Shown piece after piece: positions 1-64,000 of a stretch of 64,000 nt of DNA. Origin of the DNA: Taiwanofungus camphoratus (Eukaryota; Basidiomycota; Agaricomycetes; Polyporales; Taiwanofungaceae); assembly GCA_003999685.1 (NCBI GenBank), contig CP021224.1, forward strand, positions 620,001 through 684,000, given 5' to 3'. Both the position numbers and the translations under genes were made by a program. The stretch's first letter is position 1, and each line of letters opens with the position of its first letter. The notes beneath the pieces are model-generated. The model made no database searches. It was not told the DNA's origin and saw only the letters and a program-made list of their open reading frames with translations.

Positions 1-144
1 CTCTTCTGCAGGGGGAGTCTTGCATCGCTTCTTTGGTGGACTCGAGAATCTAGGCTGCAGGGTCCATGAGAACCACTCCGGGGGCGAGTGCTTGTGCTTG
101 CAGTTACCCACCTCCTCTTCGGCTCCCGGGTTCTCGTGCAGCAG

Positions 145-615
145 CTAGGAATTCAGGGTGTGAGCATGTCTGTTTGAATGAGAGATTGCGAAGTCGTCTA
201 CATCTTTGGAACCCTCATCTCTGCTTTTGCGTTTCAACGTCCCAGACTCCGTGATAACCGATGCCTGGTCACTCATGGTAAGTATCAACCTTATCATTTG
301 ATTCGTGTGACTTACATTTCCCATGGGCGAAGGATAATCGTACGTGGGAGGTTCCGTGTTTTCGCTGTCTACAGTGCTGTCCGTAGAGGAGAACATACTG
401 ACGGTGCTATCTCTTCTGTAGAGGGGGTGGTTCCTCTGCTGCTCAATCTCTGACCCCCTGATATGCCTAGATGAGCACGGATCAAGAGGTTTTCGAGCTG
501 TTACTTACCGATGCTTGCTCTGGCTTCGCCGCCTTCTAGAGACGTTGTATCCAACAGCGGCAGAGAAGGTTGCCAATGCGCAGCAGACGAGGTTAAAGTC
601 ACTCAACGGAAACAT
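145..615 (-). CDS. small putative membrane-anchored protein, three exons
   Basis: I do not recognise a family. Reading the minus strand, exons at 509-615, 316-415 and 145-264 join with GTAAGT donors and CAG acceptors and stay in phase to give 108 residues. The start ATG is followed by a short hydrophobic stretch near residues 9-25 (core LVCCALATFSAAVG), then a run of four arginines (RRRR), which fits a single membrane anchor with a basic cytosolic side. The remainder is rich in Ser, Thr and Asp, contains a PPTYDYPSP motif and ends in a polar tail. The first intron is 93 bases and the second 51. The model rests on splice signals and phase only. A short exon of a longer gene is the main alternative. 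Confidence 0.45.
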
Positions 616-1667
616 CGTATCGAGATTTGGTTTCTTCGCGGGCCTGGAGCTGATGGGGTCTTCGAGACAGATTTACGAGACCAGCGACGAGATGATGTTA
701 TCGGCGCGATGAGTGTAGCGACTAGAGAATGACTACAATCGTGAACATCGCTTAAATATGAGCATTAGCGACCACTGCATGATACCCTCACCGACGACAC
801 GCTGCAGACGCAAGTACAACACGTGTTGGCGGTAGGAGCTGTCCCGTGAGCTACTGCGTCCATGGATCTCTCGCGTCATCGGTACACGGGCTACTGTGTC
901 AAGGCGACACTATGGTAAAGGAAACAGTTTCGAAAGCTTCCACCGCGAAAAGATTTGACGGAAAGGCCGCCCTCAACCGAAACAAATGTCTATTTGTAAA
1001 GCCTTGCATATGGCTATTGGTTCGGAAAGGTTACCAATGATCTTCGCCCAAATTAGAGGCCGCACCGTGACTACCGAGGGACTAATTCATTTTCAAACCC
1101 ACCGTCACAACTCTTCATTATCACTGCAGATGAGCAACCAGCTCGGAGTTTAGACTCGACCGAGCAAGGTTTTAGGCCTGATCTTGTCTTCTGCCAGTGT
1201 AGCACTCCGTAATATCCATGTTGGCCAGACAACATAGAATATTGAGTGAGGTTGATCAGATACAATAAATAACTGGCTCGTCAGGACGTACGTTCGCGGC
1301 GCAAATGATTCGTCAGAGCCCCGCTGAATTAAAAATGGCACCCGGGTGACTGGAAAGGTATCTCTGTTTATAAACGAGACAGAAACTCCCCATAGCTTGT
1401 AGCAGAAGTTACAAAGCTGGCACAAGTCGTGGAAAGGGGACGTGGCAATATTTTTTATTCCAAAAAGAGACTAAAATATGAGCCCGTGGAGAGTTGTATG
1501 ATTAGTTCGCTCAACAAAGGATGAGATCGTTATGGGTCGCATGATGACAGCTAGCAATTGATACTTACCCACAATTGAGTATGACAATAAGCAAGCAGAA
1601 TAGCCTATCAGTTGACTTCTTAATTGTGTAGGAAAAGACGTACACGGCAACGGTCAGACGTAGTCAT
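616..1667. other. no gene recognised
   Basis: The open frames here are short, lack family motifs and do not join through convincing splice sites. It is likely the shared upstream region of the small minus-strand gene on the left plus spacer DNA. Confidence 0.4.
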
Positions 1668-2783
1668 TCATATGGAGGATACGCCAATGCTTGTCTCCCT
1701 AGCAGCCCTACAGTCGAGTGGTTGAGAATATTGCTCAAGTTGCTGTAAGATGTATCCGACAACACAAGGAGTGGAACGCAAGTTCGGGCTTCCCAGATAT
1801 ATGAAGATTTGGGTCAAGTTGGTGTACGATAGGCTGTCCAGCTTATGCAACGCCAGAAAATGCATATGGAGAGGCGTGGCTGGCTGGACTCCTGCCAAGC
1901 TGTGGGCAAGAGATGCTCTCAAGTCGAGGATACGCAAGGATAGGCCAAATCGCATGCAGACTCCCAAATCCTGATGCAAGCGCGACTTGAGGTTGGATAG
2001 GCCTTCGAGAGGGGAGAGCTCTCGTGACGAGCCCTTGTACAGAGTCTGACTCACTGATACTTATCTCGCGCAAATGCTGATATTTGTGACGAGCAACGAG
2101 GGCTTTGAATTAGCGAAATTGCTAAGTTGAAGTTTCTCCAGGAAGGGGAATCAAAGCACACATTATAAGGAGGAATTTGAGAGCATTCTCGTCTGCTGCA
2201 AGTATCAGCTTCGTTATTGAAGTGCCTCGGAGATCGAGAGGATGACGAAGAATGAATGGGAGCGCCGATGCTGACAAGCTTGTGTCGACGAGCATCATCG
2301 AAGCATTCATAACTACAGGCAACAAATACAGATGCACCCACGTCAGTTTTCGCAGCTTGGGCGGCAAAAAGTCTACCCTGATCATGGCGAGCCAGGCAGG
2401 AGAACACAATAGAGTCCATCGGATATCAGTTGGAAGCATAATCCACATTGATACGTGCCCATTCATCCCTTCCGCAGGATTTCTCTCTGGAGTATCTCAA
2501 CCTTCAGACATGCTAGAAACTGTGTACCTACATACATAACGTTCTCATTATGGTCACTTTGCTCCTCGAGTTCTCGTTTCCGTCCAAAAGCCAAGGCGGT
2601 TCGGTAAGAAGAATACAAGACAGGAGGACCAAAGTCGTCCATTTCCAGCCAGATAATGTCTTGTACGGGCTTAGAAGGTCTGGAGCAGACTTCAATGCTC
2701 CACGCTAACGCCCTTCTGAGTCCTCTCTCAGCAATATAGCTCGGACGATAAATCCTAGAAAATCTTGCACCAGATTGTATCAA
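1668..2783 (-). CDS. F-box/LRR-like tract, possibly decayed
   Basis: Several minus-strand blocks look coding. The block at 2463-2783 contains SKPVQDIIWLEMDDFGPP, which resembles the segment after the F-box helix in Agaricomycete F-box proteins (typically EPALDALW..MDS). The block at 2122-2466 contains leucine-rich stretches such as LPPKLRKLTW and LRGTSITKLILAADENALKF. The block at 1668-2054 continues with LRILDLRASL and LHKLDSLSYTNL. This order suits an F-box protein with degenerate LRRs acting as an SCF adaptor. I could not find an N-terminal F-box start or close all exon phases, so it may be a pseudogene or a gene whose first exon I missed. Function is inference from weak motifs. Confidence 0.3.
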
Positions 2784-3176
2784 GGGCGTGTAAAGCCCAA
2801 TGTGAGGCCCATGTTCAGCTTGTGGCCTCGGTAAGAAATAGGGGACCCCGATTTTCGATTCGAATCAAAAGGCCGCTCATTCGAACAGAGACTGTTGGTT
2901 CTAGGGAGTCACAGGACTCAGATACAGCTCTGATGTACCATGGGCAGAATCAAAAGGCAATGGACTAGCACGGACTGCTATGCACCGCCGTAAGTAAGAG
3001 TATCATAATGGAAGACTATATCACGTTACATATTTATATATTACTTTGATAGGAAGCAGCCACGTCAGTGTGATCTGAAGACGATCGTACATAAGTGCGA
3101 CTATAGGGACCATGTTTTCTAAGTTCGATCGGGTTGTGTTTTCATTCTTGGTTTCTGTTCATCGTCGTCTCCAGCC
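2784..3176. promoter_or_regulatory. upstream region of the PDI gene
   Basis: No gene is seen. The last 70 bases before the PDI start codon are pyrimidine-rich (GTTTTCATTCTTGG, GTTTCTG), as is usual just upstream of fungal start codons. I see no clear TATA box or unfolded-protein-response element. Confidence 0.35.
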
Positions 3177-4694
3177 ATGAAGCTACCTCAACTAGCGGCT
3201 GCAGTATTCGTCTTATCGCCCTCACTGGTGTCAGCGGCGCTGTTCCCTTCGGACACGTTGGTGAAATTCATTGACGCGAAGGGCTTTAAGAAGGCCATGA
3301 AACAGAATGTACGCCATTGATACATAGTTCTTTGCAGTTCATATAAGTGGTATACTATATATTTCTGCATGAATAACCTCATCCATGTTCTCAGTCTGGT
3401 TTATCTCCTGGCATGCCTCGAGTTGATTTCACGTTGCCTCATTATCCGCAACATTTTTGGTACAATGTTAACCCAATGTCTAGACAACGTCGGTCATCGC
3501 GTTCGTGGCACCTTGGTGTGGGGTGAGTTCAATGCTCTAAGTGTGCATGATTGATTGCTAATGATGACCGAATAGCATTGCCAACGAATGGCACCAGAAT
3601 ATAGCAAGGCCGCTGTCGGACTTTCTCCAATGGTCCCACTCTACGCTGTAGATTGTGACAACGACGGTAACAAGCGTCTGTGTGCAGAGCAGGGAGTGCA
3701 GGGATTTCCCACTATCAAGGTAGTTATACTTGTGTTCTACCGAATCAACAATATTCTTACACGTGTGTTAGCTATTCCCGCGTGGCGGACAGTCCAAACC
3801 TGTCAACTTCGACAGCGCTCAAAGAACTGCTACCAACTTCTTCTACTGGGCTTCTCGGAATATTCCACATGGTGTGAAGCGTTTTGACAAAGTAACAGAT
3901 GTCCCTAGATGGGTTGACGAGGTAGGTTGATATTTGTTTTGAGTGGTTTTGCACGTGCATTGTGACTGATTCAACCCAGAATATCGTCAAGCCTCGAGCT
4001 CTTCTTCTCAATTCGGGGAAGGAGATTCCATTACTGTGGAAAGCGCTTGGGAACAAGTACAAGGACCAGATGGCCTTCGCCATCCTTCAAGATAAGAGCG
4101 GGAAGAATGCAGTCAAAATGGGCGTGAACAGCGAAGCGTCGAAGGCCTCCAAAATTCTGATCTATCCATCAGGATCGACGAAGTTTGCTCGTTTCGAAGG
4201 TTTGCCATGTTTACTGTTCCCTGAGGTTCCAGCCTCATGCATTGACCCGTTCAGGTACACAGAAGTTCGAGACCCTTTCTAAATTCTTCGGTACCGTCCT
4301 TGATGGTACTGCCTATCTCACTATGGTCAATGAAGACACAGAGACGCGCGCAGGCTTCGCCTCCGTGCACGAGGGAGACCAGGTTGTGCCCACCAGTACA
4401 GAAGTTGGGCACGAGCAAACATCTGAAACGGCCGGACCTTCATCGACATTGACCGAAAAGTTCGACGTGACTTCCCCACCCACTGCAACCCCAGAAACGG
4501 AGCAGAGAGAAGCGAGCGTCGATGAAGACGAAGTACTGCCCATGGAGACTGAAGGTGGAGAATTGGGGGTTCACGCGGGGACTTCCGCCATGGAACGTGG
4601 ACCTGTACTGGCGGAGCCTGCTGCGGAGCCGAAGGAGAAGTTGGGAGAAGCTGAACATCCTGAAAGTCCGGCGCATGCTAAAGATGAATTATAG
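3177..4694 (+). CDS. ER protein disulfide isomerase-like thioredoxin, KDEL-terminated
   Basis: Six exons (3177-3308, 3484-3522, 3576-3719, 3772-3921, 3980-4199, 4255-4694) give 374 residues. Residues 1-20 form a signal peptide (MKLPQLAAAVFVLSPSLVSA). One thioredoxin domain follows, with the redox site APWCGHC (Cys56, Cys59) and the cis-proline loop GFPT (Pro102). Residues near 155-245 look like a second, redox-inactive thioredoxin-type domain. The C-terminus is about 90 residues rich in Glu, Pro and Thr and ends in KDEL, the ER retrieval signal. The single active site and KDEL tail point to the MPD1/P5-like class, which forms and isomerises disulfides in the ER lumen. The active-site motif is split by an intron between WCG and HC. 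The first intron is long for this window (175 bases), so a small missed exon there cannot be excluded, but phase closes without one. Confidence 0.9.
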
Positions 4695-7254
4695 TTGTCT
4701 TGGGTTTGCGTACGGATGGACCGGCCTATTTCAATTTACTAGGTAGCCATAATTTATCACTGAGCACGGGATTATCGACATACTCATTTCATTTTACAAC
4801 GAATTCATTCGGATTGTTCTAATTGAGTTGATCCAAGAGCTCTCTTGCTAAGTCGCTTAGTCACGTGAGCTAATTGGGTGCTACCCCGTCTTTATTGCAA
4901 TATAATTATAAGAGTGCGTGAGCACAGGCATGCCCCATGGTTACCCTTCGCATTGACTTGAACGCACCTATGCTCCGTTGATGATGTTCATATCGTGTCC
5001 GGGGTGTACCACATGTTTCCGTTGCGTCGACCCTTCTAATCCGTGAACAGTGCTCCGCAATCTTCTTCGCGGGAGAAGGTAGTATGGCCCATGTCTCGAA
5101 TCCCGAAGTTGAATTTGTTTAATCAGTCAAGAGCATCTAGACCACGCAGGGCGTTGTATGAACCTTGTTTCAATTCTAGCCACAGTTGTCATCGCTAGAG
5201 GCTTGACAAATCGTCTCATCTATGTGTTCCCTTTGTTCGGTGAGAATCATGTGCATAGGGCCGCTTGGCTTGTAGCCATTGAGCAATTCACAGAACTTCC
5301 TAGATATCATAATTGAATAAATGCCATGCACATGAATCAGCGCCTTTACCCACGGCTTTGCCAAGGTAAGTTGACAAAGGTGCTCGTGCATTAATCGCGT
5401 GCCGATTTATTATTGATACTTCATTCGAATTCTAGGTTGGTTAGCCTTGTCTCTAGCTTCATTTTCGATTCTTTGGCTCTTTCAGTCACCTGATGTACTG
5501 GCCCCCGAGAGGCTCGTCTCACTTGTGTGCATGCGGCCGGCAGTGCATGGGAGTCTCTTCTTTCTCCTTGTTGATTCAACAGAGACATTGTACGGGGGAA
5601 TTTTTGTCTTTCGTATGAGTACTTGCCCGTATACATGCGGGCCGCCATAAAGCAGTATGCTCAGTTTTTCAGATAGAAGCGAGGCTTGAAGGAATCTGCA
5701 TGATCGTGATGGAGACTGCTGCATTGAATACACGTTCCTTGGATCAGAACGGCAGGCCATCCCCGAAGTGCCCCGGGTTCTTTCCGTGTCATCAGCACAA
5801 TCTAGGACATGGATACTACCAGATGTCAAAGCCAGGCCTCCTCACGTTACAAATGGTGACTAACTGTGGAAAAGTGTTGACTAAATGTAAGTTGTGATTC
5901 CCCATTTGTTAGACGGTTGGGAAAAATACTGCTGTAAAATTTGATCTAGTCGGAACTGTTTCGGGCATCCGCGACCTGGCTTTTCAACGCGCCAGCGGCC
6001 TTTTCAACTGCCATGTCTTCCAAATACGTCGAAGCTCTTCCATTTCTGTGTACAACGGTTTCTACAACATCCACCTAACAGAACGTCTGGTTCACTGGAG
6101 CAATTCAAGAGGTCTGTAATGGATGTGCACAAGCAAACCAGTTTAACGTGCGATTGGATCCGCTGAAAATCCGAGTGGCCGGAAATTATCCAGGTACTCA
6201 AATACAATATTCATACTATTATCCTTAGCGTCTTTAGGAGGTTATGTCTTCGCACCTTGTGGCTCATAGACGCTCTATTGATTCGGAGATGTGGCCTATT
6301 CCCGTCAAGTCGAAGGACATCCCCAAGGCCAGGAGCTCTAGTCACAAGTCATGGAGTGAATGCCGACACTGATGAGCTACTTCGATGTGCTACGGCTTGG
6401 CGGGCGGATTGTGCGATCTTCCATGTAATCATCTCATCAAATCTGCTTAGGCCGGTTCCGTCGGTGCAATTCACTGATCTACGACGATGGATGTTGCAGA
6501 TCTGTCGGATGGCATGAGCGGGACCGTAAAAATGTTAGTGAGTCCCCGTTCATCGTGTCGTCACTCAACCACGGTATCGGAAAGGTTAATACCCTCCGAA
6601 ACCAACATCATCCAAGATAAAAATAAGGTTTGACTGGTGCAAGCTTTCACCGTGTGACTGATTCACTATCCAGAGAGCGGTTGGAGAGGCAACGAAGGAT
6701 AGCCTATACTCTTATCAGATGGCCCAAATCATAATCTGTCGCCATATGCGCTGAGGTGTGCAGCGGCTTGGTCACGACACAAGGGGCCTTCGTATTTCGA
6801 AGTATCGGGAAGTGACTTCTGCTCTGGAATCTCTTTCTTGGATCGGTTGCTCCGTGCAGAATTCGTGGGATCTGGTGAGAAACTCGATCAGTCAAAGAAT
6901 TGCACATTCACATCTGATACAGTGCTCCGACTCCTGGACGCCTTTGTGGATGCTCATCTATTTGCGACTGATCCGCATGGACACAGCATGCAAAGTACTC
7001 GGACCCTAGCGCGTTGCATGGCTCCGTCCTTGTGATGTTCATGCACAAGTTCCCAACCGTCTCCCTAAAGCTCGGAATCTTTCCAGTGGAAGATCAGCAA
7101 ATAGTATCACAGGACCTATAATCCTTGCTCAGACTGCAGGAAGGACACCGCGTTGTGACGGATCTTGAAGCCTATTTAACGTCGGCCAGTTGCCTCTGCT
7201 ACAGAGTGCTGGTCTTTCACTGCATCCCGCACACCTTCTCCTTTTTTTGAAGCA
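4695..7254. other. no confident gene; scattered coding-like tracts
   Basis: I found no complete gene. Tracts near 5930-6190 (frame with GAIQEVCNGCAQANQFNV) and 6838-7035 (DTVLRLLDAFVDAHLFATD, ending in a stop) look more coding-like than their surroundings but match no family I know, and I could not join them by splicing. They may be exons of an unrecognised plus-strand gene or remains of one. Confidence 0.35.
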
Positions 7255-7765
7255 ATGTCTCAATCGAACCCAGCTGCCAGCCAGCAAACCAAATTCCGCC
7301 TCAACCCAAAGAAGAGCTACAGCGAGAGGATGTCTGAAACGCGGGGTGAGATACGTCGCATTATGAAAGAAGCCCTCCGTAAGTGTAGCGTGCAATCTAG
7401 ACTTTAGAGGCTGAACGTTTGCAGGTGCGATCACGGGAGACGATGTCGCTGCGATGCGCTGGCCAACCTATTGGAAAGATGTAGTCACCAGATATCGCGT
7501 CGCCATCCAGGGCTGGCCCCAAGATGTCCCGTTCAGAAACCTCAGTGATGTGTCAAATTTACAGAAGCTTGAGGTCCTGTTACGCGGTTGGCAGAATGGC
7601 GACATCTATTTCCGGCGGCTTTCGGATGAAGAATTCGAAGCCTTGAGCGCCGAGCGCATGGGAGGGGATGAGGGCGGAGACGACGACGTTTTTTCGGATA
7701 ATGAAGGGGGTCCAGCCCAGGCAGGTTCCAGCAGTGGAGTCACCTTGCAGCATGTCGGCAAGTAA
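7255..7765 (+). CDS. small conserved basidiomycete protein of unknown function
   Basis: Two exons (7255-7378 and 7425-7765) flank a 46-base intron with a GTAAGT donor and TTGCAG acceptor and give 154 residues. The core MRWPTYWKDVVTRYRVAIQG followed by WPQDVPFRNLSDVSNLQKL and a tryptophan-containing RGWQNGD matches, from memory, a widespread Agaricomycete protein type (pattern RY.V.I.GWP..VPF.NLS) that has no assigned function and is often found near mobile or fast-evolving genes. The C-terminus is acidic (GDEGGDDDVFSDNEGG). The N-terminus is polar and basic. No signal peptide or membrane segment is seen. Nothing in the context tells what it does. Confidence 0.7.
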
Positions 7766-9706
7766 CGACGGACGTTCGGGCGGGGATACCGCATAGTCTC
7801 GAAGTGAATAATCCCAGGTAATAACAGAAGCGGTGGGAGGGAGGTGAATACATTACTCATTACTGTGTCTGTACAATGCTTGGATAATCTGTTCCTCTTA
7901 ACCTCATTGCACGATACACTATCAACGTCCGCTTTTACTCATCCGGCACGCTAGCGATCGAAACACAGTTAGCTCGTGATGTAAGGATATCCGCGCGTCT
8001 GAAGCTGACAGATAATCGCCAGATTGCTCACCTGCAAACTTTGACCTGCGAATGTCAGGAGACAATGAGCGACACGCCTTCAGCGCAATGATATTCTCTC
8101 CGAGTTGAACTAATAATAACTTTTGAGCTCGGACTCCTTCCCAAAAAGGAATGTGTACAGCGTCGAATTGTGTAGTTCGCCGTGTCCCAAAGACGATCAT
8201 CTGTAATGGATTAGCAGGGGAGCTTTGAGAGCAGGTTTCATTTGCTGAAGTAAATGGAACAACGGGTGCCCTGCTGAGACACGTCATGCATCCTCTGAGG
8301 GCTGGGTACGGCCGAAGGCTCGCCGATTCACCGAGGTCATCATCTCATGTCGGATTCAGCGAAGCTGATACTTGTGCACGAGATCCAGGACAAAGGTCGC
8401 ACATTGAGTAAAGGCTATCCACGCCGACAAGCCGGTAAGGAGAATCGCTATTAGGACGGGCGCCGGCGATCTGCTGGGACAAGGTTTGACTATTTAAAAT
8501 TATTGGAAAGGAAATGGCAGTCGTCATCTCGAGGAATACTTCAATGAAAAGGGAGAAATCACTGAAACACAGTATGAGGACCATTTGCATACTTATTAGC
8601 AAAGGTAGCCTCCTGCATGAATCAGGAATCTGCGTTGTTGAACATATTGAAAATGACTTTACCACGTATCACATTCCTACCCTCGAATACGACTATCTTC
8701 AACTGTCAAGAATTTACAGCAGTACAAGTCAGATTGTGCCGGTTATACAGTGGTTACAAGTCTCGCAATGTGGAGTACCAACGATCGTTTTGAAACATCG
8801 GCTCTCGCCTCGTCTTGGCTTGTCGTTTCTGGCCATTGGTCAGAATTCCAGAACCACTGGGATGGCAACGGATGGCTCAATGCGTATAAAAAGCTTATAG
8901 TCAATGATTTTTGGCAACATACATACCATTGATCTATCGTGGCTATCTCCACTGGAGCCTTATCGGTCAGCCTTCGCAGTATCGTTATGTCATAGCATGA
9001 GATCATTATTCCGGATACTCCCACGTTAGTCGATTCGACACTGAGAATACAAATAAAGTGCATTGGTTGAATGTCCGCTGGGACTAAAGCTGTGTCCTGT
9101 CTTTACAGCACGGGGATTGTTATACTCCAGGACACGAACGCCACCTGTCCGCCGGTGATAAAATGTCGAAATGCTCGGCAGTACGCGTGGACAGATGGAA
9201 TCCTGCTCCCAAATTGCTTTTGACAGGAGTATGTCGTCCATGGCACCCGTAATCGAAGCATTGGACAACATGCGTTACGATAATGATTCCAATGTGGTAA
9301 GATCCTATCGTCTTGATCAATTGCCGGAAAAAGAACCACTGGAATTATTTTTCTAGGAGTGGACTTCATGGGGAACAGGAGGATGAAATCACCATGTCGG
9401 ACACATTGGTCATGGAATGGACGCTAGCGCAGGCTTCCTGCAGGAGACAGTGGAAGCTTCACATAACTCAAATCCACATGTTGTGGCGTATCGGAACGTG
9501 TGTTCACGGCGAATCATATCTGATACACAACCGCAGGCCAGAGTAACCCATGAGAAGGAGACTCACGAACACTAGAATAACGGCTCGCGAACAGCGAAGG
9601 CCCGGAAAGAAGCTCGAGTTGCCATGGCGTGACTCTTCAGCTGACACTATCCAGCCACTTGCACGGGACGATATCAAATAAATCGATGAGACTGTAACAA
9701 AATTGT
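7766..9706. other. no confident gene; coding-like tracts
   Basis: The plus strand has short coding-like stretches: 8510-8610 (ITETQYEDHLHTY), 8750-8932 (SSWLVVSGHWSEFQNHWDGN) and 9118-9230 (NATCPPVIKCRNARQYAWTD). They lie in order but are broken by stops and I could not splice them into one frame. The tryptophan-rich middle tract suggests an enzyme remnant, but I cannot name the family. Confidence 0.35.
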
Positions 9707-12696
9707 CTACACAATAGCTTTTCGTCTGACCGGAGGCTTGGTCCTCTTCTTTTTCTTGCCCTGGGCAAACGCATTCGCACTTTTGAGATCTCGTCCCAAC
9801 AAGTCATCCTTCTTAACTTGGTAGATACGGACCTGCGAGAAGAAAGAGGTCAGACCCCGCAAATGTAAGGCATCTACATTAAGGCTTACAATCCAGTTCT
9901 CTGAGGTGAACGCCTCATCTGTCGACAGCCACAAATGAGAATCGATAACAGATAACAGATGTTATCAGATAAGCATACCCAAGTAATCTAGCGTTGGTCC
10001 TGTCTTCGGGATCTGTTGACCACGGACACGGTCCACCGCTTGATTGCCGCCGAAAAGCTCAGCAAAACTGCCAGTCCAATTCAGTTAGACTAAGGCATAA
10101 CTTGTCCCATAATATCTCCTCACCGGTAGTATGACATCTTGTACATCAAGCTGTTCTTCATGGTCGTTGATGCCCCCTCATCCACCTTGTATTCCCCTTT
10201 GGTTGTGAAGTAATTGGGCTCTTGAATCTCGTCCGGCCACACGCCCTGGGCAATGCGAACCATCCACAAGAATTTGTTGATGTCATCGCCGGAGTACCCA
10301 ATCAGTCCTCCGAAGATGATGAGAACATAGTCGACGTCGTGCTTGCGCAAAATAGGATACGCCACCTCCTCGCTACTTGACATCGCCTTGCCCACGGTAG
10401 CGATGTGCGCTAAATTGGAAAAACAGTTGGTCAAATTTGCCGCACATCAACCGAAAGCCTCAGCACTAACTGTTGTTCCATGTGTTGTTGTCCACTAGAG
10501 TCGGGCGGTCAGCCATACCGGCAATCTGGTACCCGTAGTCCCACCAGCTCATTACCACTGCCGTCTCGGGGGTATTTTGCCTAAGCCAGTAGTAGGCCTC
10601 ACGGAAATCATCGATGATGTGTTGGCTGCCATCTGGATTCGTAGACGCTAGAACAACGGACGGTGAGGAATACGCAGACGATGTCACATATGTGCAATGG
10701 AGCACGAAGAACAAGAGCATGCCGAGGGCATTGAAAATGACGGCGAAGCGTGTGTCTGTTCCGAAGATGCCGTGCGATTTTTTCCCTTTTTCTGTAGATG
10801 ATACAGCGGCAGACACTGTGGATACCAAGCCATCGAGCGGTCCAGCAGGAGGCGCAGGTGCAGTCTTCTTGGCCTTTTTTGTCGTGGCTTGTGAAGTGCT
10901 CGAAGTGGAGGATATGGCGGTTGAAGTACCGCTTGCCACCTTATCGATTCGCGCAGCTTCTCCTGTGCCATGGTCCTCTGCAGGAATGTCAGGCTCTGCG
11001 GGGTCAAGATACGTGTCCAGCAGAGATGAAAATGCAACTGCGGCAGAGACGCAGACAACAGGGGTAAGCGTGAGCATAAGGCGGACCATGACTCCTGCGA
11101 AGTAGCTTGCTACAACAGCGTAGATTATCACAAAGACGTGCTCATCCCGCAGCTGGCGGAAGCAAAGTACAACTCCAGCGGGGAACAAGAAAATAAGGAA
11201 TTGCAGATCCATAAAGAACGACGGCCACGCTGTCGGCTGGTGCTCGGAGACGGAGGCGATGATCGGAATATACCTGAGATTAGGCAGCTGTGAGCAGTCA
11301 TATAGCATAAGAAATATTCCATCTGTACTTTTTTGCATATCCCGTATCCCAAAGGGAGTAGAAACGCCCTGTCCAGGGAGCAATCCATCCCTTGTATGTG
11401 AGGCCGACGATCGCCAATGCACCGAGGATACCCAAGCCAATCACGGAGGCAAAGAGAAGACTCTGGAACTGCTTTGAGGAGACATGCAGGCGTACAAGCT
11501 CTGCAAAAGCTATGATCTGCAAGAGACCAAAAACCCCTGTAAATAATGACATCATGGTCGGCATGAGCACTAGCGCAAAAGAGGTGGTGTCCTAACCAAG
11601 AGCCGCCATGTGTTCGCTTGTGCGCACGGGTTGGAATCCAACAAATGGCACTTGCATGCTAGCAAGTGTTCCGATGGCATACCAGGACGAATAAGCAACA
11701 TATAGGCGGCCACTGAAACGGCCCATAAGGATGAGGACAAATGCGTGAAGAGGGATCATGTTTGTGATGAAGGCATAACCACCTAGAAAAAGGTATTTAT
11801 GACTATGACAGCTATAACAGAAGGCAAAGATTTACCCCATGCTGCGACCATGTAGAAGTAGAATAGAGCGGCCAAGGTGCCAAAAAATGCGCTTCCTATC
11901 TTAAGTGCCTTGATCCAACAATAAAAGGTGAACATGAGTAAAAAGATGGCAATCGCCTCATTGTCGTACGACCCTGCCACTGAACGCGAAATATACCCTG
12001 GAACGATCCCGATGAAGGCAGCAGCAAGGAGGCCTGCGCTTTCGTCCTTCATTTCTTTGGTGAACCTGATTGCTTAATTAGTTACCACGGTACATGATTT
12101 TGTATGCCAGTGGCGACATACATGTACGTCGACCAGGCTGTTAGAGCACTAAAGCCTGGTGCGAGCAATACGCAGATATTTCGAATATCGACGGGAAGGT
12201 TGAATGCATGAAGTATATTGTAAATTACACCACTGGTTGCCATCAGACCGGGGTATATTGTCCCTCCAACAACCCGACCTAGCGGATACCATGCGGTAGG
12301 ATCAAACCAATTCCAGAATTCCTGATGAAGTTGTGTCAACGGTACTAACACTTAAGGCAAAATAGGAAAACAAACATAGAAACCCTTCGCTGCTATTACT
12401 CTGGTTGCGCGACTAATACGTCCTTTCTGTCAGGAATCGCTCACATAACAGAGACGACACTTACTAGTTGAACCATGGGTCGCTGCATGATATTATGGCA
12501 TCAGCGGTGCTCGTCGATCACCCGTATTCGAGACGTACAATTCATGTATAACACTTTCAAAATTAATGACAGCGAAGAGTCGCGAAGCAATCGCTGCGCC
12601 GGAAATGAGAGCGAGAGCTACAATACGCAGCAGAGAGGATGTATTAGACACAGTTGCCGGAGACAAATCAGATGGTAAAGAGTAAGCAGCAGTCAT
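9707..12696 (-). CDS. STT3: oligosaccharyltransferase catalytic subunit STT3
   Basis: STT3 transfers the dolichol-linked glycan to Asn in N-X-S/T sequons in the ER lumen. Twelve exons read on the minus strand (12539-12696, 12465-12482, 12376-12412, 12122-12321, 11836-12065, 11597-11782, 11329-11536, 10471-11273, 10124-10409, 9979-10067, 9890-9918, 9707-9832) give 789 residues with every phase closing. Diagnostic motifs are FDPWFNYRA near residue 54 (first DxD-type loop), [32 protein letters not shown] (second acidic loop), SVSEHQP, the sequon-binding WWDYG near residue 590, and DNNTWNNTHIA just after it. The N-terminal half is multi-pass membrane. A Ser/Thr/Ala/Lys-rich insert sits in a loop of exon 8, and the tail is basic ([13 protein letters not shown]). 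Two exons are very small: 18 and 29 nt. The gene is head to head with the BET1-type gene. Confidence 0.95.
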
Positions 12697-12981
12697 GTCT
12701 GCAGCATACAGACACGGGTCGCGCCAGTGGTGTGGCCGTCAAATTGATAGAGACGCAAGATGAGGATTAGAAAAACAGAAAGCGGGTAAGACTAAGTAGA
12801 AGTGTAAATACCACCTCCCAACAGACACGTCGTGCGCCAAGAATAGATCTGCTATAGCTTGCTTAGTCACCATCTATAGGCGCCTTTCGCGCTATAGCTA
12901 CTCTCCGGTTCTGTTACCTGTACTGTTCTATGTTGAGGCCCCGAAAGACTTTATCTATCAACACCCTTTTCATTTTGTGAC
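12697..12981. promoter_or_regulatory. bidirectional promoter between STT3 and BET1-type gene
   Basis: Only 285 bases separate the two start codons, so the promoters must overlap. The strip contains GACACGTCGTGCG near 12829, with an ACGTC core resembling bZIP sites, and a repeated CTATAG/GCTATAG motif between 12852 and 12898. No TATA box is obvious. Shared control of two secretory genes is inference. Confidence 0.5.
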
Positions 12982-13436
12982 ATGTCGACCTCTAGGTCTA
13001 GAGTAGAGGACACGTACGAATCTCAGAATGATCAGAGGCTCGATGAATTGCACTCCAAGCTTCGCACATTGCGCGGTGTGCGTGGTGCCTTTGCTGGCAC
13101 GGCCATACCACAGTACTTCTGATATTGGACATATTACCCAGGTGACGACGGACATATATGATGATGTAGAACAACAGAACTCGACGCTAGACCAGACCGT
13201 GAGTTTTGCGCTACTACCAATATGTGCTGATGCGAGCTTTGCCTCAGCGAAATGTATTTGCATCCTTCGGTGCATCTATCGCGCAATCATCGCGACGTGC
13301 TGGAAAAGCGTTTGGTATTGGCCCTGGGGGCGTCAAGCAGTGGCGGACTATTGGATATTGCGTCTTAGCTTTTATCGTGATCTGGATAGTTTGGAAACTG
13401 TTCTGGTGGTGGTGGCCGAGCCCATCGTCGCCGTGA
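12982..13436 (+). CDS. BET1: BET1-type Qc SNARE of ER-Golgi transport
   Basis: Three exons (12982-13077, 13142-13198, 13248-13436) with canonical splice sites give 113 residues. The N-terminus NDQRLDELHSKLRTLRGVTT runs into DIYDDVEQQNSTLDQT, a SNARE heptad helix whose central layer residue is Gln (VEQQN). A conserved linker (SSRRAGKAFGIGPGG) leads to one C-terminal membrane anchor (CVLAFIVIWIVWKLFWWWW). Length and layout match Bet1/Sft1 Qc-SNAREs, which pair with Qa, Qb and R SNAREs on COPII vesicles or the early Golgi. The ending WWWWPSPSSP is very short on the lumenal side, as in tail-anchored proteins. Bet1 versus Sft1 cannot be settled by eye; Bet1 is the better guess. Confidence 0.85.
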
Positions 13437-15427
13437 GCGATCTAGTGGTTATTCAGTGGTGAGGGATATACTGTTTATGATTTATTGTTTTTGTAATGTG
13501 ACTTGTAATGCATCTTCAATTATCCTTTTGTTATCTTCAGGCCGATGTGTTGCATTTGTCAAGTAGGTCATTCTGATGTTATAATAGTACGTTAGAGGCT
13601 GATGTATATGCAAGACATCAGCTTGTGCAGGCGAAATACTCTGATGAACAAAGCGTTATAGGCGCGCCATGATGAAGCAACCAAATTCATCTTTAGACCT
13701 AATGCGGTTTCTCCGGCAAGTAAGTGTCAGTTCGTCGCGAGTGTACAGAATCTTTAAATGAACCCGAGCTTATCCAAACTGTGTCTTAGCTCACGGCATT
13801 CGTTTATACTATTTATACGGTTGACAGTATGGATCGACAAGTGCAAATTTGACATATGCATATGAGCTGTGCAGGCTGTAGGATCAGGATATTGCTAGCA
13901 TCAATCCCAAGTGTGGTAGCAGAAGAAGCACGTTACATCAACATGGATCAAAGGGTTGACCATCAAGTTATGGGACTACCTGTTAATACTGTCTATTGTT
14001 CAGACCAGTCATTGTAGGCCAAGTAATGGTCTACACACATCTTCCTACCCACCTAGCTACTCATCCCTGAGAGATTCTCCACAAAGGCCAATCCACCACT
14101 GTCTGTATGCCATGCTCAGGTAATAGCAAAAATTGGGAACAGCCAAGTGACTTCTTCCCAGCATCCAGCATACCCTGCACCATTGACTGTTGGTAATAAT
14201 GCACAAGTTGGGAATCAACAGTCCTACAAAGAGCATGGGCATCTTTTGATATTAAAAGGAGAAAACCTGGATGTTCCTGAGATGGTGCAGTATTTCTGTA
14301 GTGCAGATGACATGTGTGGACAGTGGAGGATCAAGATCAAGCACTTGAAGAATAGGCAAGATATGGCATAGATGGGTCAAAACAGACACAACTGATATCC
14401 CAGACATTCTTTCTGTGTGGTCATCTTTAAGGCCTTCAAGCTTGAGCCAAAAGACAATTGGCAATAGAGGAACTCATTTTTTTATGAAGGTATTGCCCGT
14501 CTTCGGTCCAAGTCAGTTTGGTGAGGTTTTGCAGAAGGCAAGATGTCCATCTGCAGTGGCTGAGGGACCTGGAAATGTCCACCAACAAGGAAGTCAATAC
14601 CACTTCAGAACCATGAGTTGGAGCAGGTGAGCCATGGCAATTGAATGACAACTTCTAATACAAGGAGTGTAGTAATTGAAGTGTTTCTAGTCACTAGCAA
14701 TAATGTGCCCCTTGAAGAGCTGCAGTAATACAATATGTGAGGTAAGCAGAAGAAGAAAAAATTAAGGAGCACATTACCAGTCTATGTGGACCTCTTCATT
14801 CCTTTTGCTCCTTTCATGGATTTGAAGAAAGGTTGTATAGGCTTGACTGGGACTACCAGAGAGCATCAAGTGTAGGACTAAGAAATGAACACACATTCAA
14901 GCAAGAGCAGAGTAAGTTGATCAGCCTTCATCAGGATCTGTGGAGAGCTCCCGGAGTATGATATTAACAATTTCTAGAACATGGAGGCAGTGGTGCATTT
15001 CGGCACAGAATCGGAAAGCAGAAGACTGCAGTTTTTTTACAAGATCCAGGGCACAGTGCAATAGAGTGGAATGGAGCTGACAGTTCCAAATGGCAGACAG
15101 GTCAAAGACAAATTCAAGTGGATGTCACAAAAATAATTGACTATGGTCGGTACAATAATTCAGTGTGCCAAGTAACACCGACAAGAAGATATCAAAACTT
15201 GCCTTGTTCACAGCAGTGGCGTCCTCTGTATTGCCACCCTTAAGACAGTTCAATAATCAAGAGCAACCAATTTATTGTTTTAGATTGCCCAATTTGACAT
15301 GTTCAGGAATTACTAAAACTTTGCAAAACTGAGTCTGGGTTTCTGCTCTAGGAGAGCCATGTGAGTCAGCCCAGGATGTACTGGGTCGATGAAGATTGCC
15401 TCAGTAGAACGCATATTCACAGCTTTT
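13437..15427. other. AT-richer gap with a decayed coding tract
   Basis: This was the original spacer between the BET1-type and UBX genes before the transposons arrived. It is AT-richer than its neighbours and rich in TG/CA. Apart from the tract at 14090-14700, no gene or clear repeat is seen. Confidence 0.4.
14090..14700 (+). pseudogene. decayed remnant of an unknown Agaricomycete gene family
   Basis: The frame starting near 14147 reads SSQHPAYPAPLTVGNNAQ, then EHGHLLILKGENLDVPEMVQ, then DMCGQWRIKIKHLKNRQDM, and stays recognisable beyond several in-frame stops (for example at 14369-14371). Proteins with an EHGHLL.LKG segment followed by a short helix-rich part occur, as I recall, in many mushroom genomes without known function. 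Many of the stops are TAG where CAG or TGG would be expected, consistent with C-to-T decay. This is host-type sequence, not a viral relic, as far as I can tell. No start or intact length remains. Confidence 0.3.
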
Positions 15428-15440
15428 GAAGTCGCCAGGC
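15428..15440. repeat. left target-site duplication of the LINE
   Basis: The 13-mer GAAGTCGCCAGGC occurs here and again at 36260-36272 directly after the poly(A) tail. The pair brackets the whole transposon cluster and marks the original LINE insertion point. Confidence 0.9.
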
Positions 15441-15553
15441 CGCCGCTTCTTGAACCAGTACCACCACCATCTCGATTTAGCGCCTGTGCCCAGCATATCT
15501 AAATCCCATCGTATCCTTCCCTTTTCTTCCCCTACTGGTGCCCCTATAGCCGC

Positions 15554-17160
15554 TGATACGACCTAGGGGACCCTGGTACCTAGGGAGTGCTCCGCAACGT
15601 GGCTGGGGGTAGTGTGATAACTGTGAGGGTGTGAGGGTAGGAGCTACAACCTGTATGATACCGGGAAACCTGTATGTCTTGTTTTTGTAAGTAGGGGAGT
15701 AAGGGGTCAAGGGTCCTGCACAACAGGATCTTGTTCCTAAGTGCTATACTATCCCTAAGGCCTTGCGAGGCCCTCCGAAGTATGCGAAGTTCTTCGAGGT
15801 TTTGCGAAGCCCTTCGAAGTTTTAGCTAAATCGCGCGAGCTGACTTCGTAGATGCTGCGAAGCCCTTCTGGTTAGAGTTAGCTAAAGGGCGTAAGGTTTT
15901 TGGAGTTTGTTAGAGCGAAGTGGGCGAGGTTTGGCTAGCGTAGGAGACCTGTAGGAGAGGTCGGAGAGTTCGAGGGCGTAGAGAGATGTACTATAGCCTG
16001 TAACTAAGGCTATGGGAGGGTCGTAGGGCTATTCGTAGGACGTAGGGATAACGCAACGTGAGCCTAAGGGTATAACTAAGGCGGAGGCCCACCGGATAGG
16101 TGCTATAAGAGGTGCTGAAGGGCACAAAGTCACGGCGACTTCGTAGATCGTAGTGCGTAGTTCGGGAAGCGTAGACGTAGTTCGTAGATATATCGCGAGC
16201 GTAGACGTAGTTCAAAGGTACTGAAACGAAGCTGGGGTGGAGACTTAGGGACCTTAGGACCGTTCCTAAGGTTGTACTCGCGGCGCTTTCCTGAGATCGG
16301 AGCTACAGGGGAACTGGTATTCCCAAGAGAGAAGCGTGCACTGAGGGGTCTCTCCTGTACATAGTAAACTACCTCTGACTAAATAGGAGAGCGTGAGGTG
16401 AACTAATCTTGCGCGAAGTGATCCTTACGAGTCCGAAATGTGTACTAAAACGCATGGACTCCGAAGTGAACACGAGGGGGATAGGAACTAATTAGGAACT
16501 GAAACAGGGGAACTACGAACGGTAGAAAGGTGACCAACTTCATTCACGAGGGCGGGATGACTATCCGAGAGCAGCCATGCGCCGTGATCACCTATCTTAG
16601 TGGGCCAAGAGCGCACGAAGTTCTTAGCAGCGGGACTTGGCCTAATCGGGGTAGGAGGTGTCCTAACTGGGTGGAGGGCCATATGGATACGCCCTAGGAT
16701 GACCTTATGGCGTAGGATCGAGACCCATGGGGGTGCACAAGGCTTCCTAAGTCCAACTTCCGGAACTTCGGACCGTTTCGGAGCCTATCGGAGGTAGCTG
16801 CAATCACAAGAGCTAGGAGAGACTTAGCTAAGACTTCTTAGCTAAGCCCGGGATGAGTGACGTAGTAGATAGGACCTAGATCCAATGGAACAGTATGGGA
16901 GGGCCGGCAGTGTCCGATAGTGGACTTAGCAGGAGTTAGGGACTTCGCGTCTAGCATTCGAAATCTCGTAGTACCTCGTGTGACTTCGCAAGACTTCGTA
17001 GGGTGTTAGGAGGGTTTAGGAAGAAGAGGGGGCGTTAGGAATATTATAGGAACCTATCCCTCCTGTCGTAGGCTGTAGGAGAGTCTTAGAGTGGTCGGTT
17101 GGGGGATTAGAAAGCTCCTAAAATCGCGATTCGGGGCCCAGGAGGCTACGGGACTCATCA
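15554..17160 (-). repeat. 3' LTR of the complete Ty3-type element
   Basis: This 1,607-bp copy appears identical to the copy at 26022-27628 (constant offset of 10,468 bases). Its ends are TGAT..ATCA. It contains a dense array of CGTAG pentamers near 16145-16215 and two copies of the palindrome CTTAGCTAAG near 16824-16846. The predicted short frames inside it are chance products. Confidence 0.93.
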
Positions 17161-17173
17161 CCTCCTCCCTATT
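17161..17173 (-). other. polypurine tract next to the 3' LTR
   Basis: On the minus strand AATAGGGAGGAGG abuts the LTR terminal TGATGAG, the expected place and composition for the plus-strand primer of an LTR retrotransposon. Confidence 0.8.
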
Positions 17174-17328
17174 GAAATCCTGACTGTCCTCAGTCAGTGT
17201 GCGCGACCGTGGGAACTTGTAGCCTATCGCGTCCGATCTGCGAAGCGGGCGATATCCTGATAGAAGCTAATCGTGGGTGCCTCTTATCTTTTTCTTCCTT
17301 CTCCCCTTTTGCCTTTCTCTTCCCCATC

Positions 17329-18706
17329 ATGTTCGACGATATGGACTCTGATGGTGTTGGCCTAGCTCACAGCGATGTCCTGGCGCTCCTCGATTCTCGT
17401 CCGGAGGGCGTAGCGGAGGCCGAAGATTATCTGCGGTGGGCGAGGAACTTAGGACGTCGTGTGGTACGTATTCTCCTCGATCGCTCGATACATCGTCTTC
17501 ACTGTGTTATAGGGTAACTGGCGGGTCCTGTCCCAGGCTTCGAACGCTCCTGCCGATCCTACCTTAGAGGCCGCCATCGTCGAAGGTTTGACAGCGATCC
17601 TCCCTCTCGCGGACTCGTCGTGGATCTCGTGGGCCCGCACCAGTTTTCCTCAGTTCGCCGCTATGCTTCAAGAGCGAGATGCACAGCGCGAACTCGCCCG
17701 CGCGACCGAACGACTTCGTGCGGAGGCGGTCGAGCGCGCTGCACTTGAACGCGCTGCCCAACTTGCGGCTTCGTCTTCTGCGCCTTCGCCGGCCCCTAGT
17801 CGTACCTCATCGCGTACTCGTCGTCCCTCAGCTCGGGCCAAGGCAGCAGCTTCTACTCGCGCGGCTTCCCAGGCCAGCTCGATCATGGCCTCCGTTTCTA
17901 GCGGCCAAGTCGGCGAACTCGCCTCGTCCACGAGTTCGGGTGTCTTCGTAGGGGTCCCTCCTGCTCAGGGGAAGGATGCTGCGAAGGCGAAGGCTCCTCC
18001 GACGCCCGAAGCCCTGGCTAACATGGCGAAGGCGGCGGAGCATAGGCGAACTCATGCGAAGGTGAGTGCACGTCCTTTTCGTGACCGTTCGCGGCTTATG
18101 ATTGCTACCTAGTGCGATCGCTGCAGCACCTACACCACGGACTTTGAGTGCGAACTCCCCGCGGGCGCCATGAAGTGTGGTAAGTGCCTGCGAGAGTCGC
18201 AGGGGTGTTATTGGGGCGGATTCTCCGTAGACGGTAAGGAGCGCGGCGTGCGCGTTTCGAAGCGTGGTAGGGCTTCTCGTGCCCTCGTTAGCGCGTCATT
18301 GCTGATGTTAGGACGTCCCTTAGCTGCGGGCCAACCTCCTCAGGTGTCCCCGCCTCGCGCCCGCGAGTCCAAGAAGGCGAAGTCGACCCCTGCGCCTACG
18401 ATGTCGCTCGAGGCCTCGCTGGCCCTTAACGGCGCCGAATACTTGGACGGCCTTACCCCTGCGCATCAAGCCGTTGTCGAAGGCCTCTGGTATGACCGTG
18501 CAATGGCCGAGAGTTGCGCGATGCGTCTCGAAGACTACATCTCGGGACTTTATCGCGCCGAAACCGCCCTAACCGGTCGTACGCCTGCGCCGCTCGACTT
18601 GAGCTCTCTCCCTCTTCCTCGCCGTCGCGTCGCCGCCTCCTCTACTGATCCTGGTCCCTCCGGTGAGTCCGAGCAGGATGAGGAAGATGCCGAGGCCGAG
18701 GTTTAG
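17329..18706 (+). CDS. accessory gene carried antisense in the LTR element, six-Cys cluster
   Basis: Between the end of pol and the 3' LTR, on the strand opposite to gag-pol, three open blocks (17329-17463, 17513-18061, 18113-18706) are separated by gaps of 49 and 51 bases with GT..AG ends and stay in phase, for about 425 residues. The start is preceded by a pyrimidine-rich leader. The first part is acidic. The middle is helical and rich in Ala, Arg and Glu, with a Ser/Ala/Arg-rich linker. The third block opens with cysteines spaced C-x2-C-x8-C-x8-C-x2-C-x6-C (CDRC, KCGKC), close to a Zn2Cys6 cluster. The tail is acidic. It resembles a captured host-like DNA-binding protein rather than gag or pol. 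Function is unknown. Confidence 0.65.
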
Positions 18707-19238
18707 AAGGTGGGGGGTTCATAGTTCGTCATCTCGCCCGTTCCGTATCTGTCGCACCAACGTGCTGTATTCTCTCTCGTTGCGCGTCCCTTTGCTAGGG
18801 ACCTTTTCCAATATGTGTACAGTAGTCTGAATAAAGCGGACGCAAACGTCGTCCTTGTGAAAAGGTTCCTAAGTGCGTGAAGTAACCAAACAACACAGCG
18901 AAGAATTAGAAGACTTAGGGGGATAAAATGCGCTCATTTAGGCTCAGTAAATCATCATGGCCTTGAAGGGCTTAAGGCCCCTCGCGCAATCTTCGCTCCG
19001 CTCAGCGTTTTAGGAGCCTTTAGAACGATATCGCGACTTCGTGAGTTGAATCACTATAGTAAAAAGTAGGAGATGTTGTAAGTAAAAATTCGTAGACATT
19101 CGGGACTTCGTAGCTGTCAAAACTGAGTGGGGGCTTGTTGGGGAATGTAAAACATGACCAAAGGGTAAGCGAAAAGTAAAATGGACGTAGCGTAATCTTA
19201 GCTAAAGTCGGGGTATCGTCGATTGCTCCTCTGATTCT
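18707..19238. other. spacer between accessory gene and pol inside the LTR element
   Basis: The two genes converge here. The sequence is rich in CTTCG/CGAAG words like the LTRs. A candidate plus-strand poly(A) zone with AATAAAG lies near 18830. No frame of note is seen. Confidence 0.5.
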
Positions 19239-22200
19239 TTAGTGAGATTCGGATGGACTAGAGCCGGACTTAGGAGAGTAGGGATACGATCCTAGTTCTT
19301 CGTCATCGCCTTGGGTGGTAGTCAGCTCTAGTTCGCGAAGTCGCTCCGTCGACACGTCCAGGAGTTCGGTAGGAAGTTCGAGGGCTTTTCGCGCTAAGTA
19401 GGGGATGACTTGGAAGGCTGCCGTAGGCCTGTCGAGTACCGAACCATCCAATTCGCATAGGATATAAGCACCACCTTTGTTTCTAGATACCACGAGTACC
19501 GGGCTGAGGTAGCGAGGTCGCATCTTTCGATTTAGGGACTTTTCTATCTGTGTGTTGCGAATTAGTACTAAATCGCCCTTTTCGAAGTTGAAATCGTGGA
19601 TGGTGTGCTTATGCTTCTCTTCGAATCGCAGAGCAGCTTGTCTTCGCGCTTCGTAGACCTTCGAATGTAGTTCCGCTACCTGAGTCACCCGCTTTTGCAA
19701 TGCGATAGCTCGTCGTGCGATAAGATCGGTCGTGGATAGCATGGAGGACGGAGGAGGAAGGATATAGGTGGCCTCTACGACGTCCAAAGGGATAACAGGG
19801 TGGGTGCCAGTGACCGCGAAATAGGGCGAACATCCCATGCGCTTTCGAGTCGTGATCCTTTCGGACCAGAAGACCGAGTACGTTGCCTGAGACCATTTAG
19901 ACTCTTCGCCATCCACGGCCTTGAATAGAGCCTGCCTAACATCGAAGTGAGGCCTCTCCACCAGTCCGTTGGCACGCGAATTGTATCCGCTAATTCGGAT
20001 ATGTCGTAGCTGGTACTTCTTCGCTATGTAGTTCGTAGCTTTTACGAAGGGAGCACCGTTGTCCGTGACTATCTCCGATAGCGCGCCCCACCTACAAACA
20101 AAGTCTTCGAAGAGCCATTCTGCCAAAGCTTTAGCCGTTTCCTTGCGAAGCATCCGAAATTCGGGGTACTGGGTTAGAGAACACCGGCCTTGCACCAAGT
20201 ACCTAAATCCGTTAGAAGGGGGCATATGCATGGTATCTATGTGAACCTTTGCGAAGATCGGAGCGGGCGTAGCGACCGTAGGAGGAATTAGGATCTGCCG
20301 CACTTGGCGAATCTGGCATAGGTGGCAGCTTCGAACATACCAGGCAATGTCGATATGATGGTAGGGCCACCAAAACCGCTCCGAAATCAGCACCTTCGTA
20401 GCGTGTATTCCTCGATGCGCGACTGCATCGTGACATTCTCGGAGGATTCGTAGACGATCTGCCTGCTTAACAACTAGTTTGTGAGCTCCTTGTGGATCTT
20501 TGCGCCATAGTATGTCCTCATCGAGGAAGAATAGAAGACAGTATTTTACGAAACCTTCGTATTCTGAATCCGATAGGTTGGCAGGTCTCGCGAGGCTTCG
20601 TAGGAATTTTGCTACTAAGTCAAGTCTTGCGTCAGCTTCCTTGGCCATTTCGGATCTTGGGACGCTATCGTAGCTCTCCTCCTCCCTATTGAAACCTTGG
20701 CTGTCCTCAGCCAACTCGGAGGTGAAGGTTGGAGCTATCGGAGGTGTGGGGGTTGTGATAGGAATGTTAGAGGCGAATTCGTAAGGGAATAGGGTAGAAA
20801 TCGATGGTATAGGATGGGAAGGGGGGGCTTGGATGTGATGTAGAAACGAGTGCATTTTGTCTATCCAGTCTTCGAAGTCTTCTTCGCTGCTCTCTTCTTG
20901 ATCTCCTGGCTGGGGGGTTCGTCTTGATAGTCCATCTGGTCCATGCATCGTACCTGGTACATGTACTAGGGTGAAATGGAATGTTAGAATCGATACGATC
21001 CAGCGATTTATACTCGCGCTGGGTGCGATGTCCGGATTTTGCAACATCCCTTTGATATAGCGTGCGTCCACTTCCACTATAAGGTTCCTAACTCCGATTA
21101 GGTAGATTCGTAGTACGCGAAGTGCTCGAAACAATCCGTAGATCTCTAACTTCGGTTGCGAGAACCTCCGCTCGCGATCATTTAGGGTGATGGATCCGAA
21201 ACGATTGTAGAATCGGACTTTAGGGTTGTCCTCATCGCATTGGCAAAGGTGATAGCCAACTGCAATATAGGAGGTGTCAACCGCTAAGATCACGGGCGCA
21301 CCTGATGAATAGTTAATGGATCGGAGAGCTGGAGAGGACAGCAAAGCATCCTTAAGGTCCTCCTGCGCTGCGATTTGCGCTGGACCAAATTCGAAGGGTA
21401 CCGCCTTTCGCATTAGGCGTACTAAGGCATCTGCACGATGTGCGAAGTTTCGGATGAAGATACGGACCACTCCAATGGTTCCTAGAAAGGCTCGAACGTC
21501 AGATAGGGTCGCACAAGGTCCCCAGTTGCGTATGGCTGCAACACGAGACTCGTCCGGTAGGCGACCTTCTGGAGTACACCGATGCCCTACAACGGTGATT
21601 TCGCGGGCAATTAGAATGCTTTTAACTCCAGAAAAGGTACCTCCTGCATAGCGCATGCGTGTGACTATCCTATTGAGGTTCGTAAAATGTTCCCAAACAA
21701 ACTTTCGAATGCCTGGGTTCTCCGAAATAGGTACGAGATCGTACGAACTTTCAGGGCCTTTGACCGGAACATCGTCGATATAGGGAACCGTTAGGTGAGG
21801 AATTTCGGGCTGTAGGATGTGCGTAACATCGTCGTGGAAGATAGGGACCGAGTTGGTCCACCCCATAGGTAGAGTGACCAATCTCATAGCTCCGAAAGGT
21901 GTTTGAAATGTCGTAAGATCGCGCGAAGTCTCCGCTATCAAGCGTTCGTCATAGCCTACATATAGATCCAACATAGCACCACAAGGTCGTCCTCCGAACT
22001 GTTCTGCGAGGTGTTCGGGAGTCGGGGGAACGCCTGAGTGTTGAATCGTGACAGCGTTTAGGGGTTCCAGACTATGTACAAGGCGTAGGGACTTTCCGTC
22101 TTTCTTCACCACACAAAACCATCGTGAACGATAGGAAGAATTCGAAGGTTCGTAGACCCTAGCTGCGATCTTCTTTTTGATTATTGCGCACACTTCGTTG

Positions 22201-23093
22201 TAGATTCCGGGTGGGATAGGAATGTTCTTTTGTACCCATGGCGTGTGCGGTACTACCGGAAAGTCGATAGGAGGGAAGTACTCCGGCTTGAAGCACCCCC
22301 TTTCGGAGTCATTCCAAGCGAACGCATCAGCGTGTAGGGTCATAAAATGATGTAGTAGGTCCCTCTCTGCTGGTTGTAGGAAGTCTCCACTGTGTAGCTT
22401 GTCCGTGAGATCGTGCCGTTCTTGCGTATATCGCGAAGTAGGTTCGAAAGGTGGTGGAGTCGGTGATAGGGTAGGCATCGTCGCTAAAGGGTCGCCTTTA
22501 ATTTCGCGAATGATTCGGAATCGTTCGTCCAAAGCTCCCAGAATAGGGCGAGTCTTCAGCGCTACAGGCTTGTACTTCTTTTTCGATGCTGCAAATGTAG
22601 GAATAGGGGAAGAATCTGACAACTTAGGAAGGGATACCATCGGATTAGGAGCAAGGGAGGGTCTTCGGGCTGACTTCGTGACCTTCGTAGCGTTCCTGGG
22701 ACCTGGAATGGGGATAGAGGATATGTCTTTAGAGGCGGAAAGTGAAAGCATAGGGAGAGAATTCGGATTATCGTGTGAAAGGAAGGGAGCCTCGTGCGGT
22801 GTTGCTGCTGCTAGAAAGCCAGATAGCCACCTAGTATGATCAGCCGGACCTTCCGAGACTTTCGAAGTTTCGCTAAAATAGAGAGACTGCAGATAGCTAG
22901 ACACAGAGTTAGAGACTGATAGATAGAGCGCAGGAACAGAATTGTTATCTGCCGCATTTACAGCAGCGAAAGACACGATTTTAGGGGTATCGGATTCATA
23001 CTCAACGACCAGGGCGACCTCTCCTTGATTTCTCAAATCCTCGAAATCTAAAAACCCGATCGTAAATGATTCGAAGAGTTCGCATGGGGGCAA
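19239..23093 (-). CDS. pol block of the LTR element: RT, RNase H, integrase
   Basis: This block of 1,284 residues is a fossil-class retroelement part. It has a Ty3-type reverse transcriptase (TPFGAMRLVTLPMGWTNS and the catalytic YIDD), an RNase H (ILAVDTSYIAVGYHL; VPGTMHGPDGLSRR), the integrase zinc finger (HDAVAHRG...HLCQIRQ), the integrase core (HIDTMHMP; IVTDNGAPF; GLVERPHFDVRQ) and a C-terminal GPY/F-like part. I see no chromodomain. RT-RNaseH-integrase order places it in the Ty3/gypsy group (Metaviridae). Confidence 0.92.
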   Translation of the reverse strand: MPPCELFESFTIGFLDFEDLRNQGEVALVVEYESDTPKIVSFAAVNAADNNSVPALYLSVSNSVSSYLQSLYFSETSKVSEGPADHTRWLSGFLAAATPHEAPFLSHDNPNSLPMLSLSASKDISSIPIPGPRNATKVTKSARRPSLAPNPMVSLPKLSDSSPIPTFAASKKKYKPVALKTRPILGALDERFRIIREIKGDPLATMPTLSPTPPPFEPTSRYTQERHDLTDKLHSGDFLQPAERDLLHHFMTLHADAFAWNDSERGCFKPEYFPPIDFPVVPHTPWVQKNIPIPPGIYNEVCAIIKKKIAARVYEPSNSSYRSRWFCVVKKDGKSLRLVHSLEPLNAVTIQHSGVPPTPEHLAEQFGGRPCGAMLDLYVGYDERLIAETSRDLTTFQTPFGAMRLVTLPMGWTNSVPIFHDDVTHILQPEIPHLTVPYIDDVPVKGPESSYDLVPISENPGIRKFVWEHFTNLNRIVTRMRYAGGTFSGVKSILIAREITVVGHRCTPEGRLPDESRVAAIRNWGPCATLSDVRAFLGTIGVVRIFIRNFAHRADALVRLMRKAVPFEFGPAQIAAQEDLKDALLSSPALRSINYSSGAPVILAVDTSYIAVGYHLCQCDEDNPKVRFYNRFGSITLNDRERRFSQPKLEIYGLFRALRVLRIYLIGVRNLIVEVDARYIKGMLQNPDIAPSASINRWIVSILTFHFTLVHVPGTMHGPDGLSRRTPQPGDQEESSEEDFEDWIDKMHSFLHHIQAPPSHPIPSISTLFPYEFASNIPITTPTPPIAPTFTSELAEDSQGFNREEESYDSVPRSEMAKEADARLDLVAKFLRSLARPANLSDSEYEGFVKYCLLFFLDEDILWRKDPQGAHKLVVKQADRLRILRECHDAVAHRGIHATKVLISERFWWPYHHIDIAWYVRSCHLCQIRQVRQILIPPTVATPAPIFAKVHIDTMHMPPSNGFRYLVQGRCSLTQYPEFRMLRKETAKALAEWLFEDFVCRWGALSEIVTDNGAPFVKATNYIAKKYQLRHIRISGYNSRANGLVERPHFDVRQALFKAVDGEESKWSQATYSVFWSERITTRKRMGCSPYFAVTGTHPVIPLDVVEATYILPPPSSMLSTTDLIARRAIALQKRVTQVAELHSKVYEARRQAALRFEEKHKHTIHDFNFEKGDLVLIRNTQIEKSLNRKMRPRYLSPVLVVSRNKGGAYILCELDGSVLDRPTAAFQVIPYLARKALELPTELLDVSTERLRELELTTTQGDDEELGSYPYSPKSGSSPSESH
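20678..20710 (-). repeat. internal second copy of the polypurine tract
   Basis: This 33-base strip, read on the minus strand, differs at only three positions from the strip at 17161-17193 next to the 3' LTR, and includes the purine core AATAGGGAGGAGG unchanged. It lies in pol between RNase H and the integrase zinc finger. The position recalls central polypurine tracts of some retroelements. Confidence 0.7.
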
Positions 23094-24421
23094 CTATGAT
23101 GGTGGGCTGGTAAGAACTTTTGACGTCCTCGAGGCATCGTAGGGATGGTCGCGACTTCGCTTGTGTTCGGGCATACGATCGTGATGGTCTGCTCCTCGTT
23201 TCCGAAGTTCTTAACCACACTCTCGGTTACCACATCGAAGGGTCGGCCTAGAAGGATATTGTAGGAGGGATTGCGTATGACGTGCATCTGTAGGTACAAC
23301 ACGATGTCGCCTACTTGGAACGAGACATTTCGAACCAGTCCTAAAGAACGGTCAATACTGCCATTAGCAGACTGCATATTTAGCTGCACGGAAGGGTCGT
23401 AGATTAGCCCTAAGGCATGACAGACTTGCTCTGACATCGCAACCACTTGTGACCCAGGGTCCACGATGCATTCGATTCGCTCTTTGTTGTCGATTAGGGC
23501 TTCGATAGAACGGATAGAATTCGAGTCGCGGGCTACTATGATTTCAGAGGGTTCTTCCTTTCCGGGTACGTGTCGTAAGTACGTTTCGTAGGGGTCTGGA
23601 ATGATGGTCGAACCAGGGACAAGGGGTTCACCATGGCACGATAGTTCGGAGGTTGCTAGCGTCGTTTTAGAAGCGAGATCGTCTGAGAGTTCCGTAATTT
23701 GAGCCATATGAGTAGCCTTGGGATCCATAGGCACACGTTTAGGGGTGATAGCTTCGCGATATCGCGCACGAACATCCGGGGATATAGATAGTAGCTCCTC
23801 GGGCGTTAGTGTAACCACTGGTGTTCTCATAGATCGCGCGAATATTTCCTCTGTAAGTTTCTCCTGATGAACCGGTGTGATCGTCTTATAGGCCACGTCC
23901 TTGCCTTTATCTGCTGTAGGCTTCGGAGCTGCTGCGAAATTTCGAAGATTCGGAGGTGCGTAAGTAGCATCTCGAGCATTAGCGAAAGGATGTACTGGTG
24001 GAGCGGGCGGTGGAATGGCTGCCTGTGATGCTGGTTGGGCTGGTACGTTAGGTGTAGACGAGGCATGCTCCGATGAGTTCGTGGGCGGATCGGACGCATT
24101 CGCAGGCTTCGGAGGCGACGGCGCTGAATTAGAAGGATAATTGGATCGCCTTAGAATGGTAGGAGGGGTCTGGTTCTGCGCCTCCGCCACTGGGGCATCT
24201 TGGTTAGCAGGGGGATCCACTACTGGATGCTGAGCGCGTCCTATCGGAGGTGCGTTGGCTAAGGGTGGGTTTCTAGGATCAGACTGCGCATTAGGAGCAC
24301 CCTGCCTTCTGCGCTGGGGTACTTCCACACCATCGAAGACTTCGCGACGTCTCCGAAGTTGGTAAATCTCGTGTTCTAAAGCGGCTATACGATCCTCGGC
24401 GGATAGTGAGAATGCAGGCAC
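23048..24421 (-). CDS. protease-bearing block of the LTR element
   Basis: This 457-residue fossil-class block has a Pro/Ala/Asn-rich N-terminal half and a C-terminal aspartic protease-like fold around IVDPGSQVVAMSEQVCHALG and NILLGRPFDVV, the D-S/P-G and ILG-type hallmarks of retropepsins. It lies between gag and pol and overlaps the start of pol by 46 bases. Confidence 0.8.
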   Translation of the reverse strand: MPAFSLSAEDRIAALEHEIYQLRRRREVFDGVEVPQRRRQGAPNAQSDPRNPPLANAPPIGRAQHPVVDPPANQDAPVAEAQNQTPPTILRRSNYPSNSAPSPPKPANASDPPTNSSEHASSTPNVPAQPASQAAIPPPAPPVHPFANARDATYAPPNLRNFAAAPKPTADKGKDVAYKTITPVHQEKLTEEIFARSMRTPVVTLTPEELLSISPDVRARYREAITPKRVPMDPKATHMAQITELSDDLASKTTLATSELSCHGEPLVPGSTIIPDPYETYLRHVPGKEEPSEIIVARDSNSIRSIEALIDNKERIECIVDPGSQVVAMSEQVCHALGLIYDPSVQLNMQSANGSIDRSLGLVRNVSFQVGDIVLYLQMHVIRNPSYNILLGRPFDVVTESVVKNFGNEEQTITIVCPNTSEVATIPTMPRGRQKFLPAHHHSCPHANSSNHLRSGF

Positions 24422-24478
24422 ATTTAGGCGATTGTCGATTTCGAATAGGAGCTGTGGGGAGGAATTCGTGCCATTTCG

Positions 24479-25981
24479 TCAATGATATTCGTAAAGCCTA
24501 TCGCGAATCGTACGTCCTGGGATCGTTCTGGGTACAAAATTTCCATTTGGCAGCACTATCTTTCCATCTGGGTTGCGCTTGCACTTGCCATCCTTGATGT
24601 CTTGCTCGATGTGCTTGCAACACCTAGTGCAGCAGTCCAAGTCCCCGCAATAGTGACAGTACTGGCCTTCTACATGAGTGTGCTCGCCGCGCGAGCTGTC
24701 CAATCGAGGGGGTCGCTGGTTCGCAAGAACAGGAGCTAGCGCACTGGTTACGGACTTCGTGAGGATCTCTGCGAACGTCTGTAGATCCTCTATCTTTAGC
24801 GATGAGCCCCCCACGGGCATGGTAGTGGTCGAAGTAGTTACAGTCGTAGCAGAGGTAAGAGTCGTAGAAGTACCAAGGAGTACGAACTTTGCTGCGCTAT
24901 GTAGCTGGTCCAAGGTGTAGGGATCATCGGGTAAGTGATCAGGGAACTTTAGCTGTAACCTAGTAGACACGCGAGCCCATAGCGAAGGCTGGAAGGCCCT
25001 CGTGAAAGCACGGCTTTGCTCGATAGTAGACAACCTATTTTTCGAAATTAGGTACTTCGTGATGGCATAAAACTCACGATAGAAGCTTCCTAAGTCTGCC
25101 GCATTGTTGATTCCAATCCTAGCACGTTCTCCTATCAACTGATCCAAGTCAGACATAGACCACATTCTATCGTCCTCTGTGCCTGGGTAGAGGCTTCTAA
25201 TCTTCTTCTTGAAGTCCTCGTAGGTCTTCGTGACATCGGAACACTCAGGGAGGGACTCCCATAGGTCCGAAACATCGATAGGAGGGTAGCGAGTAGTCCA
25301 GTGTTTCTTCGTCGCCTCATCCGCTATCTGGCAGCGGACAAAAAGTGACTCTAAGTCCTGGAAATACCTTCGGATGGTCCTAGGCTGGTCAGGATCGAAG
25401 GTAGGGGATGTACGATCTCCTCGAGGCGGCATGAGTGGAGGTGCGTTCATGGTTGACACAGAAATAGGATTTAGGGGATTAGCTAAAATGGGTGCGGTCA
25501 GAGATGGGTTCGAAGCTGAGTTGATGCTAGCCGAAGAAGATTGGGTCGTAGAAGCGTCGGAAAGTGTAATAGAAGGAATCGGAGGGGAACGCGAAGCTGA
25601 TGGGAGCGTAGAGGATAGCTGAGGGGATGCCGGTAAATGGACTAAGATAGGGTCAGACGCTGAAGAAGGACCGCTTCCTTCGGAGGTGTTAGGAAGCTCA
25701 GGGGACGTGGACTGAGGTTCGAAGTCCTCAATTGGTGAGTCTTCGGACGTGGTAAGCGTGTCTAGAGACCCTTCAAAAAGAGCCTCAAAGTCGGGGGTCA
25801 ATTCGGAAGATTCGAGTGTAGAAATGATATCGGAGGGGATAGTCGTAGGTGTTCGCGAAGAGGTGCTTCGTGGAAGGCCTGCTTGAGTATAGTAACGATA
25901 GCCGACCTGAAAGAACTCGGATAGTAACTGATCGCTGTTTCTCGGAGAGGACTGGTTAGACGTAGGATGATCTGAAGGCAA
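24479..25981 (-). CDS. gag block of the LTR element
   Basis: This 500-residue fossil-class block has a Ser/Pro/Thr-rich N-terminus, a helical capsid-like middle (FDPDQPRTIRRYFQDLESLF, IKRS-type helices up to near residue 360) and a Cys/His knuckle-like cluster near the end (CHYCGDLDCCTRCCKH). Its position just inside the 5' LTR fits gag. Confidence 0.8.
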   Translation of the reverse strand: MPSDHPTSNQSSPRNSDQLLSEFFQVGYRYYTQAGLPRSTSSRTPTTIPSDIISTLESSELTPDFEALFEGSLDTLTTSEDSPIEDFEPQSTSPELPNTSEGSGPSSASDPILVHLPASPQLSSTLPSASRSPPIPSITLSDASTTQSSSASINSASNPSLTAPILANPLNPISVSTMNAPPLMPPRGDRTSPTFDPDQPRTIRRYFQDLESLFVRCQIADEATKKHWTTRYPPIDVSDLWESLPECSDVTKTYEDFKKKIRSLYPGTEDDRMWSMSDLDQLIGERARIGINNAADLGSFYREFYAITKYLISKNRLSTIEQSRAFTRAFQPSLWARVSTRLQLKFPDHLPDDPYTLDQLHSAAKFVLLGTSTTLTSATTVTTSTTTMPVGGSSLKIEDLQTFAEILTKSVTSALAPVLANQRPPRLDSSRGEHTHVEGQYCHYCGDLDCCTRCCKHIEQDIKDGKCKRNPDGKIVLPNGNFVPRTIPGRTIRDRLYEYH

Positions 25982-25996
25982 TGAAATCTTGACTGC

Positions 25997-26017
25997 TCCC
26001 CCTCGCGGTGGGCTCCA
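25997..26017 (-). other. putative primer-binding site
   Basis: Four bases inside the 5' LTR the minus strand reads TGGAGCCCACCGCGAGG. A TGG start complements the CCA end of a tRNA. I could not assign the tRNA by eye. Confidence 0.5.
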
Positions 26018-26021
26018 GAAA

Positions 26022-27628
26022 TGATACGACCTAGGGGACCCTGGTACCTAGGGAGTGCTCCGCAACGTGGCTGGGGGTAGTGTGATAACTGTGAGGGTGT
26101 GAGGGTAGGAGCTACAACCTGTATGATACCGGGAAACCTGTATGTCTTGTTTTTGTAAGTAGGGGAGTAAGGGGTCAAGGGTCCTGCACAACAGGATCTT
26201 GTTCCTAAGTGCTATACTATCCCTAAGGCCTTGCGAGGCCCTCCGAAGTATGCGAAGTTCTTCGAGGTTTTGCGAAGCCCTTCGAAGTTTTAGCTAAATC
26301 GCGCGAGCTGACTTCGTAGATGCTGCGAAGCCCTTCTGGTTAGAGTTAGCTAAAGGGCGTAAGGTTTTTGGAGTTTGTTAGAGCGAAGTGGGCGAGGTTT
26401 GGCTAGCGTAGGAGACCTGTAGGAGAGGTCGGAGAGTTCGAGGGCGTAGAGAGATGTACTATAGCCTGTAACTAAGGCTATGGGAGGGTCGTAGGGCTAT
26501 TCGTAGGACGTAGGGATAACGCAACGTGAGCCTAAGGGTATAACTAAGGCGGAGGCCCACCGGATAGGTGCTATAAGAGGTGCTGAAGGGCACAAAGTCA
26601 CGGCGACTTCGTAGATCGTAGTGCGTAGTTCGGGAAGCGTAGACGTAGTTCGTAGATATATCGCGAGCGTAGACGTAGTTCAAAGGTACTGAAACGAAGC
26701 TGGGGTGGAGACTTAGGGACCTTAGGACCGTTCCTAAGGTTGTACTCGCGGCGCTTTCCTGAGATCGGAGCTACAGGGGAACTGGTATTCCCAAGAGAGA
26801 AGCGTGCACTGAGGGGTCTCTCCTGTACATAGTAAACTACCTCTGACTAAATAGGAGAGCGTGAGGTGAACTAATCTTGCGCGAAGTGATCCTTACGAGT
26901 CCGAAATGTGTACTAAAACGCATGGACTCCGAAGTGAACACGAGGGGGATAGGAACTAATTAGGAACTGAAACAGGGGAACTACGAACGGTAGAAAGGTG
27001 ACCAACTTCATTCACGAGGGCGGGATGACTATCCGAGAGCAGCCATGCGCCGTGATCACCTATCTTAGTGGGCCAAGAGCGCACGAAGTTCTTAGCAGCG
27101 GGACTTGGCCTAATCGGGGTAGGAGGTGTCCTAACTGGGTGGAGGGCCATATGGATACGCCCTAGGATGACCTTATGGCGTAGGATCGAGACCCATGGGG
27201 GTGCACAAGGCTTCCTAAGTCCAACTTCCGGAACTTCGGACCGTTTCGGAGCCTATCGGAGGTAGCTGCAATCACAAGAGCTAGGAGAGACTTAGCTAAG
27301 ACTTCTTAGCTAAGCCCGGGATGAGTGACGTAGTAGATAGGACCTAGATCCAATGGAACAGTATGGGAGGGCCGGCAGTGTCCGATAGTGGACTTAGCAG
27401 GAGTTAGGGACTTCGCGTCTAGCATTCGAAATCTCGTAGTACCTCGTGTGACTTCGCAAGACTTCGTAGGGTGTTAGGAGGGTTTAGGAAGAAGAGGGGG
27501 CGTTAGGAATATTATAGGAACCTATCCCTCCTGTCGTAGGCTGTAGGAGAGTCTTAGAGTGGTCGGTTGGGGGATTAGAAAGCTCCTAAAATCGCGATTC
27601 GGGGCCCAGGAGGCTACGGGACTCATCA
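26022..27628 (-). repeat. 5' LTR of the complete Ty3-type element
   Basis: This 1,607-bp copy has TGAT..ATCA ends and appears identical to the other LTR of the element. It is followed at 27629-27632 by the CCGC duplication and then by LINE sequence. Confidence 0.93.
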
Positions 27629-27675
27629 CCGCTGTTGGTCTTAGGACTGATGGTGCACCCTCCTCGTCGAGTGCA

Positions 27676-29752
27676 ATGTCGGTGCATGGCGGCTGCCCTG
27701 CTCATCGCACTCAAGCCAACTCGGAACCCCCGAGCTCTCGTCCTCTGGACACACCTTTGATCCCACCCTATCATGGGGAGAGATCCACTTCGAGTCCCTC
27801 CCTCTCGGGAGGTCCTCTCTTTGAATTGACAGCCATAGTGCCAGACGATTCACAAAGGATTCATAGTAGGCCCTCTCCCTCTAGGGGAGGGGGTAACGAA
27901 TACACTGGTATTGGAGGCAGCCTTGCTGTACCCATGCCCCTTGCCCACGCTGGAAGTGCATGGCACACCAGTTCGGGCTTAGTGCCACCAAACCCCTGTG
28001 GGCTTGATGAGTCAGTCTGTAAACTGGATTCTTCCGACGGTGCTTTGGCCCCACCGTTTGGAACTTCGCCGGCTTCACAACCTAATGAACGGCCCGATTC
28101 CCCCATGATGGTGGAAGCGGACCCCTCCCATACGCCCAGCCCTATGGCTGATGGTGACAATCTGCGAGATGAGCCTAATAGGCCCGTACTCACATGCATA
28201 AGTGCAAATGTTCAGAAATCTGCGGAGAATATGAGCATTCTACTTGAGAGACATAGAGACACTGACATTGTCTGCGTCCAGGAGATCTTCTGGGGCCGCA
28301 TTAAGGATGTGGCCTCAGCTAAGTCACAAGATGGGGAGGCGTATGAGAATACGTCTGCCCATGCCTCGTTCAAGTGCCTTGAGGCATCGAAAGATTTCCG
28401 GGTCGCAGTATATGTCAACAAGCGGTGGGCTTCGGCCTTTCCACAAGTCGTCACCCATAGCGTGTCCCATAAGGATTGCCTTTTGGTAGCGCTTAAGCTT
28501 CCGTCCGGGAACTTTCATGTCCTGAACGTATACAACGACAGCACCACTTTTGATGCTGTCCGATATTTGGAAACACGTGTCCACGCGCTTCCACCCATCG
28601 CGTGCATGTGCGGGGATTTCAATCTCCGCCACCCATTGTGGGATGCATGGGCTGCGGGATCTCGAGTGCGGCCTCCGCACTACGCTGATTCCAATCACCT
28701 TATCAAGATGGCTCAAGCTGAACTCGATCTAGTCTTGCTGAATGCCCAGGACGGTCCAGTCACTTGGCGTTCCCACAATATCGCTCTCACGCCTGGAGTC
28801 ATTGACTTGGTGTGGATCGACCCAGTGTACTATGAAGGTCAAGACCTTCATGTACTCATGTCACATCGCCATAACAGCGACTATGCGGTCCTGCGGTGGG
28901 AGATGCCGATTGAAGTTGAACCAGAACCAGTGCGGGGTATACCTCGCACTGGCGACGCGGCCCAACAATTCGTGACGGCAACGGCAAAATTGTTCGCTGA
29001 TTACCCTACACATTTCAGCAGCGCCCAAGGCATTGAACGGATGGGGGACCGCCTTGAGCGGGACCTTCAAAGACTATGGATGGAGTATTCGTCAGTGAAG
29101 CACCCGTCCAAACGCTCAAAGTCGTGGTGGGATGCTGCATGCTCCCGCGTGGCTACTCAACTTGCGAACACCCAGCACCGTCTTAGTGCGGCGTCTGGGC
29201 AGTATCGCCACACACACCATCAGTTGGGACCTGGAGCTCAGGCCACTGCAGATGCATATGATAGTGCTGCTGAACTTCGGTCCGAACGGCATAAACAACG
29301 TGCTACACTTCGACTTGCCACGAAGCGAGCGAAGCGTGCACACTTTGATCGGATCATGGATGAATCCAATCCCCAACTGATCTCGGACTTTGTTGCCTGG
29401 ACAAAGCCGAGACGGCAAGAGGCCACCATTCAACTGCGTCAAGCTGATGGTGCGCCAGTCCAAAGTGCGGCTGATCTCAGCCGTGCCTTTCAAGCCCAGT
29501 TCACACCCGCCAACCCACGGCCGGTGGATCTGTCATTTGTAGACAAAATTCCTCAACGGGAGGAGTTGACTCTACCTGACATTAGTGAGTTTGAGATTCA
29601 CGAGAATCTTAAATCCACTAGCAATACATCCGCACCCGGTCCCGATCACGTGAACTGGATGTGGATTAAATGGTTGGTGGACCAGATCGAGCGCTCTGAG
29701 GAGGGCATTGAGACCGATCTCGGTATACACGTGCGGCAGTGGCTGCGCGCGT
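27676..29752 (+). CDS. LINE ORF part 1: APE endonuclease and start of RT
   Basis: This is the first coding piece of the LINE; ATG at 27676 is the first in-frame start after the leader. About 170 residues of Pro/Ser-rich sequence precede the endonuclease, which shows CISANVQKS, IVCVQEIFW, CMCGDFNLRHPLWD and LTPGVIDLVW. The final motif is SDYAVLRW, so Tyr stands where the catalytic SDH histidine is usual. A helical linker with HxH pairs follows, and then the RT entry KSTSNTSAPGPDHVNW. The piece ends at the solo LTR. The endonuclease nicks target DNA in target-primed reverse transcription. Confidence 0.88.
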
Positions 29753-31449
29753 TGATGAGTCCCGTAGCCTCCTGGGCCCCGAATCGCGATTTTAGGAGCT
29801 TTCTAATCCCCCAACCGACCACTCTAAGACTCTCCTACAGCCTACGACAGGAGGGATAGGTTCCTATAATATTCCTAACGCCCCCTCTTCTTCCTAAACC
29901 CTCCTAACACCCTACGAAGTCTTGCGAAGTCACACGAGGTGCTACGAGATTTTGAATGCTAGACACGAAGTCCCTAACTCCTGCTAAGTCCACTATCGGA
30001 CACTGCCGGCCCTCCCATACTGTTCCATTGGACCTAGGTCCTATCTACTACGTCACTCATCCCGGGCTTAGCTAAGAAGTCTTAGCTAAGTCTCTCCTAG
30101 CTCTTGTGATTGCAGCTACCTTCGATAGGCTCCGAAACGGTCCGAAGTTCCGGAAGTTGGACTTAGGAAGCCTTGTGCACCCCCATGGGTCTCGATCCTA
30201 CGCCATAAGGTCATCCTAGGGCGTATCCATATGGCCCTCCACCCAGTTAGGACACCTCCTACCCCGATTAGGCCAAGTCCCGCTGCTAAGAACTTCGTGC
30301 GCTCTTAGCCCGCTAAGATAGGTGATCACGGCGCATGGCTGCTCTCGGATAGTCATCCCACCCTCGTGAATGAAGTTGGTCACCTTTCTACCGTTCGTAG
30401 TTCCCCTGTTTCAGTTCCTAATTAGTTCCTATTCCCCTCGTGTTCACTTCGGAGTCCATGCGTTTTAGTACACATTTCGGACTCGTAAGGATCACTTCGC
30501 GCAAGATTAGTTCACCTCACGCTCTCCTATTTAGTCAGAGGTAGTTTACTATGTACAGGAGAGACCCCTCAGTGTACGCTTCTCTCTTTGGAATACCAGT
30601 TCCCCTGTAGCTCCGATCTCAGGAAAGCGCCGCGAGTACAACCTTAGGAACGGTCCCAAGGTCCCTAAGTCTCCACCCCAGCTCCGTTTCAGTACCTTTG
30701 AACTACGTCTACGCTCGCGATATATCTACGAACTACGTCTACGCTTCCCGAACTACGCACTACGATCTACGAAGTCGCCGTGACTTTGTGCCCTTCAGCA
30801 CCTCTTATAGCACCTATCCGGTGGGCCTCCGCCTTAGTTATACCCTTAGGCTCACGTTGCGTCATCCCTACGTCCTACGAATAACCCTACGACTCCCCCA
30901 TAGCCTTCATTACAGGCTATAGTACATCTCTCTACGCCCTCGAACTCTCCGACCCACACCTCGAAGTCATCAGACACTTCAGAGCTTCCAGCAACCTCGT
31001 TCCCTCATTCCTATTCCAAGTATTAGCTCTCCGAACCATCCAACCTCTCCTACAAGTCTCCTACGCCAGCCAAACCTCGCCCACCTCGCTCTAACAAACC
31101 TCTAAGCCTTACACCCTTTAGCTAACTCTAGCTAAAAGGACTTCGCAGCATCTACGAAGTCAGCTCGCGCGATTTAGCTGAAACTTCGAAGGACTTCACA
31201 GAATCTCGAAGGACTTCGTGTACTTCGGAGGGCCTTGCAAGGCCTTAGGGATAGTATAGCACTTAGGAACAAGATCCTGTTGTGCAGGACCCTTGACCCC
31301 TTACTCCCCTACTTACAAAAACAAGACATACAGGTTTCCCGGTATCATACAGGTTGTAGCTCCTACCCTCACACCCTCACAGTTATCACACTACCCCCAG
31401 CCACGTTGCGGAGCACTCCCTAGGTACCAGGGTCCCCTAGGTCGTATCA
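29753..31449 (+). repeat. solo LTR of the Ty3-type family, copy A
   Basis: This fossil-class solo LTR of 1,697 bp has TGATGAG..GTATCA ends and GCGT on both sides (29749-29752 and 31450-31453). It is about 90 bases longer than the LTRs of the complete element, shares that extra stretch with copy B, and lies in the opposite orientation to the complete element. It interrupts the LINE between the RT entry and fingers. Confidence 0.92.
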
Positions 31450-31453
31450 GCGT

Positions 31454-32475
31454 ACTATAACACTTGCCTCGATTTTGAGGTCTATCCGAGCGTCTTTAAG
31501 CGGTCTGTTACGGTGGTTCTGCCCAAACCGAACAAACCGGATTATATGCTAGTGAAGGCCTACAGGCCTATCTGCTTGCTGAACTGTTTTGGCAAATTGT
31601 TCAAAAAGATCATTGCCAAACGAATGCAGTGGGATGCCCAGAAGTGGGGAATCCTACACCCATGCCAGTTTGGTGGGGCTATGCAACATAGTACCACTGA
31701 TGCTGGTATCCAGCTCGTGCATAATGTCAAAGAGGCATGGGCACAAAACCTTATCCCATCGGTGCTGTTGCTCGATGTGTCACAATTTTACCCGTCCATC
31801 AACCATGATGCACTGGTAGGAATCATGAGAAAGCAGGGCTTCAACAGCAAGCTCTGTAATTTTATGGCAAATTACTTGATCGGGTGGAAAACCCAATTTT
31901 TGTTTAATGGCACCCTGACTGATCCATCTGACTTTGATGTCGGAGTTGGCCAGGGTTCAAGTTTATCCCCGATTTTATCTGGGGTTTACATTGCACCGGT
32001 CATACACAAGTGGGCGCCAGTCCATTTGGTACAACTGGGCCATACCGGGACCCAGTTCTACGTGGACGATGGTCTCATCATGGCGGCTTCACCGAAGGCT
32101 GTTGACGACAGCCCGCAAGCCCTTGTATTGAAGAACAATGTCATTCTGGCAAATGTCTTCCATGATCTTGTCGGCGATCTGAATCGTTTAGGTTTAGGCG
32201 TTGAAGGAGACAAGTTGGAATTGATGCACTTCTGGAAGCGCCAGAAGGGGTATTTGACTTCCCGACCCCTTGGTCTGAATCTAACCATTCGAACTGATGG
32301 ACATGACATCACTTTGTGAGCGAAGGACACCATGCGCTACCTTGGGTTCTTTTTGGACCCCAAGCTTAGCTTCCATGCACACGTGCGGTTTTACGCCAAT
32401 AAGGCAGCTAGCACGTGCAACGCACTCCGCATGCTCGGTAATTCGGCATGCAGATTCCATCCCATCAACAAGCGG
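31454..32475 (+). CDS. LINE ORF part 2: reverse transcriptase core
   Basis: This second coding piece of the LINE carries RT motifs in order: VVLPKPNKPDYMLVKAYRPI, LLNCFGKLFKKIIAKRM, HPCQFGGAMQHSTTDA, the first catalytic aspartate in LLLDVSQFYPSINHD, VGQGSSLSPILSG and the catalytic FYVDDG at about 32056-32073. A TGA at 32317-32319 interrupts the frame just before MRYLGFFLDPKLSFHAHV, which belongs to the thumb. The RT copies the LINE RNA onto nicked target DNA. Confidence 0.88.
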
Positions 32476-34173
32476 TGATGAGTCCCGTAGCCTCCTGGGC
32501 CCCAAATCGCAATTTTAGGAGCTTTCTAATCTCCCAACCGACCACTCTAAGACTCTCCTACAGCCTACGACAGGAGGGATAGGTTCCTATAATATTCCTA
32601 ACACCCCCTCTCCTTCCTAAACCCTCCTAACACCCTATGAAGTCTTGCGAAGTCACACGAGGTGCTACGAGATTTCGAATGCTAGACACGAAGTCCCTAA
32701 CTCCTGCTAAGTCCACTATCGGACACTGCCGGCCCTCCCATACTGTTCCATTGGATCTAGGTCCTATCTACTACGTCACTCATTCCGGGCTTAGCTAAGA
32801 AGTCTTAGCTAAGTCTCTCCTAGCTCTTGTGATTGCAGCTACCTCCGATAGGCTCCGAAATGGTCCAAAGTTCCGGAAGTTGGACTTAGGAAGCCTTGTG
32901 CACCCCCATGGGTCTCGATCCTATGCCATAAGGTCATCCTAGGGCGTACCCATATGACCCTCCACCCAGTTAGGGCACCTCCTGCCCCGATTAGGCCAAG
33001 TCCTGCTGCTAAGAACTTTGTGCGCTCTTAGCCCACTAAGATAGGTGATCACAGCGCATGGCTGCTCTCGGATAGTCATCCCGCCCTCGTGAATGAACTT
33101 GGTCACCTTTCTACCGTACGTAGTTCCCCTGTTTCAGTTCCTAATTAGTTCCTATCCTCCTCATGTTCACTTCGGAGTCCATGCGCTTTAGTACACATTT
33201 CGGACTCGTAAGGATCGCTTCGCGCAAGATTAGTTCACCTCACGTTCCCCTATTTAGTCAGAGGTAGTTTACTATGTAAGAGAGAGACCCCTCAGTGCAC
33301 GCTTCTCTCTTTGGAATACCAGTTCCCCTGTAGCTTCGATCTCAGGAAAGCGCCGCGAGTACAACCTTAGGAACGGTCCTAAGGTCCCTAAGTCTCCACC
33401 CCAGCTTCGTTTCAGTACCTTTGAACTACGTCTACGCTCGCGATATATCTACGAACCATGTCTACGCTTCCCGAACTACGCACTATGATCTACGAAGTCG
33501 CCGTGACTTTGCGCCCTTCAGCACCTCTTATAGCACCTATCCGGTGGGCCTCCGCCTTAGTTATACCCTTAGGCTCACGTTGCATCATCCCTACGTCCTA
33601 CGAATAACCCTACGACTCCCCCATAGCCTTCATTACAGGCTATAGTACATCTCTCTACGCCCTCGAACTCTCCGACCCACACCTCGAAGTCATCAGACAC
33701 TTCAGAGCTTCCAGCAACCTCGTTCCCTCATTCCTATTCCAAGTATTAGCTCTCCGAACCATCCAACCTCTCCTACAAGTCTCCTACGCCAGCCAAACCT
33801 CGCCCACCTCGCTCTAACAAACCTCTAAGCCTTACACCCTTTAGCTAACTCTAGCTAAAAGGACTTCGCAGCATCTACGAAGTCAGCTCGCGCGATTTAG
33901 CTGAAACTTCGAAGGACTTCACAGAATCTCGAAGGACTTCGTGTACTTCGGAGGGCCTTGCAAGGCCTTAGGGATAGTATAGCACTTAGGAACAAGATCC
34001 TGTTGTGCAGGACCCTTGACCCCTTACTCCCCTACTTACAAAAACAAGACATACAGGTTTCCCGGTATCATACAGGTTGTAGCTCCTACCCTCACACCCT
34101 CACAGTTATCACACTACCCCACAGCCACGTTACGGAGCACTCCCTAGATACCAGGGTCCCCTAGGTCGTATCA
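32476..34173 (+). repeat. solo LTR of the Ty3-type family, copy B
   Basis: This fossil-class solo LTR of 1,698 bp is flanked by GCGG (32472-32475 and 34174-34177). It belongs to the same long subtype as copy A, with a modest number of differences from it. Its flanks differ from those of copy A, so the two inserted separately. Confidence 0.92.
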
Positions 34174-34177
34174 GCGG

Positions 34178-35719
34178 CGGCTCTATATTGCGCACGTCGT
34201 TCCGTTGATGTTATACGGCGCTCAACTGTGGTGGAACCCACAGTGGAAAGGCCTCAAATGGGCTGCAAAAGAACTGCAGACCCAGTCGAGAGCAGCCCGG
34301 TGGATTACTGGCTGCTTCAAGACCACACCGATTGGGGCGATGGAGATGTTGGGTGGGTTGGTCCCCATCCGCATCCAGGTCGACCGGTATATGGAGAAAG
34401 CTGCGCTTAGAGCGCAGCGAGTTCATGAAGGGCACCCAATGAGGGCCGTCCTTCCACCCTATTGGGCGACCAACGTCACCAATATCACTGCGCCATGGCC
34501 GCTTAACTCGTGCCGTGGCAAAAAACAGGCTGTCACCCCCATGACGTTCATAGATCGCATCGGGCGGCAGTCATCAGAAGACTTTGCACCACTCCATCCA
34601 GAGGCGCGGCCCGGTGATCGGGTCGTGGATCGGTACATTGATCGCTTCGAGCGGGTGTTCCTGGACGGAAAAGGTCCAAAAAAACGCTCCCCTGAATTCG
34701 CCAACTGGTTGGAGTTCACCTGGTGGCCGGAATTCCGGCACCAGTTGGCCCAGCCAGAAGGGCGAATGCTGTTCACTGATGGATCGTATGCAAATGCGCC
34801 AGAAGTGAGATCAGGTAGTGCGTGGCTCGTCATTGATGGGGAGGACCACGTTGCCTATGGGAAGTTCGGGGCCGGCAAGGTCCAGAGCTTCGATGCAGAG
34901 ATGCTGGCATTGGTGCGTAGGCTGCGTGAAGCGGTCCGTGATGTCCCTGCCCACATCACCACCCTTATAGTCTGTTCCGATAACCAATCGGCACTTGACT
35001 GAATCTTCAAGCTGGAGGTTGGACTGTCGCAGATGGTGGCGGTCATGGCTTCCCAACACGTACGAGCGTTCCTCGATGCAGATGAACGCCGATGCATTGT
35101 CCTTTTTTGGGTTTCATCTCATAAGGGCATTTTTCAGAACAAGTTCGTTGATGAACTCGCGAAGAAAGCACTGGATGATCCCCAACCGGAATTCATCTCA
35201 CAATCAATGGCCCTTGCTCGTGTCAAGGCAAGGGTCAAAAAGCGCTGGGGGACATTAGTTGACAATCCCAGCTATCGTGGTCGCCGGTTATGGAAAGTAA
35301 CCGAAGACGCCCTACCGCTGCACGGGACCACAGCTAAGGGCACGTGGGTCTTGAAGGCAGCTGGCAAGTCCAACAAGGAGGTGGCACGTGTGTGTTGTGT
35401 GCTCACCAACCATTTTCCAGGCAGTGAATACCGTTCTAGGTTCAACATCCCAGGCCCTCACCTCTGCTTATGCGGAGCGGAGGAAACTCGGGAACATGTG
35501 CTCTTTGACTGCCCATTTTGGATCAGGACGAAGCGCCATCAGGGTCCTCGTGACCCGCTTCTGATGGGGCCCCCTGAACAAAAGGGATGGACCCCAGATG
35601 ACATAATGGAGTTCCTTCGGCTTAACCCGATGGTCTCCACCTTTGATTGGGTGGAGATTCTGGCAGAATCTCTGCTTGAAGCTGAAGCTGCGCGCACGAG
35701 AACATTCACTCGTGCTTGA
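34178..35719 (+). CDS. LINE ORF part 3: RT thumb, RNase H, knuckle
   Basis: This third coding piece of the LINE begins with the thumb/linker (LMLYGAQLWWNP, SRAARWITGCFKTTP). RNase H follows with LFTDGSYANAPEVRSGSAWL, FDAEMLALVRRL, the SDNQSALD box and later FWVSSHKGIFQNKFVDELAKKA. A TGA at 35000-35002 falls directly after SDNQSALD. The end carries CLCGAEETREHVLFDCP, a C-C-H-C knuckle common at the C-terminus of fungal LINE proteins. The frame stops at 35717-35719. Confidence 0.87.
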
Positions 35720-35722
35720 CTT

Positions 35723-35944
35723 ATGTGCCACACTGTTGGAAGACAAGCGGCATGGCAGCGGTTCCATGCGGACCGACATTTAGATCCCGGAATGACCACC
35801 ACCCTGGGTGGAAAATACCGTGATTTCTGCGAATGGTATGACGCCAAAGCGAAGGCGTTTGAATTATACCATAATTGGGTAGACGAGGGGGTAGCGGAAC
35901 CTAGTATCCGCGATGACCCCCCTGTATACCCGAATGATAACTGA
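35723..35944 (+). CDS. small frame at the 3' end of the LINE
   Basis: This 73-residue frame opens three bases after the LINE main stop in a different frame. It is rich in aromatic and charged residues (KYRDFCEWYDAKAKAFELYH). It could be a small downstream protein of the LINE, or the original C-terminus left in another frame. I do not recognise it. Confidence 0.35.
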   Translation: MCHTVGRQAAWQRFHADRHLDPGMTTTLGGKYRDFCEWYDAKAKAFELYHNWVDEGVAEPSIRDDPPVYPNDN

Positions 35945-36239
35945 GGCCTGAAACCTGTAGGGCTACACTCAGTTCCCTAGGTGATTTACTGACGGAACGG
36001 GTCCACCGGGCCGGGTAAACACACAGAGCGTGAAAAGCGGGTCGGGCGGGGGTCGGGTATGGCTTCCTATGGATGACTGTACCTCTCCTTTTGCAGGCCC
36101 AGCTGGATTATATGCCCACGCCACATAACGAGGCCACCGAAAACTGTAGATGCGCCGCTCATGCGGGCGCGGATGCCCACTTACTATCATTATTACTCTA
36201 CATGTACCTACGTCGTATGGAGTATAAACTCGAGGAATT
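35945..36239 (+). other. LINE 3' untranslated region
   Basis: No coding frame is evident. The strip precedes the poly(A) tail and would carry the signal recognised by the LINE reverse transcriptase. Confidence 0.6.
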
Positions 36240-36259
36240 AAAAAAAAAAAAAAAAAAAA

Positions 36260-36272
36260 GAAGTCGCCAGGC
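36260..36272. repeat. right target-site duplication of the LINE
   Basis: GAAGTCGCCAGGC directly after the poly(A), identical to 15428-15440. The UBX gene starts 203 bases after its end. Confidence 0.9.
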
Positions 36273-36475
36273 TGCTGTTTTAGTGTTTCCTCCATTGCCA
36301 ACAACTCTTATTGTGGCACGTGACCGCATATCCAACGAAAGCGCCTTCGAAGGCGCTCACGCGCTGCGTAGTCGCCGTACACAGTGCCAATCTGCGTTAC
36401 TGCTCAGAGCGAATATCCAGCCTTGCGCTATCAACAGCCTGTTCACCACTGGATTGAACTTCTAGTCTTGTGAAG

Positions 36476-38101
36476 ATGTCATGTGATAGAGACGTCCTTC
36501 TCTCAATGGGGTTTGATCCTGCCCGTGTCGAATGTTCGCAGTTCCGTTCTGCACTCACCTCACGATCGGCTGACGCTTTCTGTTCTGCTTAAACCTACCC
36601 CCATGCAGGGGCGCTGAAAGCTACAGGCGGATGGGGCCTACAGCCCGCCATGGATCATATCTTGGCGAACGAAGGGAAACAAATCCCGGATCTCTCATCG
36701 GTGTCTGCGTCAGCTGCGCCGGCTGCAGATGCCAGCGGTGGCGAGCCGATGGATGAAGATGATGAAGAAATGCAAGCCCTGCAAGCTGTGTATGGGAAGA
36801 CTGGCGCTGCGGGACAAGCTGCTGCTGATGCTGATGCGGGAGCCAAGGTGAGCCGCACTCTTTGTTCCTCAGTCTGTTGTCTCACATCTGTCGACGTATC
36901 TCACGCGCCTGCGGGAAATGGGTGCGATGTTATATGACCACTAGAGTATCAAGTGCTCCGTCTGCGGAAAAATCTTCAAGAATACCGCGCTTGCCAATTA
37001 TCACGCGGAGAAGAGCGGGCATGACCAGTTCGAGGAGTCGACTGAAGAGGTCAGGCGATCATACTTTCTTAGCTACTACGCATCTTTCGTGCTAAACACT
37101 TCAATATCCCTGAATGGTGCATCTGCTTATCCAGGTTAAACCTTTGACTGAGGAAGAGAAAAGGCAGAAACTTGCTGAGCTCCGAGAGAAAATGGCGGCG
37201 AAACGAGCCGTAAAGGCAAAGGAAGATGCAAGAGAGAATTTGGCAAACGAGGCCATTCGGCGGAAAGCTGGCAGAGTAAGCTTCACGTATGACTTCACCG
37301 GCGGTCCATGGATCCTCACACATCCTATATAGGACATAAATGAGCTCCGTGAGGAAATAAAAGCGAAGGAGATGAAGAAAGAGGCCGAGGCCAAACGCAG
37401 AGGTGTGCATCATCACGGACGAATGGGCCGGTTTGCGTGCTTAATTTGTCCTCTCGCAGAGAAGCTGGAGGATGCTAAAGCGCGGGCGGCCATAAAGGCT
37501 CAGATCGAAGCTGACAAGAGGGACCGCGCGGAGAAGGCCGCGCGGGAGAAGGCTCTGCGTGAAGGGAAGCCAGTGCCAGGGAGCTCAGCCCCTGCGGCTT
37601 CCACTCCTGCTGCTGCACTTATTGCTTCGAAAACAGCAGGTAGAGACTACCCGGAAACTCGACTGCAGATCAGGCTAGCGAGCGGCGGACAGCCGTATAC
37701 GACAACTTTGTCTAGCGACGCTAGTGCGTAATTGATGTCATTTCCTTTCACCAGCGTCATCAAGCCTGACAATCCTCGAACAGCTCTGCGCGAAGTGGCA
37801 GAATTTTTGGCCGGGCAGACACTATCAGTAGACGTTGAGACTGTCGCTTTTGCACAACATTTTCCAAGGTTCGCTCAATCTGTCCTGACCACCGATTTCT
37901 GGCGTCAATTGAAATACTCCACTTTTATAGGAAAATGTTCTCTCCCTCTGATTTTTCACGGACCCTCAGAGATCTTGGGCTGACTCCTTCTGCAGTACGT
38001 TTCACCTCGGTTCTCGAGTGTTGTGCCTGGCGCTCACACACTATCAACGTGCTTTCACACCGTACCTCTCGACACACACATAGGTCCTGATTGCCTCATG
38101 A
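36476..38101 (+). CDS. UBX-domain p97/Cdc48 cofactor with UBA-like and C2H2 modules
   Basis: Nine exons (36476-36533, 36609-36847, 36945-37049, 37135-37275, 37333-37402, 37460-37723, 37784-37868, 37931-37994, 38084-38101) give 347 residues. A UBA-like start (LLSMGFDPARVEWALKATGG) binds ubiquitin. A C2H2 finger follows (CSVCGKIFKNTALANYHAEKSGH), split only at its edges. Residues about 135-235 form a long charged coiled coil. The C-terminus is a UBX domain with TRLQIRLASGGQ, DATLREVAEFL and the p97-binding FPR loop (HFPRKMFSPSDF). The layout matches the SAKS1/UBXN1 group, which links ubiquitinated clients to the Cdc48 ATPase in the cytosol or nucleus. The transposon cluster now sits 216 bases upstream of the ATG and may have replaced its promoter. 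Confidence 0.92.
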
Positions 38102-38581
38102 TGCGATGACACGGGTGAAATCTGGGGTTGTATTTTGCAAGATCAAGTGGTACCAGATGATGGTGTATTTGTAAGGTTGTTGTATTTCGTGCTTTCAGAT
38201 GATTGAATGCATGCTTCGTGCACCCTCTCGGCTGTGAAGCGAGCTCGTAGTGACTTCATTAGGCACAGCGTTCGATGTTGTCGGTCATCCTTATGATGAT
38301 GGCGGAGTCGCGGTCATGTCGAACGCTGTTTCGCGGACACAAAGTCGGAATCAGATGTTCTTTCTCTGGGCGTGGCAGCGCAAGCGAGCCCGTCGGATGA
38401 TTGTAGACAGCGTAGCTCTTTCCCGAAATCGAGATATGTGCCTGTGGGCGTCTAGCTATGCCTCCATCAGTAGGTGAATTCAGCGCCATCAGGACTTTGA
38501 CTTTTCTTTCCTTCTCACTCTCATGTCCACCTAACACCCTTATTCATTTACCATCGCATTGCATGTTCTGCCTGCACAGCG
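38102..38581. other. spacer and promoter of the coiled-coil gene
   Basis: No gene is seen. A pyrimidine-rich leader (TTTTCTTTCCTTCTCACTC) just before 38581 fits the promoter of the following gene. Confidence 0.4.
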
Positions 38582-40574
38582 ATGGAGTCCACTCATACCC
38601 GCTCGCCGACTACACCGACGGCGCGCTCACGCCCCCCGCTTCCCCACGGCCCGCGAAGTCCCAAGCTCGTGCCAAAGAGCCCCACAGGCATCCCGCTTGA
38701 TCTGTGCAGCCGCCTGGACGAGGCTACTCCAGCGTACTACAGCCCACGCTCGTCCTCCTCGTCCCCATTCTCTGCGGCATCGCCACTATATCAGGATGCG
38801 GCGTCCGGCTTCTACCTGTCGCGCCCGAGCAAGTCGAGCAAGGCAGTACAGACTTCGGTCGAAGAGCGAGTAGTTGTGGCGTCAGCTCCCGCCGCTTCAC
38901 CGGCCGTAAAGGTCATCAAGAAGCCGCCAACGTTGACCCCGCCGCCTCCTCTCCAGTTTGAATCTGTGCCGGTATCATGGCGGGGGATGACCCTGGAGGC
39001 TGCACACTGGAGCCTGACATCGGAACAGCTCCAAGAAATCGTTTCTGGAGCGATCCGCAAGTCAGCGCAGGAGTCGTTTATCAGACTGGTGCCGCTGAAG
39101 ACGCTCGACGAGGAGCTGGTGCAGGAGTTAGAGCGCCTTGACTCGGTAAGCTGTGCGTGTAGCTGTTAGCCGTGGCGGTGCCTGACCATAGGATTTACCG
39201 TTCGCAGCTCAAAGCGATGACACAATCCCAGTACCGATTCAACATGCACAGACGGACGATGCTACTACAATCTCTCAATGCACTTTCCTTCACACATTCC
39301 TCTGATACCGCTGACGCCGAGGCCCTCGCCAACCTGACCACCCAGCTCGCAGAGGTCACCGTCTCGTGTGACCGGCTCATGGAGACGCTCCTGACGATCT
39401 CCGATCAGCGCGCCCAGATACAGCGCTTACAGGACGTGCACATCGCATCCGCGCTTGCAATGGCACTGCGGAAGCTGAACGCGTCATATGGACGGCGGGC
39501 GGCCGAGCTAAAGAAGGCACAGGCTAAAATCGTTGAGCTGCAGGCAGAATTGGAGGAGGCATGGCAGGTCGCGGAGGAGATGGCACAGGAGATGGACGAC
39601 CTCGATAACTTTGATTTTGGCTCGTTCGACGATGAGGAACCCCCTGTAGTTGTCGGGGACAGATTCACTGAGACAAGCATGGAGGTTACACACATAGCAG
39701 GCGTGTCAGGGACTGCACTGGGAATGAAGGCGACATGTACGAGCGTGCCAGGCGATCAAACACAGGTCGCTGACCGCGCTAGCCGGGTCTCAGCAGCAAG
39801 AAAGCGAAGCACCCGCGCATCCAAAGCGAGCTTGAGGCTTCCGAAGACGTCAAGCGATGCTGCAGTGGACCAGTCTCTAATGGCTGCCCGAAGAAGCCGA
39901 AGCCGCAGCCGTAGCAAGATTATACGCCGTCCATCTGCGAACACGGGCAGCAACGTGCAAGTACCTGCGATCCAAATCGAGGGTCCTGCATGCAGAAGCG
40001 ACTCGTTCTTGGAGATGGCAGAGACCAGGCCTCCGACACCGACGCCTACCCTATCTCACACGCAGGAGGCTCCCCCACCACTTCCACAGACTTCTCACTT
40101 TACATCCAGGTCTCACAGAGATACCCTCGGTGTGTTGTTTTTTCCCTTCTCTGCATCTTGACTAAACCAGTTTATACAGATGTCCCTGCACCCCCACCCG
40201 ACACGCCTTCCAACCCTCAGCCATCTCCTGGCTTCGATCGTACAATGATACCCCCACCAACAGTGCAGGACGCGAAGGTTGGTTCGCGCTATACCACCAT
40301 ACATCAAGATCGTCAGTTGCCCGCTCGTCGCGTGCAATCCCTACAACCACGTTCGCGCAGCAGTCCCCTTGCTGTCTCCTTGAAAAGTGCAGATCGTCGT
40401 TCGAGGTCAGACGATCGACTACTGGACTGGTCATTAACAGATAGCATGAAGCCGAGGCGATACTCAATACCCTTCAGGGCAAGGACGGTAGAGTGCCCAC
40501 GGACTGCGCTGGCGCAGGCTGTGGCACCTCCAGGTCGAATATCAGAGCACGCAATGACGAGAAGCAATACCTGA
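38582..40574 (+). CDS. coiled-coil protein with low-complexity arms, unknown function
   Basis: Three exons (38582-39145, 39208-40129, 40180-40574) give 626 residues with phases closing. I do not recognise a family. The N-terminus is Pro/Ser/Arg-rich with many SP and TP sites, as in proteins controlled by proline-directed kinases. A helical middle (ESVPVSWRGMTLEAAHWSL; LDEELVQELERLDS) leads into a coiled coil at about residues 250-330 (AAELKKAQAKIVELQAELEE), then an acidic hinge (DDLDNFDFGSFDDEEPP). The C-terminal third is basic and disordered, with SRSRSRSKIIRRPS. This layout suits a septum, spindle or polarity scaffold, but that is a guess. The ends of exon 1 and exon 2 have clean GT donors. 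Confidence 0.75.
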
Positions 40575-41224
40575 TTCAGCGGCGTCAGCTAATATTCATC
40601 ATCCCTTGGTTTGAACCTTACTGTCTTGGTATGTGTTAAAGTGAGGCGGTGTATAACGGTCCGTCCTGCTGATGCTATTTCATAGATTCATTAACCACAC
40701 TTCTGGCTCCCAACGATATCTTCATGCCATACTCTGTACATATCATGTCCCTCAAACACGCAGGAAACCTCAAACCGGTTTGTCGGACGCTGGATCTCTT
40801 TGCTGTATCGTCATATCATTTGTGTACTCGCTCTCAACATGTGCATGTTGTTCTTATTTATCTTTCATTACTTCCGTAGCATCCATCTCGTCATATCAAC
40901 CCACATACTTGTCTCTCCCGGTACTGTATTCCATCATTTGATACCTACTAACGTTACTTGGAAGATTGCTCGGAATACGGAAGCATCATTGGTAGAATAG
41001 GCCATGGTGGATTTTATATCAGCCAGGACAATATCATTGAGCAAGGGCGTCTGAGAACATGTATGAAGAAATCATGGTGAGCAATGGTAACGACTGCTAC
41101 AAAGTGCGCGCATTTCGACGCTTGATACAGTGATAGTAACGAAAATTCTTTATCTGCGAACAGGATCCATCTATCCTAGTTCCACGAAGGGGGGAACACA
41201 CTGACGCGTTATGTGAGCTCGACA
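40575..41224. other. no gene recognised
   Basis: This gap lies between two converging genes. It is AT-rich with short frames lacking motifs, and likely holds both 3' untranslated regions. Confidence 0.45.
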
Positions 41225-44200
41225 TCAACGACCCATATGAACAAACGGAACCCATCGGTAAGGTGGGACACCTGAATCGCGCATCTGTTTCACAGTGTGG
41301 TGCAGAGCTTCTGCTGCTCGTTCAGAGTATGTCTGCTCGCGTATCTGATCATTGTTTGCGCCTCCGTGCGAGTCTGTTGCATCAGGAGAAGCCGAAAACA
41401 AATACCTGTAAAAGCCTTCAGCGACGACTGGCCCATCTGAATCCGCAATGGCCCACATGGTAGCCACAACCCCGTGAAAACCAGCATATATCATGCCTCC
41501 TGCGAGATGCATAGCTTCATCGGACAGTTTTATGTCCCCAGTAGCACTCTCGCATGCAGTCATAAGCGCAACCTCAGCATTCGGGAGAGAAATCTGCATA
41601 ATGCGTGACAAGTCAAGGTGATCGTCTTGCAAGATGAGGGAGCTTCGCATAACGTCACGCTGAAAGATAGACTGCTTGCCATGACAAGCAAAGTGAGCCC
41701 ATGTGTAATCAGGCAATGCTCCGGTAACGGCTTCCACTGTCGCTTCGTTGCCCTCTAGAGTAACCATCTGTTTCTTTGGGATAATGCTGCGCATAACGGC
41801 AAGCTCTCGAGTGACCCCGGGCAAACAAGGAATATTAGGTACATTACTGGCAGGAACACCAATAGCCAAGATCGCCGGTGGCTTTTGGGAAGCTTTAGAT
41901 TCAGCGACGAGCAGGCTCAACGTAGGTGCGTAGGACGAGACGACGTAGTCAAGGTCATCAGCAGATTCTGGGTTGGTATGAATCTGGTCTCCTCTGTACA
42001 GCATCGCACCATGTATGGGCAACGACGCAAAAATGCCAACAGGGCACCACCAGATACGTCGGGAGTCCACGACAGATGACTAATCTACCTTAGTCAACAC
42101 TCCGAGCTACGCGCGATTATTGCTACGTACCTCAATTTCCGCAAGAACTGGCTTCACGACAGCCTTCTGTAGTTCGCTCAACATTTCGTTAAGCGAAAAC
42201 ACCGCAGTGTGACCTAGCTGAGCCTTACGATCAAGTATCGGCGTCTCTAATCTAGAAGGCGCTATGCGAGCCAACCCAGACATAATCTGCCGCATTCTAC
42301 CAACGGTTTCCAATGTGATAGATCCCAAAGGTACACGTTTGACTAGATCATCCGGTGAGAGAAGAATCAGAGCATCGCATCGCATTTTACTGCAATTGAG
42401 CAGTACAACGGGGCCTCGGGAAGCAGCCAGTCGAAGCCGGTCGTAACACGGGGGAAGCAGAAAATCACTGAAGCCTTCGATCTGGCGCACCCTCTCAAGA
42501 AGTTGTTCCCAATCTCGAGCAGCTCGTCTGCGTTCTGCATTATCAGATATCCAAGGTGGTAGGCCAGAGCTCGAGTCTGGCACGATGTAGACCCGCTGGT
42601 CGATGGTCCCCAGCAGTCCAGCTGCAGCATGTACTTCATCCGCCAAATCGGCATCCACCTTGCGCAAAGGATCCAGGTTTGTCCTCAATTGAAACATTTG
42701 TTGCCAGAAGACGTTTCGACCCTGCTCTAAAAATTCCACAGCAAGTTTTAATTCCTGAGCTGCGATTGCACATGCAGCCGCGTCCGCTGCCAGGCCAGCA
42801 ATTCGGGTGAGCAATTCATTACGAGTCCTGGTATCCTTCCCAATCCAGATCAGCTGAGGAATTATGTTATGCGCAACTCTATATGCTTCTAGGGCATCCA
42901 TAAGGCGATCGCAAGACGACGCATGGGTAGCCCATCGCTCGGCTGCATCAAATCGAACAGAATGCGGGACGATGGAGGAAAAGTTGTAAGATGTTGAAAC
43001 ACGTCGTAGAAGTTCGTAGGCTTCGTTGATCAAAGATTCGTTGCATTGGCGTATCGACCAAAGCTCGAGTAGACCCCTCGACAGGTTGACCATCCACTGG
43101 GCAGAGAGAGGATGAGGAAGGGCACCTTCTTCGTCTATTGCTCGTCGACTGAATGTAACGCACTGCTCAAGGTCCTCTTGCTGCTGCAGTCTCTGCCACC
43201 GTCTGTAATAACAAACGCTCAAGCTCCCAAAGTATCTGCCCGTTTCGGATGCTTCCCGGCTCTGAGTGCGCCTTTCGACGGCGCGAAGGGCACAAGTCAG
43301 TGCTTCTTCTAAGTGTAGAACATTATCTGAACATTCGTAAAGGGTGAGAAGAGTCGTTCCCAGATTGGATAAATAAATTGGTACATCGTTCTGAGTCGTT
43401 ACAAGGGCGTTTGCAGCGCGGGCTGCATTCACCGCCTGTTCTGCATCCTCCTTGTCGCGGGCGCCTTCGTATCTGGTGACGAGTGCGACACTGAGGGATA
43501 AGTATGAATACTGCAGGGTGACAGGGTCAAGGTCGCATTCCGATGTCGCAGTGTAGAGATAGAGAATTGCTAGATCCAAATATGCAAGCTCTTGGAATCG
43601 TTCGTAATGAAGCCAAAGGGCGTTGCAGTAATTAAGTCGACGTTTGTTGAAGGCGGGATGGTCACTGGGAGTGGCTTCAAAAGCCATCCCAGCCAGTTCA
43701 AATCCCTCTTCTAAATCATGCAGAATTCCGCGACGTTCATAACGTCTCAGAAGAGCAACTGCCAGACTAGAATGGAAAGGGGCACGGCCTATGTCCGCCA
43801 AATCTTCCACTTTGACAGCGCCTCGCAGTAAACTGATTGCTTCATCCAGGTCGTGAAGATCTTCGGTATGTGCATATGATTGCATCAGCGCTTTACTGAG
43901 GCCGTGCCGATATGTAGCTGTCCATGAGTCTGGAGGGGTATCAGCAGTCGCTTGAACTGCGAATTGGCTAAGTCGAATGGCCTCTTGCAGATCGCTATCA
44001 CAGCCTTGACCATCTTCATATCTCGTTATGAACGCAGTGCTGAGAGTATGATGGTACAAAGGTAAACTGGGATGATGCGAGCCCGCAGCCACAATAGCTG
44101 AAGATCCTATATCGATGGCCTCTGAGAGATAGTCTTTGTGGGAGTCAAGCCTCTTTGACTTCTGTGCTTCGTGTAACGTCAAGAGGGAGACGCATAGATT

Positions 44201-44452
44201 ATTTAGGAACATAGGACGGTCCGGATGACTGTCAGATGCCAACTGTAACGCCTGTCGCTCCCAGAACAGAGATTCTTCTGCATCCTCCGTACGTCCAAAG
44301 CGTTCGAAGCGAGAGAATAGATTAATTGCTAGGTCGAGGTAACCATCAAGCAGAGCATCCTGAGATCCACGATGACTGGCCACGGCGGTTCTTGCTTCCT
44401 CTACGGCTCGATTGTAGCCATCATCACATTCAAACGCAGACTCAGGCTGCAT
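41225..44452 (-). CDS. TPR-CHAT caspase-like protein
   Basis: Two large exons (42131-44452 and 41225-42079) with a 51-base intron give 1,058 residues. Residues 1 to about 500 are tetratricopeptide-type helices (LNNLCVSLLTL, LAVALLRRYERRGILHDLEE, YLSNLGTTLLTLYECSDNVLHLEEAL). After a linker, the C-terminal part is a CHAT domain, a clan CD protease fold, with the catalytic His in AHFACHG (about residue 901) and the catalytic Cys in ALMTACESATG (about 950), so it is likely active. It ends in PYRWVPFVHMGR. CHAT proteins are relatives of caspases and separase; in mushrooms TPR-CHAT genes are numerous and variable, and a role in self/non-self recognition or regulated proteolysis is suspected. Substrate is unknown. 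An upstream exon may extend the N-terminus. Confidence 0.9.
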
Positions 44453-44522
44453 TTCATTACGTGAGTTAACCTTGGGAAATAGTGGAATCGTGACCAGAAA
44501 TGTGTAGTCGAGTAACGCATAC

Positions 44523-44738
44523 CTGGTTCATACCACCTAGATGCTGGGGGCAATAATCACAACGCTGGTGCTCGGTCGGGGCGCCAAAGCTCGACAATGG
44601 TGGAAAATTTAGGCTGGTACATATACCACATTTCAAACTTGACTTCCCGACCGGCCAGAATGTGCCTGGAAATGGCTCAGCGGCGAAGGCAATCATCAAA
44701 CCAAAAGAGATATGAGGTAGAATATAGGTCTCCTGCAC
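44523..44738 (-). CDS. possible upstream exon of the TPR-CHAT gene with two CxxC pairs
   Basis: This 72-codon block ends at a GTATGC donor (44517-44522) and lies in phase with an acceptor CAG at 44447-44449, giving a 76-base intron that would join MNQ to PESAFECDDGYN. It contains CGIC and CDYC separated by 19 residues, preceded by hydrophobic sequence. The spacing recalls the cysteine pairs at the N-terminus of fungal HET-type proteins. If real, the protein would be 1,128 residues. The alternative is that the gene starts at 44452 and this is untranslated. Confidence 0.35.
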
Positions 44739-44984
44739 TGAAACACATCCGTCTGAACGCTATCATTATCATGACTTCAAAGCTTTGGATGGCTGAACGG
44801 TTTGTGAGCCAGATTCGATTGCAAAGCCCAGAAGTACGCGGTTGAAACGCGTGTCGGTGTGCAATATCGCAAATAGGCGCCTTTTAGCACCTTGTCTAAG
44901 GGCACATCGACTAACTGATACATTGGCATTTATGGTTACATCAACTACGTCCATACCTACTGTAGAAACATAACTGTATTACCG

Positions 44985-47900
44985 TCACCCAGCATTCGGG
45001 TTGTCATTCGCTTGAAGATGCAATGACGAATCATCCTGTGACAACTGTGTGAAGAAGGTCTCTGCAGTGTAGCCATTCAATTGTGCAACGTTTCCATACC
45101 CATCGAGCATCCCAGTCTCTTGCATGAGCGATGTCCACTGATCGTTCATCACCACATCTGCAGAATACGATGTTCCGTCGAAAATGTCGGTGCTCATTTG
45201 CGCATTGATGTCCGGTACGAAGCCAGACATTGGGTCCTTGAATTGTGAATTGACGAGAAATCCGTTCAAAAATTCCATTTCGTCTTGGCGACCCCTCTCC
45301 GGTATTGACGCAAGAGGCTCTTGCATATACTGCTGGCGTTGCGCGGGCGAAAGCGCTAAACTCTCCACTGCTGGCTGCGCTATGTCTACGGCCGAATATG
45401 CTGTAAGTGGAATTTGCGAAAGATACTGCATCAGAGCAGGATGAACTTCGGAGATCGGCGCAGCGTTTGATGGTTGCGGCGATCCGCTATCGCTGGGAGT
45501 AGAATTAGAAGGGGATGTCCCCTGAGGACTAGACTCCTTCGAATTGCTTTTTGAAGTGTCGATTAGCCCTCGCGGTCGTTTTCTGGACAGTGACTTTCTG
45601 GGCAATACTCGCGTCTGTCCACCGAATATGGCGAGCGCATCCCGATACTGGTCTTCTGGTCCAAACCTCGGGGGACCACTTGGCATGATGTGTTTGTTTC
45701 GATACTGCGTGTATGCATGGGTAGCTCTTTGTTTCAACCTAAGTAGTAGTGGCTACGCACAGAACATCAGATCACACATACAATAAGGCGGAAATGAGAC
45801 GCACTAGACCCTGTCGTGCTCGAAGTGAGTGAGTGGCACCCCTCTGGAACACATCGACTGCAAGTTCTAACTCCATTAAGGCACTGGGAGCTATAGTCGA
45901 GTTTGGAATACGCGTCACTGTAGCGCCTACTATAACCTGAACATATTGTCAGACATGAGGAAGTGGAATAAACGATGAGGACGCACGGCAGCAGAAAACG
46001 CATGAGTCCACATGCTCCAGAAACGACCACACAAGGGACCACATCGTTCATGATGGTGAATGAATGATTTCAATAATATCGAAGCACAACGATTTGCCGC
46101 TAGGAAGGAAGGCGCATATGGACTTGACAGAGGATTTGTGGGGTTATCCAGTAGCGCCTGAGCGAAGAATGTTCTATGGATACTAATCATCGCTAGTCGG
46201 GGAGGTTCATGAGACCGACGGTAGTCCTTTTTGCTCGAGACTTTACACTCAACTGATACAACGGTAATGCGACATGAGATAGCTCTTCATGCACAACTCC
46301 GGGTTTGCATAGCCGTCCTCGTCTGGCCTGAGATATAATCGAACAGGAGGGAGAATCATCTGACGTATTTTACGGTCGAGATCAAGAACAGTAGCATAAC
46401 TCGGGGACTTTGCACTAAGCATGACTTCTACAACCTGTGAGTAGACCTCACGAGAGAAAACCATTTTGAAGTGCCAATCTGCCAAGAGCATCAGTTTAAC
46501 AATCCTTACAAAACAAATTCATATCACGTACATCCTTGCATAGGGTCGCCATTTTCGCCAACACTCTTTTCCTCATCAGTCGGGATTTCACAGTCGACGT
46601 GAGCGAGCTGAACCGCGGGAGGACGTCCCAGTGCCATACACTACAAACCTTACCTGAGTATATTCTGGTATCAACCAATATACAAAAGACGCACATGGAT
46701 CAGTTCAAACAAGAAGAGCTCCCAGAACAGATTCCTCCGCCTTTGCACGCTTTTCTCGTCTAACCTCCACTGCTTACTATCACGATCTGGACCGAGTTGA
46801 GTTGGGTTAGGTTAACAGGTATGTGGCGCTTACGGAGTCCAATCTACGACCATAACATTCAGCAAGTGGATGGCAACAGCACAGCACCGACGTACACTTT
46901 GAGCAAGCTTAGCTGCAAGGGATGCCAAAGACCACGCGCTTTCTATAGTATAACGCTGGCCACAGAGACTATGATATCCTGCCATCAGTGTGACCGCTTG
47001 AACCGTCTCTATTTCTGGCGAGTCAAATATTGACCGCAAAGATAGAGCAGCACGCCCTAGTCGATAATACTTCTCTGCTTCGGGACTACAGGGTGGCAAA
47101 GTCAAATCGACAAGCGCTCCAACAGCGAGCACCAGATATAACACGGCCAGAAGATGTGGGTAGCGATTTGCGTCTGAGATTGAAGGATGATAGGTCGACT
47201 TCAGTCTTGATGGATCCTTGATAGAACTATATATCGGAATGAGAATGTCGTCGATGAGTTCGTCACGCTTTATGGGCCTGCACCACCATGTGAAATATGC
47301 AATATAAGCCTCGCATAGAGCCCATGCACGAGGTTGGGGCGGCAAGCACGACTCAAGCTCGTCAAGGATCGACTCAAGGCCGTCGTCCACAATGGTGAGA
47401 GGGAAAGTCAGAGAAAGATTGGCAAGTACAGGTGGTAATGGTGGGATATCTTCTACTTCGGGCTCAAGAGGACTGGAATTATTCACCAAGAAAAGCGTCT
47501 TGAGAAAACAATCAGCGACAACAGACGGACGCAATGCATTTCATCACATACTTCAGACCCCCCTGAACGCCCGAAGTATTTAGTCTCGCCGTGATCCCCA
47601 ATAGTCAGTGTACCCAACGCATCTATCGATTTTGAAAGACTTTCTCTTGTATTTTCTTCATCCACTGTCCGCCGAACCTCAGGCCCAAATTTTATAGTAA
47701 GTAATTCGTCTCGTAGAAGAGGATGCCTCTCGTTTGATACTCCTGCCTGAAAAATGGCAATGGCATCCTCTAATTGTCGTATTCGTTCACTCATTTCCGA
47801 GATTTTGCGATGCAATTGCTCGGTATCGGCGAGGATGAATCTTAACCGACGCATTTATAGTCATTTCACGACGCAAGGTGATTGCTTACCTTGTCCCTTG

Positions 47901-48244
47901 CCCAGCAGACAGACTACCTGGACTCCAAATTAGTTGAGGATGACAGTTTTATCACATGTTCTTACCGTTCGGACATATTGTTGTGCAGCCCCTGCGAACG
48001 CATGAACCACATGGGATTTTTTTGTCACATTTCAACTTCAAGCTGTGGTCACCGGAAGGCAAAACAGCATCGCCAGCAAAGATGACCATGAATCAGTAGT
48101 CGGAACTCAGCAACAACTATCGCAGGCGACCCACCGCCTACATTCCGCACATGAGATCTCACCACGAGCACGTTTAACTTCGATTTCTTCTTCACTACTT
48201 AGCCTTCGGGACGATCGTCGTGATTCAGAACGTTCAGCAGGCAT
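44985..48244 (-). CDS. Zn2Cys6 fungal transcription factor, copy A
   Basis: Twelve exons (48135-48244, 47966-48042, 47890-47917, 47552-47840, 46896-47498, 46834-46843, 46695-46786, 46532-46640, 46263-46478, 45987-46192, 45805-45936, 44985-45752) give 879 residues with all phases closing. The zinc cluster begins at Cys32 (CAEC, then C, C, C and a last C in GCTTIC) and grips two zinc ions to bind DNA. A heptad linker follows (DTEQLHRKISEMSERIRQLE) for dimerisation. The middle is the fungal transcription factor regulatory region, with the hallmark AKLAQSIGLHRDSKQW. The C-terminus is Ser/Pro/Gln-rich and acidic, a likely activation region. A 10-nt exon encodes IGL and a 28-nt exon precedes the linker. 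Copy B lies upstream in tandem. Confidence 0.9.
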
Positions 48245-48613
48245 GATAGATGGTATCTTTCAGAGTTATGCTTTGATTGCTCTGCTGTTCTTCACTCCTC
48301 CGTAGCACTTACATAAATCTGCCACGGGGTATGCTCCCTTGGGATCTCGCGAAGCAGACAGTATCAGAACTGCGCCGACAACGCAGTGATGTTAAGGTCG
48401 CAGGTCACGGTCACTAACCCAGTGACTATAACTGACTTTCCACTGGTCATGACCCGAGGGTACCGGGTCCTGTGTCCGAGCAGTGACAATTTTGGTACTA
48501 AGGCCGACTTTCATTTTTACAGAGAGTGACAGAGGTCACCCTTTCCTTTTTTATAGTGGTGGGAAGGTCTCCAGGGTTTCCTCACGCTTAATGAGAGACA
48601 GGCTAAGACTACC
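48245..48613. promoter_or_regulatory. upstream region of transcription factor copy A
   Basis: No gene is seen. Between 48405 and 48540 the motif GGTCAC/GTGACC recurs in both orientations (GGTCACGGTCACT; CCAGTGAC; GAGTGACAGAGGTCACC). These could be protein-binding half-sites or the ends of a small decayed element. Confidence 0.35.
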
Positions 48614-48623
48614 ATCATTCGAC
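48614..48623. repeat. left target-site duplication of the SINE
   Basis: ATCATTCGAC here is repeated exactly at 49116-49125. Confidence 0.8.
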
Positions 48624-49115
48624 GGGGTCCGGTGGTGAAGGGGTTAAACCACCTGGAGGGCACCATGGCACTTGCTTGGGAGACTCGCGGGTTCGATTCC
48701 CGAAGCCTCACCTCTGTTCTTACCCCACCCAACCATTTATATTCCCCCCTTAAATTATTCTTTAAACCGATTGCGTAACCCCACCTAAACCCGGCCAAGC
48801 TAACAACCAACCTTCGACGCTGTCGCGTTCGGAGATTCAACTCGCCGGGCTTCGGCAGCCCTAGTCCGGGTATTGCGGAGCGATCTTCAAACGGCATGGG
48901 CCGAGACCATATCTCAGTAACCATTACCCTTCGACGGCACGGGCCGAGGGTAGCAACCGTTTGGGCAAACGTTAGAAGGAGTTGGGGCGAAAAGTGGCAT
49001 CGCATGATTGAAATTAGTGAAAATCCGGTTGTTTGTATGGATTTGGCTAGACTCCACCATAAGCATATAGTTGCTTGAAGGAGGATAATTGAATACACAC
49101 ACACACACACATACT
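48624..49115 (+). mobile_element. tRNA-derived SINE with CA-repeat tail, 492 bp
   Basis: The head has an A-box-like TGGTGAAGGGG (48633-48643) and an exact B box GGTTCGATTCC (48690-48700) at tRNA spacing, so it would be read by RNA polymerase III. The ends of the head cannot form an acceptor stem, so it is not a working tRNA gene. The body shows no coding frame. The tail reads TTGAATACACACAC with about eight CA units. Exact 10-bp duplications flank the element, which shows insertion by retrotransposition using a LINE's machinery. It lies in the spacer between the two paralogous transcription factors. Confidence 0.82.
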
Positions 49116-49125
49116 ATCATTCGAC
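49116..49125. repeat. right target-site duplication of the SINE
   Basis: Exact repeat of ATCATTCGAC, just after the CA tail. Confidence 0.8.
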
Positions 49126-50086
49126 CAGTGTTTGAAGATTTCCGATTTTTAGCCCCACAATGACTGAACAGATTGCTCTTGGAGCAGTGTTATTTTGTGG
49201 TTATGGATCCTGGCTACATGGCCATAGATTTACATTTTTAATTATTTTCATAGTGAGGTGCTCAAGGACATTTCGGTGGAGGGAGTTTGTCGATTTTTCC
49301 GAGGAATGTCACCAAGAGTCACCATACCAGGACGGTGCAGCAATGAAGCTCCGACGTGGCTTTTGGGCATCCGCCTGCAGCATTGCAACGTGACAACGAA
49401 GTGCGTCTGCTGGCGGAGTTCAAATCCAAATTGAGGAAGTGTCACTCTCGCTCATGGATTGTAACGCACAGCGACACATCTGCTGCTGTACACTCACCAC
49501 CCCCACGATAAGCTTCGAAAAATTTGGGAGAGTGCATGTTATGGTGTGCTTGAGTTAGACACAAGTGCAGGAACTAAGTGGCCATGGTTTGGGATGAGGC
49601 GAGAGGGTAGAAGAATGGTGATCGGCCTAATTAATAGATTTTCTGACACTCATATTGAACTTGTTCTCTAACACCCCCTCTCTTTAAAATCGGAGAACAC
49701 AGTTGTGTTGCATGATTTTCTAGACTATTTTAGACAACATCTGGTCTTGAGAATATCCCAAGGAGAGTTCACAATAAGCCATTCTCAAACACTGGGTCCT
49801 TCTCAAAGTGGTATCACACGATAGTATGTGATTCTCGTTAATTGCCTGCCGTGATTGTCCCATGTAGGATGGACGTAGATTCGTGCACGTACTGCCGTCG
49901 ATGTCCCTGCAAGCAGCCTTATTTCAAACAACTGCTAATTAGAACATGTTTTATGCCGCCATTAAAGATGGATTTATATACTATGCTATTGTAAACGTGT
50001 GAAAAGTCTGAAATAGTCCACTCCGAAGAACCGTGGCTACTGCATTGGAAAACAATACAAGACGCATTGTTTGCAAACGCTACGGG
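49126..50086. other. gap between the transcription factors with a possible Copia relic
   Basis: No gene is seen. Read on the minus strand, a purine tract AAAGAGAGGGGG at 49673-49684 is followed by TGTTAGAGAACAAG, the usual look of a Ty1/Copia polypurine tract and LTR start. The LTR-like stretch would run down towards about 49400. It is a fossil fragment with no long frame, much broken if real, and its other end was not found. Confidence 0.3.
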
Positions 50087-53000
50087 TCATGCCCTAAAGT
50101 TGATGTCGTCTAAGAAGCCAGACTGGTGCATGAATGAAGTCCACCTCTCATCGAGTCTTGACTGCCGCGATGTAAGGCCAAGGTGGACAAGCTGAGCTGG
50201 TGGCGGATAAGGAGCATATTGGATACCTTGCGGTATTATAGCATCCAAATACTGACTATTATTGCGATATCTTGAGATGTTTTCCGACGATAGCTGTGGT
50301 CGGGACAGAGCGAGGGCCTCTGCGATGCCAGCATTTTGCTCCTGAGTATGTGAAGGGAAGCCTTGAGTCGCAGTGAATCCGTCAGAAAACCGTGATTGTG
50401 TACTATAATCCGGCTGACTCCAAGGTTGTGCGGTCGGAGAAGACCAGTATGTGGGAAATGAGGTCTGATCTAAGGTCCAGCTGCCATGGTTGGAAGTACC
50501 AGGGGGATGTGTGGAGCGAGGTGAATTTCGAGCTTCCGAGATGACGACAGGAGGAACTTGCTCAGAAGACATGACCATCGAAAAAGTAGGCTTGGCTTGT
50601 GGTTGCGAAGATGGCGATCGCGGAGGTTGCTTAGACGACAGCGGCCTGCCCCGGCCTGCAAAAACTTCAAGTTCATCACCCTTATCCTCAAGCTCTATGT
50701 TCCACTGAGCACCGTCTTGTATGTCCCCAGCTGATCGACCACTCTTCGCAGCCGTTAGAGAAGAGTGAGCCTTTTGGAGTAGTTTGGCAACGATGGGCTA
50801 TGAGGTCGGTTAAGACTGGGGTAATCAAACGAGTACAATAGCTTACGAGTGCCTTTGCAGCACGACGGCTATACTTCGCCGCTTTATTGAATAATCGGTG
50901 AGCTAGATCCAACTGCGACATCGCGGGTACTGCCAAAGATGAGCGCGGACCACGAGTGACCACAGTACCGAACACTACCTGTATGTCGCATGTGATTTAA
51001 GTCATGTTCCAAAAGACGTGTCAGAATTCACATACTGCAGCTGAGAATGCCGAAGTCCATACTGTCCAGAATCGTGCGCACAAGCGCGGGGAAGTTGCGA
51101 ATCGATTATTGATCACTTTGAGAATTGTGCAGGATACACGATAAGCAGTCAGGAATGAATATGCATAAGCACTCCTCAGGGGATTCTCGGGGCAATCAAT
51201 GATGGCTTGGGCAAAGAAGCTGCGATGTATATAGAGTAGAACTGGATAACAGCATATCATTAGCACGCTGAATTTTCATGTGTTCAGAACTGAGAATGAC
51301 TTACGAATTTCTCGAGTATGAGAGAGAACAAAGCGTTGCATGGATGCAGAACAACCCGACGATTCATTACCAGTCTGAAGTTCTAGATCCTCTTGCAAAG
51401 CTATCGCTCCCGCAGGGGTGGGAAAGTCGCGTACTCGGCGGTCTAGCGCCATAATAGAAGCGTACGAGGGCGGTTCTGCTGTAAGCGTCTTTGCAGCCAC
51501 CTCTGCAACACATTCGGAGAAAAACCGAAAACTCCATGATTCGACTGCGAGAGGCCAAACCATAACAGAATCAACCTTGTCTACCTGGTTATTTGGTAAC
51601 TGGGAACATACAATCTAAATTTTGCTCTTTCATTTCACCAACACTTGTTTGGTGATGGGGAAATTTGCAATCAATATAGCTTCGAGAGAATGACGGTGGT
51701 CGACCGGTGGTGAGGCTCTGTATAAGCTGCAAGATGAACAGCTAATTCGCCGCAAGGTCGCTCGGACAAACCTGCCATGAATCCGCCACAAATAGGTTCC
51801 AGAATAATAATCGACGTCTCTCAACTACACATTGAGGTAAACCCCATCTAACACCATCTCGGTCTGCAACATAATCTAAGTCCTGGGTCATCCTGAACCA
51901 GACCTATAGAAAGTGGACTTACGGAGACCAATCTAAGTTTGCAGATTTTGATTAGTAGACTTATATGATGAGCTAAATGACATACACTTTGTGCTAACTG
52001 TGCAGATAGAGTAAACATACCCCATGATGTCTCCATGCTCTCACTTTCGTCCCTGGCTTCATTGCCGGTCATAGCATCGTAGACGCTACATAGATGAAGG
52101 GCTTGGATGGTCACAAGAGATGGCATCACGAAGACAGGCTTCAAGGACATTGCTGCTCGGGCTAGTTGATAGTATCGTTCTCCCTCCGCGTTACAGGGTT
52201 CTTGATTAATCTCTACAAGTGCACCGATGGCAAAGATAAATAGCAATAGCCCAAGGCTCTGTGATTCGCTGTAGTCAATATTCCCAGTCGGAGAACCACT
52301 GTCTCTTCCACGTTCGGGATAGAATAATGGGAGCATCTCCTCCATCAACTGCTGTTTGGAAACTCCTCCAAATAGCCAAGCAGCGCGCTCGAGGTATGAC
52401 TCCGAAAGGTGACGAGCCAGTTCGTAAGAAGGTAAATGACTAAAGATCAATTCATACACAGCATTGGTAGGGCCCACGGGGGTAAACGGAAACGCAGTTG
52501 AGAACCGAATAATGTCTTCCGCTGCTGAAGTCTTCGAAACGCGCGTGAATCTGACTGATTCTTCGGCAACTTGATGAGTTATATCAGTAGCATGACCCTC
52601 TGTCTAAAGCAGGAGGCTCAGTGTGCAGCATCAGGGTAGGGTGAATTACTTACAAATAACAAGAACTAGGTTCTGATTGTCAGGACCAGTGTCGATTTAG
52701 TAGACAGCGTAACGCACCTCTGTGCCCCCTGTCGGTCCGAAGAATGTGGAACTGCCATGAGCGGAGATTGATAACATTCCAGATGCGTCAACAGGTTCCG
52801 GAGAACTGATATATTCCCTTTCGAGCGCTGGCATCTCATCTCGGTCGGTATCAAGATCTGCTTGATCATTAATGAGAAGAGGATGAGGGTTGTTGAAATT
52901 TCTCGCTTGTAGTATGGCTAGAGCATCTTCGAGCTGCCATATTCGCTCGCCCATCTTTGCTATGCGTTGGTGGAGGTGCTCTGTGGCCGCGAGAACGAAT

Positions 53001-53539
53001 CTATGCACGTAATGTCAGCTTGAAACTAAGAGCTTTGATATCAATGGAGTCAACCTAGTTCCTTGTCCAGTAGCGAGACTGCCTAGACCCTTCGTCAGAT
53101 GATAATAATAACAAAAATGAGCATAAAATCCTGCACCATTGGGGCACAACGATGCGCAACCCCTTCTCTACAAAAGTTGTTGAACGCAAGTCTCATGTTA
53201 TGATGTAGGTTCCTCGTACCTGGCATGATTGACATGGGATCGATTTGTCGCAACGAATCTAGCACATTACTGTGATCAGTATTGTTTAGATGATACAGGG
53301 CACATGGATGTAGCTTCCTTACTTTCAGTCTGTATATGAAGCATCAATAAAAGGTGAACGCGGCGAGTGCGGAGATCGTACCTGCGACACTCCGCGCACG
53401 AAATCTCACCTCTACTCCGCTTTAGCTCGATCTCGCGAGCCTGACTGCTGTCAAAGTCGGAATCCTCTGAATCCCTTCGGGCATTGGCACGACGTAGACG
53501 AGCAGTCGTACCCGATTTCGACAGGAGGTCTGCTGGCAT
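50087..53539 (-). CDS. Zn2Cys6 fungal transcription factor, copy B
   Basis: Fifteen exons (53382-53539, 53323-53329, 53220-53258, 53137-53167, 53055-53082, 52718-53000, 52654-52665, 51986-52603, 51923-51932, 51772-51863, 51612-51726, 51305-51544, 51036-51241, 50847-50978, 50087-50797) give 893 residues, every phase closing. The zinc cluster starts at Cys48 (CAECRRLKIRCDKSIPC, QSC, last Cys in RRGCASLC) and is spread over four exons, one only 7 nt long. Then come the dimerisation heptads (TEHLHQRIAKMGERIWQLED), the regulatory region with LAQSIGLHRDGVRW, and a Ser/Pro/Gln-rich tail. Exon sizes 28, 10, 92, 206 and 132 are shared exactly with copy A, so the two arose by tandem duplication. Copy A has fewer introns in the zinc cluster. 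Target genes are unknown. Confidence 0.9.
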
Positions 53540-55295
53540 TGAGCAGGCAAGAAGGCCAAACTCTATACAAGCTCTGGTTACTAGTATGCAGTGGTCGATC
53601 CGTTGAATTTCACTCCGTGGCAGGTATTGTGATCTCAGATTCGATAAAGTCAAGCCTCAGTCTGACACGGGCGTACTCGCAGATCCGTCCTTCGGGTCTG
53701 AAGAGACTTTATAGGCGACGGTGCTCAGATGTTCCCCCCAACCGCCCAACTTTCCTCAGCGCTCGTGTCCAGGCTTTCGTAAGCTGTTGGTTCCGGTGTC
53801 GGACCAGAACAGTGGTGAGAACACGGTCACTAAGATTCTTCCAATCTTTCAAGACAGCGCCCGTTACCAAAAACTACGAATTGGGATGCTGCTGCCTGAG
53901 CAAAGCATGCGAGCCCCACTCTTTCCTGGAATGCGGTACAGCGAATGTTGTCAGCGCATGGCAGACGAGTTTATCGACCTCGTTTTGTTACATGCCGCTT
54001 AATGTCTTTCATTCGCCAAACGGACCGCAGCGTTCTGTTGTGTCGTTGCCCCGCAGTGCACACTTCGTCGCACTTCCTTCGGCAAATATCGATCTTTGAT
54101 TCTTGTAAACATCGTCAACTCTGGCACAACTCTCGTCTCACGTTGACACGTCGGGATTTCGTTATTGCAGCTGCAAATCAGTTTCGATCCTAAGGAGGAA
54201 TTACAGACAATGGACTAAGGCACTTATGGCGGCCCCATCAACCGTGCCTGTCCAACATTTGGCATTTTTCGCGCCGAATCCCAGCCTTATCATTGCGTCT
54301 ACCGGCAGGACTTTCAAATATCGCCATGTCAAGCAGCCGAGGTCTTGAATCCTGCTACTAGAGGACCCTTGGTCCATACCATTGTCTTACTGTGATTTTA
54401 GTCAGGAGAACTTTGTCCTTGATTTAAGAGGCAGGTATATTCTGGACACGAGATTTGATTCTATCCTCTTGTTTGGATCTAACTTTCGATCAAGTTAGTA
54501 ACAAAGCACCTCGAATGCATCCAGCGGGGTCTTGAGAGCACCAGAGCAAGAAACCCGCGTGGAAGGAAGTACAGTTGTGGTGCAGTAGATGTCCCGGTTC
54601 AAAGACATGTACACTCGAAAACGTAATATTCCGGAACCCAATTCAAATTTTAATTACATTCCGTGTTCACGTAACCTCTTCAGGAACCTCGGCCTCATGC
54701 GTCCGATCCCGTTGGAACGGCGGCCATGACCCGGGACAGAGCGCTCGCATCCAGACTGGGGCACAGACGTCATGCAGGCGAGAGTCTTGAAGGTTGTATA
54801 TATGTACATCGACTAGCGTCAGGGCCCACAAGGAGTCTGTTGGAACTACCAGCGCTTACATCTAGGTAGGCGGCATAATACTCACAGGTCTACCCGCCGC
54901 GTATCCAGGTATCGTGACCTTGCAACGGCTATCGAGTACTAACTAGTAATGAACATTCTATCTGTTCAAGTATGTGCACCACTTCGGAGGCTCGGCGAGC
55001 ATTGAACTCGCATCATAAGTCAATCTAATCAAATAAGTGAATCACAAGCAGCATTCGGCGTACACAAAACCATTGATCTATATGGTGAACAACTCGAAGA
55101 GCCTCTGAATGCAGGAGACAAGGCCTATACAGTCATCAGGTGATAATTAAGATGTGCAAGGTACCAGATGAACGGAGTGACAGCTCTCAACACAGATATA
55201 TCACCGAACTATGATACTAATCCTATGTAAACTTCACCTAAATGATAGAAATACAAGAGCCACTGGACATAGATTCAGCATTGAAGTCATCAGTC
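53540..55295. other. no gene recognised
   Basis: This 1.76-kb gap holds the promoter of transcription factor copy B on its left. Open frames are short and without motifs, and none could be spliced. The far right likely includes the 3' end of the kinase transcript. Confidence 0.45.
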
Positions 55296-56711
55296 TTAGG
55301 TGGAGTAGAAACCCGAGTCACTCAAACATTCAGTCGGGTTTGACGGCGTCTGAAGCCTGACGACATCTACAGCAGACCAAGATAGTTGGACATAAGCCGA
55401 TGGTAACAAAGATTGATACGGCTTACTGAAGTATGCATGTGCTTGCGCCTCCGCAGCTGTGAGGCGGTCCTGATGATCGTATCTGAGGAGTTTATCCAGA
55501 AGATCTAGAGCGTCATTGGAGGCATTTGAACGGTTGTCTGACGTGATGAAGCGAGCCCACGGCTGCTTTGGATAGCTGGGAAGTAGGTCAGTAATATGGA
55601 CTACAGATGATCGAGCATCAGGACAAAGTATTGCAAACGTACCTGTATAGGAGATCACTGTTCTCTGTCCGTAAAAAAAGACTGTAGACCGTCAAATACT
55701 GCTCGAAGTTGTCTGTTCCAAGGACCCTCAGGATTTTCAATAGCTGGTCTTCGTTATCTCTGCCTCTGAAGAAATGCTCTCTACGAAAAATCTGAACATG
55801 TTGTAAGTCAAGGAAGTCGGCCTTCGCGCTCGCAAGAAGGAAATGCACCAAAGAAGCGAGGATACATCCGACGCTCCATATATCCAGACTATAATCATAA
55901 CGCTTGTATGCGACCAAAAGCTCAGGTCCCTTGTAGTATCTCGATCCAACCCTTGGGTGGTACTCTGTTCCAGGGTGGTAGAACTCAGCAAGACCCCAGT
56001 CAATCAGCCTCAACTATAGTAAGGTCAATGAAAAGGATGAAACAATTAGTACGGAGGCGGCATACTTTCCGGTGCTCGCGATCAAACATGATATTCGCGG
56101 GCTTCACATCGCGATGCATAATTCCCCGCGAATGTACAAAATCCAGAGCCTACCGAATGGGTTATATCAGAAGTACAACCCCCCCAGCCACTGAGAACTT
56201 ACTCTCAATAGCTGGAAAAGATAGTGCTTGATTTCCAATTCCGTCATGATGTAGTGCAGGTCTTTCCACTCCGTGTTCCTTACATATTCCATAATCAAAC
56301 TATTTGAATGCGAGGGAGGATCATGCACAACATCCATTAGCCCAATAATGTTTGGACCACCCGACAGATTCCGCAGGATCTTTATCTCCTTCTTTATCTT
56401 CTTCTTTGCCACGGGCTTCAGGACTTTGATGACACATACATCTTCATTGGACGAATCGATTCCTTTGAAAACCTGCATCGGTTCAGTGACATGACATGTA
56501 GAAACAACTGCCGATACTGACCTCTGAGTATTTGCCACCACCGATCCGCCGGACGATCTCATAGCGATCTGGTACATTCCATTCAATCTTCAAGCTCTCT
56601 GTGTAACGATCGTTCAGCGGACAATCGACGGATGGCGGTGAGCGCCAACTCACCATAATCATACCATCCCGGCCCCAACAGGGCATTAACATTGGCATAG
56701 ACACGAGCCAT
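55296..56711 (-). CDS. CKA1: casein kinase II alpha subunit
   Basis: Seven exons (56654-56711, 56522-56598, 56203-56472, 56066-56149, 55849-56013, 55643-55791, 55296-55575) give 360 residues. The start MARVYANVN and YDYESL is the CK2 signature. The glycine loop reads GGGKYSEV, the ATP lysine is in CVIKVLKP (Lys61), the basic substrate/CK2-beta cluster is KKKIKKE, the catalytic loop is HRDVKPANI (147-149) and the metal motif is DWG (168-170), which replaces DFG only in CK2-like kinases. [12 protein letters not shown] and [15 protein letters not shown] follow. CK2 phosphorylates acidic Ser/Thr sites in nucleus and cytosol. Two usual residues differ: GRGKYSEV is GGG here, and HRDVKPHN has Ala for His, so it may be a diverged paralog of the main CK2 alpha. 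Confidence 0.92.
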
Positions 56712-57266
56712 ACTGTTAGCAAGAATTTCGACACTCGTGCAAAGTAAAGAGATATACGCCGTCAGGGACGTCGGTACACGGACTCAATACCACATACTTG
56801 ATTACTACTTACTGCTAAGTAGGTCGCAAGGTGAGGCCACAACATGTTCTCTCAATCAAAACGCCGACATCAAAGGGGATGGACGCTAGGCAGGAGTCTG
56901 TCACGCCCCACCATTTTCGGAAAGTGCTATGGATACAGAGTGTCGACCTTTACCATGTCAATTAATTTATACCCACCTTGGGACCTGGTAGATGTGAACG
57001 AGACCATTAAGTTGTTCGAGTTGCTTGCTGTTTATCATAGAGCATGTTGAAAGAAACGGAACGGTCTAGATATTGGCCGTCTCATCTTCCAGCGGACTTG
57101 GCCGGCTCGAGCTCCGACTTCGACAACACGACCTAGCAGCAAGGCCTGCAGGCTGCAGCAAGGTGCTTTCCAATTTCTCGAAGCTAGTTGCAGAATTGTC
57201 GCAGTACATGCGCCTCTCCGCAACCATTTGAACTTTTCTTCTATTCACCTCGCCTCCTACTCAATC
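56712..57266. promoter_or_regulatory. shared promoter region of CK2 alpha and the GLTP-like gene
   Basis: The two genes are head to head over 555 bases, with no other gene between. I see no clear TATA box or named factor site. Confidence 0.45.
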
Positions 57267-58246
57267 ATGACACCGTATTTTGAGACTGCCAAGGTGGTCT
57301 TCATTTGTCCGATTATAAAACAGGCCTATGGCACAGATAAACTGAAATGGAGAGAAGTCTTTCGCAGATGTCCCAATAACTGAGGATGGGGTTGAGACAA
57401 CCTCATTTCTATTGGCCTCAACAGACTTCGTGAATATGTTTGGTAGGTTGGCCTATCAGAATGACTTTACTTCGCATATGCATCCTCATTGGATCTCTCT
57501 TAGATCTGCTTGGCAGTGGTGTCTTCGGGTTCGTACAGGCTGACCTGAGGAGCAACCTTACTGTATGTTTTGTCTGAGCTATCTCGGTGACTATATGATT
57601 GAAATTATCGATCTCAGGGTGTCAGGACCCGGTACGAGGCCGACGTTTCTGAATCAACTACCCTTGAAAAACTGGTCATTCATGAAGCAGAAGATAATCG
57701 ACGCCACGGAACAGCATGTCTTGTTCGTCTTATCCGGTAAGTAACGAGTTTGTTTTGCCAGATATTCTCATTCAATATGTAATTCACTTGTATGTAATCT
57801 ACTTCGGTCTCGGAAATCCCAGCGGACTGTTGTTCACATGTCAGGCACTCCAGAATATGCAGAGCGATCGGGCTTCCGAGTTGCACGTTTGCTTCAAGCG
57901 GTCATATGATGCTAATTTGAAACATCACCATACCTTCATTATTCGGTCGGCCGTTTCTGTACGTGCCCATTAGCATTCTGACTGAACCATTCTTGATTAA
58001 TGGTCGGCACTTATGCCTAAAACTTCTGTTCTGTAATGCTTCTATCTGTGCATCGTAACTACGATCCGCGATGGGCAGGTGGCGATTAGAGCGGTCCCTC
58101 ACCGTAGCGACTTCTACAACCGCATTGCCCAAGGTGGATCGCACGAGAAATTCGATGCTGAGCTTGCAAAATGGCTTGTAGGGCTCGAAGTGATTGTCTT
58201 GCGCATGAAGACCTTTCTTGAGCAGGGTGGCTATGGTAGAGTGTGA
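57267..58246 (+). CDS. GLTP-fold lipid transfer protein
   Basis: Six small exons (57267-57293, 57358-57442, 57504-57562, 57618-57736, 57823-57958, 58079-58246) give 197 residues with all phases closing; no single exon is long, so the gene is easy to miss. The sequence follows the glycolipid-transfer fold: SFADVPITEDGVETTSFLLA, then FDLLGSGVFGFVQADLRSN, GVRTRYEADV, LEKLVIHEAE, RLIRGLLFTCQALQNMQ, SYDANLKHHHTFIIRSAV and a C-terminal helix. These proteins move a sphingolipid between membranes from a cytosolic pocket. The head-group residues are mixed: Asp51, Asn55 and the His of KHHH agree with GLTP, but Gly58 stands for the usual Lys and Arg94 for the Trp that stacks on the sugar, so the ligand may not be a neutral glycolipid. 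Confidence 0.9.
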
Positions 58247-59788
58247 CTCAACATAGGATCTGTAGTCGCGAATTTACAGAGATCCGCAATGGGATTGAAA
58301 CTAGCCGCTCTCCGGCATACCACTGTACTCTTGCCGGCGACGTATGTGGTAGCAGAATGACCTTGGGTGCACAGGAGTAGTAATATTCGGGGAATTGGAC
58401 ATCTTTTTGCACTCGTTTCATCAAACATGTTTTGAAAGAAGGTCAATTATCTTTTCACGAGACCTTCTTGTCGGTCTAGACGCCGACATCGAGGCGACCC
58501 AACTTGACCCGCAAATATCGGAGCAAGTGGCAGGTTGTTGTCTAAATCTGAAGACCAGTGCAACCTCTCAGGAGGCTGAAATTATGCGACATTAATCAAG
58601 TGACAGCTGCCATAGGTATGGGTATATCGTGCCACAACCTAAGTCGAATCAGCGCTCAGCAGCATTAGCTGCCAGATGGCCCTCCTCGACATGCGCCATG
58701 TTTGACTAGATCTCCTGGATCGGACAGACATTCATAAAACAATGTTGATGATAACGGCTGGTCCTACTGGAGAAGATTCGAGGGATACTCACAATACCTC
58801 AGGCCTCGTGCTCCATGCAGGCGTTAAATGAGAGCATTCCGGACACGCAAGTGCAACGCAAGAACACACCAACAAGACACGCACGAAAGGTGCTGGAGAA
58901 CACGACCATCGACTGGGTGTCCCCGTACAATGTGAAGATCACAACAGATCGCCGAGGTAGGCAGTCGAGGTACAATCCAAAGGGGGGACACATTGAGAAG
59001 CGCAAGTCACACGTCTGTTGAACAAGATAAATGTAACAGTTTGTTCCGGCGTATTTTCTGGAGAACAGTGCCAGAACGGGAATATCTGTACCGCCAACCT
59101 CTCCAATATGATGGGAAGCTATGCATGTGGCCCGGCGACCGGGATAAAAATGACAAACTACCGTGGCAAGGTAACACGATTTCCAAGAAGTCCGCTTTAA
59201 TCAGCCGCAACATAAACATAGGAGACACTTCAGAGCCCAGTTCGCGTACATCACCGTTCGGCCTTCATATCTGAACAATGTAGATCGCACATCATCGTTG
59301 AATATAGACAATTTGAGGTGTAGCCGCAGGAAATGGTATAGTATGTTCTGAAACAAACAAATGACCTGCCAAAGGCAGCACATGGTCGTGAAGTGGAATC
59401 AGAGGTTTTCCATATTTGGTTGGGGCCATAACTCAATCGCGAGCCTGGGAATGTTTTCTGAGTGTGTTTTCCGGAATTCCGGAATTCCATATTCAAATGT
59501 TTTCGCTTCTTTGTTGAAATTGAATCCATTTTATATATCTGGTCGCCGTTAGCTTCCACGTCAAACCCTACAACATCCCCCCTTCTTGTCCAGCACCGTC
59601 TGCAACCTGTCGGTAGCTTGTCTTGTGTCTCCTACAAGGTTTCCCATCAGGGTCGTTTCGCTAAGAGGCAAAATATACGACATGGAAATAGAGTGAGGAA
59701 CAGACCTGTCTGCCAACAGCATATCTTCACAGTGCTATGGACAGGATCCAGTCTTCGCCGTCGCTTCTAGACTCCACTCTCAAAACCC
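58247..59788. other. no gene recognised
   Basis: The only feature of note is a Cys-containing plus-strand stretch at 59036-59166 (VCSGVFSGEQCQNGNICTAN, then GSYACGPA) ending at a GTAACA donor-like site. It could be an exon of a small secreted protein, but I could not build a gene around it. Confidence 0.35.
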
Positions 59789-61864
59789 ATGCAGCTATGT
59801 ATGTATGAGTGATAGCTTTCCTGGAATCGTTGTTTAATGCTACCGCTAGCCTGCCGCAAAAGCGCAAAGCACCGCCGTCCGAACGAGACTTTCCGCCAGG
59901 CACGTTCGATCGTGCGAAAGAACAGGCGGCTCCAGATGCTGCTATTGATCCCCAGCTGGCTAGAGGTGAATACGAGACAGGGCGTGTCATCTGTGAGTCC
60001 TGCGGAGAGGGCATTTCTTTCAGGGACGAGGTTACCGGGGGATTTACAGTGAAGCATTGGGACGCACACAGGCTTGTGTGGTGGGTTAATTTGCAGTTGC
60101 ACGATTTGAATAATGCTGACTTAAGTCGACAAGTTCAAATTCTTCCCAAACGCCCGACTCCCTTACGCTTGATCCAGAAACCCAATTGGACGCGTCACAA
60201 CCTCAGGCGAAGCGACGTCGCGCCAAACGGACCGAGGAGGAACGTATTGAGTATCTTCGTTCTGATCCCTACGTTGCCCAATTCGAAGCGTATCGAGTCC
60301 TGTGCGCCTCTTGCGACAAATGGATACGTTTGCGCCCCAACTCCACTTACTGCTCTATCCCTTGGGATGCTCATCGTAAGAGCTGTCTCGCCAAGCGAAT
60401 GTAAGTTTCGTGAGCTTCTCTTCCTTGGTGACAGGATAGTAAGTTTGTCTCTTTCACAATAGAGCCAAGAATGCGTACCCAGCAGCCGATCGCAAAGCCG
60501 TATTTGCCAACGATCCCAATGTTCGTAAGTTCGATGCTGAGCGTGTGCTGTGCAAAACTTGCGAGACTTGGATACCTCTGGGATCTGTTGACAATAGCCA
60601 GGCTGCGAAGACCTGGCTGGAGCACCGTGCCAACTGTCAGTCAGGGCAATCAGACACCTCCACTACTTCTACTACTGCAGTAAAGTAGGCCCGCATTTCG
60701 ATTTTCTGTTGCCATAAGAAGGGTATCCTGATGCGACGAGAATATAGTATTCCAACCATTGACAGCGTTCCACCGCCATCAAAACATCTGTTAGCTCTCG
60801 CATCCTCCTCTTCATTACCTGCTACGTCACCTCCGTCTACCACCAGCCAGCTGGCTGGGAAGCCCATATCCATCAGCGCAGCTCCGGTTCAGCATTCTAC
60901 ATCTCCCTCTGCTTTCAAAGATTTCACCCCCAACAACTTCCTTCCGGCGCACGAGTCTCGCCGTCGCAATGCAGAACAGCGCGCTGCACAACTGCGTTCG
61001 GATCCATTAGTAGGCGAAGTTGAGCCTAATCGTGTGTTCTGCTCGCTCTGCCAGAAGTGGGTCCAACTGAGGCAGGATAGCTCATACTGTGCATATCCAT
61101 GGCTCCAGCATCGCGGCAAGTGTTTGAAGAGACAGTACGTTTCATCCGCTTTCCATAACCGTGCGCACACATATTTATCCCGTCTTTATACAGCCAAAGA
61201 CGGACCCAAAGAGAGACCGAACTTGCTGAACTGAGGGCTCAGAGGGAAGCGGCTCGAAAAATGGGACTGTCCACGTCGGAGGATGGTATGGATGAGAGCG
61301 ACGAACCCGAGTCAGAGGAGGGTGTCGAATCAGGGGACGAGGAAGAGAAGGAAAGAAGGCGAGAACAGAGGCGTGAGGAACGTCGAAAGGCTAAGGCTCT
61401 CGCTAAAGCAGAAGCTTTAGCTGCGAGGCTAAGGCTGGACGATGGAAAAGTGAATGGGAGCTACCGCGGTGCTCGTCCCTCTGTGTCTGAGCTTTCGGAC
61501 GAGGATACTGCGGGAGATGACGATATGGACGTTGATGTAGATGTGGCTCACGATATTAGACTGGTAGATCTTGATGCACCCTCTGGACGGTGAGTGGATC
61601 AGATCCATTTATTTCGCCGAAACTCACTGTTTATGGAACATCAGGTTGGCGTTCATATTCTCATCGGTCAGATATCTTTTCAGGACCACGTATGAGAAGT
61701 CGGATGATTTGACCATAGCGGCTCTGGTCACGTACCTGAATGCCGCCATGCCGCCTGACAAGCATGAAGATTTCGATACTGCCGAGGTCACAAAAGCAGC
61801 AATGGCCTTGCATGAACGCGGTGACTTCATGTTCGAAGGCGATGTACTCCGGGTTGCCAAGTGA
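59789..61864 (+). CDS. multi-repeat C2HC zinc-binding protein with acidic linker
   Basis: Seven exons (59789-59802, 59850-60075, 60126-60400, 60463-60684, 60748-61134, 61194-61589, 61645-61864) give 579 residues. Four repeats share the pattern R(V/I)xCxxCxxW(I/V).L....WxxHRxxC. Repeats 2, 3 and 4 (RVLCASCDKWIRL, RVLCKTCETWIPL, RVFCSLCQKWVQL) have all four Cys-Cys-His-Cys ligands. Repeat 1 (RVICESCGEGISF) lacks the tryptophan and apparently the last Cys. A proline/serine linker lies between repeats 3 and 4. A charged helix (EEEKERRREQRREERRKAKA), an acidic stretch (DDDMDVDVDV) and a conserved C-terminal domain (DDLTIAALVTYLNAAMPPD) follow. A nuclear nucleic-acid or chromatin role is likely but unproven. 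The 14-nt first exon is the least certain part. Confidence 0.8.
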
Positions 61865-64000
61865 CGCGCGATCAGTACTTCTTGGTTTGGAACTGGCGCC
61901 TGGTCTGTCGTCCTGTATTATACTGCACTACGCTGTATTCTACCGGCGGCTAGTGGGTGTACGATGGACTGCTTGATAGCACTTCTATGGCATACGACGT
62001 ACCACCTTCACGATTTGGATGCTCGTATCTGTCTCTCCTTGTGGATGCTCATTCCCCCCTTCATACATATTTATAGTGGCGGATGCACGATTTCCGCACA
62101 AACTTATTTACTTCGTACTTACATCTGATGTCGAGGGATATATGTGTAGAATCTTAATCGTTATATAAACAACTGGTACAACAACGTTTTATCGAGCGAC
62201 TGCGTCTCGAAAATCAAGTTCTGGATAATCTTGATAAAGAGCAGCACACGGTGAAGCCCTTGCGAAAAACAAGCATACGATATCATGGACACGGGCATGA
62301 AGCGATACTATCCCCCCTCCCAAGTCGGCAGTCGACTCTGATTGGTCAAAAGCTCGTCTTTTTTGATGGCTTTGGCAAATGCTGAAAATTTGGTTGGTCG
62401 AAACCCCCTAAGGAGGGGTGCGGAATACGTAGTTAGGGTTAGTACTCGCGTTCAAGGACATACCTTCGGTGGATAAAGTTTGATGCTCAGTTTATGGGTT
62501 CTTCTATCCTATCTCGGAACTTTCGAGGTCGTATTTTCACTGAATGCCTCTCCACAACATGGACATTAAGTAACATGACTTAAATGCAAGTACCAGGGAG
62601 TCAGCGACCGGGTTCCAGACCTTCTTTGTGCAAGCGCGTACTTGGTATCGAGTTCCAGCATTCCCGCTATATGACAAACCAGACTATCAACATAGCGGAG
62701 TGGCTATGAAGGACTATAATGCCAATGTGCAAAGGAACAAGGTGTGTTGCTGTATACTGTTCCGGGTACTTGGTTTTTGACAAGGTAGTGATTGACATAG
62801 TTAAAAATATGTTAAAACATGCCAATAACTGTCAATAACTTACCGAGTGGTCACCTTGACGTGTTTTAAACTGTCAAAAACCTGGCCATGAGTTTTACCC
62901 GGAACGGTGGTACATCAAACACATATCATGATCAGTGGTGGTATGTTGATGATGACAAAGCATCTAAATCTCGGAGGTATTCACTGCCATTCACTATGAT
63001 GGACCTGTTGCTTCAGACTAAGAGAAAAATAGTAGGGAAGGGTAAACAAGAGGAATGGGCATATAAACGCATAGTTCGGATGAGTTGAAATGTCGTTGGG
63101 AGGACCGTTGTCTGTACGACCCCGTTGAGACATTCGCCCCAACTTGAAATTAGGACTGTCGGAGGCGCATTACTGTCAAAGCTCCTTACCCATCTTTCCG
63201 ATGCGCCCCGGGACGACGACAAATGGAACTGGCGCAGTATCAAAATTTCAGTGACACATACTTACCATTTCCTGAAGGCGAGCCTGGACGACGGCATTTT
63301 CCCAGGGTTCCTCAGTCACGTGTATTTCAGACTCGGAGTATCATTCAACATTGAATTCAATTCTCTCAGGTCATGACTGCCATGGTAGTAGTACTCTGTG
63401 AGTCTGGACGTTTCTGCTTCCTTATGCATCGGCTGCCATCAATACGAGAGGCGACCATAATAGACCCCCGTTGACGTCGCAGTCACGATCACGAGCCTTT
63501 CCCGGCGGTAGAATTATGACATTTCATACGTATCGGACTTGAAACCGCTCAACAAAAGTCAACAATTATCGACTTGTGATTTCCTTTGAACTCCTAGCAT
63601 CGCGTCCATTGTAGGCGATGACGCCGGAGATAGACTAAACATAATTGGACTAAGTTCTAGCTCATACACCTGTCAATGACGGACCTTGTCTCAGGAGCGT
63701 GATTCCTCGCCGAGTGGAGTCTTGGTGTAGTGTATACGACAGACTTCGTGTCTGGTTAACGTATTGGTTTTACAGGCAATATTTCAATATTTCTGTCAGT
63801 TCCAGAAGATAAGTATCCGAGATATTGACATTTGGGGAGACTTCGCCTAACTACTGACATACATTGGTCCGTCTGAGTCACTAAGCAATTGTGATCAGAC
63901 TGTGACAACAACGTGGAATATGCAGGTCTCTCATTGTTTCAGCGTTTGGCATGCAACACCCGACCAGAATCGCCAGGCTGTGCCTGACCAGAGTCCTCCG
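61865..64000. other. no confident gene
   Basis: A coding-like plus-strand stretch at 62594-62742 (FQTFFVQARTWYRVPAFPLY, then HSGVAMKDYNANVQRNK) ends at a GTGTGT donor-like site, and another at 63160-63310 contains APRDDDKWNWRSIKISV. I could not join them into a gene or recognise a family. The remainder is AT-rich spacer. Confidence 0.35.

Follow-up and report, generated by a model that had tools for sequence, protein, structure and literature searches.

Genes in antisense orientation between pol and the 3′ LTR have been reported from several plant families and from the Boty element of Botrytis, and are described there as being of unknown function (PMC7264820, in the extract available), so the position is less uncommon than the original prediction for the present locus had it. 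The plant aORFs (Grande gene23, RIRE2, Retand and PvRetro13) are reported to be present in most copies per family and to be common to several families. For maize Grande gene23 a nuclear location and an own antisense promoter have been reported, and HTLV has an antisense promoter in its 3′ LTR (PMC7264820). The fungal case is brtn, the additional antisense gene of Boty, located between pol and the 3′ LTR (PMC7264820) and also named in PMC8365987. Retrotransposon antisense non-coding RNAs are known as well (PMC7264820). Among the matches listed in our literature search there was no fungal or agaricomycete gene of this kind besides Boty brtn. The latter was reportedly described by Zhao et al. in 2011, in Botrytis cinerea and Sclerotinia sclerotiorum.

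The window analysed here is a stretch of 64,000 nucleotides from the basidiomycete Taiwanofungus camphoratus (contig CP021224.1, positions 620,001 to 684,000). It holds a complete Ty3-type LTR element on the minus strand, at 15554-27628, that hosts an antisense gene (Table 1). The element has LTRs, a protease, an RT-RNase H part preceding the integrase and a target duplication, as expected of the Ty3 type; in the Pfam matches within pol, RNase H (570-703) precedes the integrase zinc domain (876-931), and CCGC stands at both outer flanks (15550-15553 and 27629-27632). The gag-like frame gave no match in the Pfam search, and by eye it has a cysteine-rich stretch near its end. As in an aORF-3R (antisense additional ORF), a coding frame antisense to gag-pol lies between pol and the 3′ LTR. 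The two LTRs are identical over 1,607 bp, so the insertion is very recent and the element is as young as had been proposed. Two solo LTRs of the same family lie in the opposite orientation at 29753-31449 (flanks ACGC) and 32476-34173 (flanks CCGC), adjoining frames that by eye resemble a LINE-type element.

Table 1. Features of the Ty3-type element and its antisense gene, in window coordinates.
Feature	Position	Strand	Basis or remark
3′ LTR, 1,607 bp	15554..17160	-	forms a mismatch-free direct repeat with 26022-27628; lies upstream of the antisense gene
Polypurine tract beside 3′ LTR	17161..17174	-	CCTCCTCCCTATTG on the + strand
Leader, 168 bp, LTR to ATG	17161..17328	+	position; CT-rich stretch at its end (by eye)
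7-bp hairpin with AGGA loop, adjoining the polypurine tract	17180..17197	-	stem comparison across sites
Exon 1, 45 codons	17329..17463	+	splice model
Intron 1, 49 nt	17464..17512	+	GT-AG; diversity 0.061 against 0.022-0.035 in exons
Exon 2, 183 codons	17513..18061	+	W-x2-W-x5-P helical domain and long helix
Intron 2, 51 nt	18062..18112	+	GT-AG; ends immediately 5′ of the first cysteine; place common to sister families
Exon 3a, six-cysteine cluster, then Y and W or F	18113..18266	+	aligned sequences
Probable intron 3, 57 nt, in frame	18267..18323	+	GT-AG (GTAGGG...CTTAG); diversity 0.0585
Exon 3b, C-terminal part with acidic tail	18324..18706	+	stop at 18704-18706
pol (RT, RNase H, integrase)	19239..23093	-	Pfam Integrase_H2C2, RT_RNaseH_2, RT_RNaseH
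Second polypurine tract and hairpin inside pol, candidate central polypurine tract	20676..20714	-	repeated sequence
Protease frame	23048..24421	-	Pfam Asp_protease_2, gag-asp_proteas
gag-like frame, start codon tentative	24479..25981	-	position; matches in L021, L023, L024, L027
5′ LTR	26022..27628	-	direct repeat partner of 15554-17160; zero mismatch over 1,607 bp

The spliced-looking gene of 425 residues that had been predicted, antisense to gag-pol and between pol and the 3′ LTR, was reproduced by our splice model. When 17464-17512 and 18062-18112 are spliced out, 425 codons remain on the + strand, from the ATG at 17329 to the stop ending at 18706. This is the longest open model; five other choices of AG are also open (394-417 codons) and the rest are broken. 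The two introns originally proposed are both present as GT-AG gaps; a third, at 18267-18323, was missed. The sequences make this third intron probable, in which case the protein has 406 aa. Its diversity resembles that of the other introns (47 copies), there is a stop inside it in L010, L012 and L013, and an intron is found at the homologous place in L021, L022, L024, L027 and L028. Its excess of shared changes (10 of its 57 sites, compared with 139 of 1221) is not significant alone (p=0.20), and the homologue L016 is readable through at this place, which counts against a third intron. For the introns, 34 of 157 sites have shared changes, against 139 of 1221 in exons (p 0.0007), and there is no enrichment in single-copy changes (17, against 108 in exons, p 0.46). 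Counting the probable third, there are three introns in the window family and four in the L021 model. We would expect the antisense promoter in the leader (17161..17328) or in the LTR.

The polypurine tract beside the 3′ LTR recurs identically or almost identically in L009-L013 and L015, with a variant in L021, L023 and L026. As for the hairpins, stems of at least 5 bp around TCCT occur just twice among the 307 TCCT in the window, namely at the two sites in Table 1. Over 21 sites, six of them distinct, the loop is constant and six of the seven pairs are altered on both sides, in a comparison of sites chosen for a stem of at least 5 bp, with loci without a stem left out of the count.

The cysteine pattern seen at the outset, C-x2-C-x8-C-x8-C-x2-C-x6-C, is indeed there, and its six cysteines are invariant in 17 aligned sequences and unchanged in 47 of 47 close copies. 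Further invariants of the 17 are one glycine, GCY around the last cysteine and one serine; the alignment leaves out L019 and L020, which have stops, and L017 and L018, in which the cluster is missing. In exon 2, W37, W40 and P46 (W-x2-W-x5-P) are invariant in nine aligned sequences, one of them partial. The AlphaFold2 model of this exon has helices at 16-32 and 35-44 and a long helix at 46-88, with a pLDDT of 85-97 for residues 21-90 and of 69.8 overall; that of the cysteine cluster (pLDDT 48) is unusable.

Zn2Cys6 factors follow the spacing C-x2-C-x6-C-x5..12-C-x2-C-x6..8-C. The cluster is like that of the Zn2Cys6 family (PF00172) in its six cysteines and two C-x2-C pairs, and its remaining spacings fall within the allowed range, but the spacing between the second and third cysteines is 8 instead of 6, the profile is not matched and the cluster is internal to the protein. 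We rejected this assignment on the profiles and on the spacing, which is two residues off in all 17 aligned sequences. PF00172 was matched neither by the 17 members up to E 10 nor by exon 3 up to E 1, in searches where the HMMER filters drop most weak matches. More generally, we recognised no family for the protein in Pfam, NCBIfam or the PDB. Foldseek with the exon 2 model found no relative, with two matches at E 9.2, and the cluster profile was without a match in the PDB up to E 10. Three RAP1 chains returned for exon 3 by a PDB sequence search (E 1.7-1.9) were taken as chance. In IMG/VR the pattern was met in 10 stretches, none of which was confirmed, and a bacterial promoter scan and a tRNA scan of the DNA gave nothing useful.

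A search of the genome with the exon 3 protein, in which all 116 candidates were scored, returned 117 matches. Of these, 61 have at least 90% identity (59 of them free of stops in exon 3); the others include several pieces at 53-82%, L016 at 39%, and about 45 short matches at 27-50%, mostly over the cysteine cluster. One match, at C8:1441391 (E 0.004), is false and belongs by eye to a glutathione S-transferase-like gene. After merging, 114 gene loci were counted, a few of which are weak matches and one false. A corresponding search with part of the RT, with 150 of 268 candidates scored, gave at least 121 matches. Within that coverage, 89 of the 114 gene loci are accompanied by an opposite-strand RT match 1.5-7 kb away and 25 have none nearby; conversely, the gene is present in most element copies, being borne by 89 of 111 RT loci and missing from 22. 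On contig C10 of the same genome, gene copies at 627926, 638394, 648863 and 659331 run in one direction at a spacing of 10,468-10,469 bases. This equals one LTR plus the internal part, so they apparently form a tandem array of elements that share LTRs.

Twenty loci of 10 kb each were compared for sister families. Recurrence in related elements, proposed earlier as a check, is found: in ten of ten diverged loci (L019-L028), with pol pieces 55-79% identical to those of the window, the gene adjoins pol in antisense, and in all ten an intron ends directly 5′ of the first cysteine. The lay-out of the window, with a long pol match, is also seen in L009, L011 and L015, and part of pol in L012, L017 and L018; L010, L013 and L014 have no close pol in the expected place and are presumably rearranged. 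Older element copies (L010, L011, L012 and L015) hold one to three stops each, at 81-84% DNA identity. Over 12 loci the gene and pol distances correlate at 0.95, a value that owes largely to two clear clades and that 0 of 5000 permutations reached. The amount of change in the cluster is two to three times that in pol. This joint divergence goes against the capture of a host gene as a recent event, which had been part of the original reading. The insertion, with its identical LTRs, is very young; the gene is old.

Selection was studied in 47 gap-free copies, including the window copy, drawn from the 61 exon 3 matches of at least 90% identity; left out were 12 copies, L009 (kept with the older copies) and L051 (a 15-nt gap). 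Each change was assigned to a class by the number of copies bearing it, and CpG transitions were treated separately when the expected counts were derived. Single-copy changes are close to expectation, with 75 amino-acid, 39 silent and 2 stop changes (expected 73, 41 and 3; ratio 1.07). Changes shared by at least two copies comprise 46 amino-acid, 93 silent and 3 stop changes (expected 89, 50 and 3; ratio 0.29), and those in at least five copies 9, 48 and none (expected 36, 20 and 1; ratio 0.10). The single and shared classes differ with a Fisher p of 3.3e-7, which is a guide only because the copies are related. With CpG transitions removed, single changes are 22 amino-acid or stop to 16 silent, and shared ones 12 to 52. 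The ratio for shared changes is 0.29 in this frame and, as expected, 0.34 in the reverse frame that shares its third positions; it is 1.7-2.5 in the remaining four. In eight copies, amino-acid and silent shared changes number 5 and 30 in the gene and 5 and 16 in the 3′ part of pol.

Of the 47 copies, 37 retain an intact frame together with every splice site; nine others have a stop and one lacks the GT of the probable intron 3. Shared stops are not below expectation (3 seen, 2.8 expected). All three are CGA to TGA, each in two to three copies, and they are probably repeated hits since the pairs are mostly not nearest relatives, although the stop of L029 and L048 may be inherited. We read the CpG changes in two to four copies, which at 33 amino-acid or stop to 24 silent have a near neutral ratio, as repeated hits too. 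CpG transitions make up 89 of the 135 changes seen in one copy and 87 of the 179 seen in two or more, and their share of the single-copy changes suggests that the elements are methylated in the host. Neutral single changes together with silent-biased shared ones are the pattern of a working gene in a transposing lineage. The earlier proposal of a retained coding gene that may be under selection is upheld, both by the intact copies and by shared changes that run at 0.29 of expectation rather than at a neutral rate. At the DNA level, neither of the outcomes named beforehand as refuting it has come about. From sequence alone, then, we can show purifying selection on the protein sequence in the transposing lineages, and a gene that diverged along with pol.

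One homologue stands alone. L016, on contig C3 at about 1,164,016-1,165,346, encodes a stop-free product of 408 aa of the same build and has introns 1 and 2; its exon 3 is 39% identical to that of the window gene. Within its 10-kb locus (C3:1158128-1168127) we detected neither pol (at E 1e-3) nor any repeat of at least 30 bases, and its exon 3, used as a query against the genome, retrieved no other close copy. One neighbour is an FG-repeat frame of 691 aa that has no Pfam match and by eye resembles a nucleoporin; the other is a frame with an RNA12 match below the Pfam cut-off. Given that older element copies at 81-84% identity already hold stops, an intact frame at 39% suggests use. L016 could be either the donor or a domesticated descendant of the element gene. 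That the host took the accessory gene into its own service, acting through L016 on the same targets and so controlling these elements, strikes us as improbable; if it were true, L016 would be a regulator common to parasite and host.

The antisense frame probably encodes a genuine accessory protein of the element and is not open by chance: the selection and the recurrence are hard to reconcile with a chance frame, with a passenger or with an antisense RNA alone. We tentatively favour, at a little less than an even chance, an old conserved accessory gene of one Ty3-type clade whose spliced product is a nuclear, nucleic-acid-binding regulator of its own element. The helical pairing part, the cysteine cluster and the acidic end suggest such a regulator, and the lay-out is reminiscent of HBZ, an antisense regulator of HTLV, and of Grande gene23 with its reported nuclear product. 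The antisense transcript would start in the leader or the 3′ LTR and then be spliced; its product would be a nuclear protein that pairs via the long helix, and the six-cysteine cluster would bind nucleic acid and regulate the element's own expression. Because selection is seen in the source lineages despite dozens of possible suppliers in trans, the protein may chiefly benefit its own encoding copy, or few copies may be active at once. It is rather unlikely that the protein is instead a replication helper, joining Gag particles or chaperoning RNA or cDNA through the cysteine cluster without regulating transcription. A cysteine cluster with a helical part would also suit an assembly or RNA-binding factor, and source-lineage selection agrees with a product that remains with its own RNA; yet expression would be separate from that of Gag, using a promoter and introns of its own on the other strand, and gag has its own cysteine-rich stretch.

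Unlikely, too, is an anti-silencing factor that removes or blocks host silencing of the element by DNA methylation or small RNA. The CpG transitions, in single and shared changes alike, are consistent with methylated copies, so that silencing pressure may exist, and a helper acting on its own locus would yield the selection observed. However, neither domain nor homology points there, and the CpG decay shows many copies to be unprotected. An antisense RNA as the functional product has the precedent of the non-coding RNAs mentioned above, but we consider it very unlikely: amino-acid changes are avoided among the shared changes in this frame, and the cysteines and one intron place are conserved across families. 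Hardly credible is the recent chance capture of a host gene, carried since as a passenger; an intact stand-alone homologue does exist in the genome, but the gene sits in the same place in diverged families, descends jointly with pol and is under purifying selection. Comparison of copies is enough here to reveal such an antisense protein as selected in spreading lineages and neutral after insertion. A conserved, mutable cysteine core and a stand-alone relative in the same genome make the function of such genes directly testable.

HBZ of HTLV-1 is a spliced antisense gene near the 3′ LTR, with a helical pairing part and an acidic stretch. Its lay-out resembles that of the window gene, but HBZ is a bZIP protein and no sequence relation is claimed. 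The gene brtn is alike in belonging to a fungal element and in its antisense orientation in the same place, as compared by its available description only. The plant aORFs match in place and orientation, again by description; they differ in that no six-cysteine cluster is mentioned for them in the available extract and that PvRetro13 has an SMC domain (PMC7264820). What is new with respect to the known antisense genes, brtn being compared by description, is a six-cysteine protein without a recognised family, several introns, measured selection and a stand-alone relative.
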